In this document: positions 1-64,000 of the stretch, one piece after another | Layout: every line of letters begins with the position of its first letter | Numbering within the stretch: the stretch's first letter is position 1 | From: Bolinopsis microptera | Lineage: Eukaryota > Ctenophora > Tentaculata > Lobata > Bolinopsidae | Assembly: GCF_026151205.1 (NCBI RefSeq) | Contig: NC_087076.1 | Span: 23,244,828 to 23,308,827 of the forward strand | Length of the DNA stretch: 64,000 nt | Direction of reading: 5' to 3' | The notes under the pieces: model-generated | The model's database searches: none | The model's input: the letters and a program-made list of their open reading frames with translations, nothing else | What the model was told of the DNA's origin: nothing | Position numbers and translations under genes: made by a program

Positions 1-110
1 CCAAACATCCCTGCGCACTAATTTGTGGGCACAAAAATTAGGAATTGGAGGCTACATCATCGGTCTGTTATCATTTTTCACTGATCGTTTCTTCTCACTA
101 AAGGTCCCTG

Positions 111-462
111 CTAAATTGATATCATTCATCCAGCATAGAGATCTTTGATTGAATAAGAAAAGTTATTTTTGTAGTGGTGAGAATTGCAAAAACTCATTAT
201 AAATTCAATGGTTTCTCAATTATTACCCCACTAAAATCTAATTAAATTGAAAGAGCAGGTGTTACATCAAAACTCCAAAGTTTTCGGTTTTCAAGACAAT
301 GTTGGACGTTCGTCCTTGCTAAATTGATATCATTTTCAATATCATTCATCCGGCATGGAGATCTTTGATCAAATTAGAAAAGTTATCTTTGTCATGGTGA
401 GAATTGCAAAAACTCATTATAAATTCGATGGTTTCTCAATTATTACCGGTACCCCACTAAAC
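111..462. repeat. Two-copy tandem duplication of about 140 bp
   Basis: The stretch from 111 to about 240 recurs, with small changes, at about 319-462. Both copies share the ctaaattgatatcat start, the gagatctttga core and the tctcaattattac end. No convincing gene is seen in 1-600. The reading frame at 355-594 runs through the second copy and into a small interspersed hairpin repeat, so it is not called a gene. Confidence 0.7.
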
Positions 463-502
463 TCTGGGCCTAATTTTTTCACACCAATGTTGGACGTTGG
501 TT

Positions 503-582
503 TACTGGGCGAGGCTCAGCCTGTCATACCGCCTAATCTCTATTATGAACATAAATATGAAAGCCTGGGGTCCCCAGGTAAG
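503..582 (+). repeat. Small hairpin-ended interspersed repeat, copy 1
   Basis: An 80-bp unit begins near ACTGGGC, contains CTCAGCCTGTCAT and ends with the palindrome CCTGGGGTCCCCAGG followed by TAAG. Related copies lie at 1885-1966, 54717-54802, 55386-55453 and 55593-55685. It may be a short SINE or MITE; the family is not recognised. Confidence 0.6.
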
Positions 583-918
583 ATGTTGGTGTGAGATCAT
601 TAAATCCTAGTTGCTAGTGACTATTTATTGCAGGCGGGGATTTGAAACCGTTTCAATTTATTTATCAACTCTTTAAAAGTTCAAAAGTTTCATAAACCTG
701 ACAATTTTTGAAGATTGCTAATATCTTAGAGTTAGAGATAAGTGTGATGCATCCCAAGCCAGTATAGTATGCTGTAGTAAATCTTTGGAGTCATATTTGC
801 ATTTTCTTGTTACTTGTAGTTGTATGTTGTAAATGTTGAAATTTCTCCTATACCATCTTTTCGATCTACATTTTCTGCACTATTTAAAGTTGTACTACTT
901 GATCCATATAATATATAA

Positions 919-1546
919 AGGGGACGTTCACATAATACGTAATCAGCTAGCTGAGGGGGCCCGGGGTTTCCGAATGATTACGCTAGTGTAATATTGACAC
1001 AATAGCTATGTGTAAGACTGATTACTGAGGGGCCTGGGGGGGGGGGGGGGGGGGGGTAAAATGTTCCAAAAAATTATTACGTAATATGTGAATATATTAC
1101 GTAATCAGCCGAGGGGGGGGGGGGTTTCAAACGCTTACGGTTGATTACGGGGGGGAGGGGGGTTTTGGTCGTTGATTACGTAATCAAAATTTTGATTTTT
1201 TACCGATTTTCGAAATACCAATTAGACAATTTTTGTTAATTATGTAATCAAAAATCTTCTCAAGTCTCAGACAGCAATGAATAATGTGTATTTCTTGTAT
1301 CCCTACATCAAAATTTAACTCAAAAATGGGGGAGGGGGTGTGTGTAACCTTGATTACGTTATATAGGAGGGGGGTTGGGTCTTGATTACGGGGGGCCGGG
1401 GGGTCAAACCTTGATTATGTAATATAATTATAGGGGGGGGGGGGGGGGGGGTTCGGTCTTGATTACGGTTGATTACGGAGGGGGGGGGGGGGGGTAAAAA
1501 TTGCCAAAATATTGATTACGTAATATGTGAACGCCGAACGGCCCCT
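919..1546. mobile_element. MITE with GTTCACATATTACGTAATCA-type ends
   Basis: The left end reads AGGGGACGTTCACATAATAC and the right end, reversed, is AGGGGCCGTTCGGCGTTCAC, both leading into ATTACGTAATC. The inside is a chain of poly-G runs and GATTACGTAATC palindromes with no coding potential. TAA flanks one side but an exact target duplication could not be fixed. Partial relatives lie at 6103-6290 and 6500-6560. Confidence 0.65.
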
Positions 1547-1661
1547 AAGCATTACTTTTGGTGTTTCAGTTTCACTGTACTCAAATTCTGCTCCGTCATT
1601 CCAATTTCTAATATCTAACGAGTAACGACACAAAATCTAGTTGACCCCGGTAAGATTTAAA

Positions 1662-3202
1662 ATGACAAGTTCAATCTGTGTGGTCCTCTGTTTAGCCCTG
1701 GCAACAGTGGAGATAACTGCAGCTGTGGTTAGTGTTGAAGTTTTACAAGTTCGTAAATAAGCCACAAAAAATATCTATTTGAAGAGTTATTTTATTCCAC
1801 GGTTACACAATTCAGTAGATTCACCCACAACTTATTTTGATGTCAATAAACATTGTTTAATTTATATCAAACGCTATATTGGACTCACTGGGCGGTATTC
1901 AGCCTGTCATTCTGCCGTATCTTCAACATTCAATGATTGAACAGAAAAGCCTGAGGTCCCTAGGTAACATCATCATAATTATAAAGACTCGATCAATAGT
2001 CAAGACCCAATGACAATACCAACACTAGACCAATTTTCGCAGGAACTAGAAGGAAAACGGCAACGGCCTGACAGTGACACTGAGGCAGCTGAGGACTTAA
2101 AAGATCTCCTCTACTCCTCAATGCATAACATTGTCTCTCTGAACGACCTCGTGACAGAACTTTCTGAAAAGATTGCTAAACTCACTATATCGTAAGACTC
2201 AGATCCTATTTCAGTCGAATCTATTCTATTAAAAGTTTGGTTTGGAACTTGGAAGTGACAGTTGTAACGAAAACTAGATTTTACAGTTATACACAGCTTC
2301 CGGTCTTGTATTTGCTATGAAGAACCCTTTACTCCTTTATAATACTGAATAGTTCGTCACTCACAAATTTACAGGTCCGCAGAAAACACGGCTGAAATGA
2401 AGCTATCAAAGGCGGAGACGACTCTATCAAGGGCAGCACGATCTAAAGAGATGCAGGACTTGAAGACGTGAGAGATTATGATCATTATTTAGCTTTAGTC
2501 TTTTAATTATATTTTAAAGTTGTAAGTCTGTCTATTTTAATTTCTTCTCACAATAAAATTCAAAGCAGAATATTCCCAGTCTCACTTGTCCCAATAATGT
2601 AATATTTTATCATATACTTTTTCTGAGTTTGCCCACTTTAAGTTAAACTTCTTCTCGTGGTATACTTTTACAGTACACTTTTCAGCGACGCAGCTAGAGT
2701 CAGCGAGGTTGAGAGCCTTAAAGAACAGATCGGAACTCTTAATAAATCTTTCTCTCTAGTCCTCCAAAACAAGGAAGTCGCCCTCACTGGCATGACAGCC
2801 CAAATAGAGGCTATGAAGGAAGAACAAGTTGAACTGGATAGAGCCCATGCCTGGCAGTCTCTCCACATGGCAGCAGCTGCAGCTTGCAGAGGAAGCACCC
2901 CTACTGGAGGTTCTGGACCTTGGGGAAACTCTGTCATGGCAAAGGAAAACACGAGAAGCTGTGATCAAGTCTGTGGAGATACCGCGTTCAACCTGTGTGA
3001 CGCTGACATCTCAATCAGCGGCTACAAAGGACAAGCAACTTCTTACTCCCAACGACTCGGACACTACTACAACTACGGTTGTGGATCTCCTGGGAACACG
3101 AACGTGAGGTTTGATGAAGTGAAGGCTGGAGGGGATGGTGTTTTCAGCGATATGAGCACAGGGAACTGGTTCTACCGATTTTGCTGCTGCAGGAAGGCTT
3201 GA
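1662..3202 (+). CDS. Secreted coiled-coil protein with C-terminal Cys-rich domain (4 exons)
   Basis: Coding exons are read as 1662-1727, 2043-2191, 2375-2467 and 2674-3202. They are joined by GTTAGT, GTAAGA and GTGAGA donors to TTCGCAG, TTTACAG and TTTACAG acceptors in phases 0, 2, 2. The sum is 837 nt, or 278 codons plus stop. Exon 1 alone encodes a 22-residue signal peptide (MTSSICVVLCLALA...). Residues about 45-167 are rich in heptad-spaced Leu, Ile, Glu and Lys and look like a coiled coil. A short Gly/Ser/Thr hinge follows. The last roughly 95 residues hold Cys 199, 203, 211, 239 and a terminal CCC triplet (273-275) with SCDQVC and GHYYNYGC. I have seen similar tails in secreted proteins of marine invertebrates but cannot name the domain. 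A secreted, oligomerising matrix or defence protein is plausible. The exon structure is a manual call; function is unknown. Confidence 0.75.
1885..1966 (+). repeat. Small hairpin-ended repeat, copy 2 (diverged, intronic)
   Basis: It shares CACTGGGC, CAGCCTGTCATTC and the AGCCTGAGGTCCCTAGGTAA end with the 503-582 unit. It lies in intron 1 of the secreted-protein gene. Confidence 0.5.
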
Positions 3203-3599
3203 TTACTTCGACATGTTCCAAACGACAGATCAGGAGATATACCTGGACGGTGAATTTGATTTGTAATTTTTTGTTATTTTCAAAAACTTTAAAATGTTAA
3301 ATATCGATGAAAAAATGTTGAATAGCTTGCATACCAATGACCAACATTGCTACTCTATGAGTGTATCTTATTGGAAAGAAGTGTTCTCCGAAGTTCACCT
3401 TGACCTAGTGAACCTAGTGTGTGTGTTTGAGCGATTTGTACAACATTTCTGTAATGTTTCAAATTATATTCAAATGTTTAAAAAAAAATGTTGATAATGA
3501 TATTGCTTGAGTTGGTGATTTCAGTGCTTATTTCAATGAGTGGCATTTGAGAAAGATTTTTGACTAATTTCGACCTCTGTTTTGAATACAAGTCACATA
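3203..3599 (+). other. 3' flank of the secreted-protein gene
   Basis: AT-rich sequence follows the TGA stop at 3200-3202. The reading frame at 3294-3494 is low in complexity and has no recognisable features. No AATAAA was found close to the stop. The 5'-truncated LINE begins near 3600. Confidence 0.4.
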
Positions 3600-5945
3600 T
3601 GTATTATGTAAAGAACATGTGACTCGTCTTCGATGGTCTCAACGCTCATACTTGATTGACACCAAGCACATGGAGTCAAACTTATGGCAGTTCAAAAAAA
3701 TGAACGCCTCTCGTAGGATATCTCCAGCAATTGAGAATCTTAGAGATCAGTCCAAGGTTGAAGAGTACTGCATTGCTCTTCAAAATCGTTTTAGCTGCCT
3801 ACCAATGGAGGAGAATCTTGACGGAGAATGGACATTAGTTAAGGATACTATTAAAGAAGTGTCTATGGAGGTACTGGGTGAGCGCCCCCGGCGCAGAAAG
3901 CAGCAGCATTTGTCTCAGGAGACAAAAAGCCTTATTGCCGAACGCAGTAAGATTAAACAGATGGCGCCTAGTGACAACAACAATAGGAGCGAGTATTCTC
4001 GGGCCAACAAACTTGTCAAAAAGAGCTGCAGGAAAGACGACGAGAATTGGGCTCTTAGAGTTGCAGCAGATCTGGAAACAGCTGCTGTCCATGGCCGGCA
4101 AAGGGAAGTCTGGCAACGGATAAAAACACTGTCCGGTAAGAAGAATCGAAAATCAACTGCTGTAAGAGACAAATCCGGGAAGTTGATTGCTGATCCCTCT
4201 GCTCAGAGAGAGAGATGGGGAGAACATTTTTCGGAGCTATTTAACCCTCCTCCCACGAATGCGGATCTGTCTGACCTGGACCATCTTGAAGTGGTTCCAT
4301 GCTTTCCTTATCTTGGTGATGGTGATGGTCCCCCCACCAGACTTGAGATTTTAAACTGTCTCAAAAAATTGAAGAACCACAAAAGTGCTGGGATCGACGA
4401 AATCTCTAATGAGCAGTTAAAGTATGGGGCAAGTGGTCTTGCGGATAGGATGGAGAAATTGTTCTCTAAAGTTTGGAATTCAGAAGCAGTGCCTGACGAC
4501 TGGTTGAAAGGCATCGTGATAATTGTACCAAAGAAGGGTGATACCTCTCATTGCTCCAATAATAGGGGGATCACTCTAAGATCTACAGCATCTAAACTGT
4601 ATCAAATCATCATATTACAACGCATGAGTGACGGTTTAGAAAGTTTGCTACGAGACAATCAGTGTGGGTTTAGAAAGAACAGATCATGCATTGATCAGAT
4701 TTATTCACTCCGCACTATTATACATAACTGCATTGAATATAATCTCCCCCTGTATGTAAATTTTGTGGACTTCAAGGCAGCTTTTGATTCCATCGACAGG
4801 AATTATATTTGGAAAGCTTTCAGTCATTATGGCCTGCCATGTAAATACATTCGAATAATACAGGCATTCTTTAATGGAACTGTTAGTGCTGTTGGACACA
4901 ATGGTGAACTATCAGAATGGTTTGAAGTAAGTTCAGGCAGTGGCCAAGGAGACATTCAGGGTCCCCCACTTTTTAATGTCTGCCTCAATGTGGCTGCTGA
5001 GAGAACAGAAAGCAACAAAGTGGTGTCCCACGGAGCGGTTCTTCAAAGATCTATCAGTCCGCTTGTTGAGGATATCACTGTGTTAGATACAGATTATGCA
5101 GATGACATGGCTGTACTGGATAACAGCGAGGAAGGTCTTCAAGAAACAACTGACCTTTTGTGCATGTATGGTGCCCAGGGAGGTCTTAGAATCAATGGTA
5201 AAAAGACTGAGGCTATGGTCATTGGTAAAGTAACCTCTCAACGGCCATACACGAAAGAAGCCACAGTGAACATCACTGTTCAAGACACGCCAGTGCAGCA
5301 AGTTAGTGACTTTACGTACTTGGGTACAATTATTTCCAGCGACGGTACTATCGACCGTGAGCTGTCAGCTAGGATTCAGAAAGCTTCCGGAGCCTTCAAT
5401 CAACTGAGTAATATATGGAAAAACCGCAACATCCAGTCTTATACAAAGATCAGGATTTATAAGGCAGCGGTTTTGACAATATTGTTATATGGTAGTGAGG
5501 TTTGGAACACAACCAAAAAGCAGCTACATCGCTTTGAGGTGTTCCATCAGCGTTGCTTGAGGAGAATACTTAGAATAAGATGGCTCGATCGGGTTAGAAA
5601 CACCGAAGTGCTGGAGCGTGCAAAGATAAATCCAGTAGAGACGTTCATAGGAGCAAATCGCCTGCGTTGGTTTGGCCATGTCACCAGAATGCCAGACACT
5701 AGGCTTCCTAAGTACCTGCTTAACTGGACCCCTGCCCATGGGAGAAGATCTAGGGGCCGTCCAAGAAAGAACTGGAGGAAATGTTTGCTGGAAGATGCTG
5801 CAGCGTTTACAGGAAACACTGACATAGACCTAGAAGGAGCGAGCGAGATGGCTAGTGACCGCAAACTGTGGAGGGAGATGATACGCCACAAACGGGAGTT
5901 CATTGGTGCAGGCCACTCGAATGATTGAGGAGACCTAATCAAGTA
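3600..5945 (+). mobile_element. 5'-truncated non-LTR retrotransposon (LINE), RT part
   Basis: An open frame runs from an in-frame stop at 3583 to the TGA ending at 5928 (about 769 codons). It has no natural ATG at its start, so the element is cut at its 5' side and lacks the endonuclease domain. Reverse transcriptase motifs are in order: NFVDFKAAFDSI (about residue 380), GQGDIQGPPLF, and TDYADDMAVLD (about residue 490, catalytic YADD). The C-terminal part reads RLRWFGHVTRMP and RRSRGRPRKNW, an ending common in RTE/BovB- and CR1-like elements. AAGTACAAGTAAGTAC behind the stop may be the short 3' tail repeat. The frame is open throughout the RT, so the insertion is fairly young. The clade is not certain. 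Confidence 0.85.
3619..5928 (+). CDS. Reverse transcriptase fragment of LINE
   Basis: This is the open part of the LINE above: a linker that normally joins endonuclease to RT, the full RT palm with YADD, the thumb, and a basic C-terminal tail. The first codon is GTG, so no true start is present. It is probably not translated on its own. It could still be mobilised only if another source supplied the endonuclease. Confidence 0.8.
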   Translation: MTRLRWSQRSYLIDTKHMESNLWQFKKMNASRRISPAIENLRDQSKVEEYCIALQNRFSCLPMEENLDGEWTLVKDTIKEVSMEVLGERPRRRKQQHLSQETKSLIAERSKIKQMAPSDNNNRSEYSRANKLVKKSCRKDDENWALRVAADLETAAVHGRQREVWQRIKTLSGKKNRKSTAVRDKSGKLIADPSAQRERWGEHFSELFNPPPTNADLSDLDHLEVVPCFPYLGDGDGPPTRLEILNCLKKLKNHKSAGIDEISNEQLKYGASGLADRMEKLFSKVWNSEAVPDDWLKGIVIIVPKKGDTSHCSNNRGITLRSTASKLYQIIILQRMSDGLESLLRDNQCGFRKNRSCIDQIYSLRTIIHNCIEYNLPLYVNFVDFKAAFDSIDRNYIWKAFSHYGLPCKYIRIIQAFFNGTVSAVGHNGELSEWFEVSSGSGQGDIQGPPLFNVCLNVAAERTESNKVVSHGAVLQRSISPLVEDITVLDTDYADDMAVLDNSEEGLQETTDLLCMYGAQGGLRINGKKTEAMVIGKVTSQRPYTKEATVNITVQDTPVQQVSDFTYLGTIISSDGTIDRELSARIQKASGAFNQLSNIWKNRNIQSYTKIRIYKAAVLTILLYGSEVWNTTKKQLHRFEVFHQRCLRRILRIRWLDRVRNTEVLERAKINPVETFIGANRLRWFGHVTRMPDTRLPKYLLNWTPAHGRRSRGRPRKNWRKCLLEDAAAFTGNTDIDLEGASEMASDRKLWREMIRHKREFIGAGHSND

Positions 5946-6102
5946 CAAGTAAGTACATGGAGTATCTGCCTTTTTCAATATGGAGATCATGGGCGCTGAT
6001 TCTAAGATTTGTGGTGCTATAACGACAAGAGAAGCCTTTGCATAAGTGTAAGTAGGGCTCTCGGTTGAAGGTGTGTTTGATTGAGTGATAGGGGTCGCGA
6101 TC

Positions 6103-6290
6103 GTTCACATATTACGTAATCAATATTTTAGCAATTTTTACCCCCCTCCCCCCTTCCGTAATCAACCGTAATCAAGACCTAACCCACCCCCCCTTCTGAC
6201 AGCAATATTACGTAATCATCAACCGTAATCAAGACCCAACCCCCCCCCCCCCCCCCCTTCTGACAGCAATATTACGTAATCATGGCCTGA
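6103..6290. mobile_element. Partial TACGTAATC MITE
   Basis: GTTCACATATTACGTAATCA opens the segment. Two blocks of poly-C plus CTTCTGACAGCAATATTACG follow. It matches the ends of the 919-1546 element but lacks a clear second terminus. Confidence 0.5.
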
Positions 6291-6499
6291 CACTTTTCTC
6301 TACGTTTCATGCTACCCTGATCATGCTATCATGATGAGACGAAATCATTGTTATGATATCCGGCCAAGCACCTTCTAAACAACTTACTATTATAGCCGGA
6401 TATTCGATCAATTTCTAAATTTTATCACTATCAGAGTGAAATTGAGTGGAATTTGAATTAAAATATTGTCAAATTGTTATTATTCTAGAGGGTAAAAAA

Positions 6500-6560
6500 G
6501 AAAATTTTGATTACGTAATCAACGACCGAAACCCCCCTTCCCCCCCCCCCCCCCCCCAGC
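6500..6560. repeat. Fragment of TACGTAATC MITE
   Basis: TTGATTACGTAATCAACGAC is followed by a poly-C run, as inside the larger MITE copy. It is only a remnant. Confidence 0.4.
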
Positions 6561-6974
6561 AGACCTTACCGGCTAGCGATATTACTACAGTGCAGGGTGA
6601 TCGCCTTTTCACAGCTTGTTTGTTGTTGAACTCCGCGCGCGCTCGTTAGTTCATTGCAATAATGCATTTGCAGGCTTCAATTATTCCAAGAATGCAATTG
6701 TACCACGTACCACGTGATACGATTCAGCCAATCAGAGAACAAGAATCCGCAAAGTTAAAGCTGCGCAGTTTTATAAGGCCTAAAATATGACTTTTCGCGA
6801 TAATTCAAAATCTACATTGTTTTAAATTTGGCTCCTGGGGAGCTAACTTTAGTTTTACGAGACGGACATTTTGTTGAAAACCAGACGTTTCTATCTCTTT
6901 TACTTCCGAAGTTAGGCCCCTAACGGTAAGGTTTCCTGGGCATAGTTAGTTTGGGCACAGAGCATGCTCATATC

Positions 6975-8201
6975 TGTAGTAATGAAGAAAGAGTTTGAAT
7001 GGAACAAAGTTGAAAGTGAGTATTGACATGTCAGCTGCCTTCAATACTATCCGCAGAGGTACAACAATCAGACTACTAGAAGCTGCAGGATGCTCCAGAG
7101 ACGACCTGAGGCTTGTACAATACCTCATGGCTAACACCACTCTTATAGTAGTCAGAGTGTTTTCTATACTACTGACTCAGAGATGTTCTCTTTCAACATA
7201 GGAGCCTCCCAAGGAGACAGCACAGCTGGTAAATTGTTTACCCTCAATCTAGCTGGAGCTGTAGTGCACAAAAGAGCAGTCCTCCCCTATAGACCCAACC
7301 CTCCGATAGCCGATAACCACATGCCTCTTGAGTCCGGCTATTCAGACGATGTAGAGAAGATTGGTGAAAATATGGAGGAGTTACAGGATATCTTTCAGAT
7401 CTCCAAGAATATTCTCAGTGAATGGAGTCTCTTTGTCAATGACACAAAGACAAAGTTTACCAGAGTGTATTTAGAAGAAGTTGGTGCCTGCGACGAGTGG
7501 GATAATGAGCTAAGAGGAAAAGAGGAGTGGAGAAACGAGACGCTTCTTGGTACTAAGCTTGGATCAGAGCAGGATGTTACTAATAGAATAAATAAAGCTA
7601 ACACCGCCTTCTGGTCATTTGACAAGCTGTGGTGCCAGGGATCTGGGATCAGAGAGGAGTCAGATAACTGCAGAGAAGAGAAAGATCAAACTCTACGACT
7701 CACTATGCACTAGTAGTATCAGTGCTCCTGTACAACTGCTGCTGCTGGGCCGTACCTCAGCATGTGCTAGAGTCTGTAGATGTTGTTCAGAGGAAGCACC
7801 TCAAGCGCCTCCTACAAGTACACATCTATTGGCCTAGCTCAATATCTAACAAGGCCATCTACGCTCGTACCCAGACCAGGCCCCTTTCCGAGAGAGTGGA
7901 AAGGCACGGTGGACAATGCTAGGTCATGTTCTACGCAGTGACAACGACACGCCTGCCTACCAGTCTCTGTTATTTGCTACACTAGGATGTCAAACGCTAA
8001 AGGGACGAGTGGGTAGACAATAGACATAGCACTAATTTGTATGATATTATTGTGAAAAAGGACCTATTTAAGAGACCAATTTATTTGAAAAACGAAAATG
8101 ATTTTACCAACTTAGTGAACTTAGCAAGAGATAGAGTAGGATGGAGGAGTTTATTTACTTTGAGACATATTGAACGAATGAGTCTTCGTAAGCGTAAATA
8201 G
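6975..8201 (+). pseudogene. Decayed LINE reverse transcriptase and C-terminus
   Basis: RT pieces lie in several frames: VSIDMSAAFNTI (palm motif A, about 7020), GASQGDSTAGKLFTLNL (motif B, about 7205) and SGYSDDVEKI (motif C, about 7340). Farther on come PQHVLESVDVVQRKHLKRLL, MLGHVLRSDNDTPAYQSLL (about 7917) and a last piece with VNLARDRVGWRSLF ending in a stop at 8199-8201. Shifts and stops separate the pieces, so it is inactive. This is a different lineage from the 3.6-kb LINE. Confidence 0.75.
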
Positions 8202-8245
8202 GCCAGCACTTTGCTGAGCCTCTTTAGGTGCTCTTTTGTTTATAG

Positions 8246-8530
8246 ATGTTATTATATATATATATAACCATAACCCCGAAGCTATCCATAACCCTTACCA
8301 CAACCCTAACCCGAAAACAATCGAATTCATGTTTTACTAGCCTGTCACGTGACCAAAACGGTTTTTTGCCCATAACTCTCCAGGGAAGCATTTCACCCTA
8401 CGTCATGGGGGGTGATTCGGAATCAGCGTCCAAAAATACACCGATTTAGATCAATTTCAAACCCAAAGGGCTTTTTCACAATAATTTTCTTAAAATTTGG
8501 GCGAGCGATTTAGTAGGAGCGCAGATATTA
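8246..8530. repeat. Relative of a GCGAGCGA-ended MITE
   Basis: The right end TTGGGCGAGCGATTTAGTAG matches, in kind, the right end of the small MITE at 32853-32990. Internal CCCTAACC-like and CACGTGACC blocks are also shared. The left terminus could not be located. Confidence 0.4.
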
Positions 8531-9601
8531 TATAGAGCTCTGTAAGGTTTATTTATATATATATATATGACGGTATGGATATGATCGGTGCATTCTTGGA
8601 CGCTGATTCAGAACCCCCCCCCCCCGCACAGCGGGGCCCTTCGTTACGCCTCTGATTAAACACTGCTCAACTCCCCACCAGTGCCAACGAATAATAAAAA
8701 CGCAAAGTGTAAGTAAAAAAAGATTAAACGTATATATAGTACACTGTTTATATATTTCTACACAGTAATAATGTCAAATCTAATTAATCATTTCAACATA
8801 GCCTTTACTCCCTTAGGTGCTGTGCTTTATGATGTAAAGCATGTCTATTTCTATTTCAACTGATCTGTACCTCCTTTTTTATTTAATCGTTTATGCAAAA
8901 CAATCCAGAATATTGTGAATCATAATCTCATAATGATGTTTAAAACATATTGTAACTTCATAACTTGAGTGCTTCTAAATTTAGACATGGTATGTTTTTA
9001 AACATTAATTTAAACATTAATTCGATTTATTCCGAAAATAATATAATCAAAAATAATTGTAAATCATCTCATATTAAATCATGTTTTTTATAAAACTATA
9101 GTTACTGTTCAGATTGTTAATATGTTTTGCAGATCCATCGAACAGAATCCAATCAACCAATCTTTATCTTGAAACTAATAATTATTAACAACAATATAAG
9201 CATGAGTCCAGGTAACTTTCACTTTCTCAAAACTTTACAGTTAGTTACGTATTATAGCTATATACATTATATACATGTTATATAGTTACATAACCGTAAC
9301 TAACACACCAATTCTTTACACGAAAAACCACTGTAATAATATGGATTGCAGTAGTTTTTAAGAATACTTTTTCACGAATAAAGAATTGGATGGCTCATAC
9401 AGATACTTGGCTCATTACCAATTATTATTATAGTTTATAAACTAAGATATAAATATAATCATGCAAGGCGAGATGCCAATAAACCACCTCCTTAAGGTGA
9501 AATGTCCCTGCGGCCTGCAATCTGCCACATAATCTGGCGGTTTGCCAAGAAACTGGCCAGTGTCGGTATTGGTGATTACTCCTGCAGAAGTATCAAGAGG
9601 T
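8531..9601. other. AT-rich 3' flank / 3' UTR of the Argonaute gene
   Basis: On the minus strand this lies behind the Argonaute stop (9604-9602). A possible AATAAA (minus) occurs near 9025-9031. A (TA)n run lies near 8552-8568. No other gene is supported. Confidence 0.4.
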
Positions 9602-9776
9602 CTAGATGAAGAACATGTTGAACTTGTCAGGTCTGGTCACCTGCTCGATCTCCTGCTCAGAGGGCCGGTCCTCTGGAGTGATCATCTCCTGCCAGTCGTA
9701 GCGGGAGAGCATGCGCGCACGTGCAGACGCGCACGCGAGATGTGCATAGTAGACTGGGGCAGGGTAGCTTACTGAC
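9602..9776 (-). CDS. AGO: Argonaute terminal exon with catalytic His
   Basis: The acceptor CTACTACAG ends at 9777. The exon encodes SVSYPAPVYYAHLACASARA, a spacer, and the end FNMFFI followed by TAG (9604-9602). SVS-PAP-YYAH is the signature around the fourth slicer residue. It needs phase 2 from the exon 10 kb upstream, which is what that exon gives. It is notably richer in G+C than its surroundings. Confidence 0.88.
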
Positions 9777-12700
9777 CTGTAGTAGGGTGTTTGGGTTAAG
9801 GCATGTATTGAGAAAGGTGTGTAGGCTAAATACTAAGTTTTTGTAGATGGACACGTTCATTGAAGTTTGAGGATATTGGTAAATTTCTAAAATAGCGTTT
9901 TCGACGATAGTGGCTTAATTTTAGCATCTATTAATCTAGCGTGTTCATAAGTTCTGAACATTAGCCACGTGACCCATACTGACATATGCACTGCTCAGAA
10001 ATAAAATGTATTGCTTTTAGGCACTATAATGTAAAAAATGTCACATTTTTGTGACATTGTTTACCATAGCTGCCCAATTATCATTCCTTGGTCTGAAATA
10101 TAGTAGATTAGGTCAATCTAACAATTATGATACAACATTGGTTAAAGGGCACGGATCGAACGGCTTTAAGGCAATATTTCGTAAACTTTGTCACACTCAG
10201 AATACGAGACCTCTTTTCTACTGTGAGGTGTCCTCAAAACCCTTTCAACTCATTATTTGATGGTTCTTCTGCCAATCATAGCCCTAAAATATGTTGTTTT
10301 GAAAAGTTAGCTAATACATGCACTTGGTTATTGGGAAATGGTGTAAATTCTGTCACATTATATAATGGAATTTGAAATTCTGGGTGAATTTCCGAAATCA
10401 TTTATATCTGATTTTGGTGTGGAAGGCGGGAAAACTCTATATAAGGACGATACACGGATACAGTTGATTCAAGTATAGGGCAGTTGATGTAAACATCGTC
10501 ACAAAATGATACGACATCATAAATAGGTTACATTTTGCGGGGAAAATCTATATAAGGACGATACACGGATACAGTTTATTCAAGTATAGGGCAGTTGTTG
10601 TAAACATCCTCACAAAATGATACGACATCGTAAATAGGTTACATTTTGCGGGAAAACTCTATATAAGGACGATACACGGATACAGTTGATTCAAGTATAG
10701 GGCAGTTGATGTAAACATCGTCACAAAATGATACGACATCATAAATAGGTTAAATTTGGAAGCAATGATTATAGAATGAAATAGTCTGTGATTAACATAA
10801 TATTACATACATTATTAAATGGGCAGGGGTTTTTAAAATTTCCTGTATCTCTGTATTAATCATTTCGGACTGTAATTAGGACTGTTCACGTGAAAGAAAT
10901 TGTATCTAAATTTTACAATGACGTACTCGTATGTGACGAAATTTACATTTCTTGACCCTATTTTGAAGAACCATACCTCGGTTAGAATTCAATGTTCTTC
11001 CAGGAATTATAGGTTGGTTATTGTTTAGCAAAATAGAACTCGAGTTTAACAATGCTGAGTTTAATTTTACTAAGTTACTGAAATGTGACGAAATTTACTT
11101 TTCCTGCCCCAACAGTATAATTTCAATGTGATGAAAAATTGGCATGGGTTTCTACATTTCTTGTATAAATCCATTCCGACTATAATAAGGACTATTGGTA
11201 GGAAATAAAATATACGGGTATATGGCCCCCAGAATATAGGTGGCCCCAAAATATAGGTCATGTTAGTGGATACAGTTCTAACCAAGATAAGCGATACTAA
11301 TGGGATCTGTTACTGCTAGGTTGGAGTAAAACATGTAACTTATGTTTCTGGATAAAAATTTTGGACCTACATGAGGTATTTTGGTATATTTGGTCATGAC
11401 AGCGAAATATTTAAACGATGTTGTCATTTTCTAGAGGGGTAAATATGGCGAAAAATTGTCATGACAAAAATCTGTCCAACACATGCCATTAAGACTACTG
11501 GTATGAGTATAAGTATTATTTTAAGCTATCTTTTCATCGAGACATCTGCAAACTGACAATTTGGAAAAAAGTTATGGCCACCACAATTTTACGGGCCCCC
11601 AGAATATGCCCAAAACCATGCTTTGGGATGCTCTACTTGTAGCTACTAGTCTCCTGAACCCACATATCAAGTTTTATCAAAATTGGATAAAAATTGGCCG
11701 AGTTATGGGATAAAAACAAAAACCATATGCCCATATTTGGGCATACGCACCAAATTTGATCGATTTTGGTCCATAAATTGGTCAAATATCAATATTTTTG
11801 AATGAAACCAACTTTATATGGAAGGTAAGCATATATTACACATTCTCTATGATTATCAGCTCAATATCTACCTAACTGTGGATTCTGTGTTCAAATAATC
11901 GCAAAAAATGAACAAAATCGCCCATATCTCAAACTGACTTCGCTCAAAACAATAGAACTCAATAGGGTTTCAATATTTCCACATGAAATTTTCAGAATCA
12001 ACGTAGAATTGTCTCATGACCTTAAGTTTTGGGACAGAATTTTGAGTTAGGCCTTTAAAAAAATTTGGCGGCCAAAAATGTCTGATTTACAGTCATTGAG
12101 GTGCACATTGTATTGATACAGATAAAAACAGCCCCCCTCAATCATATCTAGGGACACTCCTTCAATCTTATTTAAGTATTTAGTTAAGATCCCTACTAAA
12201 TGAGTGCATGAAAGCTTTTTAACAAGTAAAATTAAAGATTTTACTCATTACGGGTATATGGCCCCCAGAATATAGGTTTTAAAAAAAAAATAGCGACCAA
12301 GATTCTGCATTTTCTCTGTCACCCTGAGCATTAAGGAATGTGGGGTAGTGATGAGAAACAGTTAAAGAACATATGCTGAAGAGATGGCATCATCAAAATG
12401 TATGAAGGTGGAGTATTTGAGGACGATTTTTGCATACCTATATTCTGGGGGCCGTAGTTTTTGATTTTTTGCTATTAAGTATACTCTAAACCTTTTCAAT
12501 TTAGTATCTGGAGCCATTGGCATCATCAATACAGTCTCAGCAACATATTCTGACTGCATATAACTGTCTGTGACAATTTTAGAACAACTTAGGAACAGAT
12601 GTTTGGACCTATATTCTGGGGGCCCTGTTAAAAAATGGTATTTTTACAGGTGAAAAAAAAGTACACTTAAAAACCTAATAATTATTTTCAACTACCCAAG

Positions 12701-15700
12701 AAACATTTAAAGGGTTATTATGTACATATTTACAGCCCTAAACATGCTTAGAAGTAGTTTTAACACCTGTTTCTAAGTGCTCAAAAAACGACCTATATTC
12801 TGGGGGCCATATACCCGTATCTAAATTTTAAAATTACGTATGTGACGAAATTTACATTTCTTTATTTTAAAGAACCATACCTCAGTTAAAATTCAATTTC
12901 CTTTAGGAATTATTGGTTGGTTATTTTTCAGCAAATCAGAACCCAAGTTTAACAATGCTGAGTTTGATATCACTAATTTACCGAAATGTGACGAAATTTA
13001 CTTTTCCTGCCCCAACAGTATAATTTCAATGTGATGAAAAATGGGCATGGGTTTCTATATTTCCTGTATAAATCCATTCTAGCTATAATAAGGGCAGTTG
13101 ATATGAAAGAAAATCTATCTAACTAATGCTATGGCTGATCAAGAAAACAACAATTTTTCAAGAAAACAACAATTTTTTATTTAAATCAATTATAGCAACA
13201 ATTTGAAAAACTTTAAAGTTCTTCTACTCTTCTATTACCATGGAATATACTACGGGTATGGTGACTTGGGCTATTGAGTTGTTTTAGGGGGGGGGGGGGG
13301 GGGGGCCAATGGGTATTTTTTTGTGAAACTTGATTTCGAGATAGCAATTGACCAACAAACTAAGACCAGTGACCGAACTTTTGAGGGGGTCCCGGACCCC
13401 AACCGCCAAACGGTGCGCGCATGGCAGCCACGCCCATATTTGGTCCAAATTAGGCCCAATTTAGCCAAATACCCTGAACATGCCCAAAACCAAGGTTTAT
13501 GGTGCTCTACTTGTAGCTAGTGGTCTCCTGAACTCGTATATGAAATTTCATCAAGATTGGACAAAAAATGACTGAGTTATGAGCCAAAAACCATATGCCC
13601 ATATTTGGGCATACGCACCAAATTTGGTAGATTTCGTCCCATAAATTGGTCAAATATCAATATTTTTGAATGAAACTTACTTTATATGAAAGGTAAGCCT
13701 AAACTACATATTATCTGTAAGTTATAGCTTTATATCTGTTTAAATGTGGATACTAAGGCGAAAAAACCACAAAAAATGAACTAAATTGCCCATATCTCGG
13801 TTCGCGATATTTGCGGAATTGATCTCATTAAAATTGTAACAACTCAATCAGTTTTCAAAATTTTTGCATGAAATTTTCGGAATCGACTCGAAATCGCATT
13901 TCCACCTTATTTTAAATACGGATTTTTGATTTAGGCCTCCAAAAAAATTTGGCGGCCAAATTCCAAAATTATCTCACAAAAATTCAGAATTTGGCCGCCA
14001 AATTTTTTTGGAGGCCTAAATCAAAAATCCGTATTTAAAATAAGGTGGAAATGCGATTTCGAGTCGATTCCGAAAATTTCATGCAAAAATTTTGAAAACT
14101 GATTGAGTTGTTACAATTTTAATGAGATCAATTCCGCAAATATCGCGAACCGAGATATGGGCAATTTAGTTCATTTTTTGTGGTTTTTTCGCCTTAGTAT
14201 CCACATTTAAACAGATATAAAGCTATAACTTACAGATAATATGTAGTTTAGGCTTACCTTTCATATAAAGTAAGTTTCATTCAAAAATATTGATATTTGA
14301 CCAATTTATGGGCCGAAATCTACCAAATTTGGTGCGTATGCCCAAATATGGGCATATGGTTTTTGGCTCATAACTCAGTCATTTTTCGTCCAATCTTGAT
14401 GAAATTTCATATACGAGTTCAGGAGACCACTAGCTACAAGTAGAGCACCATAAACCTTGGTTTTGGGCATGTTCAGGGTATTTGGCTAAATTGGGCCTAA
14501 TTTGGACCAAATATAGGCGTGGCTGCCCTGCGCGCACCGTTTGGCGGTTGGGGTCCGGGACCCCCTCAAAAGTTCGGACACTGGTCTTAGTTTGTTGGTC
14601 AACTACTATCTCGAAATCAAGTTTCACAAAAAAATATCCATTGGCCCCCCCCCTTAAGTAGATTAAGATTAGTAAACCTGCACTTGCATTGTATTTATAA
14701 AAACTAGAAATTAGGCTTCACGGTAAAATGGAGAAGCAGGCTGATCTTGGAGAGAGCAGACCGTAAAGTTTACGCACCCACCAGGGCTACCTACCTACCC
14801 CAGTTGTTCTTTTTGGTTTATCAGCTTGTACGGGTATATGGCCCCCAGAATATAGGTCGTTTTTTGAGCACTTAGAAACAGGTGTTAAAACTACTTCTAA
14901 GCATGTTTAGGGCTGTAAATATGTACATAATAACCCTTTAAATGTTTCTTGGGTAGTTGAAAATAATTATTAGGTTTTTAAGTGTACTTTTTTTTCACCT
15001 GTAAAAATACCATTTTTTAACAGGGCCCCCAGAATATAGGTCCAAACATCTGTTCCTAAGTTGTTCTAAAATTGTCACAGACAGTTATATGCAGTCAGAA
15101 TATGTTGCTGAGACTGTATTGATGATGCCAATGGCTCCAGATACTAAATTGAAATGGTTTAGAGTATACTTAATAGCAAAAAATCAAAAACTACGGCCCC
15201 CAGAATATAGGTATGCAAAAATCGTCCTCAAATACTCCACCTTCATACATTTTGATGATGCCATCTCTTCAGCATATGTTCTTTAACTGTTTCTCATCAC
15301 TACCCCACATTCCTTAATGCTCAGGGTGACAGAGAAAATGCAGAATCTTGGTCGCTATTTTTTTTTTAAAACCTATATTCTGGGGGCCATATACCCGTAA
15401 TGAGTAAAATCTTTAATTTTACTAGTTAAAAAGCTTTCATGCACTCATTTAGTAGGGATCTTAACTAAATACTTAAATAAGATTGAAGGAGTGTCCCTAG
15501 ATATGATTGAGGGGGGCTGTTTTTATCTGTATCAATACAATGTGCACCTCAATGACTGTAAATCAGACATTTTTGGCCGCCAAATTTTTTTAAAGGCCTA
15601 ACTCAAAATTCTGTCCCAAAACTTAAGGTCATGAGACAATTCTACGTTGATTCTGAAAATTTCATGTGAAAATATTGAAACCCTATTGAGTTCTATTGTT

Positions 15701-18700
15701 TTGAGCGAAGTCAGTTTGAGATATGGGCGATTTTGTTCATTTTTTGCGATTATTTGAACACAGAATCCACAGTTAGGTAGATATTGAGCTGATAATCATA
15801 GAGAATGTGTAATATATGCTTACCTTCCATATAAAGTTGGTTTCATTCAAAAATATTGATATTAGACCAATTTATGGACCAAAATCGATCAAATTTGGTG
15901 CGTATGCCCAAATATGGGCATATGGTTTTTGTTTTTATCCCATAACTCGGCCAATTTTTATCCAATTTTGATAAAACTTGATATGTGGGTTCAGGAGACT
16001 AGTAGCTACAAGTAGAGCATCCCAAAGCAAGGTTTTGGGCATGTTCAGGGTTTTTGACCAACCTATATTTAATTCTGGGGGTCGTATAGACCTATATTCT
16101 GGGGGCCCGTAAAATTGTGGTGGCCATAACTTTTTTCCAAATTGTCAGTTTGCAGATGTCTCGATGAAAAGATAGCTTAAAATAATACTTATACTCATAC
16201 CAGTAGTCTTAATGGCATGTGTTGGACAGATTTTTGTCATGACAATTTTTCGCCATATTTACCCCTCTAGAAAATGACAACATCGTTTAAATCTTTCGCT
16301 GTCATGACCAAATATACCAAAATACCTCATGTAGGTCCAAAATTTTTATCCAGAAACATTAGTTACATGTTTTACTCCAACATAGCAGTAACAGATCCCA
16401 TTAGTATCGCTTATCTTGGTTAGAACTGTATCCACTAACATGACCTATATTTTGGGGGCCACCTATATTCTGGGGGCCATATACCCGTATTGTTATATTT
16501 ATGGACCCCAAGTCACCACACTAAGAAGGAGTATGTATAAAAAAAATAAGCTAAGTTAATATCATCATATCAGTTTAAAACATTAAATGTTAAGTTGAGG
16601 ATTGACTTTCCTAGTTAATTTAATGGTTCAAACGTTTGGGAATATAATAATGTTGGTATTTGTATCTGCTGCAGCAATATCGATATGTCATTTGTCTAGA
16701 AAATTTTCGCCACTTCAATAGATATTGGGTCGGCAATTTGGTGAGTGATTGATGAACTGGTTTGGTCTGTGACTGAGTGAGGGGCGATGTGAAAGTTGTG
16801 GTAAGTCCAGGTGTTACTATTGTTGATGGATTGGGATCCCAGGATATGACATTACTTGTATCACGTTTTGATGTGTCTATAGTACAATACAACGAGTATG
16901 GAGTGCGAAATTTCATAATTCGAAATATCTCAGATATACAGTGGTATTTGTACAAGTTTTGAACAGTAAGCAATTTTAGTCGATTAAAAATGGGCTTGGT
17001 GTGCTCCTTTTCGAAAAAAGCAGCTCCTAACCTCTGTTTTGTATAAGGTCTGGCTCGTGCACAAGTGGCATGTTTGTCAAGGTATGCATTTAGGTCTCCA
17101 AAAAGGATTCTTATACAACGTTTCTGAGTTATGAACAGCTTATCGTTTGGTTGGTCTTTGAGGGCTGAGCCCCAAACACTTATTCCGTAAGCAAGATGTG
17201 ATTCCAATAATGCAGAGTATATTTTTTGGTAGTGTTCCCCTGGAACTGAATGTTTAATCCTGTTAAGTGCTCCTGTAGTGGATCTAATTTTTTTTCTTAG
17301 ATATTCTATATGTGGGCCCCAGCTAAGTTTTTCATCAATTACTACACCAAGAAATTTGGTGTTGCTAACCTTGACAATTTTGTGTCCATTTATAAATATT
17401 CCTTGTGATTTGTCATATTCATTGGCATACGGCCTAACTCTGGCGCAGGTTTCATCAGATTCATATGCAGGTTGAAAATGTATGTAGCAGCATTTAGACA
17501 TATTTATATGTAAGAGATTACTTCTCATGAATTTGCATACGAAATCAAGAACTTTATTGGCCTTCAAGTATGTTGATTCTTTGGACGGTCCAGTGATAAA
17601 TATATTTGTGTCATCAGCATAGAGCACAAATTTGCATTCATCGCCTTTGTAACAGTTTATTATGTCGTTCATATATGATAAGAAAAGTAGAGGGCCTAGT
17701 ATGGAACCTTGGGGAACTCCATATTTTACATTCATAGTCTCTGATGTAGTGTTGAGAAATGAAACATACTGTGATCTATCGGATAAGTAGCTTTTTAGAA
17801 GTCCTAGAGCTAGACCTCTAACCCCATAATTTTTTTGATGTGACGAAATTTACATTTCTTGCCCCTATTTTGAAGAATCATACCTCAATTAGTATATAAT
17901 GTTACTTTATCACCATCACTATGTCGATAAATTAGTTATTTTGCCAACACGGAGCAAATAAAGTTATAATATTTTTTTGTGACGAAATTTACAAATTTTT
18001 ACCCTGTTCAGGTGTTGAAATTTTGCCAATGTTAACATATCACTGCCATATAATAATTTATATGACCGGCGTATGGTTGAAATATTGTTAATTGATCCAT
18101 AGTACGTAATATAGGGTGTTTAAGTTGGTATACTAATATTTACTCAATTTCACACATGTTGAGATATCATACAAATTTATGTGACTAAATTTACCTATTT
18201 CTGCCTTCTGTATTTGTATTTGCCTATAACAATGAAATATGTGAACAATTCCAAACACATTCAGCTCACAAAATAATGCTAGACTATTCGGCATTTCTTG
18301 TCAGGATGTCATAAACATCCCTCATATAAATTTCTTAAATGTGTGACGGAGTTTACATGGTGCTACCATTTAACGAAAAAAGTAGCTAAATATGTAGATA
18401 ATAGTCATATGCAACTATCCTATAAATTTGAAATTCGAAAATTTGGTCAAACACGGCAACAAGGGGTCCATATAAACTCTGTCACATTTTTATAGTGTGA
18501 CAAAGTTTACAACTCACTGCCGGCCGCATTTAAGCGATATCTTATCGTCTGATAAAGATATCGTTATGCGACAAAGTTTATCTAGAGGATGAAACGATTA
18601 TCCTAACCATTGAGGGTTTATATAGTTTTATAGTGTGACACATTTTACATCATCGTGCCATTTAGTAGGGTCACTAATATTTACCAATATCCTCAAACTT

Positions 18701-21700
18701 CAATGAACGTGTCCAGATAGGATTCATATCAGTTTGTTCACAAAAATGTGGATGTGCAGTTAGAATTGCTAGATTGTGCAGGCAACAATGTTACCAGGTT
18801 ATGGTTGTTTCTACCCATTATAATCCCATGGTTATCACCAGTCTAAACTGGTGTTAGGACCAACCCTATAATGAATCCAGGCAATAACCTTATCATTATC
18901 AATAGGTTCAATAGGTTCAATTAATCAACCCCTCTCTGTTTGATTACATCATTACACGTTTAACTCTCCTTGACTATAATCAGTCACGTCATTACCATAG
19001 AAACACGTGACTTTATCACGTGACTATAGTTACCGATATACTCCTGACACGTGACATATTAGATCACCACATTTTAGAGATAACATGCCGGGTAATATCA
19101 GATCATCAGATGATGTAATGTTAGCGCAAGTTACTTGGCTCATTGCCAAGTACCTACTGAGAAAACTCCAGATAGCAATAGGTTTGTTTCTTATGTTCAC
19201 CCGTAATCCGACCTAGCCAGTGATATGAATTTTTTAGCATTGAAAATACCAGAAACTGAAAACTCATTATTTCAGAGTTGCAGTGTGTTTGAAGGAGCAC
19301 TGTGCCAGGTGTTAGCTCATGAGGTGATGTAATCGTTAACATGGTTACAGTTTCTATTGTTGTGAGTGAAGCTCATCCTTATCTAGCAACTCTAGCTTCA
19401 GTTCATGACGTTACCTAGCAACTCTAGCGTCAGTTAATCAGTTCATGACGTAGGTTGTAATACACTCACTAAGTTACACGAGTGTCTCACATTTTATAAA
19501 CAACAACCTGTACACAATGAAACTGTGTGGACTGTGGAGGTACCGAATATGGACTAAACTGGTTATTAGTTTTAATTTAAAACTTTTATCGTTATGAAGT
19601 AATGAGAACTGACGTGAGGTACACTGATAATTTGTAAGCACAGAGTCCTTCAGTCCTTTCTAATAGAAAGAATAATTAGAACTACTGAATGTAAATGGAG
19701 ACGTTTCTTACAGTGGCCCCAAATCTTGCTTCAAGTTTAAAAGTTCAAAAGAAGAAATATACAGTAATATTTACTAGGTTAGTAAGGTAAAATAAACGAA
19801 CCTAGAACATCTAGCGTATGTGTGACAAAGGTAGAAGGACAGCATCTGCCACATATCTATTTTTAGCTTGTTGTCATCATACAGAACGTAGTAATGACAC
19901 GGTACGTTCGTTCCTGTGAAGTATAGAGGTTTTAACTGATGTGAGTACACGTGGTTACTGGTTACCACTGGTTACCATGTGGTTACTGGTTACCACTGGT
20001 TACCAGTGGTTACCAGGTGGTTACCACTGGTTACCAGTAGTTACCACGTGGTTACCAGTGGTTACCAGGTGGTTACCAGTGGTTACCAGGTGGTTACCAG
20101 TGGTTACCAGGTGGTTACCACTGGTTAGAGATTGGGTTGGTGGCAGCAACATGACCTTCTCATAATGCCGTAATGCGAAAGAAAAAGTTAGAATGTAGTG
20201 TGACGGTAAAACACACAAAGGAAGTAAATATCTCTCCGTGATAGAAAAGCTAGAAATAAATCACAAATTCATTCAGCAAAAGAGAACAGACATGAGGAAT
20301 GAATAACACATGGTTACCATGGTTACAGTAAGTGATGGTTACCATGGTTACAGTAAGTGATGGTTACCTTGTATGGCCTGCTGAGAGTTAAGGTAGAAGT
20401 TCATGTAATTAGGAGAGACCACCCCTGTATCCACCACAGTGCCAGGCTCCATGTTATCCACTTTTCCTCCCTTCTTCACCACAAACCTCTGTTTGTGTCG
20501 CTTAGTACACACAACTACAGATATCCTGGGTTTATAGTCCGCTCGGAGCTCCGTACACGCGTCCTGGATCCCACCTAGCTCCTCCATCACAGTGTTCTCA
20601 AACTGTCCCTCCGATACTCCGTCTCTGTAGTAGATGATCTTACCAGGCGGACGCCTGTTTACTTGTATGAACTCTCTCAGGATACTGACCATTACATCCT
20701 TCATGTCTCTGATGTACTCAACAGACATCTTATCCCCCTCCGGATACAAAGCTTTTACTCTGGAAATGTATTTAGCAGCGGAGGGATCACTTGTTGCGAC
20801 TACGGCCGCGATGGAAGGTTTCTGATCGGAGCGAGTGAAGTGAGTCACGTCAGCTCCCACTATCATAACAGGCTCGTTGAATATCTTCTGGGGAAGACCT
20901 TGGATGTTAATCCCGAAGTTAACTCCACCGATCTTGGCGTTCAGCTTCTTCAGGATATTGTCCATTGTGTTCATATCTGGATGAGCTGGCCTGTTATTCC
21001 TAGGGTTAGAATTGATGCCGCAGACCTTTTCAATAGTTTGGAGCTTGATGCACTGAGTTCTCTTGGTGCACAGCTCTGTCAGCTTCACTTTACCGTAAGT
21101 GCTCTCGTCGTTGTCCAGGATTATGAAGTTATAAGCTGACTGCATACCTTGTAGGATGGGTCCGAGGTTGTGTATAGTGCTAAAACTGAAGGGAGGGTTT
21201 TCCCCAGCGATGTTTATTTTCAGAGCTCTAGCTCGCTGAAAGATGAATTCCAGAAATCTATCATGGAGTTCTTTAGTGTAACGAGTCTTTGGGAGCAGAC
21301 ACACGAACCCTAGCTTGACTTTGACAGGTATCTCCCCGGACTTTTGAACAGCGGACATGGTCCAGGCTCCCCTCTGGACGCTATTCTTGGGATTTGGATC
21401 CATCTTGGGTGGATCCAGCACTCTTCCATTCAGCTCTATTGCTTTGGGGTTTATCTGGAACCCATAGTTTGACCCTGTGAAGCCCGAGGTGACTTTGCTA
21501 ACCTCTTCAGCGGACTTCTGGATATCCTTCATCTTCTCGTCTGGTTTCTGACATGCTTTTCTGATCATGTCTCTCTGTTGGGCTGAGTCTAGTGTAGTGA
21601 AGTAGGGCTGGTTGGGGAGCAGGGTACAGAGCTCCATAGGGATCTTGGTTTTACCCCCTGCCTTTACCAAGGGTAGATCTAGATGAACAAGTTTTACATT

Positions 21701-23493
21701 TTTGTAAGAACCCTGGAAATACTTGGCTACCGATATGTTAAGGTCTTCAATGATGGTACTGTTTGCAGATTGATTGTGTACTCCCGTGATCGTGTATTTT
21801 CTCTTGTAGCCCAGATGATTTGTTTCAACTTTGAGACCTTTAAGGATACCATTGAAGTACCTAATTTGCTTCTGATCAAGGCTCCTGGGGAGTTGAGACC
21901 GAGAATTTCCCCCTCTTCCTCCGCCTCCTCTGCCTCCACTGCTAGAGTTTTCCAGATTACTCTTCACAAAGTCCAGGAGAGTTCCACCCGGGTATATGAC
22001 CTGGTGAGTTTTGAGCACTTTGATAGTTATACCAAAGTCCTTGGAGGGGGTGATAGACGCGGAGATACCACTGTAGAGTTTCAGTCCACCAGGGAAATCT
22101 GGAGCACGTTGACCTGAGTTGAAGAAGTTCCTCTTGACGGTAACGTACGACCCATTATTGAAGCCTTGGGAGAGGACTATATTCAGAGCGTTGACAGCAC
22201 CAATGGGGATCACTCCTCCGACTGTTCTTATGGCGTCTAGTATCTCCTGTACGCTGGTTTTAGCCACCGGACCCTGCACTTCTACCTCGAATTCAGTTCT
22301 GCCGAGCTTTATTTTCCTGAAGAAGAAGATTAACGTAGCAATGATGTACAAGTTATTGATGGTTAGAATGGCATAAAAAGCTTTTTGAAAATCACACAAG
22401 TATCTAGTAACCCTCATTTGCTCATTTGCTCAGAACCTAGTTTAATTATCCCCCAGACTTATTGGAATATTCCAACCAGCTCCACTTCGACCATATTACT
22501 ATATTGTAACAAAGGTACACAGCTGTCAAAAGTCAAGCTGGTTGACTGCTCAATCTCAGTTTATGAGGCTATACTTCCTACAAACATCCTGGTCCCAAAT
22601 CCACACACCAATTATTTGACAGGGCTATTTCCACAGCTAATTAGGGTTACCGAAACTGCCCTATATATATATATATTTATCTATGTAAAGAGGTAAATAT
22701 TGTTACCTCTTTGTTAAAACCAGCTATCGAAAATCCCATTAGAACCACCCGGGCACCGTCTCGATTTACAATCATCCCTAAATACGTGAATAAGACAAAA
22801 CATAAATTACCTTGATATATTGACGCCCTCTCCTGATGGAGAGTACAGGTTCTTCTTTCCATCGTAGGCCCACTCAGCTCCGAGATTCAGCTGTTTGTAC
22901 ACCTCATCACAAACTCCTTTAGAGGGAACACTGTTAGCGTTATTATCGTTATTCCTGTTGGGGTTCACGATGGACACGTCAAACTGGAAGATACTGAGGG
23001 AGGGTTTCTTGAAGTTAATCTGGAAGCTGTTGGAGATCAGCGCGACATTCCGGCCTTTTGTTCCTGTAGCGTTCTGCCTGATCATCTTGTTCTTTGGGGG
23101 AGGGGTGACAGTTCCTGAAATCATGGAAATGGTGGAGTTGGATAAACTGACATGTTGATAAACTTTATCATATTTAACAAACGCTAATATATTATCACAT
23201 TAAAAATTAAGAAACAATAGTTATCTAGACGAAGCAGTTATCTTCTAGTCATGCTACATTGCTACCTGACTAATGTTCAGTCGTCGACGTACTATCAAAT
23301 GTTTAACTAACCTCAACAAGTGTCATAAACATAATATGCTGTCATTAACATAATATGCTGACTAATTAGGACTGGCAATGTAGAGGAACGCATTATTCCG
23401 TGTCGAAATACTGAGTGCGTAATAATTAGAACAAAGCAGATAAATGTTAAAGTAAAGTAAAGTATTAAAGTTCTTACCTGATGAAGATTGCAT
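9602..23493 (-). CDS. AGO: Argonaute protein, five coding exons
   Basis: Exons on the minus strand are 23493-23478, 23114-22811, 22316-20368, 19913-19802 and 9776-9602. Every junction has GT/AG and matching phase (1, 2, 1, 2), giving 2556 nt, or 851 codons plus stop, close to the usual length of animal AGO-clade proteins. The order is N domain, PAZ (about residues 208-338), MID, PIWI. MID carries YGKVK (514-518) and TQC, the 5'-phosphate pocket. PIWI has D596 (GADVTH), E640 (SVEYIRDM), D672 (YRDGVSEGQF) and H806 (VYYAHLA), so the slicer tetrad DEDH is complete. The ending NMFFI resembles the hydrophobic last residues of the family. The protein should bind small RNAs and cut matching targets in the cytoplasm. 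Odd points are an RGG-rich insert in PAZ and a 10,025-bp last intron filled with transposons. It is AGO-like rather than PIWI-like by the YHVLYDDN and QAIQGT motifs. Confidence 0.9.
10430..10760 (+). repeat. Three tandem 111-bp repeats with TATA-like boxes
   Basis: Units start around 10430, 10541 and 10652. Each contains CTATATAAGGACGATACACG, GTATAGGGCAGTTG and ACAAAATGATACGACATC. The copies are almost identical. CTATATAAGG resembles a TATA box, so the array could hold repeated start sites. No coding sequence is present. Confidence 0.8.
11215..12816 (+). mobile_element. TIR element A, CGGGTATATGGCCCCCAGAA ends, TA duplication
   Basis: The ends read CGGGTATATGGCCCCCAGAA and its reverse complement, flanked by TA on both sides. 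About 1.6 kb, no plausible protein. The end motif GGCCCCCAGAATATAGG recurs inside near 12250, 12435, 12610 and 11590. It sits between two direct copies of a host repeat containing GTGACGAAATTTAC. Confidence 0.7.
13287..14653. mobile_element. Long inverted-repeat (foldback) element, poly-G/CCAATGG ends
   Basis: It begins with a G run plus CCAATGG and ends with CCATTGG plus a C run. The left arm (about 13306-13962) and right arm (about 13987-14645) are near-perfect reverse complements around an approximately 25-nt centre. Transcripts from either strand would fold into a hairpin of about 650 bp. Its middle is related to parts of elements A and B (shared CCCATATTTGGGCATACGCA). The matching open frames at 13323 and 14627 are mirror images of each other and not genes. 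Confidence 0.85.
14831..16487 (-). mobile_element. TIR element B, inverted copy of element A
   Basis: It has the same CGGGTATATGGCCCCCAGAA ends with TA flanks and is a near-identical reverse complement of 11215-12816 along most of its length. The pair can form a 1.6-kb duplex in one transcript. Small insertions near 16050-16090 distinguish it from A. Confidence 0.7.
16620..17843 (-). mobile_element. 5'-truncated jockey/CR1-like LINE fragment
   Basis: On the minus strand, coding sequence begins abruptly near 17843 (KNYGVRGLALGLLKSYLS) and runs to the stop at 16620. It holds YGVPQGSILGPLLFLSYMND (RT motif B), LYADDTNIFI (catalytic YADD, about 17615), KFLGVVIDEKLSW and a C-terminal region ending in a Tyr- and Arg-rich tail. 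The frame is intact where present. The fingers and endonuclease are missing, so it is a dead 5'-truncated copy inside the Argonaute intron. Confidence 0.85.
17840..18648 (+). repeat. Subterminal array of a 14-bp GTGACRAARTTTAC motif
   Basis: Forward motif copies start at 17840, 17979, 18181, 18343, 18497, 18568 (one base off) and 18635, and a reverse one at 18472. On the other side of the unit they occur at 10031, 10181 and 10343 (reverse) and 10051, 10933, 11085, 12842 and 12988 (forward). Spacing is roughly 70-200 bp. Such series near transposon ends are often transposase-binding sites; here that is inference. Confidence 0.6.
18720..19801. other. Remaining part of the last Argonaute intron, with CACGTG and RFX-like sites
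   Basis: Three CACGTGAC boxes lie between about 19003 and 19050, and a full RFX X-box match GTTACCTAGCAAC lies at 19410-19422 next to a duplicated TCTAGCAACTCTAGC. No gene is seen. The reading frame at 19154-19342 has no supporting features. Confidence 0.35.
19410..19422 (+). promoter_or_regulatory. RFX X-box-like site
   Basis: GTTACCTAGCAAC fits the X-box consensus GTNRCC-N(0-3)-RGYAAC exactly. It is intronic, and a second half-match (ATCTAGCAAC) lies about 30 bp before it. No proof of use. Confidence 0.3.
19802..19913 (-). CDS. AGO: Argonaute exon 4 (PIWI, YHVLYDD/CHTYARC)
   Basis: The acceptor ACTTCACAG ends at 19914 and the donor CTAG|GTTCGT starts at 19801. The 112-nt exon encodes TNVPCHYYVLYDDNKLKIDM, then LSFYLCHTYARCSR, both standard in the PIWI domain of Argonautes. 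Its phases (1 in, 2 out) match the flanking exons exactly. Confidence 0.9.
19940..20367 (-). repeat. GGTTACCA minisatellite filling Argonaute intron 4
   Basis: From about 19948 to 20128 the sequence is a run of GGTTACCA/GTGGTTACCAG units of about 11-12 bp. A second block at 20308-20367 repeats GGTTACCATGGTTACAGTAA twice and ends at the splice donor. On the gene strand the unit reads GGTAACC, the same as the real 5' splice site AAG|GTAACC. The reading frames seen across this block are artefacts of the repeat. Confidence 0.85.
20368..22316 (-). CDS. AGO: Argonaute main exon (part of L1/N through most of PIWI)
   Basis: The acceptor CTTCTTCAG ends at 22317 and the donor AAG|GTAACC begins at 20367. 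The exon encodes residues 107-756, including PAZ, MID and three of the four catalytic residues. A low-complexity insert, NSSSGGRGGGGRGGNSRSQ (about 230-248), splits PAZ between LLDFVKSNLE and the ILKGLKVET strand. Reading the frame past either end gives intron sequence, so the longer uninterrupted frame 20348-22417 is not the real exon. Confidence 0.92.
22317..22810 (-). other. AGO: Argonaute intron 2
   Basis: A 494-bp intron from GTAATT to CTTCTTCAG. AT-rich with a short (TA)n. Nothing else recognised. Confidence 0.7.
22811..23114 (-). CDS. AGO: Argonaute exon 2 (N-terminal domain)
   Basis: The exon runs from acceptor TGATTTCAG (ending 23115) to donor AAG|GTAATT (at 22810). It encodes GTVTPPPKNKMIRQNATGTKG and the N-domain strands ALISNSFQINF and FQFDVSIVNPN, matching the usual start of Argonautes. 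Phases fit both neighbours. Confidence 0.88.
23115..23477 (-). other. AGO: Argonaute intron 1
   Basis: A 363-bp intron from GTAAGA to TGATTTCAG, AT-rich, without further features. Confidence 0.7.
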
Positions 23494-23571
23494 CGTAGAA
23501 TGTAGATGTTTCAGTAAGTTATGCTGTTTCTGTAGTTGTGTATCTATCTGTAGAGTTCTTGATTCGTTTTA
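23478..23571 (-). CDS. AGO: Argonaute start exon with 5' UTR
   Basis: ATG at 23493-23491 opens MQSSS and the exon ends at donor TCAG|GTAAGA (23477). An acceptor-like CTTTTTCAG ends at 23572, so 23571-23494 may be 5' UTR behind a non-coding first exon. The next upstream donor candidate is TTAGAG|GTACTT at 24291. Confidence 0.7.
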
Positions 23572-24291
23572 CTGAAAAAGGAATGAGTAAGATACCATGT
23601 TCATTGCACAAGTTGAACATTGAAGGAACAACTGTACACATGTTTGATATTGGGTACACGAGACGGCCCTGTCCGCGAACAGGGGATGGTAACTGTGACG
23701 TCATTTGAACAGTGATGCACTGAAGTAGCAGCCGGAGGAACGATTTAAAAGATTAGTTTTTAGTCCAGACTGTTTTTGCTGTTGTATTATCTTTTTCTTA
23801 TCGGAGAAACACCACCCCTTGCCATCAGTGATTAATTAATATGAACGATCCCTGATTGTCAGACCAAGTCTTATTTCAAGATTCCAATCGCACAACTGAC
23901 TAGACTCTCAATACCCTGAAGAACTCACAATAACTGACTGGAGCTTGATAAACTTAATTTCAGTGCATCTTCTTTGACTCTAAATGTGATTCTGAGCCGA
24001 CAGGATGCTAAACCTATATCCTAAACTAATAATGCAGCATTACTGATAACCGAGACAGTAGGTTCGAGACAGCAACAGTGCTAAGTGTAACGATAAGTTA
24101 ATATGTAAGTACATACTACTGAACTGAAAATGCTTAATGAACACACTTGCAGATACCACCCGTATTCACATCCAGACCTGAGTTTGGGGACGGGTTCTAT
24201 AAACAAACAAAGTACAAACAAGTACATACTACACAGTACACTCTTAGAACGATTAATTAATTAAAAAACAAACAGAAAGTAAGATAAGTAC

Positions 24292-24385
24292 CTCTAATAG
24301 TGAGAAGGAGAGAGTATACTGAGGTAATTGTCTCGACTAGCGTACAGTGGAAAAGAGGTAACAAATTCAAAACGTATGACTGCGA
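24292..24385 (-). other. AGO: Probable first non-coding exon of the Argonaute gene
   Basis: It is bounded by an expected start about 30 nt below a TATA box and a donor TTAGAG|GTACTT at 24291. Splicing to the acceptor at 23572 would give a short 5' UTR. Inferred only. Confidence 0.4.
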
Positions 24386-24408
24386 AATGATGTAATGGTT
24401 GAGACAGG

Positions 24409-24417
24409 CTTTATATA
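24409..24417 (-). promoter_or_regulatory. TATA box upstream of the Argonaute gene
   Basis: TATATAAAG on the minus strand lies about 0.9 kb above the ATG and just above the proposed first exon. The sequence beyond it is GC-richer (GTGCGCGCGCCGCACC near 24478-24494), as in promoters. Not proven. Confidence 0.5.
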
Positions 24418-24419
24418 GA

Positions 24420-24998
24420 CCAGGAGCACTCGGTTGGCTGTCAGGGCTCGGATTGGTTTACGTGACTGTCACGTGATAGTGCGCGCGCCGCACCCAACAG
24501 TAAATTAGCGAATTTAGCTTAGCGCGCTACAGATTGCACATTTCATCTCACATCTCGTTTGACTGTCAAAGTAACTGGCAGGGTGAAGTCACGAGTAATT
24601 ATGTCAGAGTTGAGCAAAAGGAATGTATAATATGCGCTCACGTTTCATCATTATGCGGTTAACTGCCATAAGTTAGCTGCCTTCTTATTATAACTGTGTT
24701 ATTTTAACTGTTGAGTGTTCAAATGTTGGTGGATGATTCAAAAAGGTTTCGGTAAGTACGAACTTCACTTAATTCACAGTTAAAACCTGATAACATACAA
24801 TAATGTTATTTGGTAATTGCTCTGAATTCTGAAATGTGTTTAGATTCTTTCATACATAATTATAACATAAACAGAATACAGTGCTGAGTCCTTAAGACTT
24901 TTTAATCAATCATATGTTTTGTAAGGTTTGTTATCATGTCACTAATTATACGTCACTAATTAGTGACATGACCTGATCTCCCCGGGCCCCCTAATAAT
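24420..24998. other. Upstream region of the Argonaute gene
   Basis: Contains a CACGTGA site and a GCGCGCGC stretch near 24470-24494, then AT-rich sequence. TAGTGACATGA and its inverse flank 24940-24972 as a small hairpin. No gene seen. Confidence 0.35.

Positions 24999-25037
<39 letters not shown>
24999..25037 (+). repeat. 39-nt poly-G tract
   Basis: An unbroken run of 39 G. It can form quadruplexes on the plus strand. Its length is likely variable and may carry sequencing error. Confidence 0.9.
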
Positions 25038-25382
25038 CTGGAAGTCGGCCTCCCATTCAATTGGGAACCCCTCAAACGATTAGACTATGATAATGCTATT
25101 GTTTTTTGCACAGATCATGAAGTACAGTCGTCTCCCAAAAACTTTAGAGTATAACAAAAAGCTCTAACAAATAAGGTTTAATTAAAATATCAACAATAGA
25201 ACCGTGCTGGTATATTTTAAATTTACACCTGGCCAACATCTCTCTTTTACGTGGACCTTTCTTTCCTATGGTGATTCATTTAGTTTTTAAGTTTTGCTTT
25301 ATACGCTTTTAAGGGCTCATTATTTCTCATATTCTATTCAAGAACAAATGTCTCAACTGCTCTTCAATTTAGAACTTATCTA

Positions 25383-25475
25383 ACGTTTTTTAATCTGATA
25401 TATGTTTTAAATCTTACGTTTTTCAATCTGATATATGTTTTAAATCTTACGTTTTTTAATCTGATATACACTATA
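25383..25475 (+). repeat. 33-bp tandem repeat split by a mariner-like MITE
   Basis: The unit ACGTTTTTTAATCTGATATA plus TGTTTTAAATCTT occurs two full times. The third copy is broken at TA by the next element and resumes at about 26215 with TGTTTTAAATCTT. Confidence 0.75.
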
Positions 25476-26212
25476 CAGGGTGGGCCAAAAGTCAATGGGC
25501 ATACGTTGGCCTTAATAGCTCAGTCACTGAGTGCCCAATTGAAATAATTCTTTCTGGTATGACTTACTACCATCACTGGTTCGAGATATTTTTCAAATCG
25601 AAAAATATTCGAGTTCATTTGTTTCAAATGAAGGTTCATTTTAGCATTTATTTAATAGTTTGGATAGTCGGATGGAGCTAAATTTTATTGAATCGTGTTT
25701 GGCCATTCACATTACGTTTGTCCTGAAAAAACTTTAGCTTCTCAGATGACCGAGATATGAAGCATAGCGAGTTTAGTCATTACGTGTGATCAGGTGAATG
25801 GTTTACCTAATCAGGTGATTGGGTGACCCCGTTAACCACCTTGTTAAACATTATGGGAATTGTTAAGGGTGCCCAATTAAGGTGTCGTGTCACGGTGTCA
25901 CATAATCATCCAGTCAATTTTGTTAACTTCGTCATTTCTAATCCGTTTTGCCTCATGTTTTCAGATCATATGCAACATTTAATAATCTACCGTCTCTGAA
26001 AAAATTAGGCGTTCAGTATGTTAAGAGAAAACAATATAGGTGTTTTAACATTGAATGGGCGTGGTCTAAAATATTCGAATTTTCAAATTTTGACGACGGA
26101 ATCCTCGAACCAGTAAGTACAGCATGCCATCTGCAAAGCAACAGCTCTCAAATATAAAACACGGCGGAGCTATTAAGGACAACGTATGCCCACTGACTTT
26201 TGGCCCACCCTG
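25476..26212. mobile_element. 737-bp Tc1/mariner-type non-autonomous element
   Basis: The ends CAGGGTGGGCCAAAAGTCAA...(reverse complement) are long terminal inverted repeats reaching into GGGCATACGTTG and GAGCTATTAA. TA flanks each side (25474-25475, 26213-26214). The interior frame at 25948-26157 shows no transposase motif. Confidence 0.8.
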
Positions 26213-27729
26213 TATGTTTTAAATCTTACTATACGTTTTTCAATCGGACGTTTTTTAATTTATATCTTGACCATTACTCATAAGCCCCTTTCTAATCAGC
26301 ATTTTCGCCATGGCCACTTTTTTTAGACTCCTTACATAAACGGCAAATATTGCAAAGCAATAATGAGGCAATGAGGTGAAGAAATTGTTATGAAAGGAGA
26401 GCAAATATTCACCAGAATAAATCGTAAGACAGCTTAACTGAATAAGCCGTTGATGATCGATCAAAGGAAAAAATTGTACATAATATTATGATGCAATGGA
26501 AATTTTGAATATGTCCTACCAGTAGGACATATTCAAATTTCAGCTTTCCGAGACCCAAATTTTACTGTTTTGACTGAATTTTTCTTGAATGACCATCTTA
26601 CAAGGTGATAAATTAATATCATATAAAGACCAGCATTTGATGTGAGAGTCGGAATTTAACATTAACTTAGAGCTTGCGCTTGGTCAGTTGGAGAGTTTCC
26701 AAAAAGAGTTCTGCCTTAGTTCATGTAATTTCTGTATTGATAATGATAATATACACATTCTATTATGACATTTGAACTGTTTCACATTTATTTTTCACAA
26801 TTTTGTTTCACATTTTTGTTATCATATCGGGGCCATGTAATTGCGGGCACATTTTACTGTGCAGTACCGTGTTTGGTCTCCCGTCAGATTTTACAGACGG
26901 GGCAATAATTTATTCGAGTTTATTTTATACGTTATAATTGCACACTCTGTAAAGTTTGAAAAGTATTTAATAAAAAATGTGTAATATAGCCTACTGGACA
27001 CCTGCTAGTCTGAAGCTATATTCGACTATTCGAGGCAATGTAAAATCATGTATGTTCAAATTTCTCATCATGAGTACCACACATTAAGAGTTACTCTCCA
27101 TCTCAAATTAAGTAGCACGTGTTAACTGATGATCTAGCACCCGTGTTGTAGTAGCTCTGCTAATGTTCAGTCCTGATTACTGATGCAAGGGACACTTTAC
27201 CTCTAAAGGAAAGAGATTATACAGGAACGATTGACCATTCTGTTGTTTGCTAATATTCAGTTTTCGGTCGTGCTCATTACTAATGCAAGGGCCACTTTTA
27301 GTAATTATAGCTATGATTGACCATTATGTTATGAAATCTAATGGATCCTCTCTGTGTCACCGTCTGTGCTAATAAGAGTCGACTAACGCATAATTTGTGT
27401 ACCAGCTGAAGTATGTGTCTTCGTTTTTTCATTTATGTCTTTTTACTACCGTGGAATTAACGAGCAATTTTCCGAATATTTATTACTATTTTTGTATTTA
27501 TGATAAGTAATATAATTGTCTTTTCTCATACAAAAAATTGTCTTTTCTCATGTAATGGTATATAATGACGTTTAAAAAAAGGATCAATTTTCTTGTCTCT
27601 ATCGAATGGATTTCTTGACATTTGCTATTACAGCCTTAGCAAGTTCAGCTTTACAGGTTTTTAAATAATTGGTGTCCATTATTCAAAGCGGTTGTTAACT
27701 CTTGATTTTGTACCCTTAGTAACGAAAAA
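26213..27729 (+). other. Upstream block of GPCR copy 1
   Basis: Contains a perfect 16-bp-arm hairpin at 26504-26537 (TTTGAATATGTCCTAC arms). From about 26690 on the sequence closely matches the region before GPCR copy 4 (41290-42108). Conserved pieces are TGTGCTAATAAGAGTCGACT (near 27365) and a stretch ending TACCCTTAGTAACGAAAAA right before the ATG. A TATAAAG-like box is at 26631. Confidence 0.5.
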
Positions 27730-28722
27730 ATGGGGAAAATATGGGCCCCTCCCAATAATTACAGTCTGTTTGGAGGATACGAGAAGTACTGGTGGCTTGA
27801 TAACAATGTGAACCCTGTTTTGGCCCGTTCATTCTTCTCAATGTGTTTCCTTCTTGGTACACTTATTGGACTGATTGGAAGTACTATAATCTTAATAGCT
27901 ACTAAACAGAAAGCAATTAGGTTGGGCAAGATAACAACTGCATTGATTCAACATGTTGCAGTTTTGGACCTCTTAACTACATTTGTAGTTCTCTTCCCCA
28001 CTTGCTTGGCTGCCATCACGGACCATTGGTTGCTAGGCAAACAATTCTGTGCTTTTCAAGCATACTCCAGATGGTTTTTGGTGTCTGCTACTGGTTTTTT
28101 GATTACTGCTGTGAACTGTTCTAAACTGGCTTCTATCCTGTTTCCATTTAGGAGTGCAACATGGACTTGTGGACAAGGACACATTATAGCATGCTGCATC
28201 TGGGCTCTCTCATTAGCCCTTAATTTAATATTTGTTCTGCAAAAAGATAAAATTAACGTTAAATACGATAAAAATCTGCTAAGTTGTGACATATTGATTG
28301 AACTTCAATTGTTTATTAAGTCAGCTATTGTAGTATTTAGTGTTGCACTACTCTGTACCATTACAGTAGTGATTTCTGGAATCTGGCTGATAGTGATTGC
28401 TATAAGGCTGAATCACCGACAAGGGAGATCAGTTAATATTCAGGGAACCTTAACTGTAATCTTAATAGCTGCTGTTTATTGCATTAGTGTGTTGCCTCTT
28501 TTTGGATATTATGTCCTTGAGGTGATTGCCAGTGATAGTGACAGAAACCTTAAATTGGCAATGTTTTGTCAGTGTATTCCATACTTGAACAACATTGCCA
28601 ATGTTTTCATATACATGATGTCCCTAACAAGCTTTCAGAATTTCATCAAGGCAAAATTTGTTGCGATTTTTTCGTGTTTCATTACCCAGAGGCAAATACA
28701 TCCTATAATTATTAGGGCCTAA
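27730..28722 (+). CDS. Class A GPCR, copy 1 (C-terminus cut short)
   Basis: A 330-residue seven-helix receptor. TM1 34-57, TM2 71-95 with D80 in AVLDLL, TM3 107-130, TM4 with W158, TM5 about 197-226, TM6 about 239-263 with Pro, TM7 278-298. C107 and a Cys in SCDILIE can form the usual disulfide. The DRY position is NCSKL, and the NPxxY position is NVFIY. NNYS near the N-terminus is a glycosylation site. Compared with copies 2-4 the tail ends early at IIIRA: a CAA codon is TAA here. A 333-bp MITE sits directly at this stop and the old tail codons survive behind it (29059-29170). Ligand unknown. A chemosensory or peptide receptor is possible. Confidence 0.85.
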   Translation: MGKIWAPPNNYSLFGGYEKYWWLDNNVNPVLARSFFSMCFLLGTLIGLIGSTIILIATKQKAIRLGKITTALIQHVAVLDLLTTFVVLFPTCLAAITDHWLLGKQFCAFQAYSRWFLVSATGFLITAVNCSKLASILFPFRSATWTCGQGHIIACCIWALSLALNLIFVLQKDKINVKYDKNLLSCDILIELQLFIKSAIVVFSVALLCTITVVISGIWLIVIAIRLNHRQGRSVNIQGTLTVILIAAVYCISVLPLFGYYVLEVIASDSDRNLKLAMFCQCIPYLNNIANVFIYMMSLTSFQNFIKAKFVAIFSCFITQRQIHPIIIRA

Positions 28723-29055
28723 CCCTGCAGTTCCACGGCTCAGTTTTGCAACCAGATTTGCTCACATTTTTTCTCACATTTTTGCGACCGGAAATGAAAT
28801 TCAAAAACATTTCTCCGCACGGAGAAATATTTTTGATATGACCCAAAACTCGGTGAAAGCAGTTTAACCTAGGCGCTCACGTGGGACATTTCATTATAAT
28901 GCGCCCACGTGCGCGCGCAAATCTGCGAGCAAATACCAACCGTGGAAACGTACATTGTAAACAAAACTGCTTTCGCGGAGTTTTGCTTTTCAAAACTCAT
29001 TGCGCGGAGTTTTGTGTCAAATCTGGTCGCAAAACTGAGCCGTGGAACTGGGCTG
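28723..29055. mobile_element. 333-bp MITE at the GPCR copy 1 stop codon
   Basis: The ends CAGTTCCACGGCTCAGTTTT face each other as inverted repeats (left from 28723, right to 29055). TAA occurs on both sides (28720-28722, the stop codon, and 29056-29058). GPCR copy 7 has the uninterrupted CCTAAGC at the same place, proving the insertion. A 3-bp TAA duplication fits PIF/Harbinger-type elements. Confidence 0.8.
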
Positions 29056-29058
29056 TAA

Positions 29059-30246
29059 GCAATTAACGAATTGCTACATACAGATCCAACTCAAAGAAGG
29101 AGTCAGGAGGAAGTAAAGGAAACAGTTTTAATTGAAAGGGGTGGAACAGAAGTCGATAAAACGGGAATCTAAGCTCATGCAGTGGAAACAGACTATTGTC
29201 TTCTGAAGAATCGAGAATAACTGAGAGCAAAACCACTGTTCAATATTCATGTTAATCTAGTACACTTGTAGAATATAGATATACATAATACATTATCTAT
29301 TGTGATTAGTATGATAAGCTTGCTGTCAATATACGCTACTTTGGTTACCAATAATTTTATTATTTGCATTTAATACAGCTTGAACATTACTCCAGGCATA
29401 TGGGATTAGTGCTGGCTAATAGTATTCCATTAGAGATTTATTATGTGATCATGTAAAAAAGTCTTACAGTTTTTCCCAAAGAAAGCTAAAAATCATCAGA
29501 ATATAAGAAGAGATTTTCGAAGATTTTTAAAGAGAAGCTTTTGTGCCGTCTCCTTTTTTTTACCAGTGGCCAATCAGTGAGGTCGGTGAGAGTGAGACAA
29601 GTTGCCATAAAGGTACTGGAAGCTGTATATCCGGAGAAAACTTTGACGGAAGGAAAATTTTGAAAATGTCCTACCGGCAGGATATAATCTGAAGAGATTT
29701 CCGAAATTTTGCGGTTTTGACTGATATGAATTTGAAATGATTGTTGAAACGACATCATGAACGGTTTTGCAGAATTTTTGTGTGTTTATTGTGTTCTAAA
29801 TTTTAATCGGCTGTATCTTCGATTGTGATGGATATTTTTGATGTGCAATGAAAACTGACAGTCACAGAATACTATTATTCCCTCTCTGGCCAGGGGCTTT
29901 CTAATTATCACATAAAATGAATGTTCGAACACTGATGTACTGTATAGCCTAAGGATTATCTAACATTATCATTAACACAATATGATACTTGTGCTTTGAG
30001 ACATGTGCTTTGAGACATGTGCTTTGAGACATGTGCTTTGAGACATGTGCTTTGAGACATGTGCTTTGAGACATGTGCTTTGAGATAATGTAAGGTAATC
30101 CTTTGGATGAGTTATAATATAAAATTGAATCATAATATTATTACGTCATTTTAATATAATTAGTATAATATTGTATAGACCCTGATCATTAGGAGAGATG
30201 CGAAAGAGGTTAACCGATCGATTATAGATTATTATATCCTGCCTTT
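29059..30246 (+). other. Former C-terminal codons and 3' flank of GPCR copy 1
   Basis: 29059-29170 still resembles the tail INELLHTDPTQRR seen in copies 2-4. Behind it lies the common 3' flank to about 29450, then sequence private to this copy, including a GTCCTACCGGCAGGAT near-palindrome at 29665. Confidence 0.5.
29991..30086 (+). repeat. 14-bp tandem repeat, about 7 copies
   Basis: GTGCTTTGAGACAT is repeated head to tail from 29991; the last copy is imperfect. There are no spacers, so it is not a CRISPR array. Confidence 0.9.
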
Positions 30247-30812
30247 AACTATCAATGAGAGTAAATATTGTTAATTCTTGACCTTAGTGCCACAGTTTCT
30301 GTGGTAAAAACAAATTTATAGTCAAACGTTATATATCGTAGAAGGGCATGATTTACTCACATCACTAAGCATCTGGATGGATAACTAACACACAAGGATA
30401 AACTGACCTTTAAACATGACCACCAGCTTTACCACGTAACCATAGCTCCGAAATAAATAAATTGCTCTACATAGAAACATCTGGCCTGATCCTATCACAT
30501 TGTGGTCCCCAGGGGTTCGGTAAAGCCCTTTCAGGCACTGGGTCCTTTTACCAGCCACAATAAAATTGGTCATGCCAGTACTGTCATAAACTGTAACCAA
30601 ATATTTAAAAATTAGATATCTTTTGCTAAATTTTAAATTTTAAGTCATAGAGCAATCTTCTTAATTTTAAAATTTAAGAATAATATTTTACCCTAACTAT
30701 GATGTGGTGGCATTTCATACTTTCAACTTTGAAAGTAAATAGATTATTAGTGACAACAAAATTATAGTTTAAGACATCCATTCTGCATTGTGTTTCCAAT
30801 ATTAGAATTTAT
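30247..30812. repeat. Direct duplication of about 570 bp, left copy
   Basis: Matches 35214-35790 with few changes. The right copy shows the uninterrupted site for the foldback element. The minus strand holds an exon-like stretch 30590-30408. Confidence 0.8.
30408..30590 (-). other. Possible 61-codon phase 1-1 exon
   Basis: On the minus strand an acceptor GGTTACAG ends at 30591 and a donor AAAG|GTCAGT starts at 30407. Between them a frame of 61 codons (YDSTGMTNFIVAGKRTQCLK at its start) is open, with phase 1 at both ends as in many shuffled modules. The second copy near 35380-35560 has an extra base that breaks the frame. No family recognised, and no partner exons were found. Confidence 0.25.
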
Positions 30813-31359
30813 GGCAAGTTTCCATAAACGATATTTTATGATCGGCGCCGATAATCGCTTATTGAGCGCTTTCTCGGCGCTTTTTAAAAAAAAACCCGTT
30901 TATAATCGATTTTTTTACGATTATAAACGGTTCAAAAAAAATCGCTTATAATCGACTATAATTGATGTCATAATTCAAAAAAGCGCTTTTTTAAATTTAA
31001 AAGCGCTTATAAGCGCTTATAAGCGTCTTACTAGCGTCGCTGAGCGATTTGAAAGCGATTTTCCAGTAGGATTGGCGCCAAAAACGGGTGGATAAGCGGT
31101 TGGCCGGATAAGCGATTCGTAGGCGCTTTTTTGAACCATTTATAAGCGATTATAAGCGCTTATAATTGGGGTGCAATTTAGCTGTTTGTAAAGCGCAAAT
31201 AAAGCGCTTATAAGCGCTTTTAAAATTGAGTCAGGAAAACGCTATATTACATCTTATAACCGCGTATAATCGATTATAATCGCTTTTTTAGAAATCGCTT
31301 ATAACGGCTAATTCATCGCTATTTCACCGCTTTTACCGCTTTTCCTATCATCCATGGCC

Positions 31360-31970
31360 AGGTGAGCAGGAATTAAAAAGCGCTTATAAGCGCTTTTTCG
31401 ATGCTGCCCCTAACCTGGTCGGAACTGGGGAGGGCCCGGAATTTAAAAGCGCTTATAAGCGATTTCTCAATTCCCCTTAATCTGGTCGGAACTGGAGAGT
31501 GCCTGGAATTAATACGCGCTTATAAGCGATTTCTCAATTCCCCTTTACCTGGTCGGAACTGGAAATCAGAGTGCCCGCTTATAAGTGCTTTTCTGTGCAA
31601 CCTGGGGTGCACCGGCATAGTCAGGATTTAAAAGCGCTTATAGGCGCTTATGATTGCTTTTCTACCGCTTTCCTATCGCCCATGGCCTGGTTGGCAGGAA
31701 TTAAAAAGTGCTTATAAGCGCTTTTTCAATGCTGCCACTAACCTGGTCGGAACGGGGGAGTGCCCGGAATTAAAAAGCGCTTATAAGCACTTTTTCAATG
31801 CTGCCCCTAACCTGGTCGGAACGGGGGAGTGCCCGGAATTAAAAAGCGCTTATAAGCGCTTTTTCAATGCTGCCCCTAACCTGGTCGGGACGGGGGAGTA
31901 CCCGAAATTAGAAAGCGCTTATAAGGGAGAGTGCCAGGAATTAGAAAGCGCTTATAAGCTTAACGGGCGA
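31360..31970 (+). repeat. Tandem 70-80 bp units within the foldback element
   Basis: Successive units join AAAAAGCGCTTATAAGCGCT to TTTTCAATGCTGCCCCTAAC, CTGGTCGGAACGGGGGAGTG and CCCGGAATT. An inverted set with the same words occupies about 33490-34080. Confidence 0.75.
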
Positions 31971-32559
31971 TACTTGTAAAATATTTGTTTCAAATATTAC
32001 GTTGAGTCCAACTCGGTGCGCGTCCTGGTAAGTTATAAACTTACAATTATAAGCAAAAATCTGAACATCCGTTCACCTGGGGTGCACGGAATTTAAATGC
32101 GCTTATAAGCGCTTTTCTCGATGCCCCTAAACCTGTCATGCACTGGCGGGAGTCAGGATTTGAAAAGCGGTTATAAGCGATTACAATCACTTTTTATTAC
32201 TGGTTTTTACCACTTTATCTATCATTTATCACCATGGATTTAAACATAGTTGTTTGACTGGCGATCTAGAAGCCAAGTAAGAAGGCTAAGTGCACGGCGC
32301 GGCAAAGTTCTCCGACAATAATTGTCAGAAATTGTAAAGCGCTTGCAAGCGTTTATTTATATGTTGTTAATGGTGGCGGTTGACCTGGTGGCGGTCGATG
32401 CGCGCTGCGTCACACACTTCACATTCAGAACTTGCAAAAGAAAAGTATAGTATATGAAATTAAATTATTGCGCTGGGCCACGCTCAGTCTGTCAACGAGT
32501 ATGACAGGCCTGTTTATGTCATTCCAAGGAATCTCTAGTCGGGTTGAGCGAATCACGAC

Positions 32560-32625
32560 GTCTGAAAAAAGTGCGGTGCTCATTGAAAGTTATAACTTTC
32601 AATGAGCACCGCACTTTTTTCAGAC
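32560..32625. repeat. Perfect 66-bp palindrome
   Basis: Arms of 33 bp beginning GTCTGAAAAAAGTGCGGTGC meet at GTTATAAC without a loop. It lies near the middle of the foldback element. It could extrude as a cruciform or make a short hairpin RNA. Confidence 0.9.
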
Positions 32626-32849
32626 ACACTAACGTTAGTGTGTGCGTGACCAGCATTCACGTACTTGTTCATAATCAATCGTGGACATAAAAAACACGTG
32701 CACGCTGAGTACCAATAGGAAAAAAGTAATGTATACACTAAAAAAGCCGCGCGCGTGCTGAGATAGCTTGTAAAATCTGGTTATTACAGATAATATTAGA
32801 TAGTAAAACTGCAACAAATAAACCACGCCAGCTTGCACGTTTGAGTCGC

Positions 32850-32993
32850 AGGTCGCTCCTACGAAATCGCTCGCCCAATGGTTAGGGTTAGGGTTGGGAT
32901 TAGGGTTTATGTAAAACTGTTTTGTACGGCTGCAAAACCATAAAAACCAAGGTCACGTGAAATTTTTGGGCGAGCGAATTAGCAAGAGCCGGT
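32850..32993. mobile_element. Small MITE nested in the foldback element
   Basis: GCTCCTACGAAATCGCTCGC at the left and its imperfect inverse (GGGCGAGCGAATTAGCAAGA) at the right bound about 140 bp with GGTTAGGGTTAGGG-like sequence inside. A relative lies at 8246-8530. Confidence 0.6.
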
Positions 32994-34890
32994 TTTTATA
33001 TAAAAATAAGCGTACACATGATATACAATGCAATAAAGCTAAGAGTTTCTGCATGTTCGATTATTTTGCACCTAAGTCTAACCATATGCCTTCGTGCTGC
33101 CGTTGCTCTATCCAGATAGCTAGTGCGCCATGCCATCGACAGTGAGCCGCGCGTGCCGACTGTATATATAGTAGTAGGATGGTTTTTTAGCGCTAATTTC
33201 GGCCAGCACAATTTTCTTCAAACAAATAGATATTGAGTATCCTTCCCGACCTCCGATTGCAACAAAAATTGGTGAGCTTACTCATAGTCATAGACTTACA
33301 AGGAAAGTGTCCGAAATAATACGACAAAAATCAACGAATTTGGTCAAATTACGCGACTTTTACAGCTACTTTTGCTCCAAAAGCCGCGCATCATCAAATA
33401 TGGCACCCTTCACCTAACCATGTGCTTTCGCTCCACTTCGGGCGCGCTTGTTTCACAAGTCAAGAAGTGAGGGGGCTTATAAGCGCTCTTTAGTTCCGGG
33501 CACTCCCCCGTTCCGACCAGGTAAGGGCCTAGGGGCAGCATTGAAAAAGTGCTTATAAGCGCTTTCTAATTCCTACCAACCAGGCCATGGGCGATAGGAA
33601 AAGCGGTAGAAAAGCAATCATAAGCGCTTTTAAATCCTGACTCTGCCGGTGCACCCCAGGTTGCACAGAAAAGCACTTATATAAGCGGGCACTCTGATTT
33701 CCAGTTCCGACCAGGTTAGGGGCAGCATTTAAAAAGCGGTTATAAGCGCTTTTTAATTCCGGGCATTCCCCCGTTCCGACCGGGTTAGGTGCAGCATTGA
33801 AAAAGTGCTTATAAGCGCTTTCTAATTCCTGCCAACCAGGCCATGGGAGATAGGGAAAGCGGTAGAAAAGCGATCATAAGCGCCTCTAAGCGCTTTTAAA
33901 TCCTGACTCTGCCGGTGTACCCCAGGTTGCTCAGAAAAGCACATGCAAGTTCCGACCAGGTAAAGGGGAGTTGAGAAATCGCTTATAAGCGCTTTTAAAT
34001 TCCGGGCACTACCCCGTTCCGACCAGGTTAGGGGCAGCATCGAAAAAGCGCTTATAAGCGCTTTTTAATTCCTGCTCACCTGGCCATGGATGATAGGAAA
34101 AGCGGTAAAAGCGGTGAAATAGCGATGAATTAGCCGTTATAAGAGATTTCTAAAAAAGCGATTATAATCGATTATAAGCGGTTATAAGATGTAATATAGC
34201 GTTTTCCTGACTCAATTTTAAAAGCGCTTATAAGCGCTTTATTTGCGCTTTACAAACAGCTAAATTGCACCCCAATTATAAGCGCTTATAATCGCTTATA
34301 AATGGTTCAAAAAAGCGCCTACGAATCGCTTATCCGGCCAACTGCTTATCCACCCGTTTTTGGCGCCAATCCTACTGGAAAACCGCTTTCAAATCGCTCA
34401 GCGACGCTAGTAAGCGCTTAAAAGCTTATAAGCGCTTTTAAATTCAAAAAAGCGCTTTTTTGAATTATGACATCAATTATAGTCGATTATAAGCGATTTT
34501 TTTTGAACCGTTTATAATCGTAAAAAAATCGATTATAAACGGTTTTTAAAAAAAAAAGCGCCGAGAAAGCGCTCAATAAGCGATTATCGGCGCCGATCAT
34601 AAAATATCGTTTATGGAAACTTGCCGAATTTATGAAATGTATTGATTGAATAATTGGTAATAAATTTAACTTTTGTTTTATTAACTTTTGTTTTATTAGA
34701 GACGTATTATATATTAGGAAGTTTGTATTCTGATAAAATTTTAAGTTTTGGTGTGAGAATTAACGTGTGGAAATAAAAGAGATATTTATTTTATTATACA
34801 TATCATATATCTTAATTATGTGATAGTATTATAATTTTACCAACAGATTATATCTTTATATCATTTCAGTTAGTATCGACATGAATGTTG

Positions 34891-34984
34891 CGATATTATT
34901 GCAGTTTATTTTTGTATTATATTGTATTCAATAAACCGGTTTCAAAGCCCTTATGGGAGGCCCTCGTCCCCGGTCTTTGAAACA
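34891..34984 (+). repeat. LINE-type 3' tail fragment
   Basis: GATATTATTGCAGTTTATTT and ATTCAATAAAC plus a CCCTCG...GGTCTTT end also occur at 49591-49678, behind the jockey-like LINE. It is likely a severely 5'-truncated copy of the same 3' end. Confidence 0.5.
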
Positions 34985-35213
34985 AAACATAATATTTCTA
35001 ATGATAATTCATTATACGTTTTATATTATTAGTAATAGTGAAGAATTCGTGCGCGTGGGTGCGTTCGTTCGTTTGTTCGTGTGTTATGTACTAACCACTT
35101 GATCAAGAAAAGGATAAGAATTATGGGATTGGTTAAAATATAATATAAAACAGGAAGTATAAAGACCAGCATTTAATGTGAGAGTCAATGAAACAATAAA
35201 ACAATAACTAACT

Positions 35214-35795
35214 AACTATCAATGAGAGTACAAATTTTTAATTCTTGACCTTAGTGCCACAGTTTCTGTGGTAAAAACAAATTTATAGTTAAACTTATAT
35301 ATTGTAGAAGGGCATGATTTACTCACATCACTAAGCATCTGGATGGATAATTAGCACACAAAGATAAACTGACCTTTAAACATGACCACCAGCTATACCA
35401 CGTAACCATAGCTCCGAAATAAATAAATTGCTCTACATAGAAACATCTGGCCTGATCCTATCACATTGTGGTCCCCAGGGGTTCGGTAAAGCCCTTACAG
35501 GCAACTGGGTCCTTTTACCAGCCACAATAAAATTGATCATGCCAGTACTGTCATAAACTGTAACCAACTATTTAAAAATTAGATATCTTTTGCTAAATTT
35601 TAAATTTTAAGTCATAGAGCAATCTTCTCAATTTTAAAATTTTTAAGAATTATATTTTACCCTAACTATGATGTGGTGGCATTTCATACTTAACTAAATT
35701 TCAACTTTGAAAGTAAATAGATTATTAGTGACAACAAAATTATAGTTTAAGACATCCATTCTGCATTGTGTTTCCAATATTAGAATTTATGATAT
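35214..35795. repeat. Direct duplication of about 570 bp, right copy (empty site)
   Basis: Matches 30247-30812 and continues across GAATTTATGATATGTATTGA without the foldback element, so it shows the state before insertion. Confidence 0.8.
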
Positions 35796-36776
35796 GTATT
35801 GATTGAATAATTGGTAATAAATTTAAGTTTTGTTTTAAAACTTTTGTTTTAAAAAAATAAGTTTTATTCAATGAAACAATAAGTTTTATTTTACATTCCT
35901 TTCATAAATAAAATAAGAACTTAAACCACGAATTAGTTAACTAGAAGTAAACTTGAGGAAATATTCTTTAGTGGTTGTATATAATTATTTAAAAAACTTT
36001 ATTTGTTAGTATTTTTATTATGGAAAGTGGTTGAATTTAGTGAGACAAGGTCAGTTTCTCTATTGTCTCAGAAAAATTTCTACTTTAAAGTAGGCAATGC
36101 TGAGTGGCAGGAATGACGGACCAAAACGCTTGGGGCTAACAAGTCGGAATCATGTGGGTTTAATAGAGTCGTACATGGCTAACCTCACACTTAGTGCAGC
36201 TACTTTTCCAGCCTGTCCAGAAGTAGCTTTGCCTCCTCAATTATATCAGTGATACACACAACATCATGCGTAATAATCATCAAGATCTTCACCTTATAGT
36301 GAGTACCTTTAACTGATTGATTTGGCACCTGTGAAGGAGCTGGCTAATGTTCAGTTGTAGGCCATCGTGATTACTAATGCAAGGGACATTCTTAAATACA
36401 GATCGACCATTGTGTTATGAAATACGATCTTATAATGAATGAGGACTAAAAAATTGAGCAAGTATAATTCCTCTTTAAATTTAAGAAGCTATAAAAAGGA
36501 TTCCACGTATTTGGTCAATATTTTGTGAGAGGACGTAGCGCCTGCGTCTTCTCACCACCTGTGCTAATGAGAGTCGACTAACGCATATTTTGTGTCTAGT
36601 CAAAGCAACATTCATTACCCGAAGTACGTCTCCTCTCTGTACTCCAGGATGGAAAAGATTAAAAGAATACCTGGTTTTTAGCATACACCTTAGTTTTTTA
36701 TCATTTATGTCTTTTGTTTTTTTTTCTTGTTATGGTATTATATGCCGTTTAAAAAGGACCTAATGTTCTAAATCTC
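35796..36776. other. Upstream region of GPCR copy 2
   Basis: AT-rich, without a gene call. It contains the array-typical CACCTGTGCTAATGAGAGTC near 36557. Confidence 0.4.
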
Positions 36777-37227
36777 GGTGACAATTGACCCCCCGACAAT
36801 TGACCCCCTATGTAATTACACTGGGGTCAATTGTCGCGAAATCTAGGACTGAGTACGACAATCGACCCCCCGACAATTGACCCCCATCTGCCCATGTAAT
36901 TACACTGGGGTCAATTGATCGGGTTAGGGTCAGGGTCAGGGTTAGGATTCTAAGGGTCAGGGTTAAGGTCAGGGCCAGGGTCAGGGTCAGGGTCAGGGTC
37001 CTGGGTCAGGGTCAGGGTCAGGGTCAGGGTCAGGGTCAGGGTCAGGGTCAGGGTCAGGGTCAGGGTCAGGGTCCTGGCTTCCTGGGTCAGGGTTAGGGTT
37101 AGGGTTAATTGCATTTAATTATATTGTCAGGGGGATCAATTGTCGGGGGTCAATTGTCGGGGGTCAATTTTCGGGGGGTCAATTGTCGGGGGGTCAATTG
37201 TTGGGGGGGTCAATTGTCGCCCACCCC
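36777..37227. mobile_element. 451-bp MITE with internal GGGTCA array
   Basis: TAAATCTC flanks both ends (36769-36776 and 37228-37235), an 8-bp duplication. The termini carry GACAATTGACCCCCC-type repeats facing inward. The interior 36920-37107 is a GGGTCA hexamer run with a few GGGTTA and CCTGG interruptions. An 8-bp duplication fits hAT-like movement. Confidence 0.7.
36920..37107 (+). repeat. GGGTCA hexamer microsatellite
   Basis: About 30 hexamers, mainly GGGTCA, with GGGTTA at both edges. It resembles a variant telomere repeat but sits inside a MITE. Confidence 0.9.
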
Positions 37228-37370
37228 TAAATCTCTATCAAATGGATTTTTGAAATTTGCTATGCCAAGAACCAAATTCACAAGCTCAGCTTCACAGGTT
37301 TTTAAATAATTGGTGTCCATTATTCAAAGCAGTTGTTAACCCTTGATTTTGTACACTTAGTAACGAAAAA

Positions 37371-38474
37371 ATGGGGAAAATATTGGCCCCTTCCAACAAT
37401 TACAGCCTGTTTGGAGGATACGCGAAGAACTGGTGGCTTAAAAGCAATGTGAACCCTGTTTTGGCCCGTTCACTCTTCTCAACGTGTTTCCTTCTTGGTA
37501 CACTTATTGGACTGATTGGAAGTACTATAATCTTAATAGCTACTAAACAGAAAGCAATTAGGTTGGGCAAGATAGTAACTGCATTGATTCAACATGTCGC
37601 AGTTTTGGACCTCTTAACTACATTTGTAATTCTCTTCCCCACTTGCTTGGCTGCCATCACAGACCATTGGTTGCTAGGCAAACAATTCTGTGCTTTTCAA
37701 GCATACTCCAGATGGTTTTTGGTGTCTGCTACTGCTCTTTTGATTACTGCTGTGAACTGTTCTAAACTGGCTTCTATCCTGTTTCCATTTAGGAGTGCAA
37801 CATGGACTTGTGGACAAGGACACATTATAGCATGCTGCATCTGGGCTCTCTCATTAGCCCTTAATTTAATATTTGTTCTGCAAAAAGATAAAATTAACGT
37901 TGTTTACTATAAGAGTAATCTAAGTTGTGACATGTTGATTGAATATCAATGGTTTATTAAATCAGCTATTGTAGTATTTAGTGTTGCACTACTCTGTACC
38001 GTCACAGTAGTGATTTCTGGAATCTGGCTGATAGTGATCGCTATAAGGCTGAATCAACGACAAGGGAGATCAGTTAATCTTCAGGGAACCTTAACTGTAA
38101 TCTTAATAGCTGCTGTTTATTGCATTAGTATGTTGCCCCTTTTTGGATATTATTTCCTTAGGGTGATTGCCAGTGATAGTGCCAGAAACCTTAAATTGGA
38201 AATGTTTTGTAAGTGTATTCCATACTTGAACAACATTGCCAATGTTTTCATCTACATGATGTCCCTAACAAGCTTTCAGAATTTCATCAAGGGAAAATTT
38301 GTTGCGATGTTTTCGTGTTTCATTACCCAGAGGCAAATACATCCTATTATTAGGGCCCAAGCAATTAACGAATTGCTACATACAGATCCAACTCAAAGAA
38401 GGCGGCAGGAGGAAGTAAAGGAAACAGTTTTAATTGAAAGGGGTGGAACAGAAGTCGATGAAACGGGAATATAA
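37371..38474 (+). CDS. Class A GPCR, copy 2 (full length)
   Basis: A 367-residue receptor of the array. Helices: TM1 34-57, TM2 71-95 (D80), TM3 107-130, TM4 151-170 (W158), TM5 197-226, TM6 239-263 (P256), TM7 278-298. The TM3 end reads NCSKLASILFPFR instead of DRY, and TM7 reads NIANVFIY instead of NPxxY. C107 and C186 can pair. The basic, Glu-rich tail (TDPTQRRRQEE) is complete. The ATG follows ACCC/ACACTTAGTAACGAAAAA, conserved in front of every copy. Single coding exon. Private changes include K24 and R264 (YFLRVIA). Confidence 0.88.
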   Translation: MGKILAPSNNYSLFGGYAKNWWLKSNVNPVLARSLFSTCFLLGTLIGLIGSTIILIATKQKAIRLGKIVTALIQHVAVLDLLTTFVILFPTCLAAITDHWLLGKQFCAFQAYSRWFLVSATALLITAVNCSKLASILFPFRSATWTCGQGHIIACCIWALSLALNLIFVLQKDKINVVYYKSNLSCDMLIEYQWFIKSAIVVFSVALLCTVTVVISGIWLIVIAIRLNQRQGRSVNLQGTLTVILIAAVYCISMLPLFGYYFLRVIASDSARNLKLEMFCKCIPYLNNIANVFIYMMSLTSFQNFIKGKFVAMFSCFITQRQIHPIIRAQAINELLHTDPTQRRRQEEVKETVLIERGGTEVDETGI

Positions 38475-39718
38475 GCCCATGCTGTGGAAACAGACTATTG
38501 TCTTCTGAGGCGTCGAGAATAACTGAGAGCAAAACCACTGTTCAATATTCATGTTAATCTAGTACACTTATAGAATATAGATATATACATATTACATTAT
38601 CTATTATCATTAGTATAATAAGCTTGCTGTCAATATTATACGCTACTTTGGTTACCAATAATTTTAATTTAATATAGCTTCATTACTCCAGGCATATGGG
38701 ATTAGTGCTGGCTAATAGTATTCCATTAGAGATTTATTATGTGATCATGTTTAAAAGGAACTCTTAAAACTTAATGTTTGTAAAAGCATTGGCCCAGACT
38801 GCCATCATTCAAAGCTGATAAACTATAAAGTCGTTAGCAGGAGATGAAAGTTTTGTAACAGCCCTTACTACTTTACTAAATAATTATGAAAATCATCAGA
38901 ATACAAGAATTTGTTCAGTTAGTTGTTGTAAATACTGGGTACTATTTTATGAAACAGCAGCATGCTTTCTATTTTCCTACCGTCAATAGAGTTCTGCCTT
39001 AGTTCATGTAATTTCTGTATTGATAATGATAATACACACATTTTATTATGACTTGCGTAATTTAGCCTACTAGACACCTGCTACTCCCATCTCAAAGTAA
39101 GTAGCACGTGTTAACTGATTATCTAGCACCCGTGTTTTAAAATCGTAGCTAATTTTCAGTTCTGATTACTGATGCAAGGGCTGCTTTACATCTTAAGAAA
39201 AGTAATTATATGTATGATTGACCATTCTGTTATAAATCTCATGATCTAATGTGAGCACAAAGAAGTGAAATGGATCAAGTGTTTAGTAATTGATAATCTA
39301 CATAGTCAACCAAGGCTCACAAAAGCTTAAATGCGCCTGGGTCCTCTCCCCACCTGTGCTAATAAGAGTCGACTAGCACATGTTAGCATAAGCCTTAGTT
39401 TTATCATTAGGCTCATTATGTCTATTTACATTAGCCACTATGCAATTAACGAGCAATTTTCCGAACTATTTTTGCATTGGTTGATTTGTGATAAATGATA
39501 AAATTGTCTTTTCTCATACAAAAAATTTTCTTTTTAACAAAAATGCCGTTTAACAAAGGAATCAATTTTTTAAACCTTATCTCTGTTAAATTGATTTTTT
39601 GACATTTGCTATGCCAAGAATAAAATTCACAAGCTCAGCTTTATAGGTTTTTAAACAATTGGTGTTCATTATTCAAAGCGGTTGTTGACCCTTGATTTTG
39701 TACCCTTAGTAACGGAAA
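38475..39718 (+). other. Inter-copy spacer, GPCR 2 to 3
   Basis: The shared 3' flank (GTGGAAACAGACTATTGTCT) is followed by the shared 5' flank with CACCTGTGCTAATAAGAGTC at about 39352. The whole spacer closely matches 51108-52319, between copies 6 and 7. Confidence 0.6.
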
Positions 39719-40822
39719 ATGGGGAAAATATGGGCCCCTTCCAACAATTACAGTCTGTTTGGAGGATACGAGAAGTACTGGTGGCTTGATAACAATGTGA
39801 ACCCTGTTTTGGCGCGTTCACTCTTCTCAACGTTTTTCCTTCTTGGTACACTTATTGGACTGATTGGAAGTACTGTAATCTTAATAGCTACTAAACAGAA
39901 AGCAATTAGGTTGGGCAAGATAACAACTGCATTGATTCAACATGTTGCAGTTTTGGACCTCTTAACTACATTTGCAGTTCTCTTCCCCACTTGCTTGGCT
40001 GCCATCACGGACCATTGGTTGCTAGGCAAACAATTCTGTGCTTTTCAAGCATACTCCAGATGGTTTTTGATGTCTGCTACTGGTTTTTTGATTACTGCTG
40101 TGAACTGTTCTAAACTGGCTTCTATCCTGTTTCCATTTAGGAGTGCAACATGGACTTGTGGACAAGGACACATTATAGCATGCTGCATCTGGGCTCTCTC
40201 ATTAGCCCTTAATTTAATATTTGTTCTGCAAAAAGATAAAATTAACGTTGTTTACTATAAGAGTAATCTAAGTTGTGACATGTTGATTGAATATCAATTG
40301 TTTATTAAATCAGCTATTGTAGTATTTAGTGTTGCACTACTCTGTACCGTCACAGTAGTGATTTCTGGAATCTGGCTGATAGTGATTGCCGTAAGGCTGA
40401 ATCAACGACAAGGGAGATCAGTTAATCTTCAGGGAACCTTAACTGTAATCTTAATAGCTGTTGTTTATTGCATTAGTGTGTTGCCTCTTTTTGGATATTA
40501 TGTCCTTGAGGTGATTGCAGGTGATAACGACATGTTTAAATTGGAAATGTTTTGTCAGTGTATTCCATACTTGAACAACATTGCCAATGTTTTCATTTAC
40601 ATGATGTCCCTAACAAGCTTTCAGAATTTCATCAAGGCGAGATTTGTTGCGATCTTTTCGTGTTTCATTACCCAGAGGGAAATACATCCTATTATTAGGG
40701 CTCAAACAATTAAAGAATTGCTACATACAGATCCAACTCAAAGAAGGCGGCAGGAGGAAGGAAAGGAAACAGTTTTAACTGAAAGAAGGGGCGGAACGGA
40801 AGTCAATGAAACGGGAATCTAA
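39719..40822 (+). CDS. Class A GPCR, copy 3 (full length)
   Basis: 367 residues, the same helices and motifs as copy 2: NCSKL for DRY, NIANVFIY for NPxxY, D80, W158. Extracellular loop 3 differs (EVIAGDNDMFK), as in copy 7, pointing to a shared origin or gene conversion of that part. The tail is complete (TERRGGTEVNETGI). It is intact and probably functional. G-protein coupling cannot be judged because the DRY arginine is missing. Confidence 0.88.
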   Translation: MGKIWAPSNNYSLFGGYEKYWWLDNNVNPVLARSLFSTFFLLGTLIGLIGSTVILIATKQKAIRLGKITTALIQHVAVLDLLTTFAVLFPTCLAAITDHWLLGKQFCAFQAYSRWFLMSATGFLITAVNCSKLASILFPFRSATWTCGQGHIIACCIWALSLALNLIFVLQKDKINVVYYKSNLSCDMLIEYQLFIKSAIVVFSVALLCTVTVVISGIWLIVIAVRLNQRQGRSVNLQGTLTVILIAVVYCISVLPLFGYYVLEVIAGDNDMFKLEMFCQCIPYLNNIANVFIYMMSLTSFQNFIKARFVAIFSCFITQREIHPIIRAQTIKELLHTDPTQRRRQEEGKETVLTERRGGTEVNETGI

Positions 40823-42108
40823 GCTCATGCAGTGGAAACAGACTATTGTCTTCTGAAGAATCGAGAATAACTGAGAGCAAAACCACTGTTCAATATTCAT
40901 GTTAATCTAGTACACTTACAGAATATAGATTATCTATTGTATATTTGCATGATAAGCTTACTGTCAATATTATATGCTACTTTAGTTACCAATAATTTTA
41001 TCATTTGCATTTAATACAGCTTCAACATTACTCCTAACTCCAGGCATATGGGATTAATGCTGGCTAATAGTATTCTATTAGAGATTTATTATGTGATCAT
41101 GTTAAAAAGGAACTCTTAAAACATAATGTTTGTATAAGCATTGGCCCAGACTGCCATCATTCAAAGCTGCTAAAGTCGTTAGTAGGATATGAAAGTTTTG
41201 TAACAGCCCTTACTAAATTATTATGAAAATCATCAGAATGTAAGAATTTGCTCAGTTTGTTGTTATTAATATTCCTGTCTACCTTCAAAAAAGTTCTGCC
41301 TTAGTTCATGTAATTTCTGTATTGATAATGATAACTATACATAATATAATATAATATACTTTATTATGACATGTGTAATATAGCCTACTAGACACCTGCT
41401 AGTGGGAAGCTATATTCGAGGCAATGTAAAATCATGTATGTTCAAATTTCTCATGAGTACCACACATTAAGATCTACTCTCCATCTCAAAGTAAGTAGCA
41501 CGTGTTAACTAATGATCTAGCACCCGTGTTGTAGTAGCTTTGCTAATGTTCAGTCCTGATTACTGATGCAAAGGCCGCTTTACCTCTAAAGGAAAGAGAT
41601 TATAGGTATGATTGACCATTCTGTTGTTTGCTAATATTCAGTTTTCGGTCGTGCTCATTACTAATGCAAGGGCCACTTTTAGTAATTATAGCTATGATTG
41701 ACCATTATGTTATGAAATCTAATGGATCCTCTCTGTGTCACCGTCTGTGCTAATAAGAGTCGACTAACGCATAATTTGTGTACCAACTGAAGTATGTGTC
41801 TTCGTTTTTTCATTTATGTCTTTTTACTACCGTGGAATTAACGAGCAATTTTCCGAATAAATATTACTATTTTTGTATTTATGATAAGTAATATAATTGT
41901 CTTTTCTCATACAAAAAATTGTCTTTTCTCATGTTATGGTATATAATGACGTTTAAAAAAAGGATAAATTTTCTTGTCTCTATCGAATGGATTTCTTGAC
42001 ATTTGCTATTACAGCCTTAGCAAGTTCAGCTTTACAGGTTTTTAAATAATTGGTGTCCATTATTCAAAGCGGTTGTTAACTCTTGATTTTTACCCTTAGT
42101 AACGATAA
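40823..42108 (+). other. Inter-copy spacer, GPCR 3 to 4
   Basis: The second half closely matches the sequence before copy 1 (26990-27729), including GTGACCGTCTGTGCT-like and TAATAAGAGTCGACTAACGC pieces. No gene. Confidence 0.55.
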
Positions 42109-43215
42109 ATGGGGAAAATATGGGCCCCTCCCAACAATTACAGTCTGTTTGGAGGATACGAGAAGTACTGGTGGCTTGATAACAATGTGAACCCTGTTTT
42201 GGCCCGTTCACTCTTCTCAACGTGTTTCCTTCTTGGTACACTTATTGGACTGATTGGAAGTACTGTAATCTTAATCGCTACTAAACAGAAAGCAATTAGG
42301 TTGGACAAGATAACAACTGCATTGATTCAACATGTCGCAGTTTTGGACCTCTTAACTACATTTGTAGTTCTCTTCCCCACTTGCTTGGCTGCCATCACGG
42401 ACCATTGGTTGCTAGGCAAACAATTCTGTGCTTTTCAAGCATACTCCAGATGGTTTTTGGTGTCTGCTACTGGTTTTTTGATTACTGCTGTGAACTGTTC
42501 CAAACTGGCTTCTATCCTGTTTCCATTTAGGAGTGCAACATGGACTTGTGGACAAGGACACATTATAGCATGCTGCATCTGGGCTCTCTCATTAGCCCTT
42601 AATTTAATATTTGTTCTGCAAAAAGATAAAATTGACGTTGTATACGGTTATAGTAATCTAAGTTGTGACATGTTGATTGAATATCAATTGTTTATTAAGT
42701 CAGCTATTGTAGTATTTAGTGTTGCACTACTCTGTACCATTGCAGTAGTGATTTCTGGCATCTGGCTGATAGTGATTGCCATAAGACTGAATCACCGACA
42801 AGGGAGATCAGTTAATCTTCAGGGAACCTTAACTGTAATCTTAATAGCTGCTGTTTATTGCATTAGTATGTTGCCCCTTTTTGGATATTATTTCCTTTGG
42901 GTGATTGCCAGTGATAGTGACAGAAACCTTAAATTGGATATGTTTTGTAAGTGTATTCCATACTTGAACAACATTGCCAATGTTTTCATCTACACGATTT
43001 CCTTAACAAGCTTTCAGAATTTCATCAAGGCGAGATTCGTTGCGATTTTTTCGTGTTTCATTACCAAGAGGCAAATACATCCTATTATTAGGGCTCAAAC
43101 AATCAACGAATTGCTACATACAGATCCAACTCAAAGAAGGCGGCAGGAGGAAGGAAAGGAAACAGTTTTAACTGAAAGAAGGGGTGGAACAGAAGTCGAT
43201 GAAACTGGAATCTAG
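42109..43215 (+). CDS. Class A GPCR, copy 4 (full length)
   Basis: 368 residues with an intact seven-helix core and complete tail. It differs from the others in DKITTALI at the start of TM2, VVYGYSNLSCD in loop 2 and YTISLTSF at the end of TM7. Loop 3 (WVIASDSDRNLKLD) belongs to the type of copies 2 and 6. It has the same NCSKL and NVFIY substitutions. Confidence 0.88.
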   Translation: MGKIWAPPNNYSLFGGYEKYWWLDNNVNPVLARSLFSTCFLLGTLIGLIGSTVILIATKQKAIRLDKITTALIQHVAVLDLLTTFVVLFPTCLAAITDHWLLGKQFCAFQAYSRWFLVSATGFLITAVNCSKLASILFPFRSATWTCGQGHIIACCIWALSLALNLIFVLQKDKIDVVYGYSNLSCDMLIEYQLFIKSAIVVFSVALLCTIAVVISGIWLIVIAIRLNHRQGRSVNLQGTLTVILIAAVYCISMLPLFGYYFLWVIASDSDRNLKLDMFCKCIPYLNNIANVFIYTISLTSFQNFIKARFVAIFSCFITKRQIHPIIRAQTINELLHTDPTQRRRQEEGKETVLTERRGGTEVDETGI

Positions 43216-44246
43216 GCCCATGCAGTGGAAACAGACTATTGTCTTCTGAAGAATCGAGAATAACTGAGAGCAAAACCACTGTTCAATATTCATGTTAATC
43301 TAGTACACTTGTAGAATATAGATATACATAATACATTATCTACAGTGATTAGCATGATAAGCTTGCTGTCAATATTATACGCTACTTTGGTTACCAATAA
43401 TTTGTATAATTTAATATAGCTTCATTACTCCAGGCATACGGGATTAGTGCTGGCTAATAGTATTCTATTAGAGATTTATTATGTGATCATGTTAAAAAGG
43501 AATTCTTAAAAAGAATTCTTTAAAACTTAATGTTTGTGAAACACATTGGCTCAGATTGCCATCATTCAAAGCTGCTAAAGTCGTTAGTAGGATATGAAAG
43601 TTTTGTAACAGCCCTTACTAAATTATTATGAAAATCATCAGAATATAAGAATTTGCTCAGTTTGTTGTTGTAATTAATATTCCTGTGTACTATTTTACGA
43701 AACAGCAGCATGCTTTCTTTTTTTCTACCTTCAAAAAAGTTCTGCCTTAGTTCATGTAATTTCTGTATTGATAATGATAATTATACATAATATAATATAA
43801 TATACTTTATTATGACATGTGTAATATAGCCTACTAGACACCTGCTATTGGGAAACTATATTCGAGGCAATGTAAAATCATGTATGTTCAAATTTCTCAT
43901 GAGTACCACACATTAAGATCTACTCTCCATCTCAAATTAAGTAGCACGCGCTAACCGATGATCTAGCACCCGTGTTGTAGTAGCTCTGCTAATGTTCAGT
44001 CCTGATTACTGATGCAAGGGCCTCTTTACCTCTAAAGGAAAGAGATTATAGGAATGATTGACCATTATGTTGTAAATCTAATGATCTAATGAGAGCACAA
44101 AGAAGTGAAATAGAGCAGGTGTTTAGTAATCTTAATAGTCAACCAAGGCTCACAAAAGCTTAAAAGCTCCTGGGTCCTCTCGCCACCTGTTCTAATAAGA
44201 GTCGACTAACTCATCACTCAGCTGACAGTTAGAGATAGATCAAGTG
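43216..44246 (+). other. Spacer behind GPCR copy 4
   Basis: Array-type 3' flank, then array-type 5' flank up to TCTAATAAGAGTCGACTAAC near 44190. This is followed not by another close copy but by a LINE scrap and the older GPCR. Confidence 0.5.
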
Positions 44247-44311
44247 ACTGAGGCACGTTTCCTCGGAGTAATTATCGACCAAAAATTAACTTGGAGCCAA
44301 CACATACTTGC
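44247..44311 (+). repeat. LINE scrap
   Basis: The frame reads ARFLGVIIDQKLTWSQHIL, the conserved stretch behind the RT of the jockey-like LINEs at 17.8 and 47.2 kb. About 65 bp remain. Confidence 0.6.
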
Positions 44312-44456
44312 CCTGGATATAATAGCTATACTAACAGTGTCTATAAAGCTATAATAAGAGCCGTATATTTCTTCAATTTGACACTGTTTTTTGCCAAGGT
44401 TCCCAGTAGTGACCCAAACAGTTCCACACAACATCACAATTCCCACCCCAGGCAAG

Positions 44457-45386
44457 ATGAGTCTGACCGCAGCTGACTATTTTTACATGACCTGGTGTTA
44501 CATGTCTCTCATCCTTGGTATATCAGGCAACCTGTACGTCCTTCACAGCACCATCAAACACAGCGCAATAAAGATGGACAAGATGTCAGTGTGGCTGATC
44601 CAGAACATTTCTGTGACTGATATCCTGCACCTCCTCTTCCTCCTCCTCCCCATCCTCATCACCCTGCACGCTGGCAAGGTCTGGATCCTGGGAACAGTAG
44701 CGTGTGAGGTGGTGTCTCAGTACCGTTATTGTGCTGTCCTCTCCAACATGATCCTTATCAACGTCCTCTCTCTCAACAAGGTCCTGAGGTGTCGGTATCC
44801 GTTGCGGAATCTTCACAGCACGTGGAAGCAGCGAGTGTCGGTTACCGTGGGAACGGCGGTGCTGTGCGCGACCCAGCCCGTGTGGAGGTGGGGGTGGGGT
44901 GCTAGCGGGGATCTGGAGGTGTCCTTCTCAGAGTATCTGTGCTACTGCTGGGACCATGAGACCAACGTCACGAGATATTTTTTCAACAGACTGGATCTGG
45001 TCTGTGCGATACTGCTTCAGATAGGCCCCTGCTCAGCTCTCGTCATCATGAACGCTATTCTGATCTACATAGCCTTCAAACATACTCACAACACTATCAA
45101 CTGGTCTAATGTCTCCATCGTGGTGTTTGTAACAGGGGTGTTCCTGGCCTCCATTTTGCCTCACTTCGTGTACTTTCTGAAGAACCGTCAGAACTGGACT
45201 GACTCGGTGGAGTTGAGGTGGACGGTGGCTACCACGTTTGTTTCCACTTTCTTGAACCCTGTTATATACTTCCTGACTAACCCTACCTTAAGAACTTACA
45301 CAACAACACTGGTTACGAGCTCCACTAGACTGTTCAGTTCTCGGAGGGTTGGGGTAAGTATAGGGGATAATGCTAATAACGGATGA
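44457..45386 (+). CDS. Class A GPCR, older GC-rich paralog
   Basis: The first ATG gives 309 residues (MSLTAADYFYMTWC). It keeps canonical class A marks the array copies lost: GISGN in TM1 (N1.50), SVTDIL in TM2 (D2.50) and FLNPVIYFL in TM7 (NPxxY). The DRY position reads SLNKVLRCRYPLR. The Asn-x-x-Lys...Pro-x-Arg pattern and the KMSVWLIQNISVTDIL stretch parallel the array copies, so it is a distant paralog. Codons are clearly GC-richer than in the array. A strong donor GGG|GTAAGTA at 45354 lies 30 bp before the stop, so the true tail may be spliced. Upstream an open TTG frame adds an NIT glycosylation site, possibly from another exon. Confidence 0.82.
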   Translation: MSLTAADYFYMTWCYMSLILGISGNLYVLHSTIKHSAIKMDKMSVWLIQNISVTDILHLLFLLLPILITLHAGKVWILGTVACEVVSQYRYCAVLSNMILINVLSLNKVLRCRYPLRNLHSTWKQRVSVTVGTAVLCATQPVWRWGWGASGDLEVSFSEYLCYCWDHETNVTRYFFNRLDLVCAILLQIGPCSALVIMNAILIYIAFKHTHNTINWSNVSIVVFVTGVFLASILPHFVYFLKNRQNWTDSVELRWTVATTFVSTFLNPVIYFLTNPTLRTYTTTLVTSSTRLFSSRRVGVSIGDNANNG

Positions 45387-46320
45387 TGCCTCCAAAATAC
45401 AAGCACTGTCAGTAGAAATAATGTTTAAACACAGCGATGAATTAACAATTCAACATATTTTGTAAGTATAATGAGTATGGAAAATGAAAACTAAATAATT
45501 CAAAAGTGGAAACTGTGAAAATGGATATGAAAAATATTGAGATGTATACTTTTGATGGTTTGAATCATTTTAATAATCAGAGCTAACGTGGACTGGTTCC
45601 ATCCTCCTTCACTTTTCAGCAATTGATTGATGTGAAGGTGGAATTTCGAGTGAGGTTATGAACATTATTTTCACATGATGTGTGAAAGCTTGTTTATCCG
45701 TACCATTTTACTGACACCATGGCATCAACTTTAAGGCGACTTTCGCCAAAAACTGTAAAAGATATACAACTGAAACTTTTTTGACTGGTTCTAATGCTTT
45801 AATGGCCTCCAAATCAGCATGAAGAAATACAAAATTGGCCAATGAATATGAATTTTAGAGCCCAAAATTTGAACCCCCAAGTGGTGTCAAAAACGCGAAT
45901 TAAATAGGTAATAATTATTTTAGTCTCTTGAATCTTGACACCATTTTAGGGTTATACGGATTCCTGCTAGTGCTTATAAAGTATAAACAGTAAAGCCTGG
46001 AGAACCCAGGTTGTATGGAATATGATAAAATACGCCATCACGGATCGGGAAATTGAGCGGCCATCCACAAAAGAAAAGCGGCCGCATTTCTTGTTCAAAG
46101 GTCCACTGCTTGCCATTACTGAAACAAAATAAGCTGTCGTCCCAGCTTATTTTCAATAAACATATACAGGTCTAATGCAAAACGTGTGCTATTAGAACAC
46201 CAATCAAGAGGCAATAACGCAGGAAAGCTGGCAAACCTTTTTACTGAGTAATATTCCAGGTTTAAGGAAATCTCAACGCTCACAACATAACACACCTCAC
46301 AATATAATGATAGTATTAGT
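45387..46320. other. Region between older GPCR and LINE
   Basis: No gene is supported. At 45990-46020 GCCTGGAGAACCCAGGT weakly resembles the small hairpin repeat. LINE-like coding pieces may start in the last 150 bp. Confidence 0.35.
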
Positions 46321-49300
46321 ATTAAACTATCAGAAACAACTCACCACCATCAGCAAATGGTAAAGCCAGTGACATTCCCATAAGTGTAGTAAAAAAGTCA
46401 TCTCATGTAATTGCACCTGTATTATCAAATTACTTCAATATCCTTATGACCAAAGGTATATTTCCTGATGTCCTGAAAATTGGTAAAATAACACCTGTGT
46501 ATGAGAAAGGTAACCCAGAAGAAATCGAGAACTACCGTCCTATCTCCACACTGTCCGTCTTCGGTAAGATCTTTGAAAAGCTCATATATTCTAGAATATA
46601 CGGATTTGTTAGCTCCCAGGGAGTTATATCACAGACGCAGTTTGGATTTAGGAAATCTCACTCTACATCTCATGCAGTCAATTACTCTGTAAATTTGATT
46701 ACGAAATATCTTAAACTTAAGAATCATATTTTAGGAATATTCACTGACCTAAGCAAAGCTTTTGACACTATCGACCATTCAACACTTCTTATAAAACTAG
46801 AGGGATGTGGAGTGAGAGGAGTTGCAAATAACCTCATTAAAAGCTACTTGACAAACAGGCAACAATACACCAAAGTTGTAGGAGAAAAATCAGATACCCT
46901 ATCTATTCAATTTGGTGTCCCGCAGGGTTCAATTCTTGGACCTCTCCTATTTCTTCTTTATATGAACGACATCACAAACAGTTCTAAACTAGGATCATTT
47001 GTTACCTTTAATGATGATACCAATATATTTGTTGTCGGCATAACAAAACGTGAGGCATATGAACGAAGAAATGAGCTTTTGTCATCATTACAGTCTTATA
47101 TGAGAGCGAATAAGTTACATATAAACATGTCCAAGTGCTGCTACATACACTTCAAACCCACCATGGCAGGTTCTAAGTCAAGTTGTATTAACTATAGACA
47201 ACTTTCCGATCAAAAAGGTTTCATCCGCAAAATTTCTGGGTGTTATAATTGACGAGAACCTATCATGGGAAGATCACATCAAAGCACTTAAGCGAACTCT
47301 AAATCATTCCACATCCACTTTATGTAGACTTCGCTGCTCCCTTCCAGAATTTCTACACCAACAATTATATTATACCCTGTTCGAATCACATCTTTCCTAC
47401 TGTATATCTGTATGGGGTGGGGCAGCAAAACAACGTATAAGCTCATTATTTACTGCTCAGAAGTACTGTCTCAGAGTACTATTTGGTGACAGGCTGGCGT
47501 ACTTTGATAAGTTTAAGACTTGTGCACGTACTAGGCCTATAGGACACCAGAAACTTGACCAAAAATGTGTCATAAAAGAGCACAACAAACCGATATTTAA
47601 GCATAATAATATTCTAGCTATTCAAAATCTCTATACATACCACAGTTACCAAGAGCTCTACAAGATAATGAAAATCCGCGCTCCAATATACCTACATGAG
47701 GGTTACACATGTTCCTCGAGGAAACCCTGCCTTATAATCTGTCAGGCAGACCCACCTGACAATCACAACACTAGATCAACCAAAATTTTAAACATTTTAA
47801 CCCCAAAATTCAAAATGACTGACTTTACTACTAGTGTAATGTGCTTGCGGGGGGGGGGGGGGGGGGGGGGGGGCCAATGGCATAAAATGGCATAAAATGG
47901 CATAAAATGGAGACTTTTTCTATGGAGAAAATGGAAAAACCCATGAGTAATTCTCCATTTTCTCCATTTTATGCCATGAGTTTTTTTCTTCGAAATTTCA
48001 TCTTTAACACCATTTAACACCTAAATTGGACATCCTAACATGTTTATTTACGCTTACTAGGGGCGTAACAAGCTTATGAAAGCTCATAGTAGGGTACTAG
48101 ATGCTTATACTAGGTTAGTAGAGGCACACTTCAAGCAAACTCATAATTACTCAAGCCTAGTGTAAAGTCATTTCTACAGGCTACAGCAGGAGTGAGTAAT
48201 AGGGGAGAGTAATAGGCACTGAGAAGTGAGACCTACATCCTCGAAAGTCGAAACAAGCTCGCACTGCAAAGGGGAGGCCTGCCTTCCGAGATCGCATTAC
48301 CAGGGGGAAGCCTCGAGTCCAAATTTGTGTATCGAGGGGTATTTCCTCCAAGTGGAACCAGTTTTGAAATATGCCCAACCTGTGCAGACTTAAACCGAAA
48401 AACCAAAAAAATATTTTCGGCTAATAATGAAGAGGGTAGCATGAAACGTGGAGAAAAGTGGTTTTTAGAAAAACTTTGAAAAATTTTGACTTAGATAATT
48501 TTCGGCCCGAGTCATTCTCGATACGTACCTCTCGTATCGAGAGCTCCCGATTCCGAGCTCGTGTTGCAAAGGGGAGGCCTGCCTTCCGAGATCGCATTAC
48601 CAGGGGGACACCTCGAGTCCAAAATTGTGTACCGAGGGGTAAGTCAAAATTTTTCAAAGTTTTTCTGAAAACACTTTTCTCCACGTTTCATGCTACCTTG
48701 TTCATTATAAGCCGAAAATATTTTTTCGGTCAACATTTTTCAAATTTTTTCTGAAAACCGCTTTTCTCCACGTTTCATGCTACCCTGTTCATTATTTGCC
48801 GAAAATATTTTTTCGGTTTTTCGAAGTCCACACCTTCCCCTCGATACACAATTTTGGACTCGAGGTAATGCGATCTCGGAAGGCAGGCCTCCCCTTTGCA
48901 ACACGAGCTCGGAATCCGGAGCTCTCGATACGGGAGGTACGTATCGAAAATGACTCGGACTGAAAATTTTCTAAGTCAACATTTTTCAAAGTTTTTCTGA
49001 AAACCACTTTTCTCCATGTTTCATGATACTCTGTTCATTATTGGCCGAAAATGTCTTTTTTTAAAAATAATTTTTCTCGAAATTCTAAATTTTTCAGGTT
49101 TTCAATGGCATAAAATGGCATAAAATGGCATAAAATGGAGACTTTTTCTACGGAGAAAATGGAAAAACCCATGAGTAAATCTCCATTTTCTCCATTTATG
49201 CCATTGGCCCCCCCCCCCCCCCCCCCCCCCCCCCGTGCTTGCGAGGTAAGCTACTGGGCCTTATAATGAAATCAAAAGTGGGCCTTTTTTTCATTCCACA

Positions 49301-49590
49301 GCTAAGCAAATACCTAAAGTACATTTTTGTGAAGCAAGAATCTGCAGAAATAAATAATTGGCTGAACCATTGAAAAGTGTAACCAAATGTTACATTTTTC
49401 AACATAACTGGGCCATTTCACAATATTATTCATAGCCGATGACCAGTGACCATTTTTTATGACAATTATAATCATCTCTGAAAGTTTCAAGACAATTGAG
49501 TAATTATTTAATGGACTTATTGTAAAAATGAGATAATTACCCATTTTGGCAGTGAAACAAAACCACCAACCAGGTTTGAACATGTCCTAT
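46321..49590 (+). pseudogene. Jockey-like LINE, frameshifted and split by a foldback element
   Basis: Frames begin near 46366 (SHVIAPVLSNYFNILMTKG). The main open frame 46446-47252 has RPISTLSVFGKIFEK, FTDLSKAFDTIDH (motif A) and FGVPQGSILGPLLFLLYMND (motif B). The active site reads FNDDTNIF where relatives have YADD. After 47252 the frame changes and goes on with KFLGVIIDENLSW to TSVMCLRG near 47850. There a 1.4-kb foldback element is inserted; the LINE resumes at 49244 (GKLLGLIMKSKVGLFFIPQL). An AATAAA-containing 3' tail ends about 49678. It is inactive. Confidence 0.8.
47850..49234. mobile_element. Foldback element, poly-G/CCAATGG ends, 9-bp duplication
   Basis: GTGCTTGCG stands on both sides (47841-47849 and 49235-49243). 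The left end is a G run plus CCAATGGCATAAAATGG, the right end is CCATTTATGCCATTGG plus a C run. Inner inverted parts include AGGCCTGCCTTCCGAGATCG at about 48272, 48577 and (reversed) 48873. No transposase. A 9-bp duplication fits Mutator-like elements. The ends match the hairpin at 13287-14653. Confidence 0.8.
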
Positions 49591-50304
49591 GATATTATTG
49601 CAGTTTATTTTTATATTATATTGTATTCAATAAACTGGTTCCAAAGTCCTTATGTGTGGCCCTCGGGTCTTTAAAACATTAGCATACACCTTGGTTTTAT
49701 CATTGGGATCATTTATGTCCTTTTACATTATCCACTATGGGACTATTTTTGCATTGATTGTTTGTGATAAAAATACATTGTCTTCTCTCATACAAACAAG
49801 AATGGCTCCCTTTTTTTTTCGTTGTGGCAGATGCTTCACAGAAAAACAAAATATTTATTTACAACATAACAATCAATACATATTATGTTATATTTATAGA
49901 TAAACTCATAGTAGTAGATTCAACCAATCTACACAACCCGCCGCGAACACAGCCACACATTGTTGAGAAATTCCCAGATGCGCAAGGGTTGCTTGCAGAG
50001 ATTTTTACTTGTATAGTAAGAGTTAACTTCTATGGCAATTGAATTGAATCACAAGTGTTTCCGATGTTTAAAGCATAATATTATGAAGTTAACTACAGTA
50101 GTTAGAGCTTGTACTGAAATTTAGCATCCGCATCAAAGAAAAAACGGGCGCAATTCTTGTTAAATCTCCATCAAATGGATTTTTTTACATTTCCTTTGCC
50201 AAGAACAAAATTAGCAAGTTCAGCTTTACAGGTTTTTAAATAATTGTTCATCATTATTCAAAGCAGTTGTTAACCCTTGATTTTGTACCCTTAGTAACGA
50301 AAAA
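49591..50304 (+). other. LINE 3' tail and upstream flank of GPCR copy 6
   Basis: 49591-49678 is the repeated LINE-type 3' end. From about 50120 the array-type 5' flank leads to TACCCTTAGTAACGAAAAA before the ATG. The two overlapping frames near 49652-50042 have no features. Confidence 0.45.
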
Positions 50305-51107
50305 ATGGGGAAAATATGGGCCCCTTCCAACAATTACAGTCTGTTTGGAGGATACGAGAAGTACTGGTGGCTTGATAATAATGTGAACCCTGTTTTGGCC
50401 CGTTCACTCTTCTCAACGTGTTTCCTTCTTGGTACACTTATTGGACTGATTGGAAGTACTATAATCTTAATAGCTACTAAACAGAAAGAAATTAGATTGG
50501 GCAAGATAACAACCGCATTGATTCAACATGTTGCAGTTTTGGACCTCTTAACTACATTTGTAGTTCTCTTCCCACTTGCTTGGCTGCCATCACGGACCAT
50601 TGGTTGCTAAGTGATTGGCTCATAGTGATTGCTATAAGACTGAATCACCGACAAGGGAGATCAGTTAATATTCAGGGAACCTTAACTGTAATCTTAATAG
50701 CTGCTGTTTATTGCATTAGTATGTTGCCCCTTTTTGGATATTATTTCCTTTGGGTGATTGCCAGTGATAGTGACAGAAACCTTAAATTGGAAATGTTTTG
50801 TAAGTGTATTCCATACTTGAACAACATTGCCAATGTTTTCATCTACATGATTTCCTTAACAAGCTTTCAGTATTTCATCAAGGGAAAATTTGTTGCGATT
50901 TTTTCAATTTTCATTACCCAGAGGCAAATACATCCTATTATTAGGGCCCAAGCAATTAACGAATTGCCACATACAGATCCAACTCAAAGAAGGAAGCAGG
51001 AGGAAGGAAAGGAAACAGTTTTAACTGAAAGAAGGGGCGGAACGGAAGTCAATGAAATAAAACGGGAATCTAGGCCCATGCTGTGGAAACAAACTATTGT
51101 CTTCTGA
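50305..51107 (+). pseudogene. GPCR copy 6, pseudogene with internal deletion
   Basis: Two lesions relative to copies 2-4. One C is missing in CTTCCCCACTTG (about 50572), shifting the frame in TM2. About 340 bp from GGTTGCTA to near the end of TM5 are gone, removing TM3, TM4 and most of TM5. The rest, from IVIAIRLNHRQGRS through TM6, TM7 and the tail, is still open. NIKR-like changes at the end extend the tail. It cannot make a seven-helix receptor. Confidence 0.88.
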
Positions 51108-52319
51108 AGAATCGAGAATAACTGAGAGCAAAACCACTGTTCAATATTCATGTTAATCTAGTACACTTACAGAATATAGATATACATAATACATTATCTA
51201 TTGTGATTTGCATGATAAGCTAGGCTTGCTGTCAATATATACTACTTTAGTTACCAATAATTTGCATTTAATACAGCTTGACCATTATTCCAGGCATACG
51301 GGATTAGTGCTGGCAATTAGTGTTCTATTAGAGATTTATTATGTGATCATGTTAAAAAGAAACTCTTAAAACTTAATGTTTGTAAAAGCATTGGCCCAGA
51401 CTGCCATCGTTCAAAGCTGATAAATTATAAAGTCGTTAGCAGGAGATGAAAGTTTTGTAACAGCCCTTACTACTTTACTAAATAATTATAAAATCATCAG
51501 AATACAGAATTTGTTCAGTTAGTTGTTGTAAATACTGGGTACTATTTTATGAAACAGCAGCATGCTTTCTATTTTTCTACCGTCAATAGAGTTCTGCCTT
51601 AGTTCATGTAATTTCTGTATTGATAATGATAATACACACATTTTATTATGACTTGCGTAATTTAGCCTACTAGACACCTGCTACTCCCATCTCAAAGTAA
51701 GTAGCACGTGTTAACTGATTATCTAGCACCCGTGTTTTAAAAACGTAGCTAATTTTCAGTTCTGATTACTGATGCAAGGGCTGCTTTACATCTTAAGAAA
51801 AGTAATTATATGTATGATTGACCAATCTGTTATAAATCTCATGATCTAATGTGAGCACAAAGAAGTGAAATAGAGCAGGTGTTTAGTAATTGATAATCTA
51901 CATAGTCAACCAAGGCTCACAAAAGCTTAAATGCGCCTGGGTCCTCTCCCCACCTGTGCTAATAAGAGTCGACTAGCACATGTTAGCATAAGCCTTAGTT
52001 TTATCATTAGGCTCATTATATCTATTTACATTAGCCACTATGCAATTAACGAGCAATTTTCCGAACTATTTTTGCATTGGTTGATTTGTGATAAATGATA
52101 AAATTGTCTTTTCTCATACAAAAAATTTTCTTTTTAACAAAAATGCCGTTTAACAAAGGAATCAATTTTTTAAACCTTATCTCTGTCAAATGGATTTTTT
52201 GACATTCGCTATGTCAAGAACAAAATTCACAAGCTCAGCTTTACATTTTTTAAAATAATTGGTGTTCATTATTCAAAGCGGTTGTTAACCCTTGATTTTG
52301 TACCCTTAGCAACGAAAAA
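51108..52319 (+). other. Inter-copy spacer, GPCR 6 to 7
   Basis: Nearly the same as 38475-39718, showing that copies 2-3 and 6-7 are products of one block duplication. It includes CACCTGTGCTAATAAGAGTC at about 51952. Confidence 0.6.
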
Positions 52320-53300
52320 ATGGGGAAAATATGGGCCCCTTCCAATAATAACAGCCTGTTTGGAGGATACTTCTGGCTTGATAATAATGTGAACCCTGTT
52401 TTGGCCCGTACACTCTTCTCAACGTTTTTCCTTCTTGGTACACTGATTGGACTGATTGGAAGTACTATAATCTTAATAGCTACTAAACAGAAAGAAATTA
52501 GATTGGGCAAGATAACAACCGCATTGATTCAACATGTTGCAGTTTTGGACCTCTTAACTACATTTGTAGTTCTCTTCCCCACTTGCTTGGCTGCCATCAC
52601 GGACCATTGGTTGCTAGGCAAACAATTCTGTGCTTTTCAAGCATACTCCAGATGGTTTCTAGTGTCTGCTACTGCTCTTCAAATCACTGCTGTGAACTGT
52701 TCTAAACTGGCTTCTATCCTGTTTCCATTTAGGAGTGCAACATGGACTTGTGGACAAGGACACATTATAGCATGCTGCATCTGGGCTCTCTCATTAGCCC
52801 TTAATTTAATATTTGTTCTGCAAAAAGATAAAATTGACGTTGAATACGATAAAAATCTGCTAAGTTGTGACATATGGATTGAATATCAATTGTTTATTAA
52901 GTCAGCTATTGTAGTATTTAGTGTTGCAATACTCTGTATCATTGCAGTAGTGATTTCTGGAATCTGGCTGATAGTGATTGCCGTAAGGCTGAATCAACGA
53001 CAAGGGAGATCAGTTAATATTCAGGGAACCTTAACTGTAATCTTAATAGCTGTTGTTTATTGCATTAGTGTGTTGCCTCTTTTTGGATTTTATGTCCTTG
53101 AGGTGATTGCAGGTGATAACGACAACCTTAAATTGGGAATGTTTTGTCAGTGTATTCCATACTTGAACAACATTGCCAATGTTTTCATCTACATGATGTC
53201 CCTAACAAGCTTTCAGAATTTTATCAAGGGAAAATGTGTTGCAATTTTTTCGTGTTTCATTACCCAGAGGCAAATACATCCTATAATTATTAGGGCCTAA
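52320..53300 (+). CDS. Class A GPCR, copy 7 (C-terminus cut short)
   Basis: 326 residues. Three codons are missing near the N-terminus (GGYFWLDNN where others have GGYEKYWWLDNN). Helices are complete, with NCSKL, NVFIY, D2.50 and TM4 Trp. Like copy 1 it reads IIIRA and stops at TAA where copies 2-4 have CAA, so the tail is lost; the former tail codons follow as 3' UTR to about 53415. TM3 has VSATALQITAVN. Probably still a membrane receptor, but without the Arg/Glu-rich tail. Confidence 0.83.
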   Translation: MGKIWAPSNNNSLFGGYFWLDNNVNPVLARTLFSTFFLLGTLIGLIGSTIILIATKQKEIRLGKITTALIQHVAVLDLLTTFVVLFPTCLAAITDHWLLGKQFCAFQAYSRWFLVSATALQITAVNCSKLASILFPFRSATWTCGQGHIIACCIWALSLALNLIFVLQKDKIDVEYDKNLLSCDIWIEYQLFIKSAIVVFSVAILCIIAVVISGIWLIVIAVRLNQRQGRSVNIQGTLTVILIAVVYCISVLPLFGFYVLEVIAGDNDNLKLGMFCQCIPYLNNIANVFIYMMSLTSFQNFIKGKCVAIFSCFITQRQIHPIIIRA

Positions 53301-53984
53301 GCAATTAACGAAATGCTACATACAGATCCAACTCAAAGAAGGCGGCCGGAGGAAGTAAAGGAAGCAGCTTTAACTGAAAGAAGGGGTGGAACGGAAGTCG
53401 ATGAAACGGGAATCTAGGTTCATGCAGTGGAAACAGACTATTGTCTTCTGAAGAATGGAGAATAACTGGGAACAAAACCACTGTTCAATATTCATGTTAA
53501 TCTAGTACACTTACAGAATATAGATTAAATCTATTGTATATTTGCATGATAAGCTTGCTGTCAATATTATACGCTACTTTAGTTACCAATAATTTGAATT
53601 TATTAGACCTGTATATGGGATGAGTGCTGGCTAATAGTATTCCATTAGAGATTTATTATGTTAAAAAGCCACTTTTTAAAAAGTGTTCTTCGTCTAGCTC
53701 TATAATATAATCATTGACCAGTATCTTTAACATGTATTTCTTTGTAAAATCTACAGCTTGTTTTTTCAGAGACATCTGACACTATATTTGAGTGATAATA
53801 AAATAAGTGAACAGGAGCCCATTTATTGATTAAATCCAATAATAAGAGTGCTACATAGTTAGTGTGCTAATAAATTAAGGAGTTCTTTTCTTCTAGAGAG
53901 AGCTAGACTGTATTGGAACAAACTCTCTCCGGATGTTAAACTTCGCGTATGTCTAAATTTGCATTTATCCAATGGACCTAGTCG
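53301..53984. other. 3' flank of GPCR copy 7 and unassigned sequence
   Basis: Array-type flank to about 53670, then unrelated AT-rich DNA. No gene is supported. Confidence 0.4.
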
Positions 53985-54052
53985 ACACTGGGATTCAAAC
54001 CCTGGTGCCTGGACCTACTGCTCAGAAGGTGGAAGCTATAACCTTTAAATCA
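53985..54052 (-). mobile_element. tRNA-like head of a SINE
   Basis: On the minus strand GTGATTTAAAGGTTATAGCT, CTTCTGAGCAGTAGGTCC and GGGTTTGAATCCCAGTG follow in the order of a tRNA. GGTTTGAATCC is a good B box; the A box is degraded. The lack of a proper acceptor stem argues for a SINE rather than a tRNA gene. Confidence 0.5.
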
Positions 54053-54716
54053 CAAACTGTGCTGATAAGCCCACCCAATTTACCTTTTGTTCACTTCTCT
54101 CTCCAGTTCGTACTGAGTTATCAGTAACTCTCCAATGAATAAATAGGCCGTACATGAAATTACGAAATATAAAACAAAATGGAAAACACTTACCTTCAGA
54201 TTGGGAATCAACAAATAAGATTAGGCTTGAGCTGACATGACCTTCCTGGAGATAAAAGGAAGACAAATTACAGTTTATCATTCATTAAAGTGATCATACT
54301 TTGGAGAAATTATTCAAAAAATATACACACAATATAGCAATGGTCATTGTCCAGCAATAAAGTTGGACACCCCCAAAAAACAACACAATAAATGCGATAA
54401 AACGGTAGAAAATGTTAAAAACAAGGATAGAAAACCTTATATTATAATAAACCCTTTATAATATAAAAATTGGTCAATTTAAAAAAAATCGCAAATGTAC
54501 AAGCTCACATCACAACAACAACCAGTTCAGAACCTCACCGAACAAGCACTCACTGACCTTTTAAGATTTACTATATACTAGCAGTATTGATTAGGTGCAA
54601 ATCATTTATTGCCGCAGATGAAAGAGTTATGGTACCTCTGTAACGCCTGATATGATAGAGATTATACAGGTTCATTTTTATTTTTTATATATCCTGGCAG
54701 GGTTCTGAGCAAATTC
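54053..54716. other. Unassigned region with exon-like pieces on the minus strand
   Basis: An exon-like piece with acceptor TTTATCTCCAG and strong donor GTAAGTG (about 54248-54194, EGHVSSSLILFVDSQSE) and another ending at AAAAG|GTAAAT (LLITQYELEREVNKR, about 54131-54084) join in phase. No family is recognised and no start or end was found. Confidence 0.25.
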
Positions 54717-54802
54717 TTACTGGGCCGCGCTCAGCCTGTCTGCTGTCATTCCGCCAAATCTTTATTTGTTTATGAACATAATAGCCTGGGGTCCCCAGGT
54801 AA
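54717..54802 (+). repeat. Small hairpin-ended repeat, copy 3
   Basis: ACTGGGCCGCGCTCAGCCTG...TAGCCTGGGGTCCCCAGGTA, the same plan as 503-582. Confidence 0.65.
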
Positions 54803-54945
54803 AGCAAATTCAAGCATAGTCTCCGCCTAACAAATGACATCACATCACAGTGTCACATATCCTTTCCTCTAGATTTCCTAAATATTGATATACCTTTCTG
54901 TAACCCCATGTTTTCCTTAAGCACGGTTTTTTTATACAACATACT

Positions 54946-55140
54946 TTAAAGACCTGCTAGAGCTTTCAGCTTACGATCCTTGACGGTGCTTTCTTTGGCC
55001 TTAATTATTAAAGGTGATCTTTTCAGCAAGATCAAATATATTTCAGGAATTGTGAAGCCTAAAACGCCATTCCTCCTGCAGTACTGAATACCAGTGGTGT
55101 GAACGTAATCTTTTCCACATAACATTAAGGACTCTGTCAT
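54946..55140 (-). CDS. Hypothetical small protein or exon, 64 codons
   Basis: From ATG (55140) the frame reads MTESLMLCGKDYVHTTGIQY and goes on with mixed, protein-like composition to KLKALAGL and a stop. A possible donor (CAG|GTCTTT) lies just before the stop. Not recognised. Low certainty. Confidence 0.3.
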   Translation of the reverse strand: MTESLMLCGKDYVHTTGIQYCRRNGVLGFTIPEIYLILLKRSPLIIKAKESTVKDRKLKALAGL

Positions 55141-55385
55141 TTTTAATAAATTTATGCAATATGATTAGGATAAGGAAGCATGAAAAGAGCGCCGCGCACC
55201 TGGATTAGCAAGCCAGCTAGGTAAAAAAGGTGACGTAAAGCTCGCTGCTCTGCACGTGTGTTGCATTCATCTATGGAGTCATCAAAACCAAATTAATTTG
55301 CAAAGATATAAAGCTGCGATCTTTTATTCGGCACAAAATCATACTTTTCGAAATAACTCACAATTTACAATTTCTTCACTAGGTA

Positions 55386-55453
55386 GCGCTCCTGCGCTCA
55401 GCCTGTCATTCCACCGAATTTTTATTTATGTTTATGAACATAATAGCCTGGGT
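55386..55453 (+). repeat. Small hairpin-ended repeat, copy 4 (truncated)
   Basis: CTGCGCTCAGCCTGTCATTC to ATAATAGCCTGGGTTC. The final palindrome is lost. Confidence 0.55.
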
Positions 55454-55592
55454 TCAACTTCAAGCTGCATTTCATATCCTTGAACTACACAATATAAACT
55501 AAAGCATGTTTTAGTGTAGACTTTTTGTCACAACAAGACTGCAACCTATAATTATAGTATAATAATAATGCAAATTGCAACCGGCCCTAATT

Positions 55593-55685
55593 TACTGGGC
55601 CGCGCTCAGCCTGTCATTCCGCCAAATCTTTATTCTATTATTATATAATGTTTATGAACATAATAGCCTGGGGTCCCCAGGTAAG
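55593..55685 (+). repeat. Small hairpin-ended repeat, copy 5
   Basis: ACTGGGCCGCGCTCAGCCTG to TAGCCTGGGGTCCCCAGGTA, followed by AG. A short AT insertion in the middle sets it apart. Confidence 0.65.
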
Positions 55686-56375
55686 CCCTAATGTCCACTA
55701 AAAAAGTTTTAATACTTTCAACACTACTATATAACAAATAATTTGAGGATGTACCATGAATGCACAATGACCATTAATCTCTAAACTCGTTGGCAATGGG
55801 GTAGCCTGTGTGGAACCTGCAGGGGTGGTGGAACAGAAGACTTGCTGATGGCCCTGCTTGAGAGTTGAGTACTTGTTGTGCTGTTGTTATGTAAACACAC
55901 TTCACTCATCCTCACAGTCATCACAGTCACCACACCTGGGGGGCTCACAGCATTGTGTATTCATGGTGCTCCCTCCGGCCATCATTAAAATAGTAGTGTT
56001 GAAAGTATGCAAATTGTATCTTATCTGTTTTATTGAAAATATACCCAGATTTGATATTAACTAATTAACACTCTTTCAGCTTTGCTATTTGGGCTTCCCA
56101 GCCCTCACCTTCCACAACATCCTCCATACCATCCCTCACATCATCAACCCTATCATCTCACTCTCATATAATCAATCCTGTCTATGTTGGTCTGTCAGTG
56201 TGTCAGTCTATAGATTCTTATTATAATTATTTCTATATAGCTATGATATTTCACATCCTTCACGTTGCTCATTATTATACTCTATACTACTCTTCTCTCT
56301 CCCAGGTCCTGAGGCCTGTCTGACGGGACACCACCCCGAACGGTCCACCGGCTGCCCCCGCCTCTTCTCATAATC
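55686..56375 (+). other. Region before the PHD-AlkB frame
   Basis: Mostly unassigned. From about 56307 a GC-rich leader (CTCCCAGGTCCTGAGGCCTG) runs into the ATG at 56376 and may be the 5' UTR of the element. The frame at 55858-56064 is unsupported. Confidence 0.35.
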
Positions 56376-57898
56376 ATGGTACACGATAGATCTCTACGTA
56401 ATGCTCGTCCTCACAAGGCTCCACCCAACGATCCAAATAACAGCCTCTATGACTCACCTCAATCAAGAGTTCCCCTCTACAAGGAGCAACTGAAGTGTAA
56501 CACCGAATCTCCTACTGTCATACCAGAAAGCCCCATTGATGTTACTGGAGACAAATTCTTTGATGCAGAGTGCCTTGTCCCCAAAACCCCATCAAACCAG
56601 GGTACTCCTAGTGCAAGTGCCAAGAGCACACCTTCTCAAAACAAGAGAACTCCTGTAACCCAAAACAAAAAGAAGTGTCCATGCAAGAAGAGTGACAAAA
56701 ACTCAACCTACATCACCTGCAACAAGTGTCAACAGCAATGGCATAATAGGTGCAGTAATCTACTCGGCCTTTCACCATCAGATATTAAGAAAATGGAACT
56801 GTGGGAGTGCCCAAGCTGTTATGTCTGTCCCGCACTGCACTTAGTAAGGTACCTTCATCCCTCTACGCTGACATCCGTTCAACTAAGGAGGTTGTCACTG
56901 CATTATGTCTTAGTGAACGCTCTTCAAACCAGGGGTTGGTTAATGATGATGTCACAGAGAAACTGAACATGCTACAGCAAGAGATAAAAGGCCTCCGTGA
57001 GTCTGCCTTCCAGAGAGTTGACCAGCCACACCCAGAGAGCACAACCCTGTTGACAGCTGAAGCTGTCACTAGCATCCAAAACAGCCTCTTACATCTGACT
57101 GAACAAGTCACATCCATGAAGTCGTCGCTTGGCAACAGAAGCAGCAGCCCTCGGCCTCCACCAAACAGGATGCCACAGCCTAACCATGGTCCTGGTCCCA
57201 CATCCCCTCCCCCACCTAATACTGTCTCTCCACACACAAAGAAACATGTGACACCGTGCAAGCCCTATGAAATGTATGACCCTCTAGCCCTTACACCAGA
57301 ACTTAAGGAGGAAGTCCAAGCGTTCATCAGTACTGGTAACTGTAGCGAATTTACTAGTGTTGGTGAGAACTCTCGTGAAGTAATGTACTTTGGTGACTTC
57401 TCGTATAGGTACACTGGCACTGAGCACCCAGCAAGAGAAATGCCGCAAGTGCTGAAGAAGCTTCTTGAAACAATTGTTCCTAAAATACCTTCTCCAGTGA
57501 ATGATAGGAATATTAAGATTAACTCGTGTCTCATTAGTAAGTATAGCTCTGGTGCTAACCACATTCCAATGCACAGAGATGATGAGCCTGTGATTGATCC
57601 CGAATCTCACATCCTTACGATCTCACTAGGAGCTGCCCGTACCATGTCCTTCTGCAATAATGATGATAGCCAATCAGAAGATCTCCCCCTTCAGGACAAC
57701 AGCTTGTTAGTCACAACGAGATATGCGCAGGACTTTTGGAAACATGGGATCCTCCCAGACGAGAATGTCTCCACAGAGAGAGTGAGCCTGACCTTTAGAC
57801 ACATTTCTCCTCACTTCATCAATTCGACCATCATTCTGGGTGATTCAAACACCTCCAGGATGACATTTGGTGACTCAGTAGGTGGGCAATTCTCATAA
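56376..57898 (+). pseudogene. PHD finger plus AlkB-like 2OG-Fe(II) dioxygenase, one frameshift
   Basis: Two overlapping frames (56376-56966 and 56801-57898) make one product if a single-base shift near 56825-56845 is allowed. The first has a Pro/Ser/Thr-rich start and a PHD-type Zn finger: CPCKK, CNKC, WHNRC, ECPSC (about residues 104-155). The second begins with a helical stretch, then a Pro-rich linker, then an AlkB fold: HRD (about residue 257 of that frame) as HxD iron ligand, a later His in WKHGI, and RVSLTFR as the R-x5-R site for 2-oxoglutarate. It ends in TIILGDSNTSR, which resembles the start of an SGNH-like domain, just before a stop. PHD and SGNH parts are known from ORF1 of some CR1-like LINEs, so this is probably LINE ORF1. 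AlkB there would act in DNA or RNA repair. The copia element lies 13 bp farther on. Confidence 0.72.
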
Positions 57899-57911
57899 AA
57901 AGCGTCATTTA

Positions 57912-58101
57912 TGTTTTATTGGTTAGACGGTGCAATGATAGGCAGTAATTGTAGTGTAAAAACAGCCCCACCACTCCTATGGAGATAGATGGTTAGTCAT
58001 CTTAATAAATAAATAAATGAATATAAATACAAATACAATCCATAATAGAAATAGAAACACTGCAGCGATGTGGCCCTCGCAGCTCAGTGAGAATACTAAC
58101 A
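57912..58101 (-). repeat. 3' LTR of the copia element
   Basis: The same 190 bp as 63424-63613. On the minus strand it runs from TGTTAGTATTCTCACTGAGC to CCAATAAAACA. The CAATAAAA near its end may be part of a polyadenylation signal. Confidence 0.92.
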
Positions 58102-58464
58102 TCTTACCCCAATTTCTAAAACAGATTAAAACTTTTCCAAAAACTATCATCATCACTTTTCCAAAAACTATCATCACATTCTCAATTCTTTCTTCATTCC
58201 TTTTTCAAAAATCATAATAATACTGTTCATTTCAATTCTTTCAGTCCTTTCAATTTCTTACACTGTACTAATCATAGTCTGTATCCCGTTCTCACAACGG
58301 CCATAGATAGCAGGAGAAAGTAAGTAGTCTGTCACGTTGAGAGCAAGGTGAGAGTAGGTACTAGCCAAGAGGGGAGCCACACTACCACAGAGAGATCACA
58401 AGATCCAAAAACAAAGCAGAGATGCACAGGTACCAATTCCTTGTGAAACCCTGTAAATATTGTT

Positions 58465-58511
<47 letters not shown>

Positions 58512-58612
58512 ATGGGCTGATTCTTGACAAAGTGTCACCGGGACTTCGGATTGTCTTTTTCTTTTAACAAGCTGTTCTTGACAAAGTGTCACCGGGACTT
58601 CGGATTGTTGTT

Positions 58613-58671
<59 letters not shown>

Positions 58672-58807
58672 GTTAAAGGTTAATTATACATTAAAGTCAT
58701 CGTCACTCGTAATTATAAACAAATTATAAACAATTAAAAAAAAACAAATGCACACTGTTTCATTGGCGTCAAAACCTACCACTAATTAAAAAACCATTAA
58801 ATACCAA
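58102..58807 (-). repeat. 3' untranslated part of copia with two poly-A cassettes
   Basis: On the minus strand runs of 57 A (58670-58614) and 44 A (58510-58467) each lie next to a copy of CCGAAGTCCCGGTGACACTT (58608-58575 and 58555-58522). The shared unit is about 34 bp. It looks like a duplicated insertion with A tail. The poly-Lys frame across it is an artefact. Confidence 0.7.
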
Positions 58808-61800
58808 TTAAATTGAAACAATTTCTCCTTTATTTAGCATCACTAAAAGTTTATCACTGTTACTGGTTATTTTAGTAAAGGGATCCGCAAGCTGTTTAGC
58901 TCCCTCTTCCCATTTTACTTCAATCTCATCTTTCTGCTGCATTTGTCTAATGGTAGCCAGATCAACGTTCAACCTCTTTTCTTCAACATGTTTACTTGAT
59001 CGCAAAGCTTTATCTAATGATTGATTGTCTGTAAAGCCTATTACTGGAACCATTGACTTATCAAATTGATCGAAGTAGATCTCACTTATCAGACGAGAGA
59101 CATACACTCCATGATCTAATGTATCTTTGAATGCCAAAGTCTCTGCGCTCAAAGTGCTGCTTACAACTCGTTTACATTTATGACTTCCCCATGATAACGG
59201 TGATATCTTTCCTTCCTCATTCATTAGGACTATTAGATGACCTTTTCCTGTGGACACCTTGTCACCGAGGTTCATAGATGATGCATCAGAGTAGATCACA
59301 ATCTTTAGTGTAGAAATGTCTCCTAACTTTGAGAACTTTGTGTTGTAACAACCGTTGAGCTCTTTCATCCGTCTGAATGCTTTATTGGCCTTCTTAACAG
59401 CTTCTACTGGATCTACACTCTTTGTTACATTTAAATCATACGTCATGAATGACAAATCTGGGCGTGATTGAGCAGCTACCCAGTTCAACTGACCACATAT
59501 TGTTCTAAGCTTCCTGTCAGTCGACAGATGATATATCTCATGTTCTTTATCATTGATGACATCTGCTAGATCTCGGATATATTCATGTTGGTTCACTAGG
59601 ATACCGTCTTCTGTCTGCTCAACTGATAGACCAATGTAATTGAACTTTGATTTGCATATTTTACCAGCTTCAAAGTTTGATGTCAGTTCTTTTACAACTC
59701 TATCAAAGAATGACTTTGTACCAGCTACTAAGAAATCATCAACGTGAAGCACAAGTATTCCTTCGAATCCAGTACTAGTTCTCCATATGAACAAAGCAGG
59801 ATCTAACACTGATTGAGTACAACCAAGGTTGATAAGAAGTCCCTTCACACTGATAAACCAAGCTCTTGCCGCATCATTTAAACCATACACTGTCTTTCTC
59901 AATCTCCACAAATAACCTTTTTCTACATGAGCTTCCTTGGGTGGTATGACATAAACATTTCTTTCAATTTTATTTCCTTGCAGAAAGGCAGCTTTGATAT
60001 CAATCGTTGTTAGTTGCCACTGCTGGTTTGCAGCTATAGCAAGTACAACCTTGAGAGTGTTTTTGAATACTGTAGGTGACTCCACTTCAATAGACTGATT
60101 TTGCTCTTGAAATCCACGGACTACTAACCGGGCTTTAACTCCAAGTTCAGTGCTGGGTTTTTCTGTTATTACCCAAGTTGTTGTAATGACATTCTGATCA
60201 CAATCCTTGACTTCATCATATACTTCTCTCTGCTTCCAGTTAGTCAATTCAATAACTTTAGCCTTAATAACCACATCTTCATTGTGTCTGGAAGTGGGAA
60301 TTGTCACAACATTACATTCTTCGTGATCGTCTCCAGGTTCTGCATCAATAGCAGCATCAGCTTTGTACATAGCCGTCTTTGTACAATCTATCAGCTTTTC
60401 TTCACCTTGGGTTGTCATAAGTTTCACCCAGTGATCTTTTCTGCCAAGCCGTTTTCCTTTTTGAGTCACGGTACATGTCTCCCATTCATTTTCTTTTCCT
60501 TCTTTAACAAGTTTCACCGTATCTCCGACCGAAACATCGTTTTTCTGAAGTCTAGTTTCCAAATACTTAATCTTGAGTTGTTGTTTTTGTTCATTGGAAA
60601 TTATCTTAGAGTCTATTTCAAGTATTGGAGAGGAGCTCATAATTTCTTGTCCTGTTGGTATTTCCTCTGTTTCCACTGGCACTTGAAATTGAATAGGCAT
60701 TTCTTCTATGTTTTCAGCAGCTTCATCAAACTGATCATCGTTAAGATTGACTGCTTCATCATGTTGGCTATTCTCTGTTTCCAAGATATCATCATTGTTT
60801 TGGTTGTGCTCGTCACTCACTATATATTCTCGTTTCACAATTCTACAGCTTGCTGCTTTGATAAGCAGTCCTCCATGCCTCAGTATAAGAGTCTTTCCTT
60901 CCTTGCCGACTATCTTGGCAGGTCCTTTCCAGCGTTCAATATTAGGTCTTTTGTAGAATACAACATCACCAATCATAAAGTCTTGGTTGATATCTCGTAA
61001 GGGTCTTTTCAAAGCTCTTTTAACTCTTTCTGAATTCTCTGCCTCTAGATATGCTTTTCTGCTTAGATACATTGCATTAAGATTCCTTTGAATGTCGCTT
61101 GATAATGATTCATCTGCTCCTTCATTAGCAGGTAGCAAGTTGTAAGATACCCCAGGAAAGTTTGGATTCTGACCTGTCACTATCTGCACTGGAGAAAATC
61201 CACTGACATTGTACAGTGTGTTCTTGGCATTGATTGACCATGCAAGTGCTGTCTTCAATGGAAACCCGTCATACATCATTTTAAGCACTGATTTGTCAAC
61301 CACAGCATGGTTTCTTTCACATAAGCCATTTGACCAAGGTGAGTAGGCACTGGTAACACAAATTTCAAAGTTGAGTTGTTCACTGAGATCATTAAGTTCA
61401 TTGTTTGCGAATTCTCCTCCATTGTCCACTAATATTTTTCCTGGAGGTCCCATACCTGCTGCAATCCATTCCATAGTAAAGGCTTTTATTACTGTCTCTG
61501 GCTTTTTGTTGGAAATCACCCTAGCTTTGCAGAATCTTGAGAACATATCAACAATGTAAATCACATAACCATTGATTCCAGTAAATTGTTTCAAATCAAG
61601 AGCTACTACCTCATTGAACTTCGTTGCCATAGGTAATCCAACGACTGGTGTGGAGGGTGTTCTTTTATATCTCGCACAGGCATCACATTCTTTTAGCACT
61701 TGATCAATCACCTTGTTCACATTTTCACCTTGTACGTTTGCATTTTTGGTAATCTTTTTCAGATTCTCTGCTGAACAATGACCCAGCTGCTTATGAAGTT

Positions 61801-63424
61801 TGGTAATACTGCTGACTGTGTCATCTAGATTGACTAGATTACATTGCTCTTCTATAGCAACTTCATTATAATCCCATAGAGATATGCCAATCAGACCTGA
61901 CTCGGTTGTTATAACAGGGATCACCTCTCCATCTACTTCAATCGTACTTGTACCAAGGTCTAATTTAAACCCTCGCTTTGCCATTTCTTCTTTGGAGATC
62001 AGAAATGGAATATTCCTTTGCACTATATCAGCCCAAAGGAATGTCTTCTTTCCGGCAATTATACAAGGTACTCTCACCGCATCTGCGGCAGCAATAGGGT
62101 CACTACCTCCAAAACTGTATTTTGAACGGGCGTCTGACACTTTCAGGAGTGCTTTGTCCTCTTCTGTCAGGTTATCTATGTACTCACGAATCCATTCTTC
62201 GCCAACTACATTCTTCGAGCAAGCAGAGTCTAAAAGTGCTACCTGATGGCATTCTGCTGTCTCCATCTCTGAAATCTCTCTACATTCATTAACATTTTCT
62301 GATCTATCTGAATGAGGACAATCTTTAATCAAATGCATTACTGATTCGCATCTATTACATCTCAACCGGGGGTTAAACTTCTGAGTTGCCCTAGAGTCGT
62401 CAGCTGTCTTATATGTCTTAGAGTACTCTTTTTTGAAACTTCTAGAGTTATCTCTTCTTCGATCATTATCTGAATATCTCTTTGGCTTGTATTCTCCTTT
62501 GCCATTATCCCTTTTGTCACGATTAAATCTTGAGATGTGATTGTTGTATGATCTGTTATTATCTGTTCTTCTCCAAGCCTTTCCTCTATTTCTCCAATTG
62601 GTGTAGTAGGCTTCCTCTTCTTCAGACATGTTATCAGGATCTGATGATGAACGTGTAGATTCTGACGATTCAGAAAAAAGTCTCTCACCATTGAATACTG
62701 GCTCTTCTTTGATGGGCGTATCACATTGTGGTCTCTTTTCAACCTCACGGATTCCTTCACCAAAGTATTTCTTGATTGAATTCATCATATCTTCAACAAC
62801 AGACTCTGTTTTAACTAACTCAACTCCAGTCATTACCAGCTTTTTGTCATTTGCTGATAAACCGGATCTTTCTAGCATGTGTAATGCTAACACAGTTCCA
62901 GGAAGAGTTATCTTGCTAATTTTCAAGTTGGTGTTGGCTTGATCAAAGTTATTGAGAAAGCTTGACATATCTTGACTGTCCTTTCTCCTAAGATTGATAA
63001 AATCCGACCAGGATTTCATCATCTTACTGGTATCATCTTTCCTGTATGTTCTATCTAATAGCTTCATGATGTTTTGTACTCCTTCCCCGTCAAGAACATC
63101 GATGTCTTTGTTTTTTACTGCTGAGTTGAGCTTTGATACGATATTATGATCAGTGTGTTGAGATACTAGGTTGAACAAGGCATACCCTTGCTCTGCGGGG
63201 TCTACTTTTCTGACTGCACATAATTTGTCCCACATCTCAACTTGTAGTCTCCATTCCTCATAACTCATAGATGCTTTCCATTGCGGTGGGGCTGTAAGGC
63301 GGGCTGCTGGCTGTTGGTACTGCACTTGTATTGGCTCTGGTTGCAGTACTGCTCCTTGAACATTTGATGATGTTGCTGTATCAGGTGGTGGATTACTTTC
63401 TTTTTCATCTTCACTGTTTACCAT
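58808..63424 (-). CDS. Copia gag-pol polyprotein, 1538 residues
   Basis: Gag fills the first roughly 350 residues and ends in a zinc knuckle CNRCESVMHLIKDC (CX2CX4HX4C, about 356). The protease has LLDSACSKN (about 398, DSA in place of DSG). Integrase has the HKQLGH...CDAC zinc site (541-582) and D-D-E at about 607 (ALDLKQF), 665 (LVDNGGEF) and 700 (GLCERN). RT starts near 1080; motif A is TIDIKAAFLQG (about 1141) and the active site is LHVDDFLVAG (about 1228). RNase H has YSDASS, TLSAETLAF and TDNQSL (1375-1470). No stop or shift interrupts it. The ATG straddles the LTR edge, so the primer-binding site would be coding; a later Met may be the real start. Confidence 0.93.
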   Translation of the reverse strand: MVNSEDEKESNPPPDTATSSNVQGAVLQPEPIQVQYQQPAARLTAPPQWKASMSYEEWRLQVEMWDKLCAVRKVDPAEQGYALFNLVSQHTDHNIVSKLNSAVKNKDIDVLDGEGVQNIMKLLDRTYRKDDTSKMMKSWSDFINLRRKDSQDMSSFLNNFDQANTNLKISKITLPGTVLALHMLERSGLSANDKKLVMTGVELVKTESVVEDMMNSIKKYFGEGIREVEKRPQCDTPIKEEPVFNGERLFSESSESTRSSSDPDNMSEEEEAYYTNWRNRGKAWRRTDNNRSYNNHISRFNRDKRDNGKGEYKPKRYSDNDRRRDNSRSFKKEYSKTYKTADDSRATQKFNPRLRCNRCESVMHLIKDCPHSDRSENVNECREISEMETAECHQVALLDSACSKNVVGEEWIREYIDNLTEEDKALLKVSDARSKYSFGGSDPIAAADAVRVPCIIAGKKTFLWADIVQRNIPFLISKEEMAKRGFKLDLGTSTIEVDGEVIPVITTESGLIGISLWDYNEVAIEEQCNLVNLDDTVSSITKLHKQLGHCSAENLKKITKNANVQGENVNKVIDQVLKECDACARYKRTPSTPVVGLPMATKFNEVVALDLKQFTGINGYVIYIVDMFSRFCKARVISNKKPETVIKAFTMEWIAAGMGPPGKILVDNGGEFANNELNDLSEQLNFEICVTSAYSPWSNGLCERNHAVVDKSVLKMMYDGFPLKTALAWSINAKNTLYNVSGFSPVQIVTGQNPNFPGVSYNLLPANEGADESLSSDIQRNLNAMYLSRKAYLEAENSERVKRALKRPLRDINQDFMIGDVVFYKRPNIERWKGPAKIVGKEGKTLILRHGGLLIKAASCRIVKREYIVSDEHNQNNDDILETENSQHDEAVNLNDDQFDEAAENIEEMPIQFQVPVETEEIPTGQEIMSSSPILEIDSKIISNEQKQQLKIKYLETRLQKNDVSVGDTVKLVKEGKENEWETCTVTQKGKRLGRKDHWVKLMTTQGEEKLIDCTKTAMYKADAAIDAEPGDDHEECNVVTIPTSRHNEDVVIKAKVIELTNWKQREVYDEVKDCDQNVITTTWVITEKPSTELGVKARLVVRGFQEQNQSIEVESPTVFKNTLKVVLAIAANQQWQLTTIDIKAAFLQGNKIERNVYVIPPKEAHVEKGYLWRLRKTVYGLNDAARAWFISVKGLLINLGCTQSVLDPALFIWRTSTGFEGILVLHVDDFLVAGTKSFFDRVVKELTSNFEAGKICKSKFNYIGLSVEQTEDGILVNQHEYIRDLADVINDKEHEIYHLSTDRKLRTICGQLNWVAAQSRPDLSFMTYDLNVTKSVDPVEAVKKANKAFRRMKELNGCYNTKFSKLGDISTLKIVIYSDASSMNLGDKVSTGKGHLIVLMNEEGKISPLSWGSHKCKRVVSSTLSAETLAFKDTLDHGVYVSRLISEIYFDQFDKSMVPVIGFTDNQSLDKALRSSKHVEEKRLNVDLATIRQMQQKDEIEVKWEEGAKQLADPFTKITSNSDKLLVMLNKGEIVSI

Positions 63425-63613
63425 GTTTTATTGGTTAGACGGTGCAATGATAGGCAGTAATTGTAGTGTAAAAACAGCCCCACCACTCCTATGGAGATAG
63501 ATGGTTAGTCATCTTAATAAATAAATAAATGAATATAAATACAAATACAATCCATAATAGAAATAGAAACACTGCAGCGATGTGGCCCTCGCAGCTCAGT
63601 GAGAATACTAACA
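63424..63613 (-). repeat. 5' LTR of the copia element
   Basis: Identical to the 3' LTR. Its final A forms the first base of the gag-pol ATG. Confidence 0.92.
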
Positions 63614-63618
63614 ATTTA

Positions 63619-64000
63619 CTCCCTCGAATTTTCAATCTCATATCATTTCATTTCAGTAAATAACAAAACGTTGATTCAAGCACCAATTGATTGATAAACG
63701 TTTGAAATTTACTGTGTCATCACTTTTAACATGAATAACTTAAAAACTGATTATCAATTTAAATAATTAATCAAAAAACAGGCTTTTTTCAGAGGTGTCA
63801 GCACTTTGTCCTGTCCGTGACGCCTGATTCTATCCTATGTAGTACCGTTATTTATGGTCCAATTTCAATGGGACAAGAACTAAAATATTCTCCTTGGCCA
63901 ATTTATCTATGTGACAAATATGAATTAATTTGTACCTAAAATGTTGTTGCAATTAAATTAATTGTGGAGAATAATTAAAGGTGTCGTCACGTCCGTGACG
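63619..64000. other. Right flank of the copia element
   Basis: Continuation of the DNA behind the PHD-AlkB frame. AT-rich. GTCCGTGACGCCTGATTC near 63814 and GTCACGTCCGTGACG at the window end are related short pieces. No reverse transcriptase of the presumed LINE follows within the window. Confidence 0.4.

Follow-up and report, generated by a model that had tools for sequence, protein, structure and literature searches.

Intronic hairpins in a gene of a small-RNA pathway have been described in plants, where DCL1 genes carry the hairpins miR838 and miR1047 and a feedback was proposed (PMC4429486). The Argonaute (AGO) gene considered here belongs to such a pathway and also has an intronic hairpin; the DCL1 hairpins, however, are miRNA precursors (PMC4429486), whereas the hairpin in the AGO intron is recent transposon DNA that is missing from the sister gene. 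A hairpin kept in related copies of the gene, which we took as the mark of a kept function of the DCL1-miR838 type, was not found, the site in the paralogue being empty. In C. elegans, intronic inverted repeats have been described as dsRNA and as substrates of editing: inverted repeats lie in introns longer than 1 kb in about 25% of expressed genes, and among the genes reduced upon loss of a dsRNA-limiting factor the share of such genes rises to 40%, an enrichment (PMC4282642). Opposed repeats within one intron are found at the present locus too. In the ctenophore Mnemiopsis, two reports describe Dicer as present and Drosha as absent (PMC3563456), and no miRNAs but many endo-siRNA clusters, of which the multi-mapping ones tend to be structured and to lie on transposons (PMC6211395).

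Nested TIR or MITE-like elements in introns share with the locus described here their terminal inverted repeats, duplicated targets, high copy number and empty sites, and the palindromic element P (~1.37 kb) is longer than most MITEs. The hairpin-RNA endo-siRNA loci of Drosophila combine a long inverted repeat whose transcript can fold on itself with transposon sequence; at the present locus, both are found in the DNA. The striking inverted arrangement in this small-RNA gene is one of ordinary nested transposons. We consider it very probable that selfish mobile elements have accumulated inside one another in the AGO intron, the dsRNA of which would have no dedicated role in AGO control.

RESULTS AND DISCUSSION

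The last AGO intron and its counterpart in the paralogue

The window, that is, the whole stretch of 64,000 nucleotides of Bolinopsis microptera DNA that was analysed, contains the AGO gene on its minus strand, and the features discussed below are collected in Table 1. Spliced reading across the last intron carried the PIWI domain on to the stop codon. The initial annotation had described a near-perfect hairpin lying between two opposed 1.6-kb copies, A and B, all within this intron, and had given the interval as 10031-18715. Splice sites and reading frame placed all of the repeats inside the last intron, the hairpin was recovered at a quality far beyond chance, and alignment returned the opposed copies around it in blocks at 99%. 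The repeats were thus as described, but the interval proved to be nearly that of a single transposon, H, while A, B and the hairpin element P are separate insertions.

Table 1. Positions in the window of the AGO exons, the last AGO intron and the elements within it
Feature	Position	Strand	Basis
Last AGO exon	9602..9776	-	Splice sites and reading frame; stop ends at 9602
Last AGO intron, 10,025 nt	9777..19801	-	GT at 19801, AG at 9777
Penultimate AGO exon, HYYVLYDDN part of PIWI domain	19802..19913	-	
Large AGO exon, with PAZ and the greater part of PIWI	20368..22429	-	22429 is the limit of open frame 20348-22429; 20368 is the last exon base
H, mosaic TIR DNA transposon; its length with nested inserts is 8,866 bp	9849..18714	.	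Inverted ends, family-wide ends, empty paralogue site
H's own pieces, approximate	9849-11214, 12818-13139, 17836-18714	.	
H target-site duplication AGAT	left 9845..9848, right 18715-18718	.	Single AGAT in paralogue
Three tandem 110-111-bp units within H	10426..10757	.	
A, non-coding element flanked by TA, within H; shows a 53-nt gap when compared with its family	11215..12817	+	
LINE fragment together with P and B, which lie in it; itself within H, TSD TGAT or GAT	13140..17835	-	RVT_1 match
P, palindromic non-coding element, TTAA target, inserted in LINE	13287..14653	.	
B, second A-family copy, opposite orientation, inserted in LINE at TA	14831..16487	-	

A paralogue of the AGO gene (L005) was found on the same contig at a distance of ~0.5 Mb. 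Its large exon is 97.0% identical to that of the AGO copy in the window and its last exon 98.3% identical over 175 nt, and the large exon is a stop-free open frame in both copies. The last intron measures 1,566 nt in the paralogue and 10,025 nt in the copy with H. At the same intron position the paralogue shows a single AGAT, which is an exact empty site of H, and when it was searched for the sequence of 9849-18714 no match to any part was obtained.

A TIR transposon occupies most of the intron

H is a TIR DNA transposon: it has terminal inverted repeats and a target-site duplication (TSD), and its empty site is present in the paralogue. The two ends form a perfect 37-bp inverted match when one flanking T is counted. 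A search of the genome (264.65 Mb, ≤3 mismatches) with the end sequence gave 957 occurrences (476 forward and 481 reverse), and a control with the reversed pattern gave none at the same tolerance. Eight compact copies of H, chosen for having paired ends no more than 3 kb apart, had lengths of 2.28-2.98 kb and a 4-bp TSD in every case (8/8); the three longer copies also carried a 4-bp TSD, so that it was present in 11/11 of the other H copies read. No transposase was recognised by eye among the frames of ≥120 aa in the three longer copies. In one of these, L047, there are frames that look by eye like reverse transcriptase.

Since the paralogue retains the empty site, H arrived after the duplication of the AGO gene, barring a traceless excision from the paralogue. 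A clean excision of H there, instead of a later insertion here, is the less likely course.

Elements nested in H

Practically all of 9849-18714 was accounted for by H, A, the LINE fragment, P and B, and each level of nesting is supported by relatives that are uninterrupted at the site in question. The LINE fragment has a reverse transcriptase frame (16620-17849) that extends a few codons into H, and its RVT_1 match is partial, covering only profile positions 106-205 of 205. Of 411 candidates, 40 were scored and all of these matched, the present one included, a lower bound on the number of copies; the fragment thus shows the reverse transcriptase and the many copies expected of a LINE, which is probably one without long terminal repeats and 5'-truncated. 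Set against its other copies, H is interrupted twice in the window, by A and by the LINE. Five of the eight compact H copies were read at the site of A, and A was missing from all five (5/5), as was the LINE. The alignment across the site of A was clean in four of the five copies; the fifth aligns through a different repeat unit. A single base adjacent to the left TA of A differs between the window and the H copies.

P and B both lie in the LINE. The four LINE copies read were uninterrupted at the site of P, with a single TTAA (4/4), and also at the site of B, with a single TA (4/4). A and B each have a TA target duplication, as in Tc1/mariner-like non-autonomous elements, which we take as the candidate family. 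The two copies match each other in inverted orientation over 1,222 nt (11598-12819 and 14829-16050) and over 364 nt (11244-11607 and 16094-16457), at 99% in both blocks; as a single gapped match they are 96.1% identical over 1,672 positions, the element being ~1.65 kb long. With gaps set aside, the identity between A and B is 99.4%, and that of either of them to six relatives is 99.4-99.9%, so that these other family members match A and B equally well or better than A matches B. Among 40 of 1,572 candidates scored there were, besides A and B, at least 37 near full-length copies and one partial copy, 95-97% identical with gaps included, the number of full copies being a lower bound.

A and B lie symmetrically about P, and A/B and the arms of P are ~76% similar over some 500 bp, as would be expected if A, P and B were one composite inverted-repeat element, either mobile as a whole or made to form a hairpin. 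We give this reading practically no credence: the host of A is H, that of B is the LINE, and each insert sits at a TA of its own, P has its own TTAA target, and members of the A family occur at many other places, in addition to the equal or better matches of A and B to six relatives. Since they were inserted separately into different targets, A and B around P are not one structure, and the separate empty sites led us to reject a composite. The opposed orientation of A and B results from independent insertions of two members of one family, which happen to face each other.

P owes its hairpin form to the palindromic nature of its family. Its arms (13297-13970 and 13980-14653) are 674 nt long and 98% complementary, with a 9-nt spacer, and the limits given for it in the initial annotation (13287-14653) are exact when the terminal G/C runs are included. 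The genome contains 81 centres of P at ≤3 mismatches (the present one and 80 others), of which 38 are exact; the reversed control pattern gave none genome-wide. For the arms, 40 of 1,887 candidates were scored, which makes the number of full copies a lower bound. TTAA was found on both sides of the element at 6/6 other loci read; at the AGO locus TTTTA stands in place of the left TTAA, and the G run on that side has 19 residues versus 9-11 in the other copies read. No coding frame of ≥100 aa is listed within the element. P therefore shows a TTAA target duplication (altered on the left here), dispersed copies and no coding frame. We take piggyBac and Kolobok as candidate superfamilies, between which TTAA alone is insufficient to choose. 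The high similarity among copies of P, and among those of A/B, points to recent activity. An AGO-specific repeat family is ruled out by the genome-wide places of H, P and A/B.

Among seven copies of P, the AGO one has a single private column of 1,344 (G/C end runs excluded). Its arms differ from each other at 11 positions, and 10 of these are also mismatched between the arms in one or more further copies when compared by eye, with a one-base offset allowed in L003 and the arms often exchanged; a strict script count that required the same index and direction gave 1-4 of 11 per copy. Selection that keeps the arms of P alike at the AGO locus left no sign, the differing positions being mostly common to other copies.

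Order of events

The arrangement can be accounted for by four steps. The AGO gene would have been duplicated within its chromosome, and H would then have entered the last intron of one of the two copies. The LINE fragment and A would have been inserted into H, in either order, and P and B into the LINE, again in either order and before or after the arrival of A. The intron would be transcribed and spliced out, and its dsRNA would probably be degraded or edited, or serve at most as a minor source of transposon siRNAs. The locus illustrates a route by which a striking inverted arrangement can arise in a small-RNA gene, through independent insertions that can each be traced by an empty site.

dsRNA potential and small-RNA machinery

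The AGO-sense (minus) strand of P is predicted to fold into a near-unbroken hairpin of -1227 kcal/mol, in agreement with the original suggestion that the arms would pair if transcribed. The fold follows from the palindrome, so it is no evidence of use. Profile searches of the genome detected a single open frame of 1,626 codons with a pair of RNase III domains, the only RNase III matches listed, and also RdRP domains and several PIWI-domain genes; the adenosine deaminase domain matched 13 times, with six long matches. The paired RNase III domains, the part of Dicer that the scan covered, resemble the Dicer-without-Drosha set of Mnemiopsis (PMC3563456). Since paired RNase III domains are present here along with RdRP and deaminase domains, and the multi-mapping endo-siRNA clusters of Mnemiopsis tend to lie on transposons, it is plausible that intronic copies of P incidentally give rise to siRNAs; with arms that hardly vary from copy to copy, it would be difficult to assign any such siRNA to its source. 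The predicted dsRNA potential of the AGO intron is real if the intron is transcribed, but it is generic.

Intronic dsRNA, or the 8.9-kb insertion itself, might lower or alter the output of this AGO copy, the compact paralogue being the main gene. Slow splicing, editing, nuclear retention and silencing that spreads from the elements can be named as routes. The difference in intron length, the adenosine deaminase matches and, in C. elegans, the enrichment of genes with intronic inverted repeats among reduced genes (PMC4282642) are in line with such an effect; against it, the large exon has stayed free of stops in both AGO copies. We regard a lowered or altered output as unlikely, and it would be compatible with the explanation by nested transposons.

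Inverted repeats at other loci

The earlier proposal was that the AGO pre-mRNA hairpin is diced into siRNAs against transposons or the intron itself, so that the supply of siRNAs scales with AGO expression. The near-perfect fold of P, and the presence of the RNase III pair in a single frame, of RdRP and of PIWI-domain genes, are what such a model would call for. Spliced introns, however, are usually nuclear and short-lived. The nest is absent from the sister AGO gene, dozens of equivalent palindromes of P elsewhere make the AGO copy one source among many, and P shows little locus-specific change. When inverted repeats with arms of ≥200 bp and ≥80% identity within 10 kb were sought at other PIWI-domain loci, none was found in seven stretches (0/7), the paralogue included; these stretches, of 8-10 kb each and perhaps holding partial genes, covered seven of the eight other loci, all save C13:15865886. 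We therefore consider the model very improbable. Since the insert is missing from the sister gene and P has changed little at this locus, a feedback on AGO level is without support, and the link that had been drawn between AGO level and siRNA supply gives way to dispersed mobile elements. The remark that no such arrangement had been described holds in a narrow sense only, given the intronic hairpins of plant DCL1 genes (PMC4429486); among the papers listed in a search of open-access PMC, judged by titles and the starts of abstracts, none dealt with siRNAs fed by transposon inverted repeats within the intron of an Argonaute gene, which is a weak negative.

It is likewise highly doubtful that a recent insertion has turned this AGO copy into a gene that co-produces Argonaute and siRNAs against several recently active transposon families, in a ctenophore line for which microRNAs are reported to be lacking and endo-siRNAs to be the most abundant class. 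Should this be true, the unmodified sister AGO gene would be a natural control. If siRNAs do arise, the near-identical AGO pair, with and without hairpins, would offer a clean natural test of a coupling between Argonaute and guide supply.

On the same criterion, inverted repeats as such occur elsewhere too. They were found in 4/10 arbitrary 10-kb stretches, a small background sample of introns and non-introns alike taken outside C5, C12 and C13, and in 3/6 stretches of the first 60 kb of the window, the AGO-intron stretch included. Arms of ≥500 bp were present in 3/10 of the arbitrary stretches, and one of these was a copy of P.

Inverted repeats and mobile elements

Nested inverted repeats were also observed in L038, one of ten arbitrary 10-kb stretches used as background, where the longest had arms of 1,334 bp that were 99.6% alike. 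The inverted repeats of this stretch are comparable to those in the last intron of the Argonaute gene. The copies of P, the palindromic element in that intron, occurred in two forms with the outer arms swapped relative to the centre (the window copy and L003 versus L002, L004, L008 and L041), and by the look of these forms it is as if the palindrome interior flips. Within H, the TIR DNA transposon of the same intron, TGTGACGAAATTTAC and its variants were detected, with the motifs on the minus strand near the left end and on the plus strand toward the right end; these are perhaps transposase binding sites.

Argonaute paralogue and other genes

The large Argonaute exon was 97% identical to that of the paralogue (L005), and the two genes lie on one contig about 0.5 Mb apart; the pair is the product of a recent duplication. 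The paralogue carries a separate insert of its own (about 0.4 kb) in the equivalent last intron.

The adenosine deaminase domain gave 13 matches in the genome, on contigs C1, C4, C6 and C8. Six matches are long and sit in frames spanning 468–1,245 codons, and the set of RNA-editing enzymes may be expanded. An almost complete RdRP domain was found in an open frame of 1,918 codons.

The window also contained repeated stretches arranged as an array, with at least one rhodopsin-type receptor frame (338 aa) inside; the best pair that includes this receptor stretch was 95% alike.

Coordinates of the features (G000, genome searched)
Feature	Position
P, window copy	window 13287-14653
TGTGACGAAATTTAC-type motifs in H	window 10181-18634
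Large Argonaute exon	window 20368-22429
Array	window 26966-53690
Argonaute paralogue, L005	G000:C5:22749500-22757500
Background stretch, L038	G000:C4:10000001-10010000
RdRP domain	G000:C1:16121174-16122844
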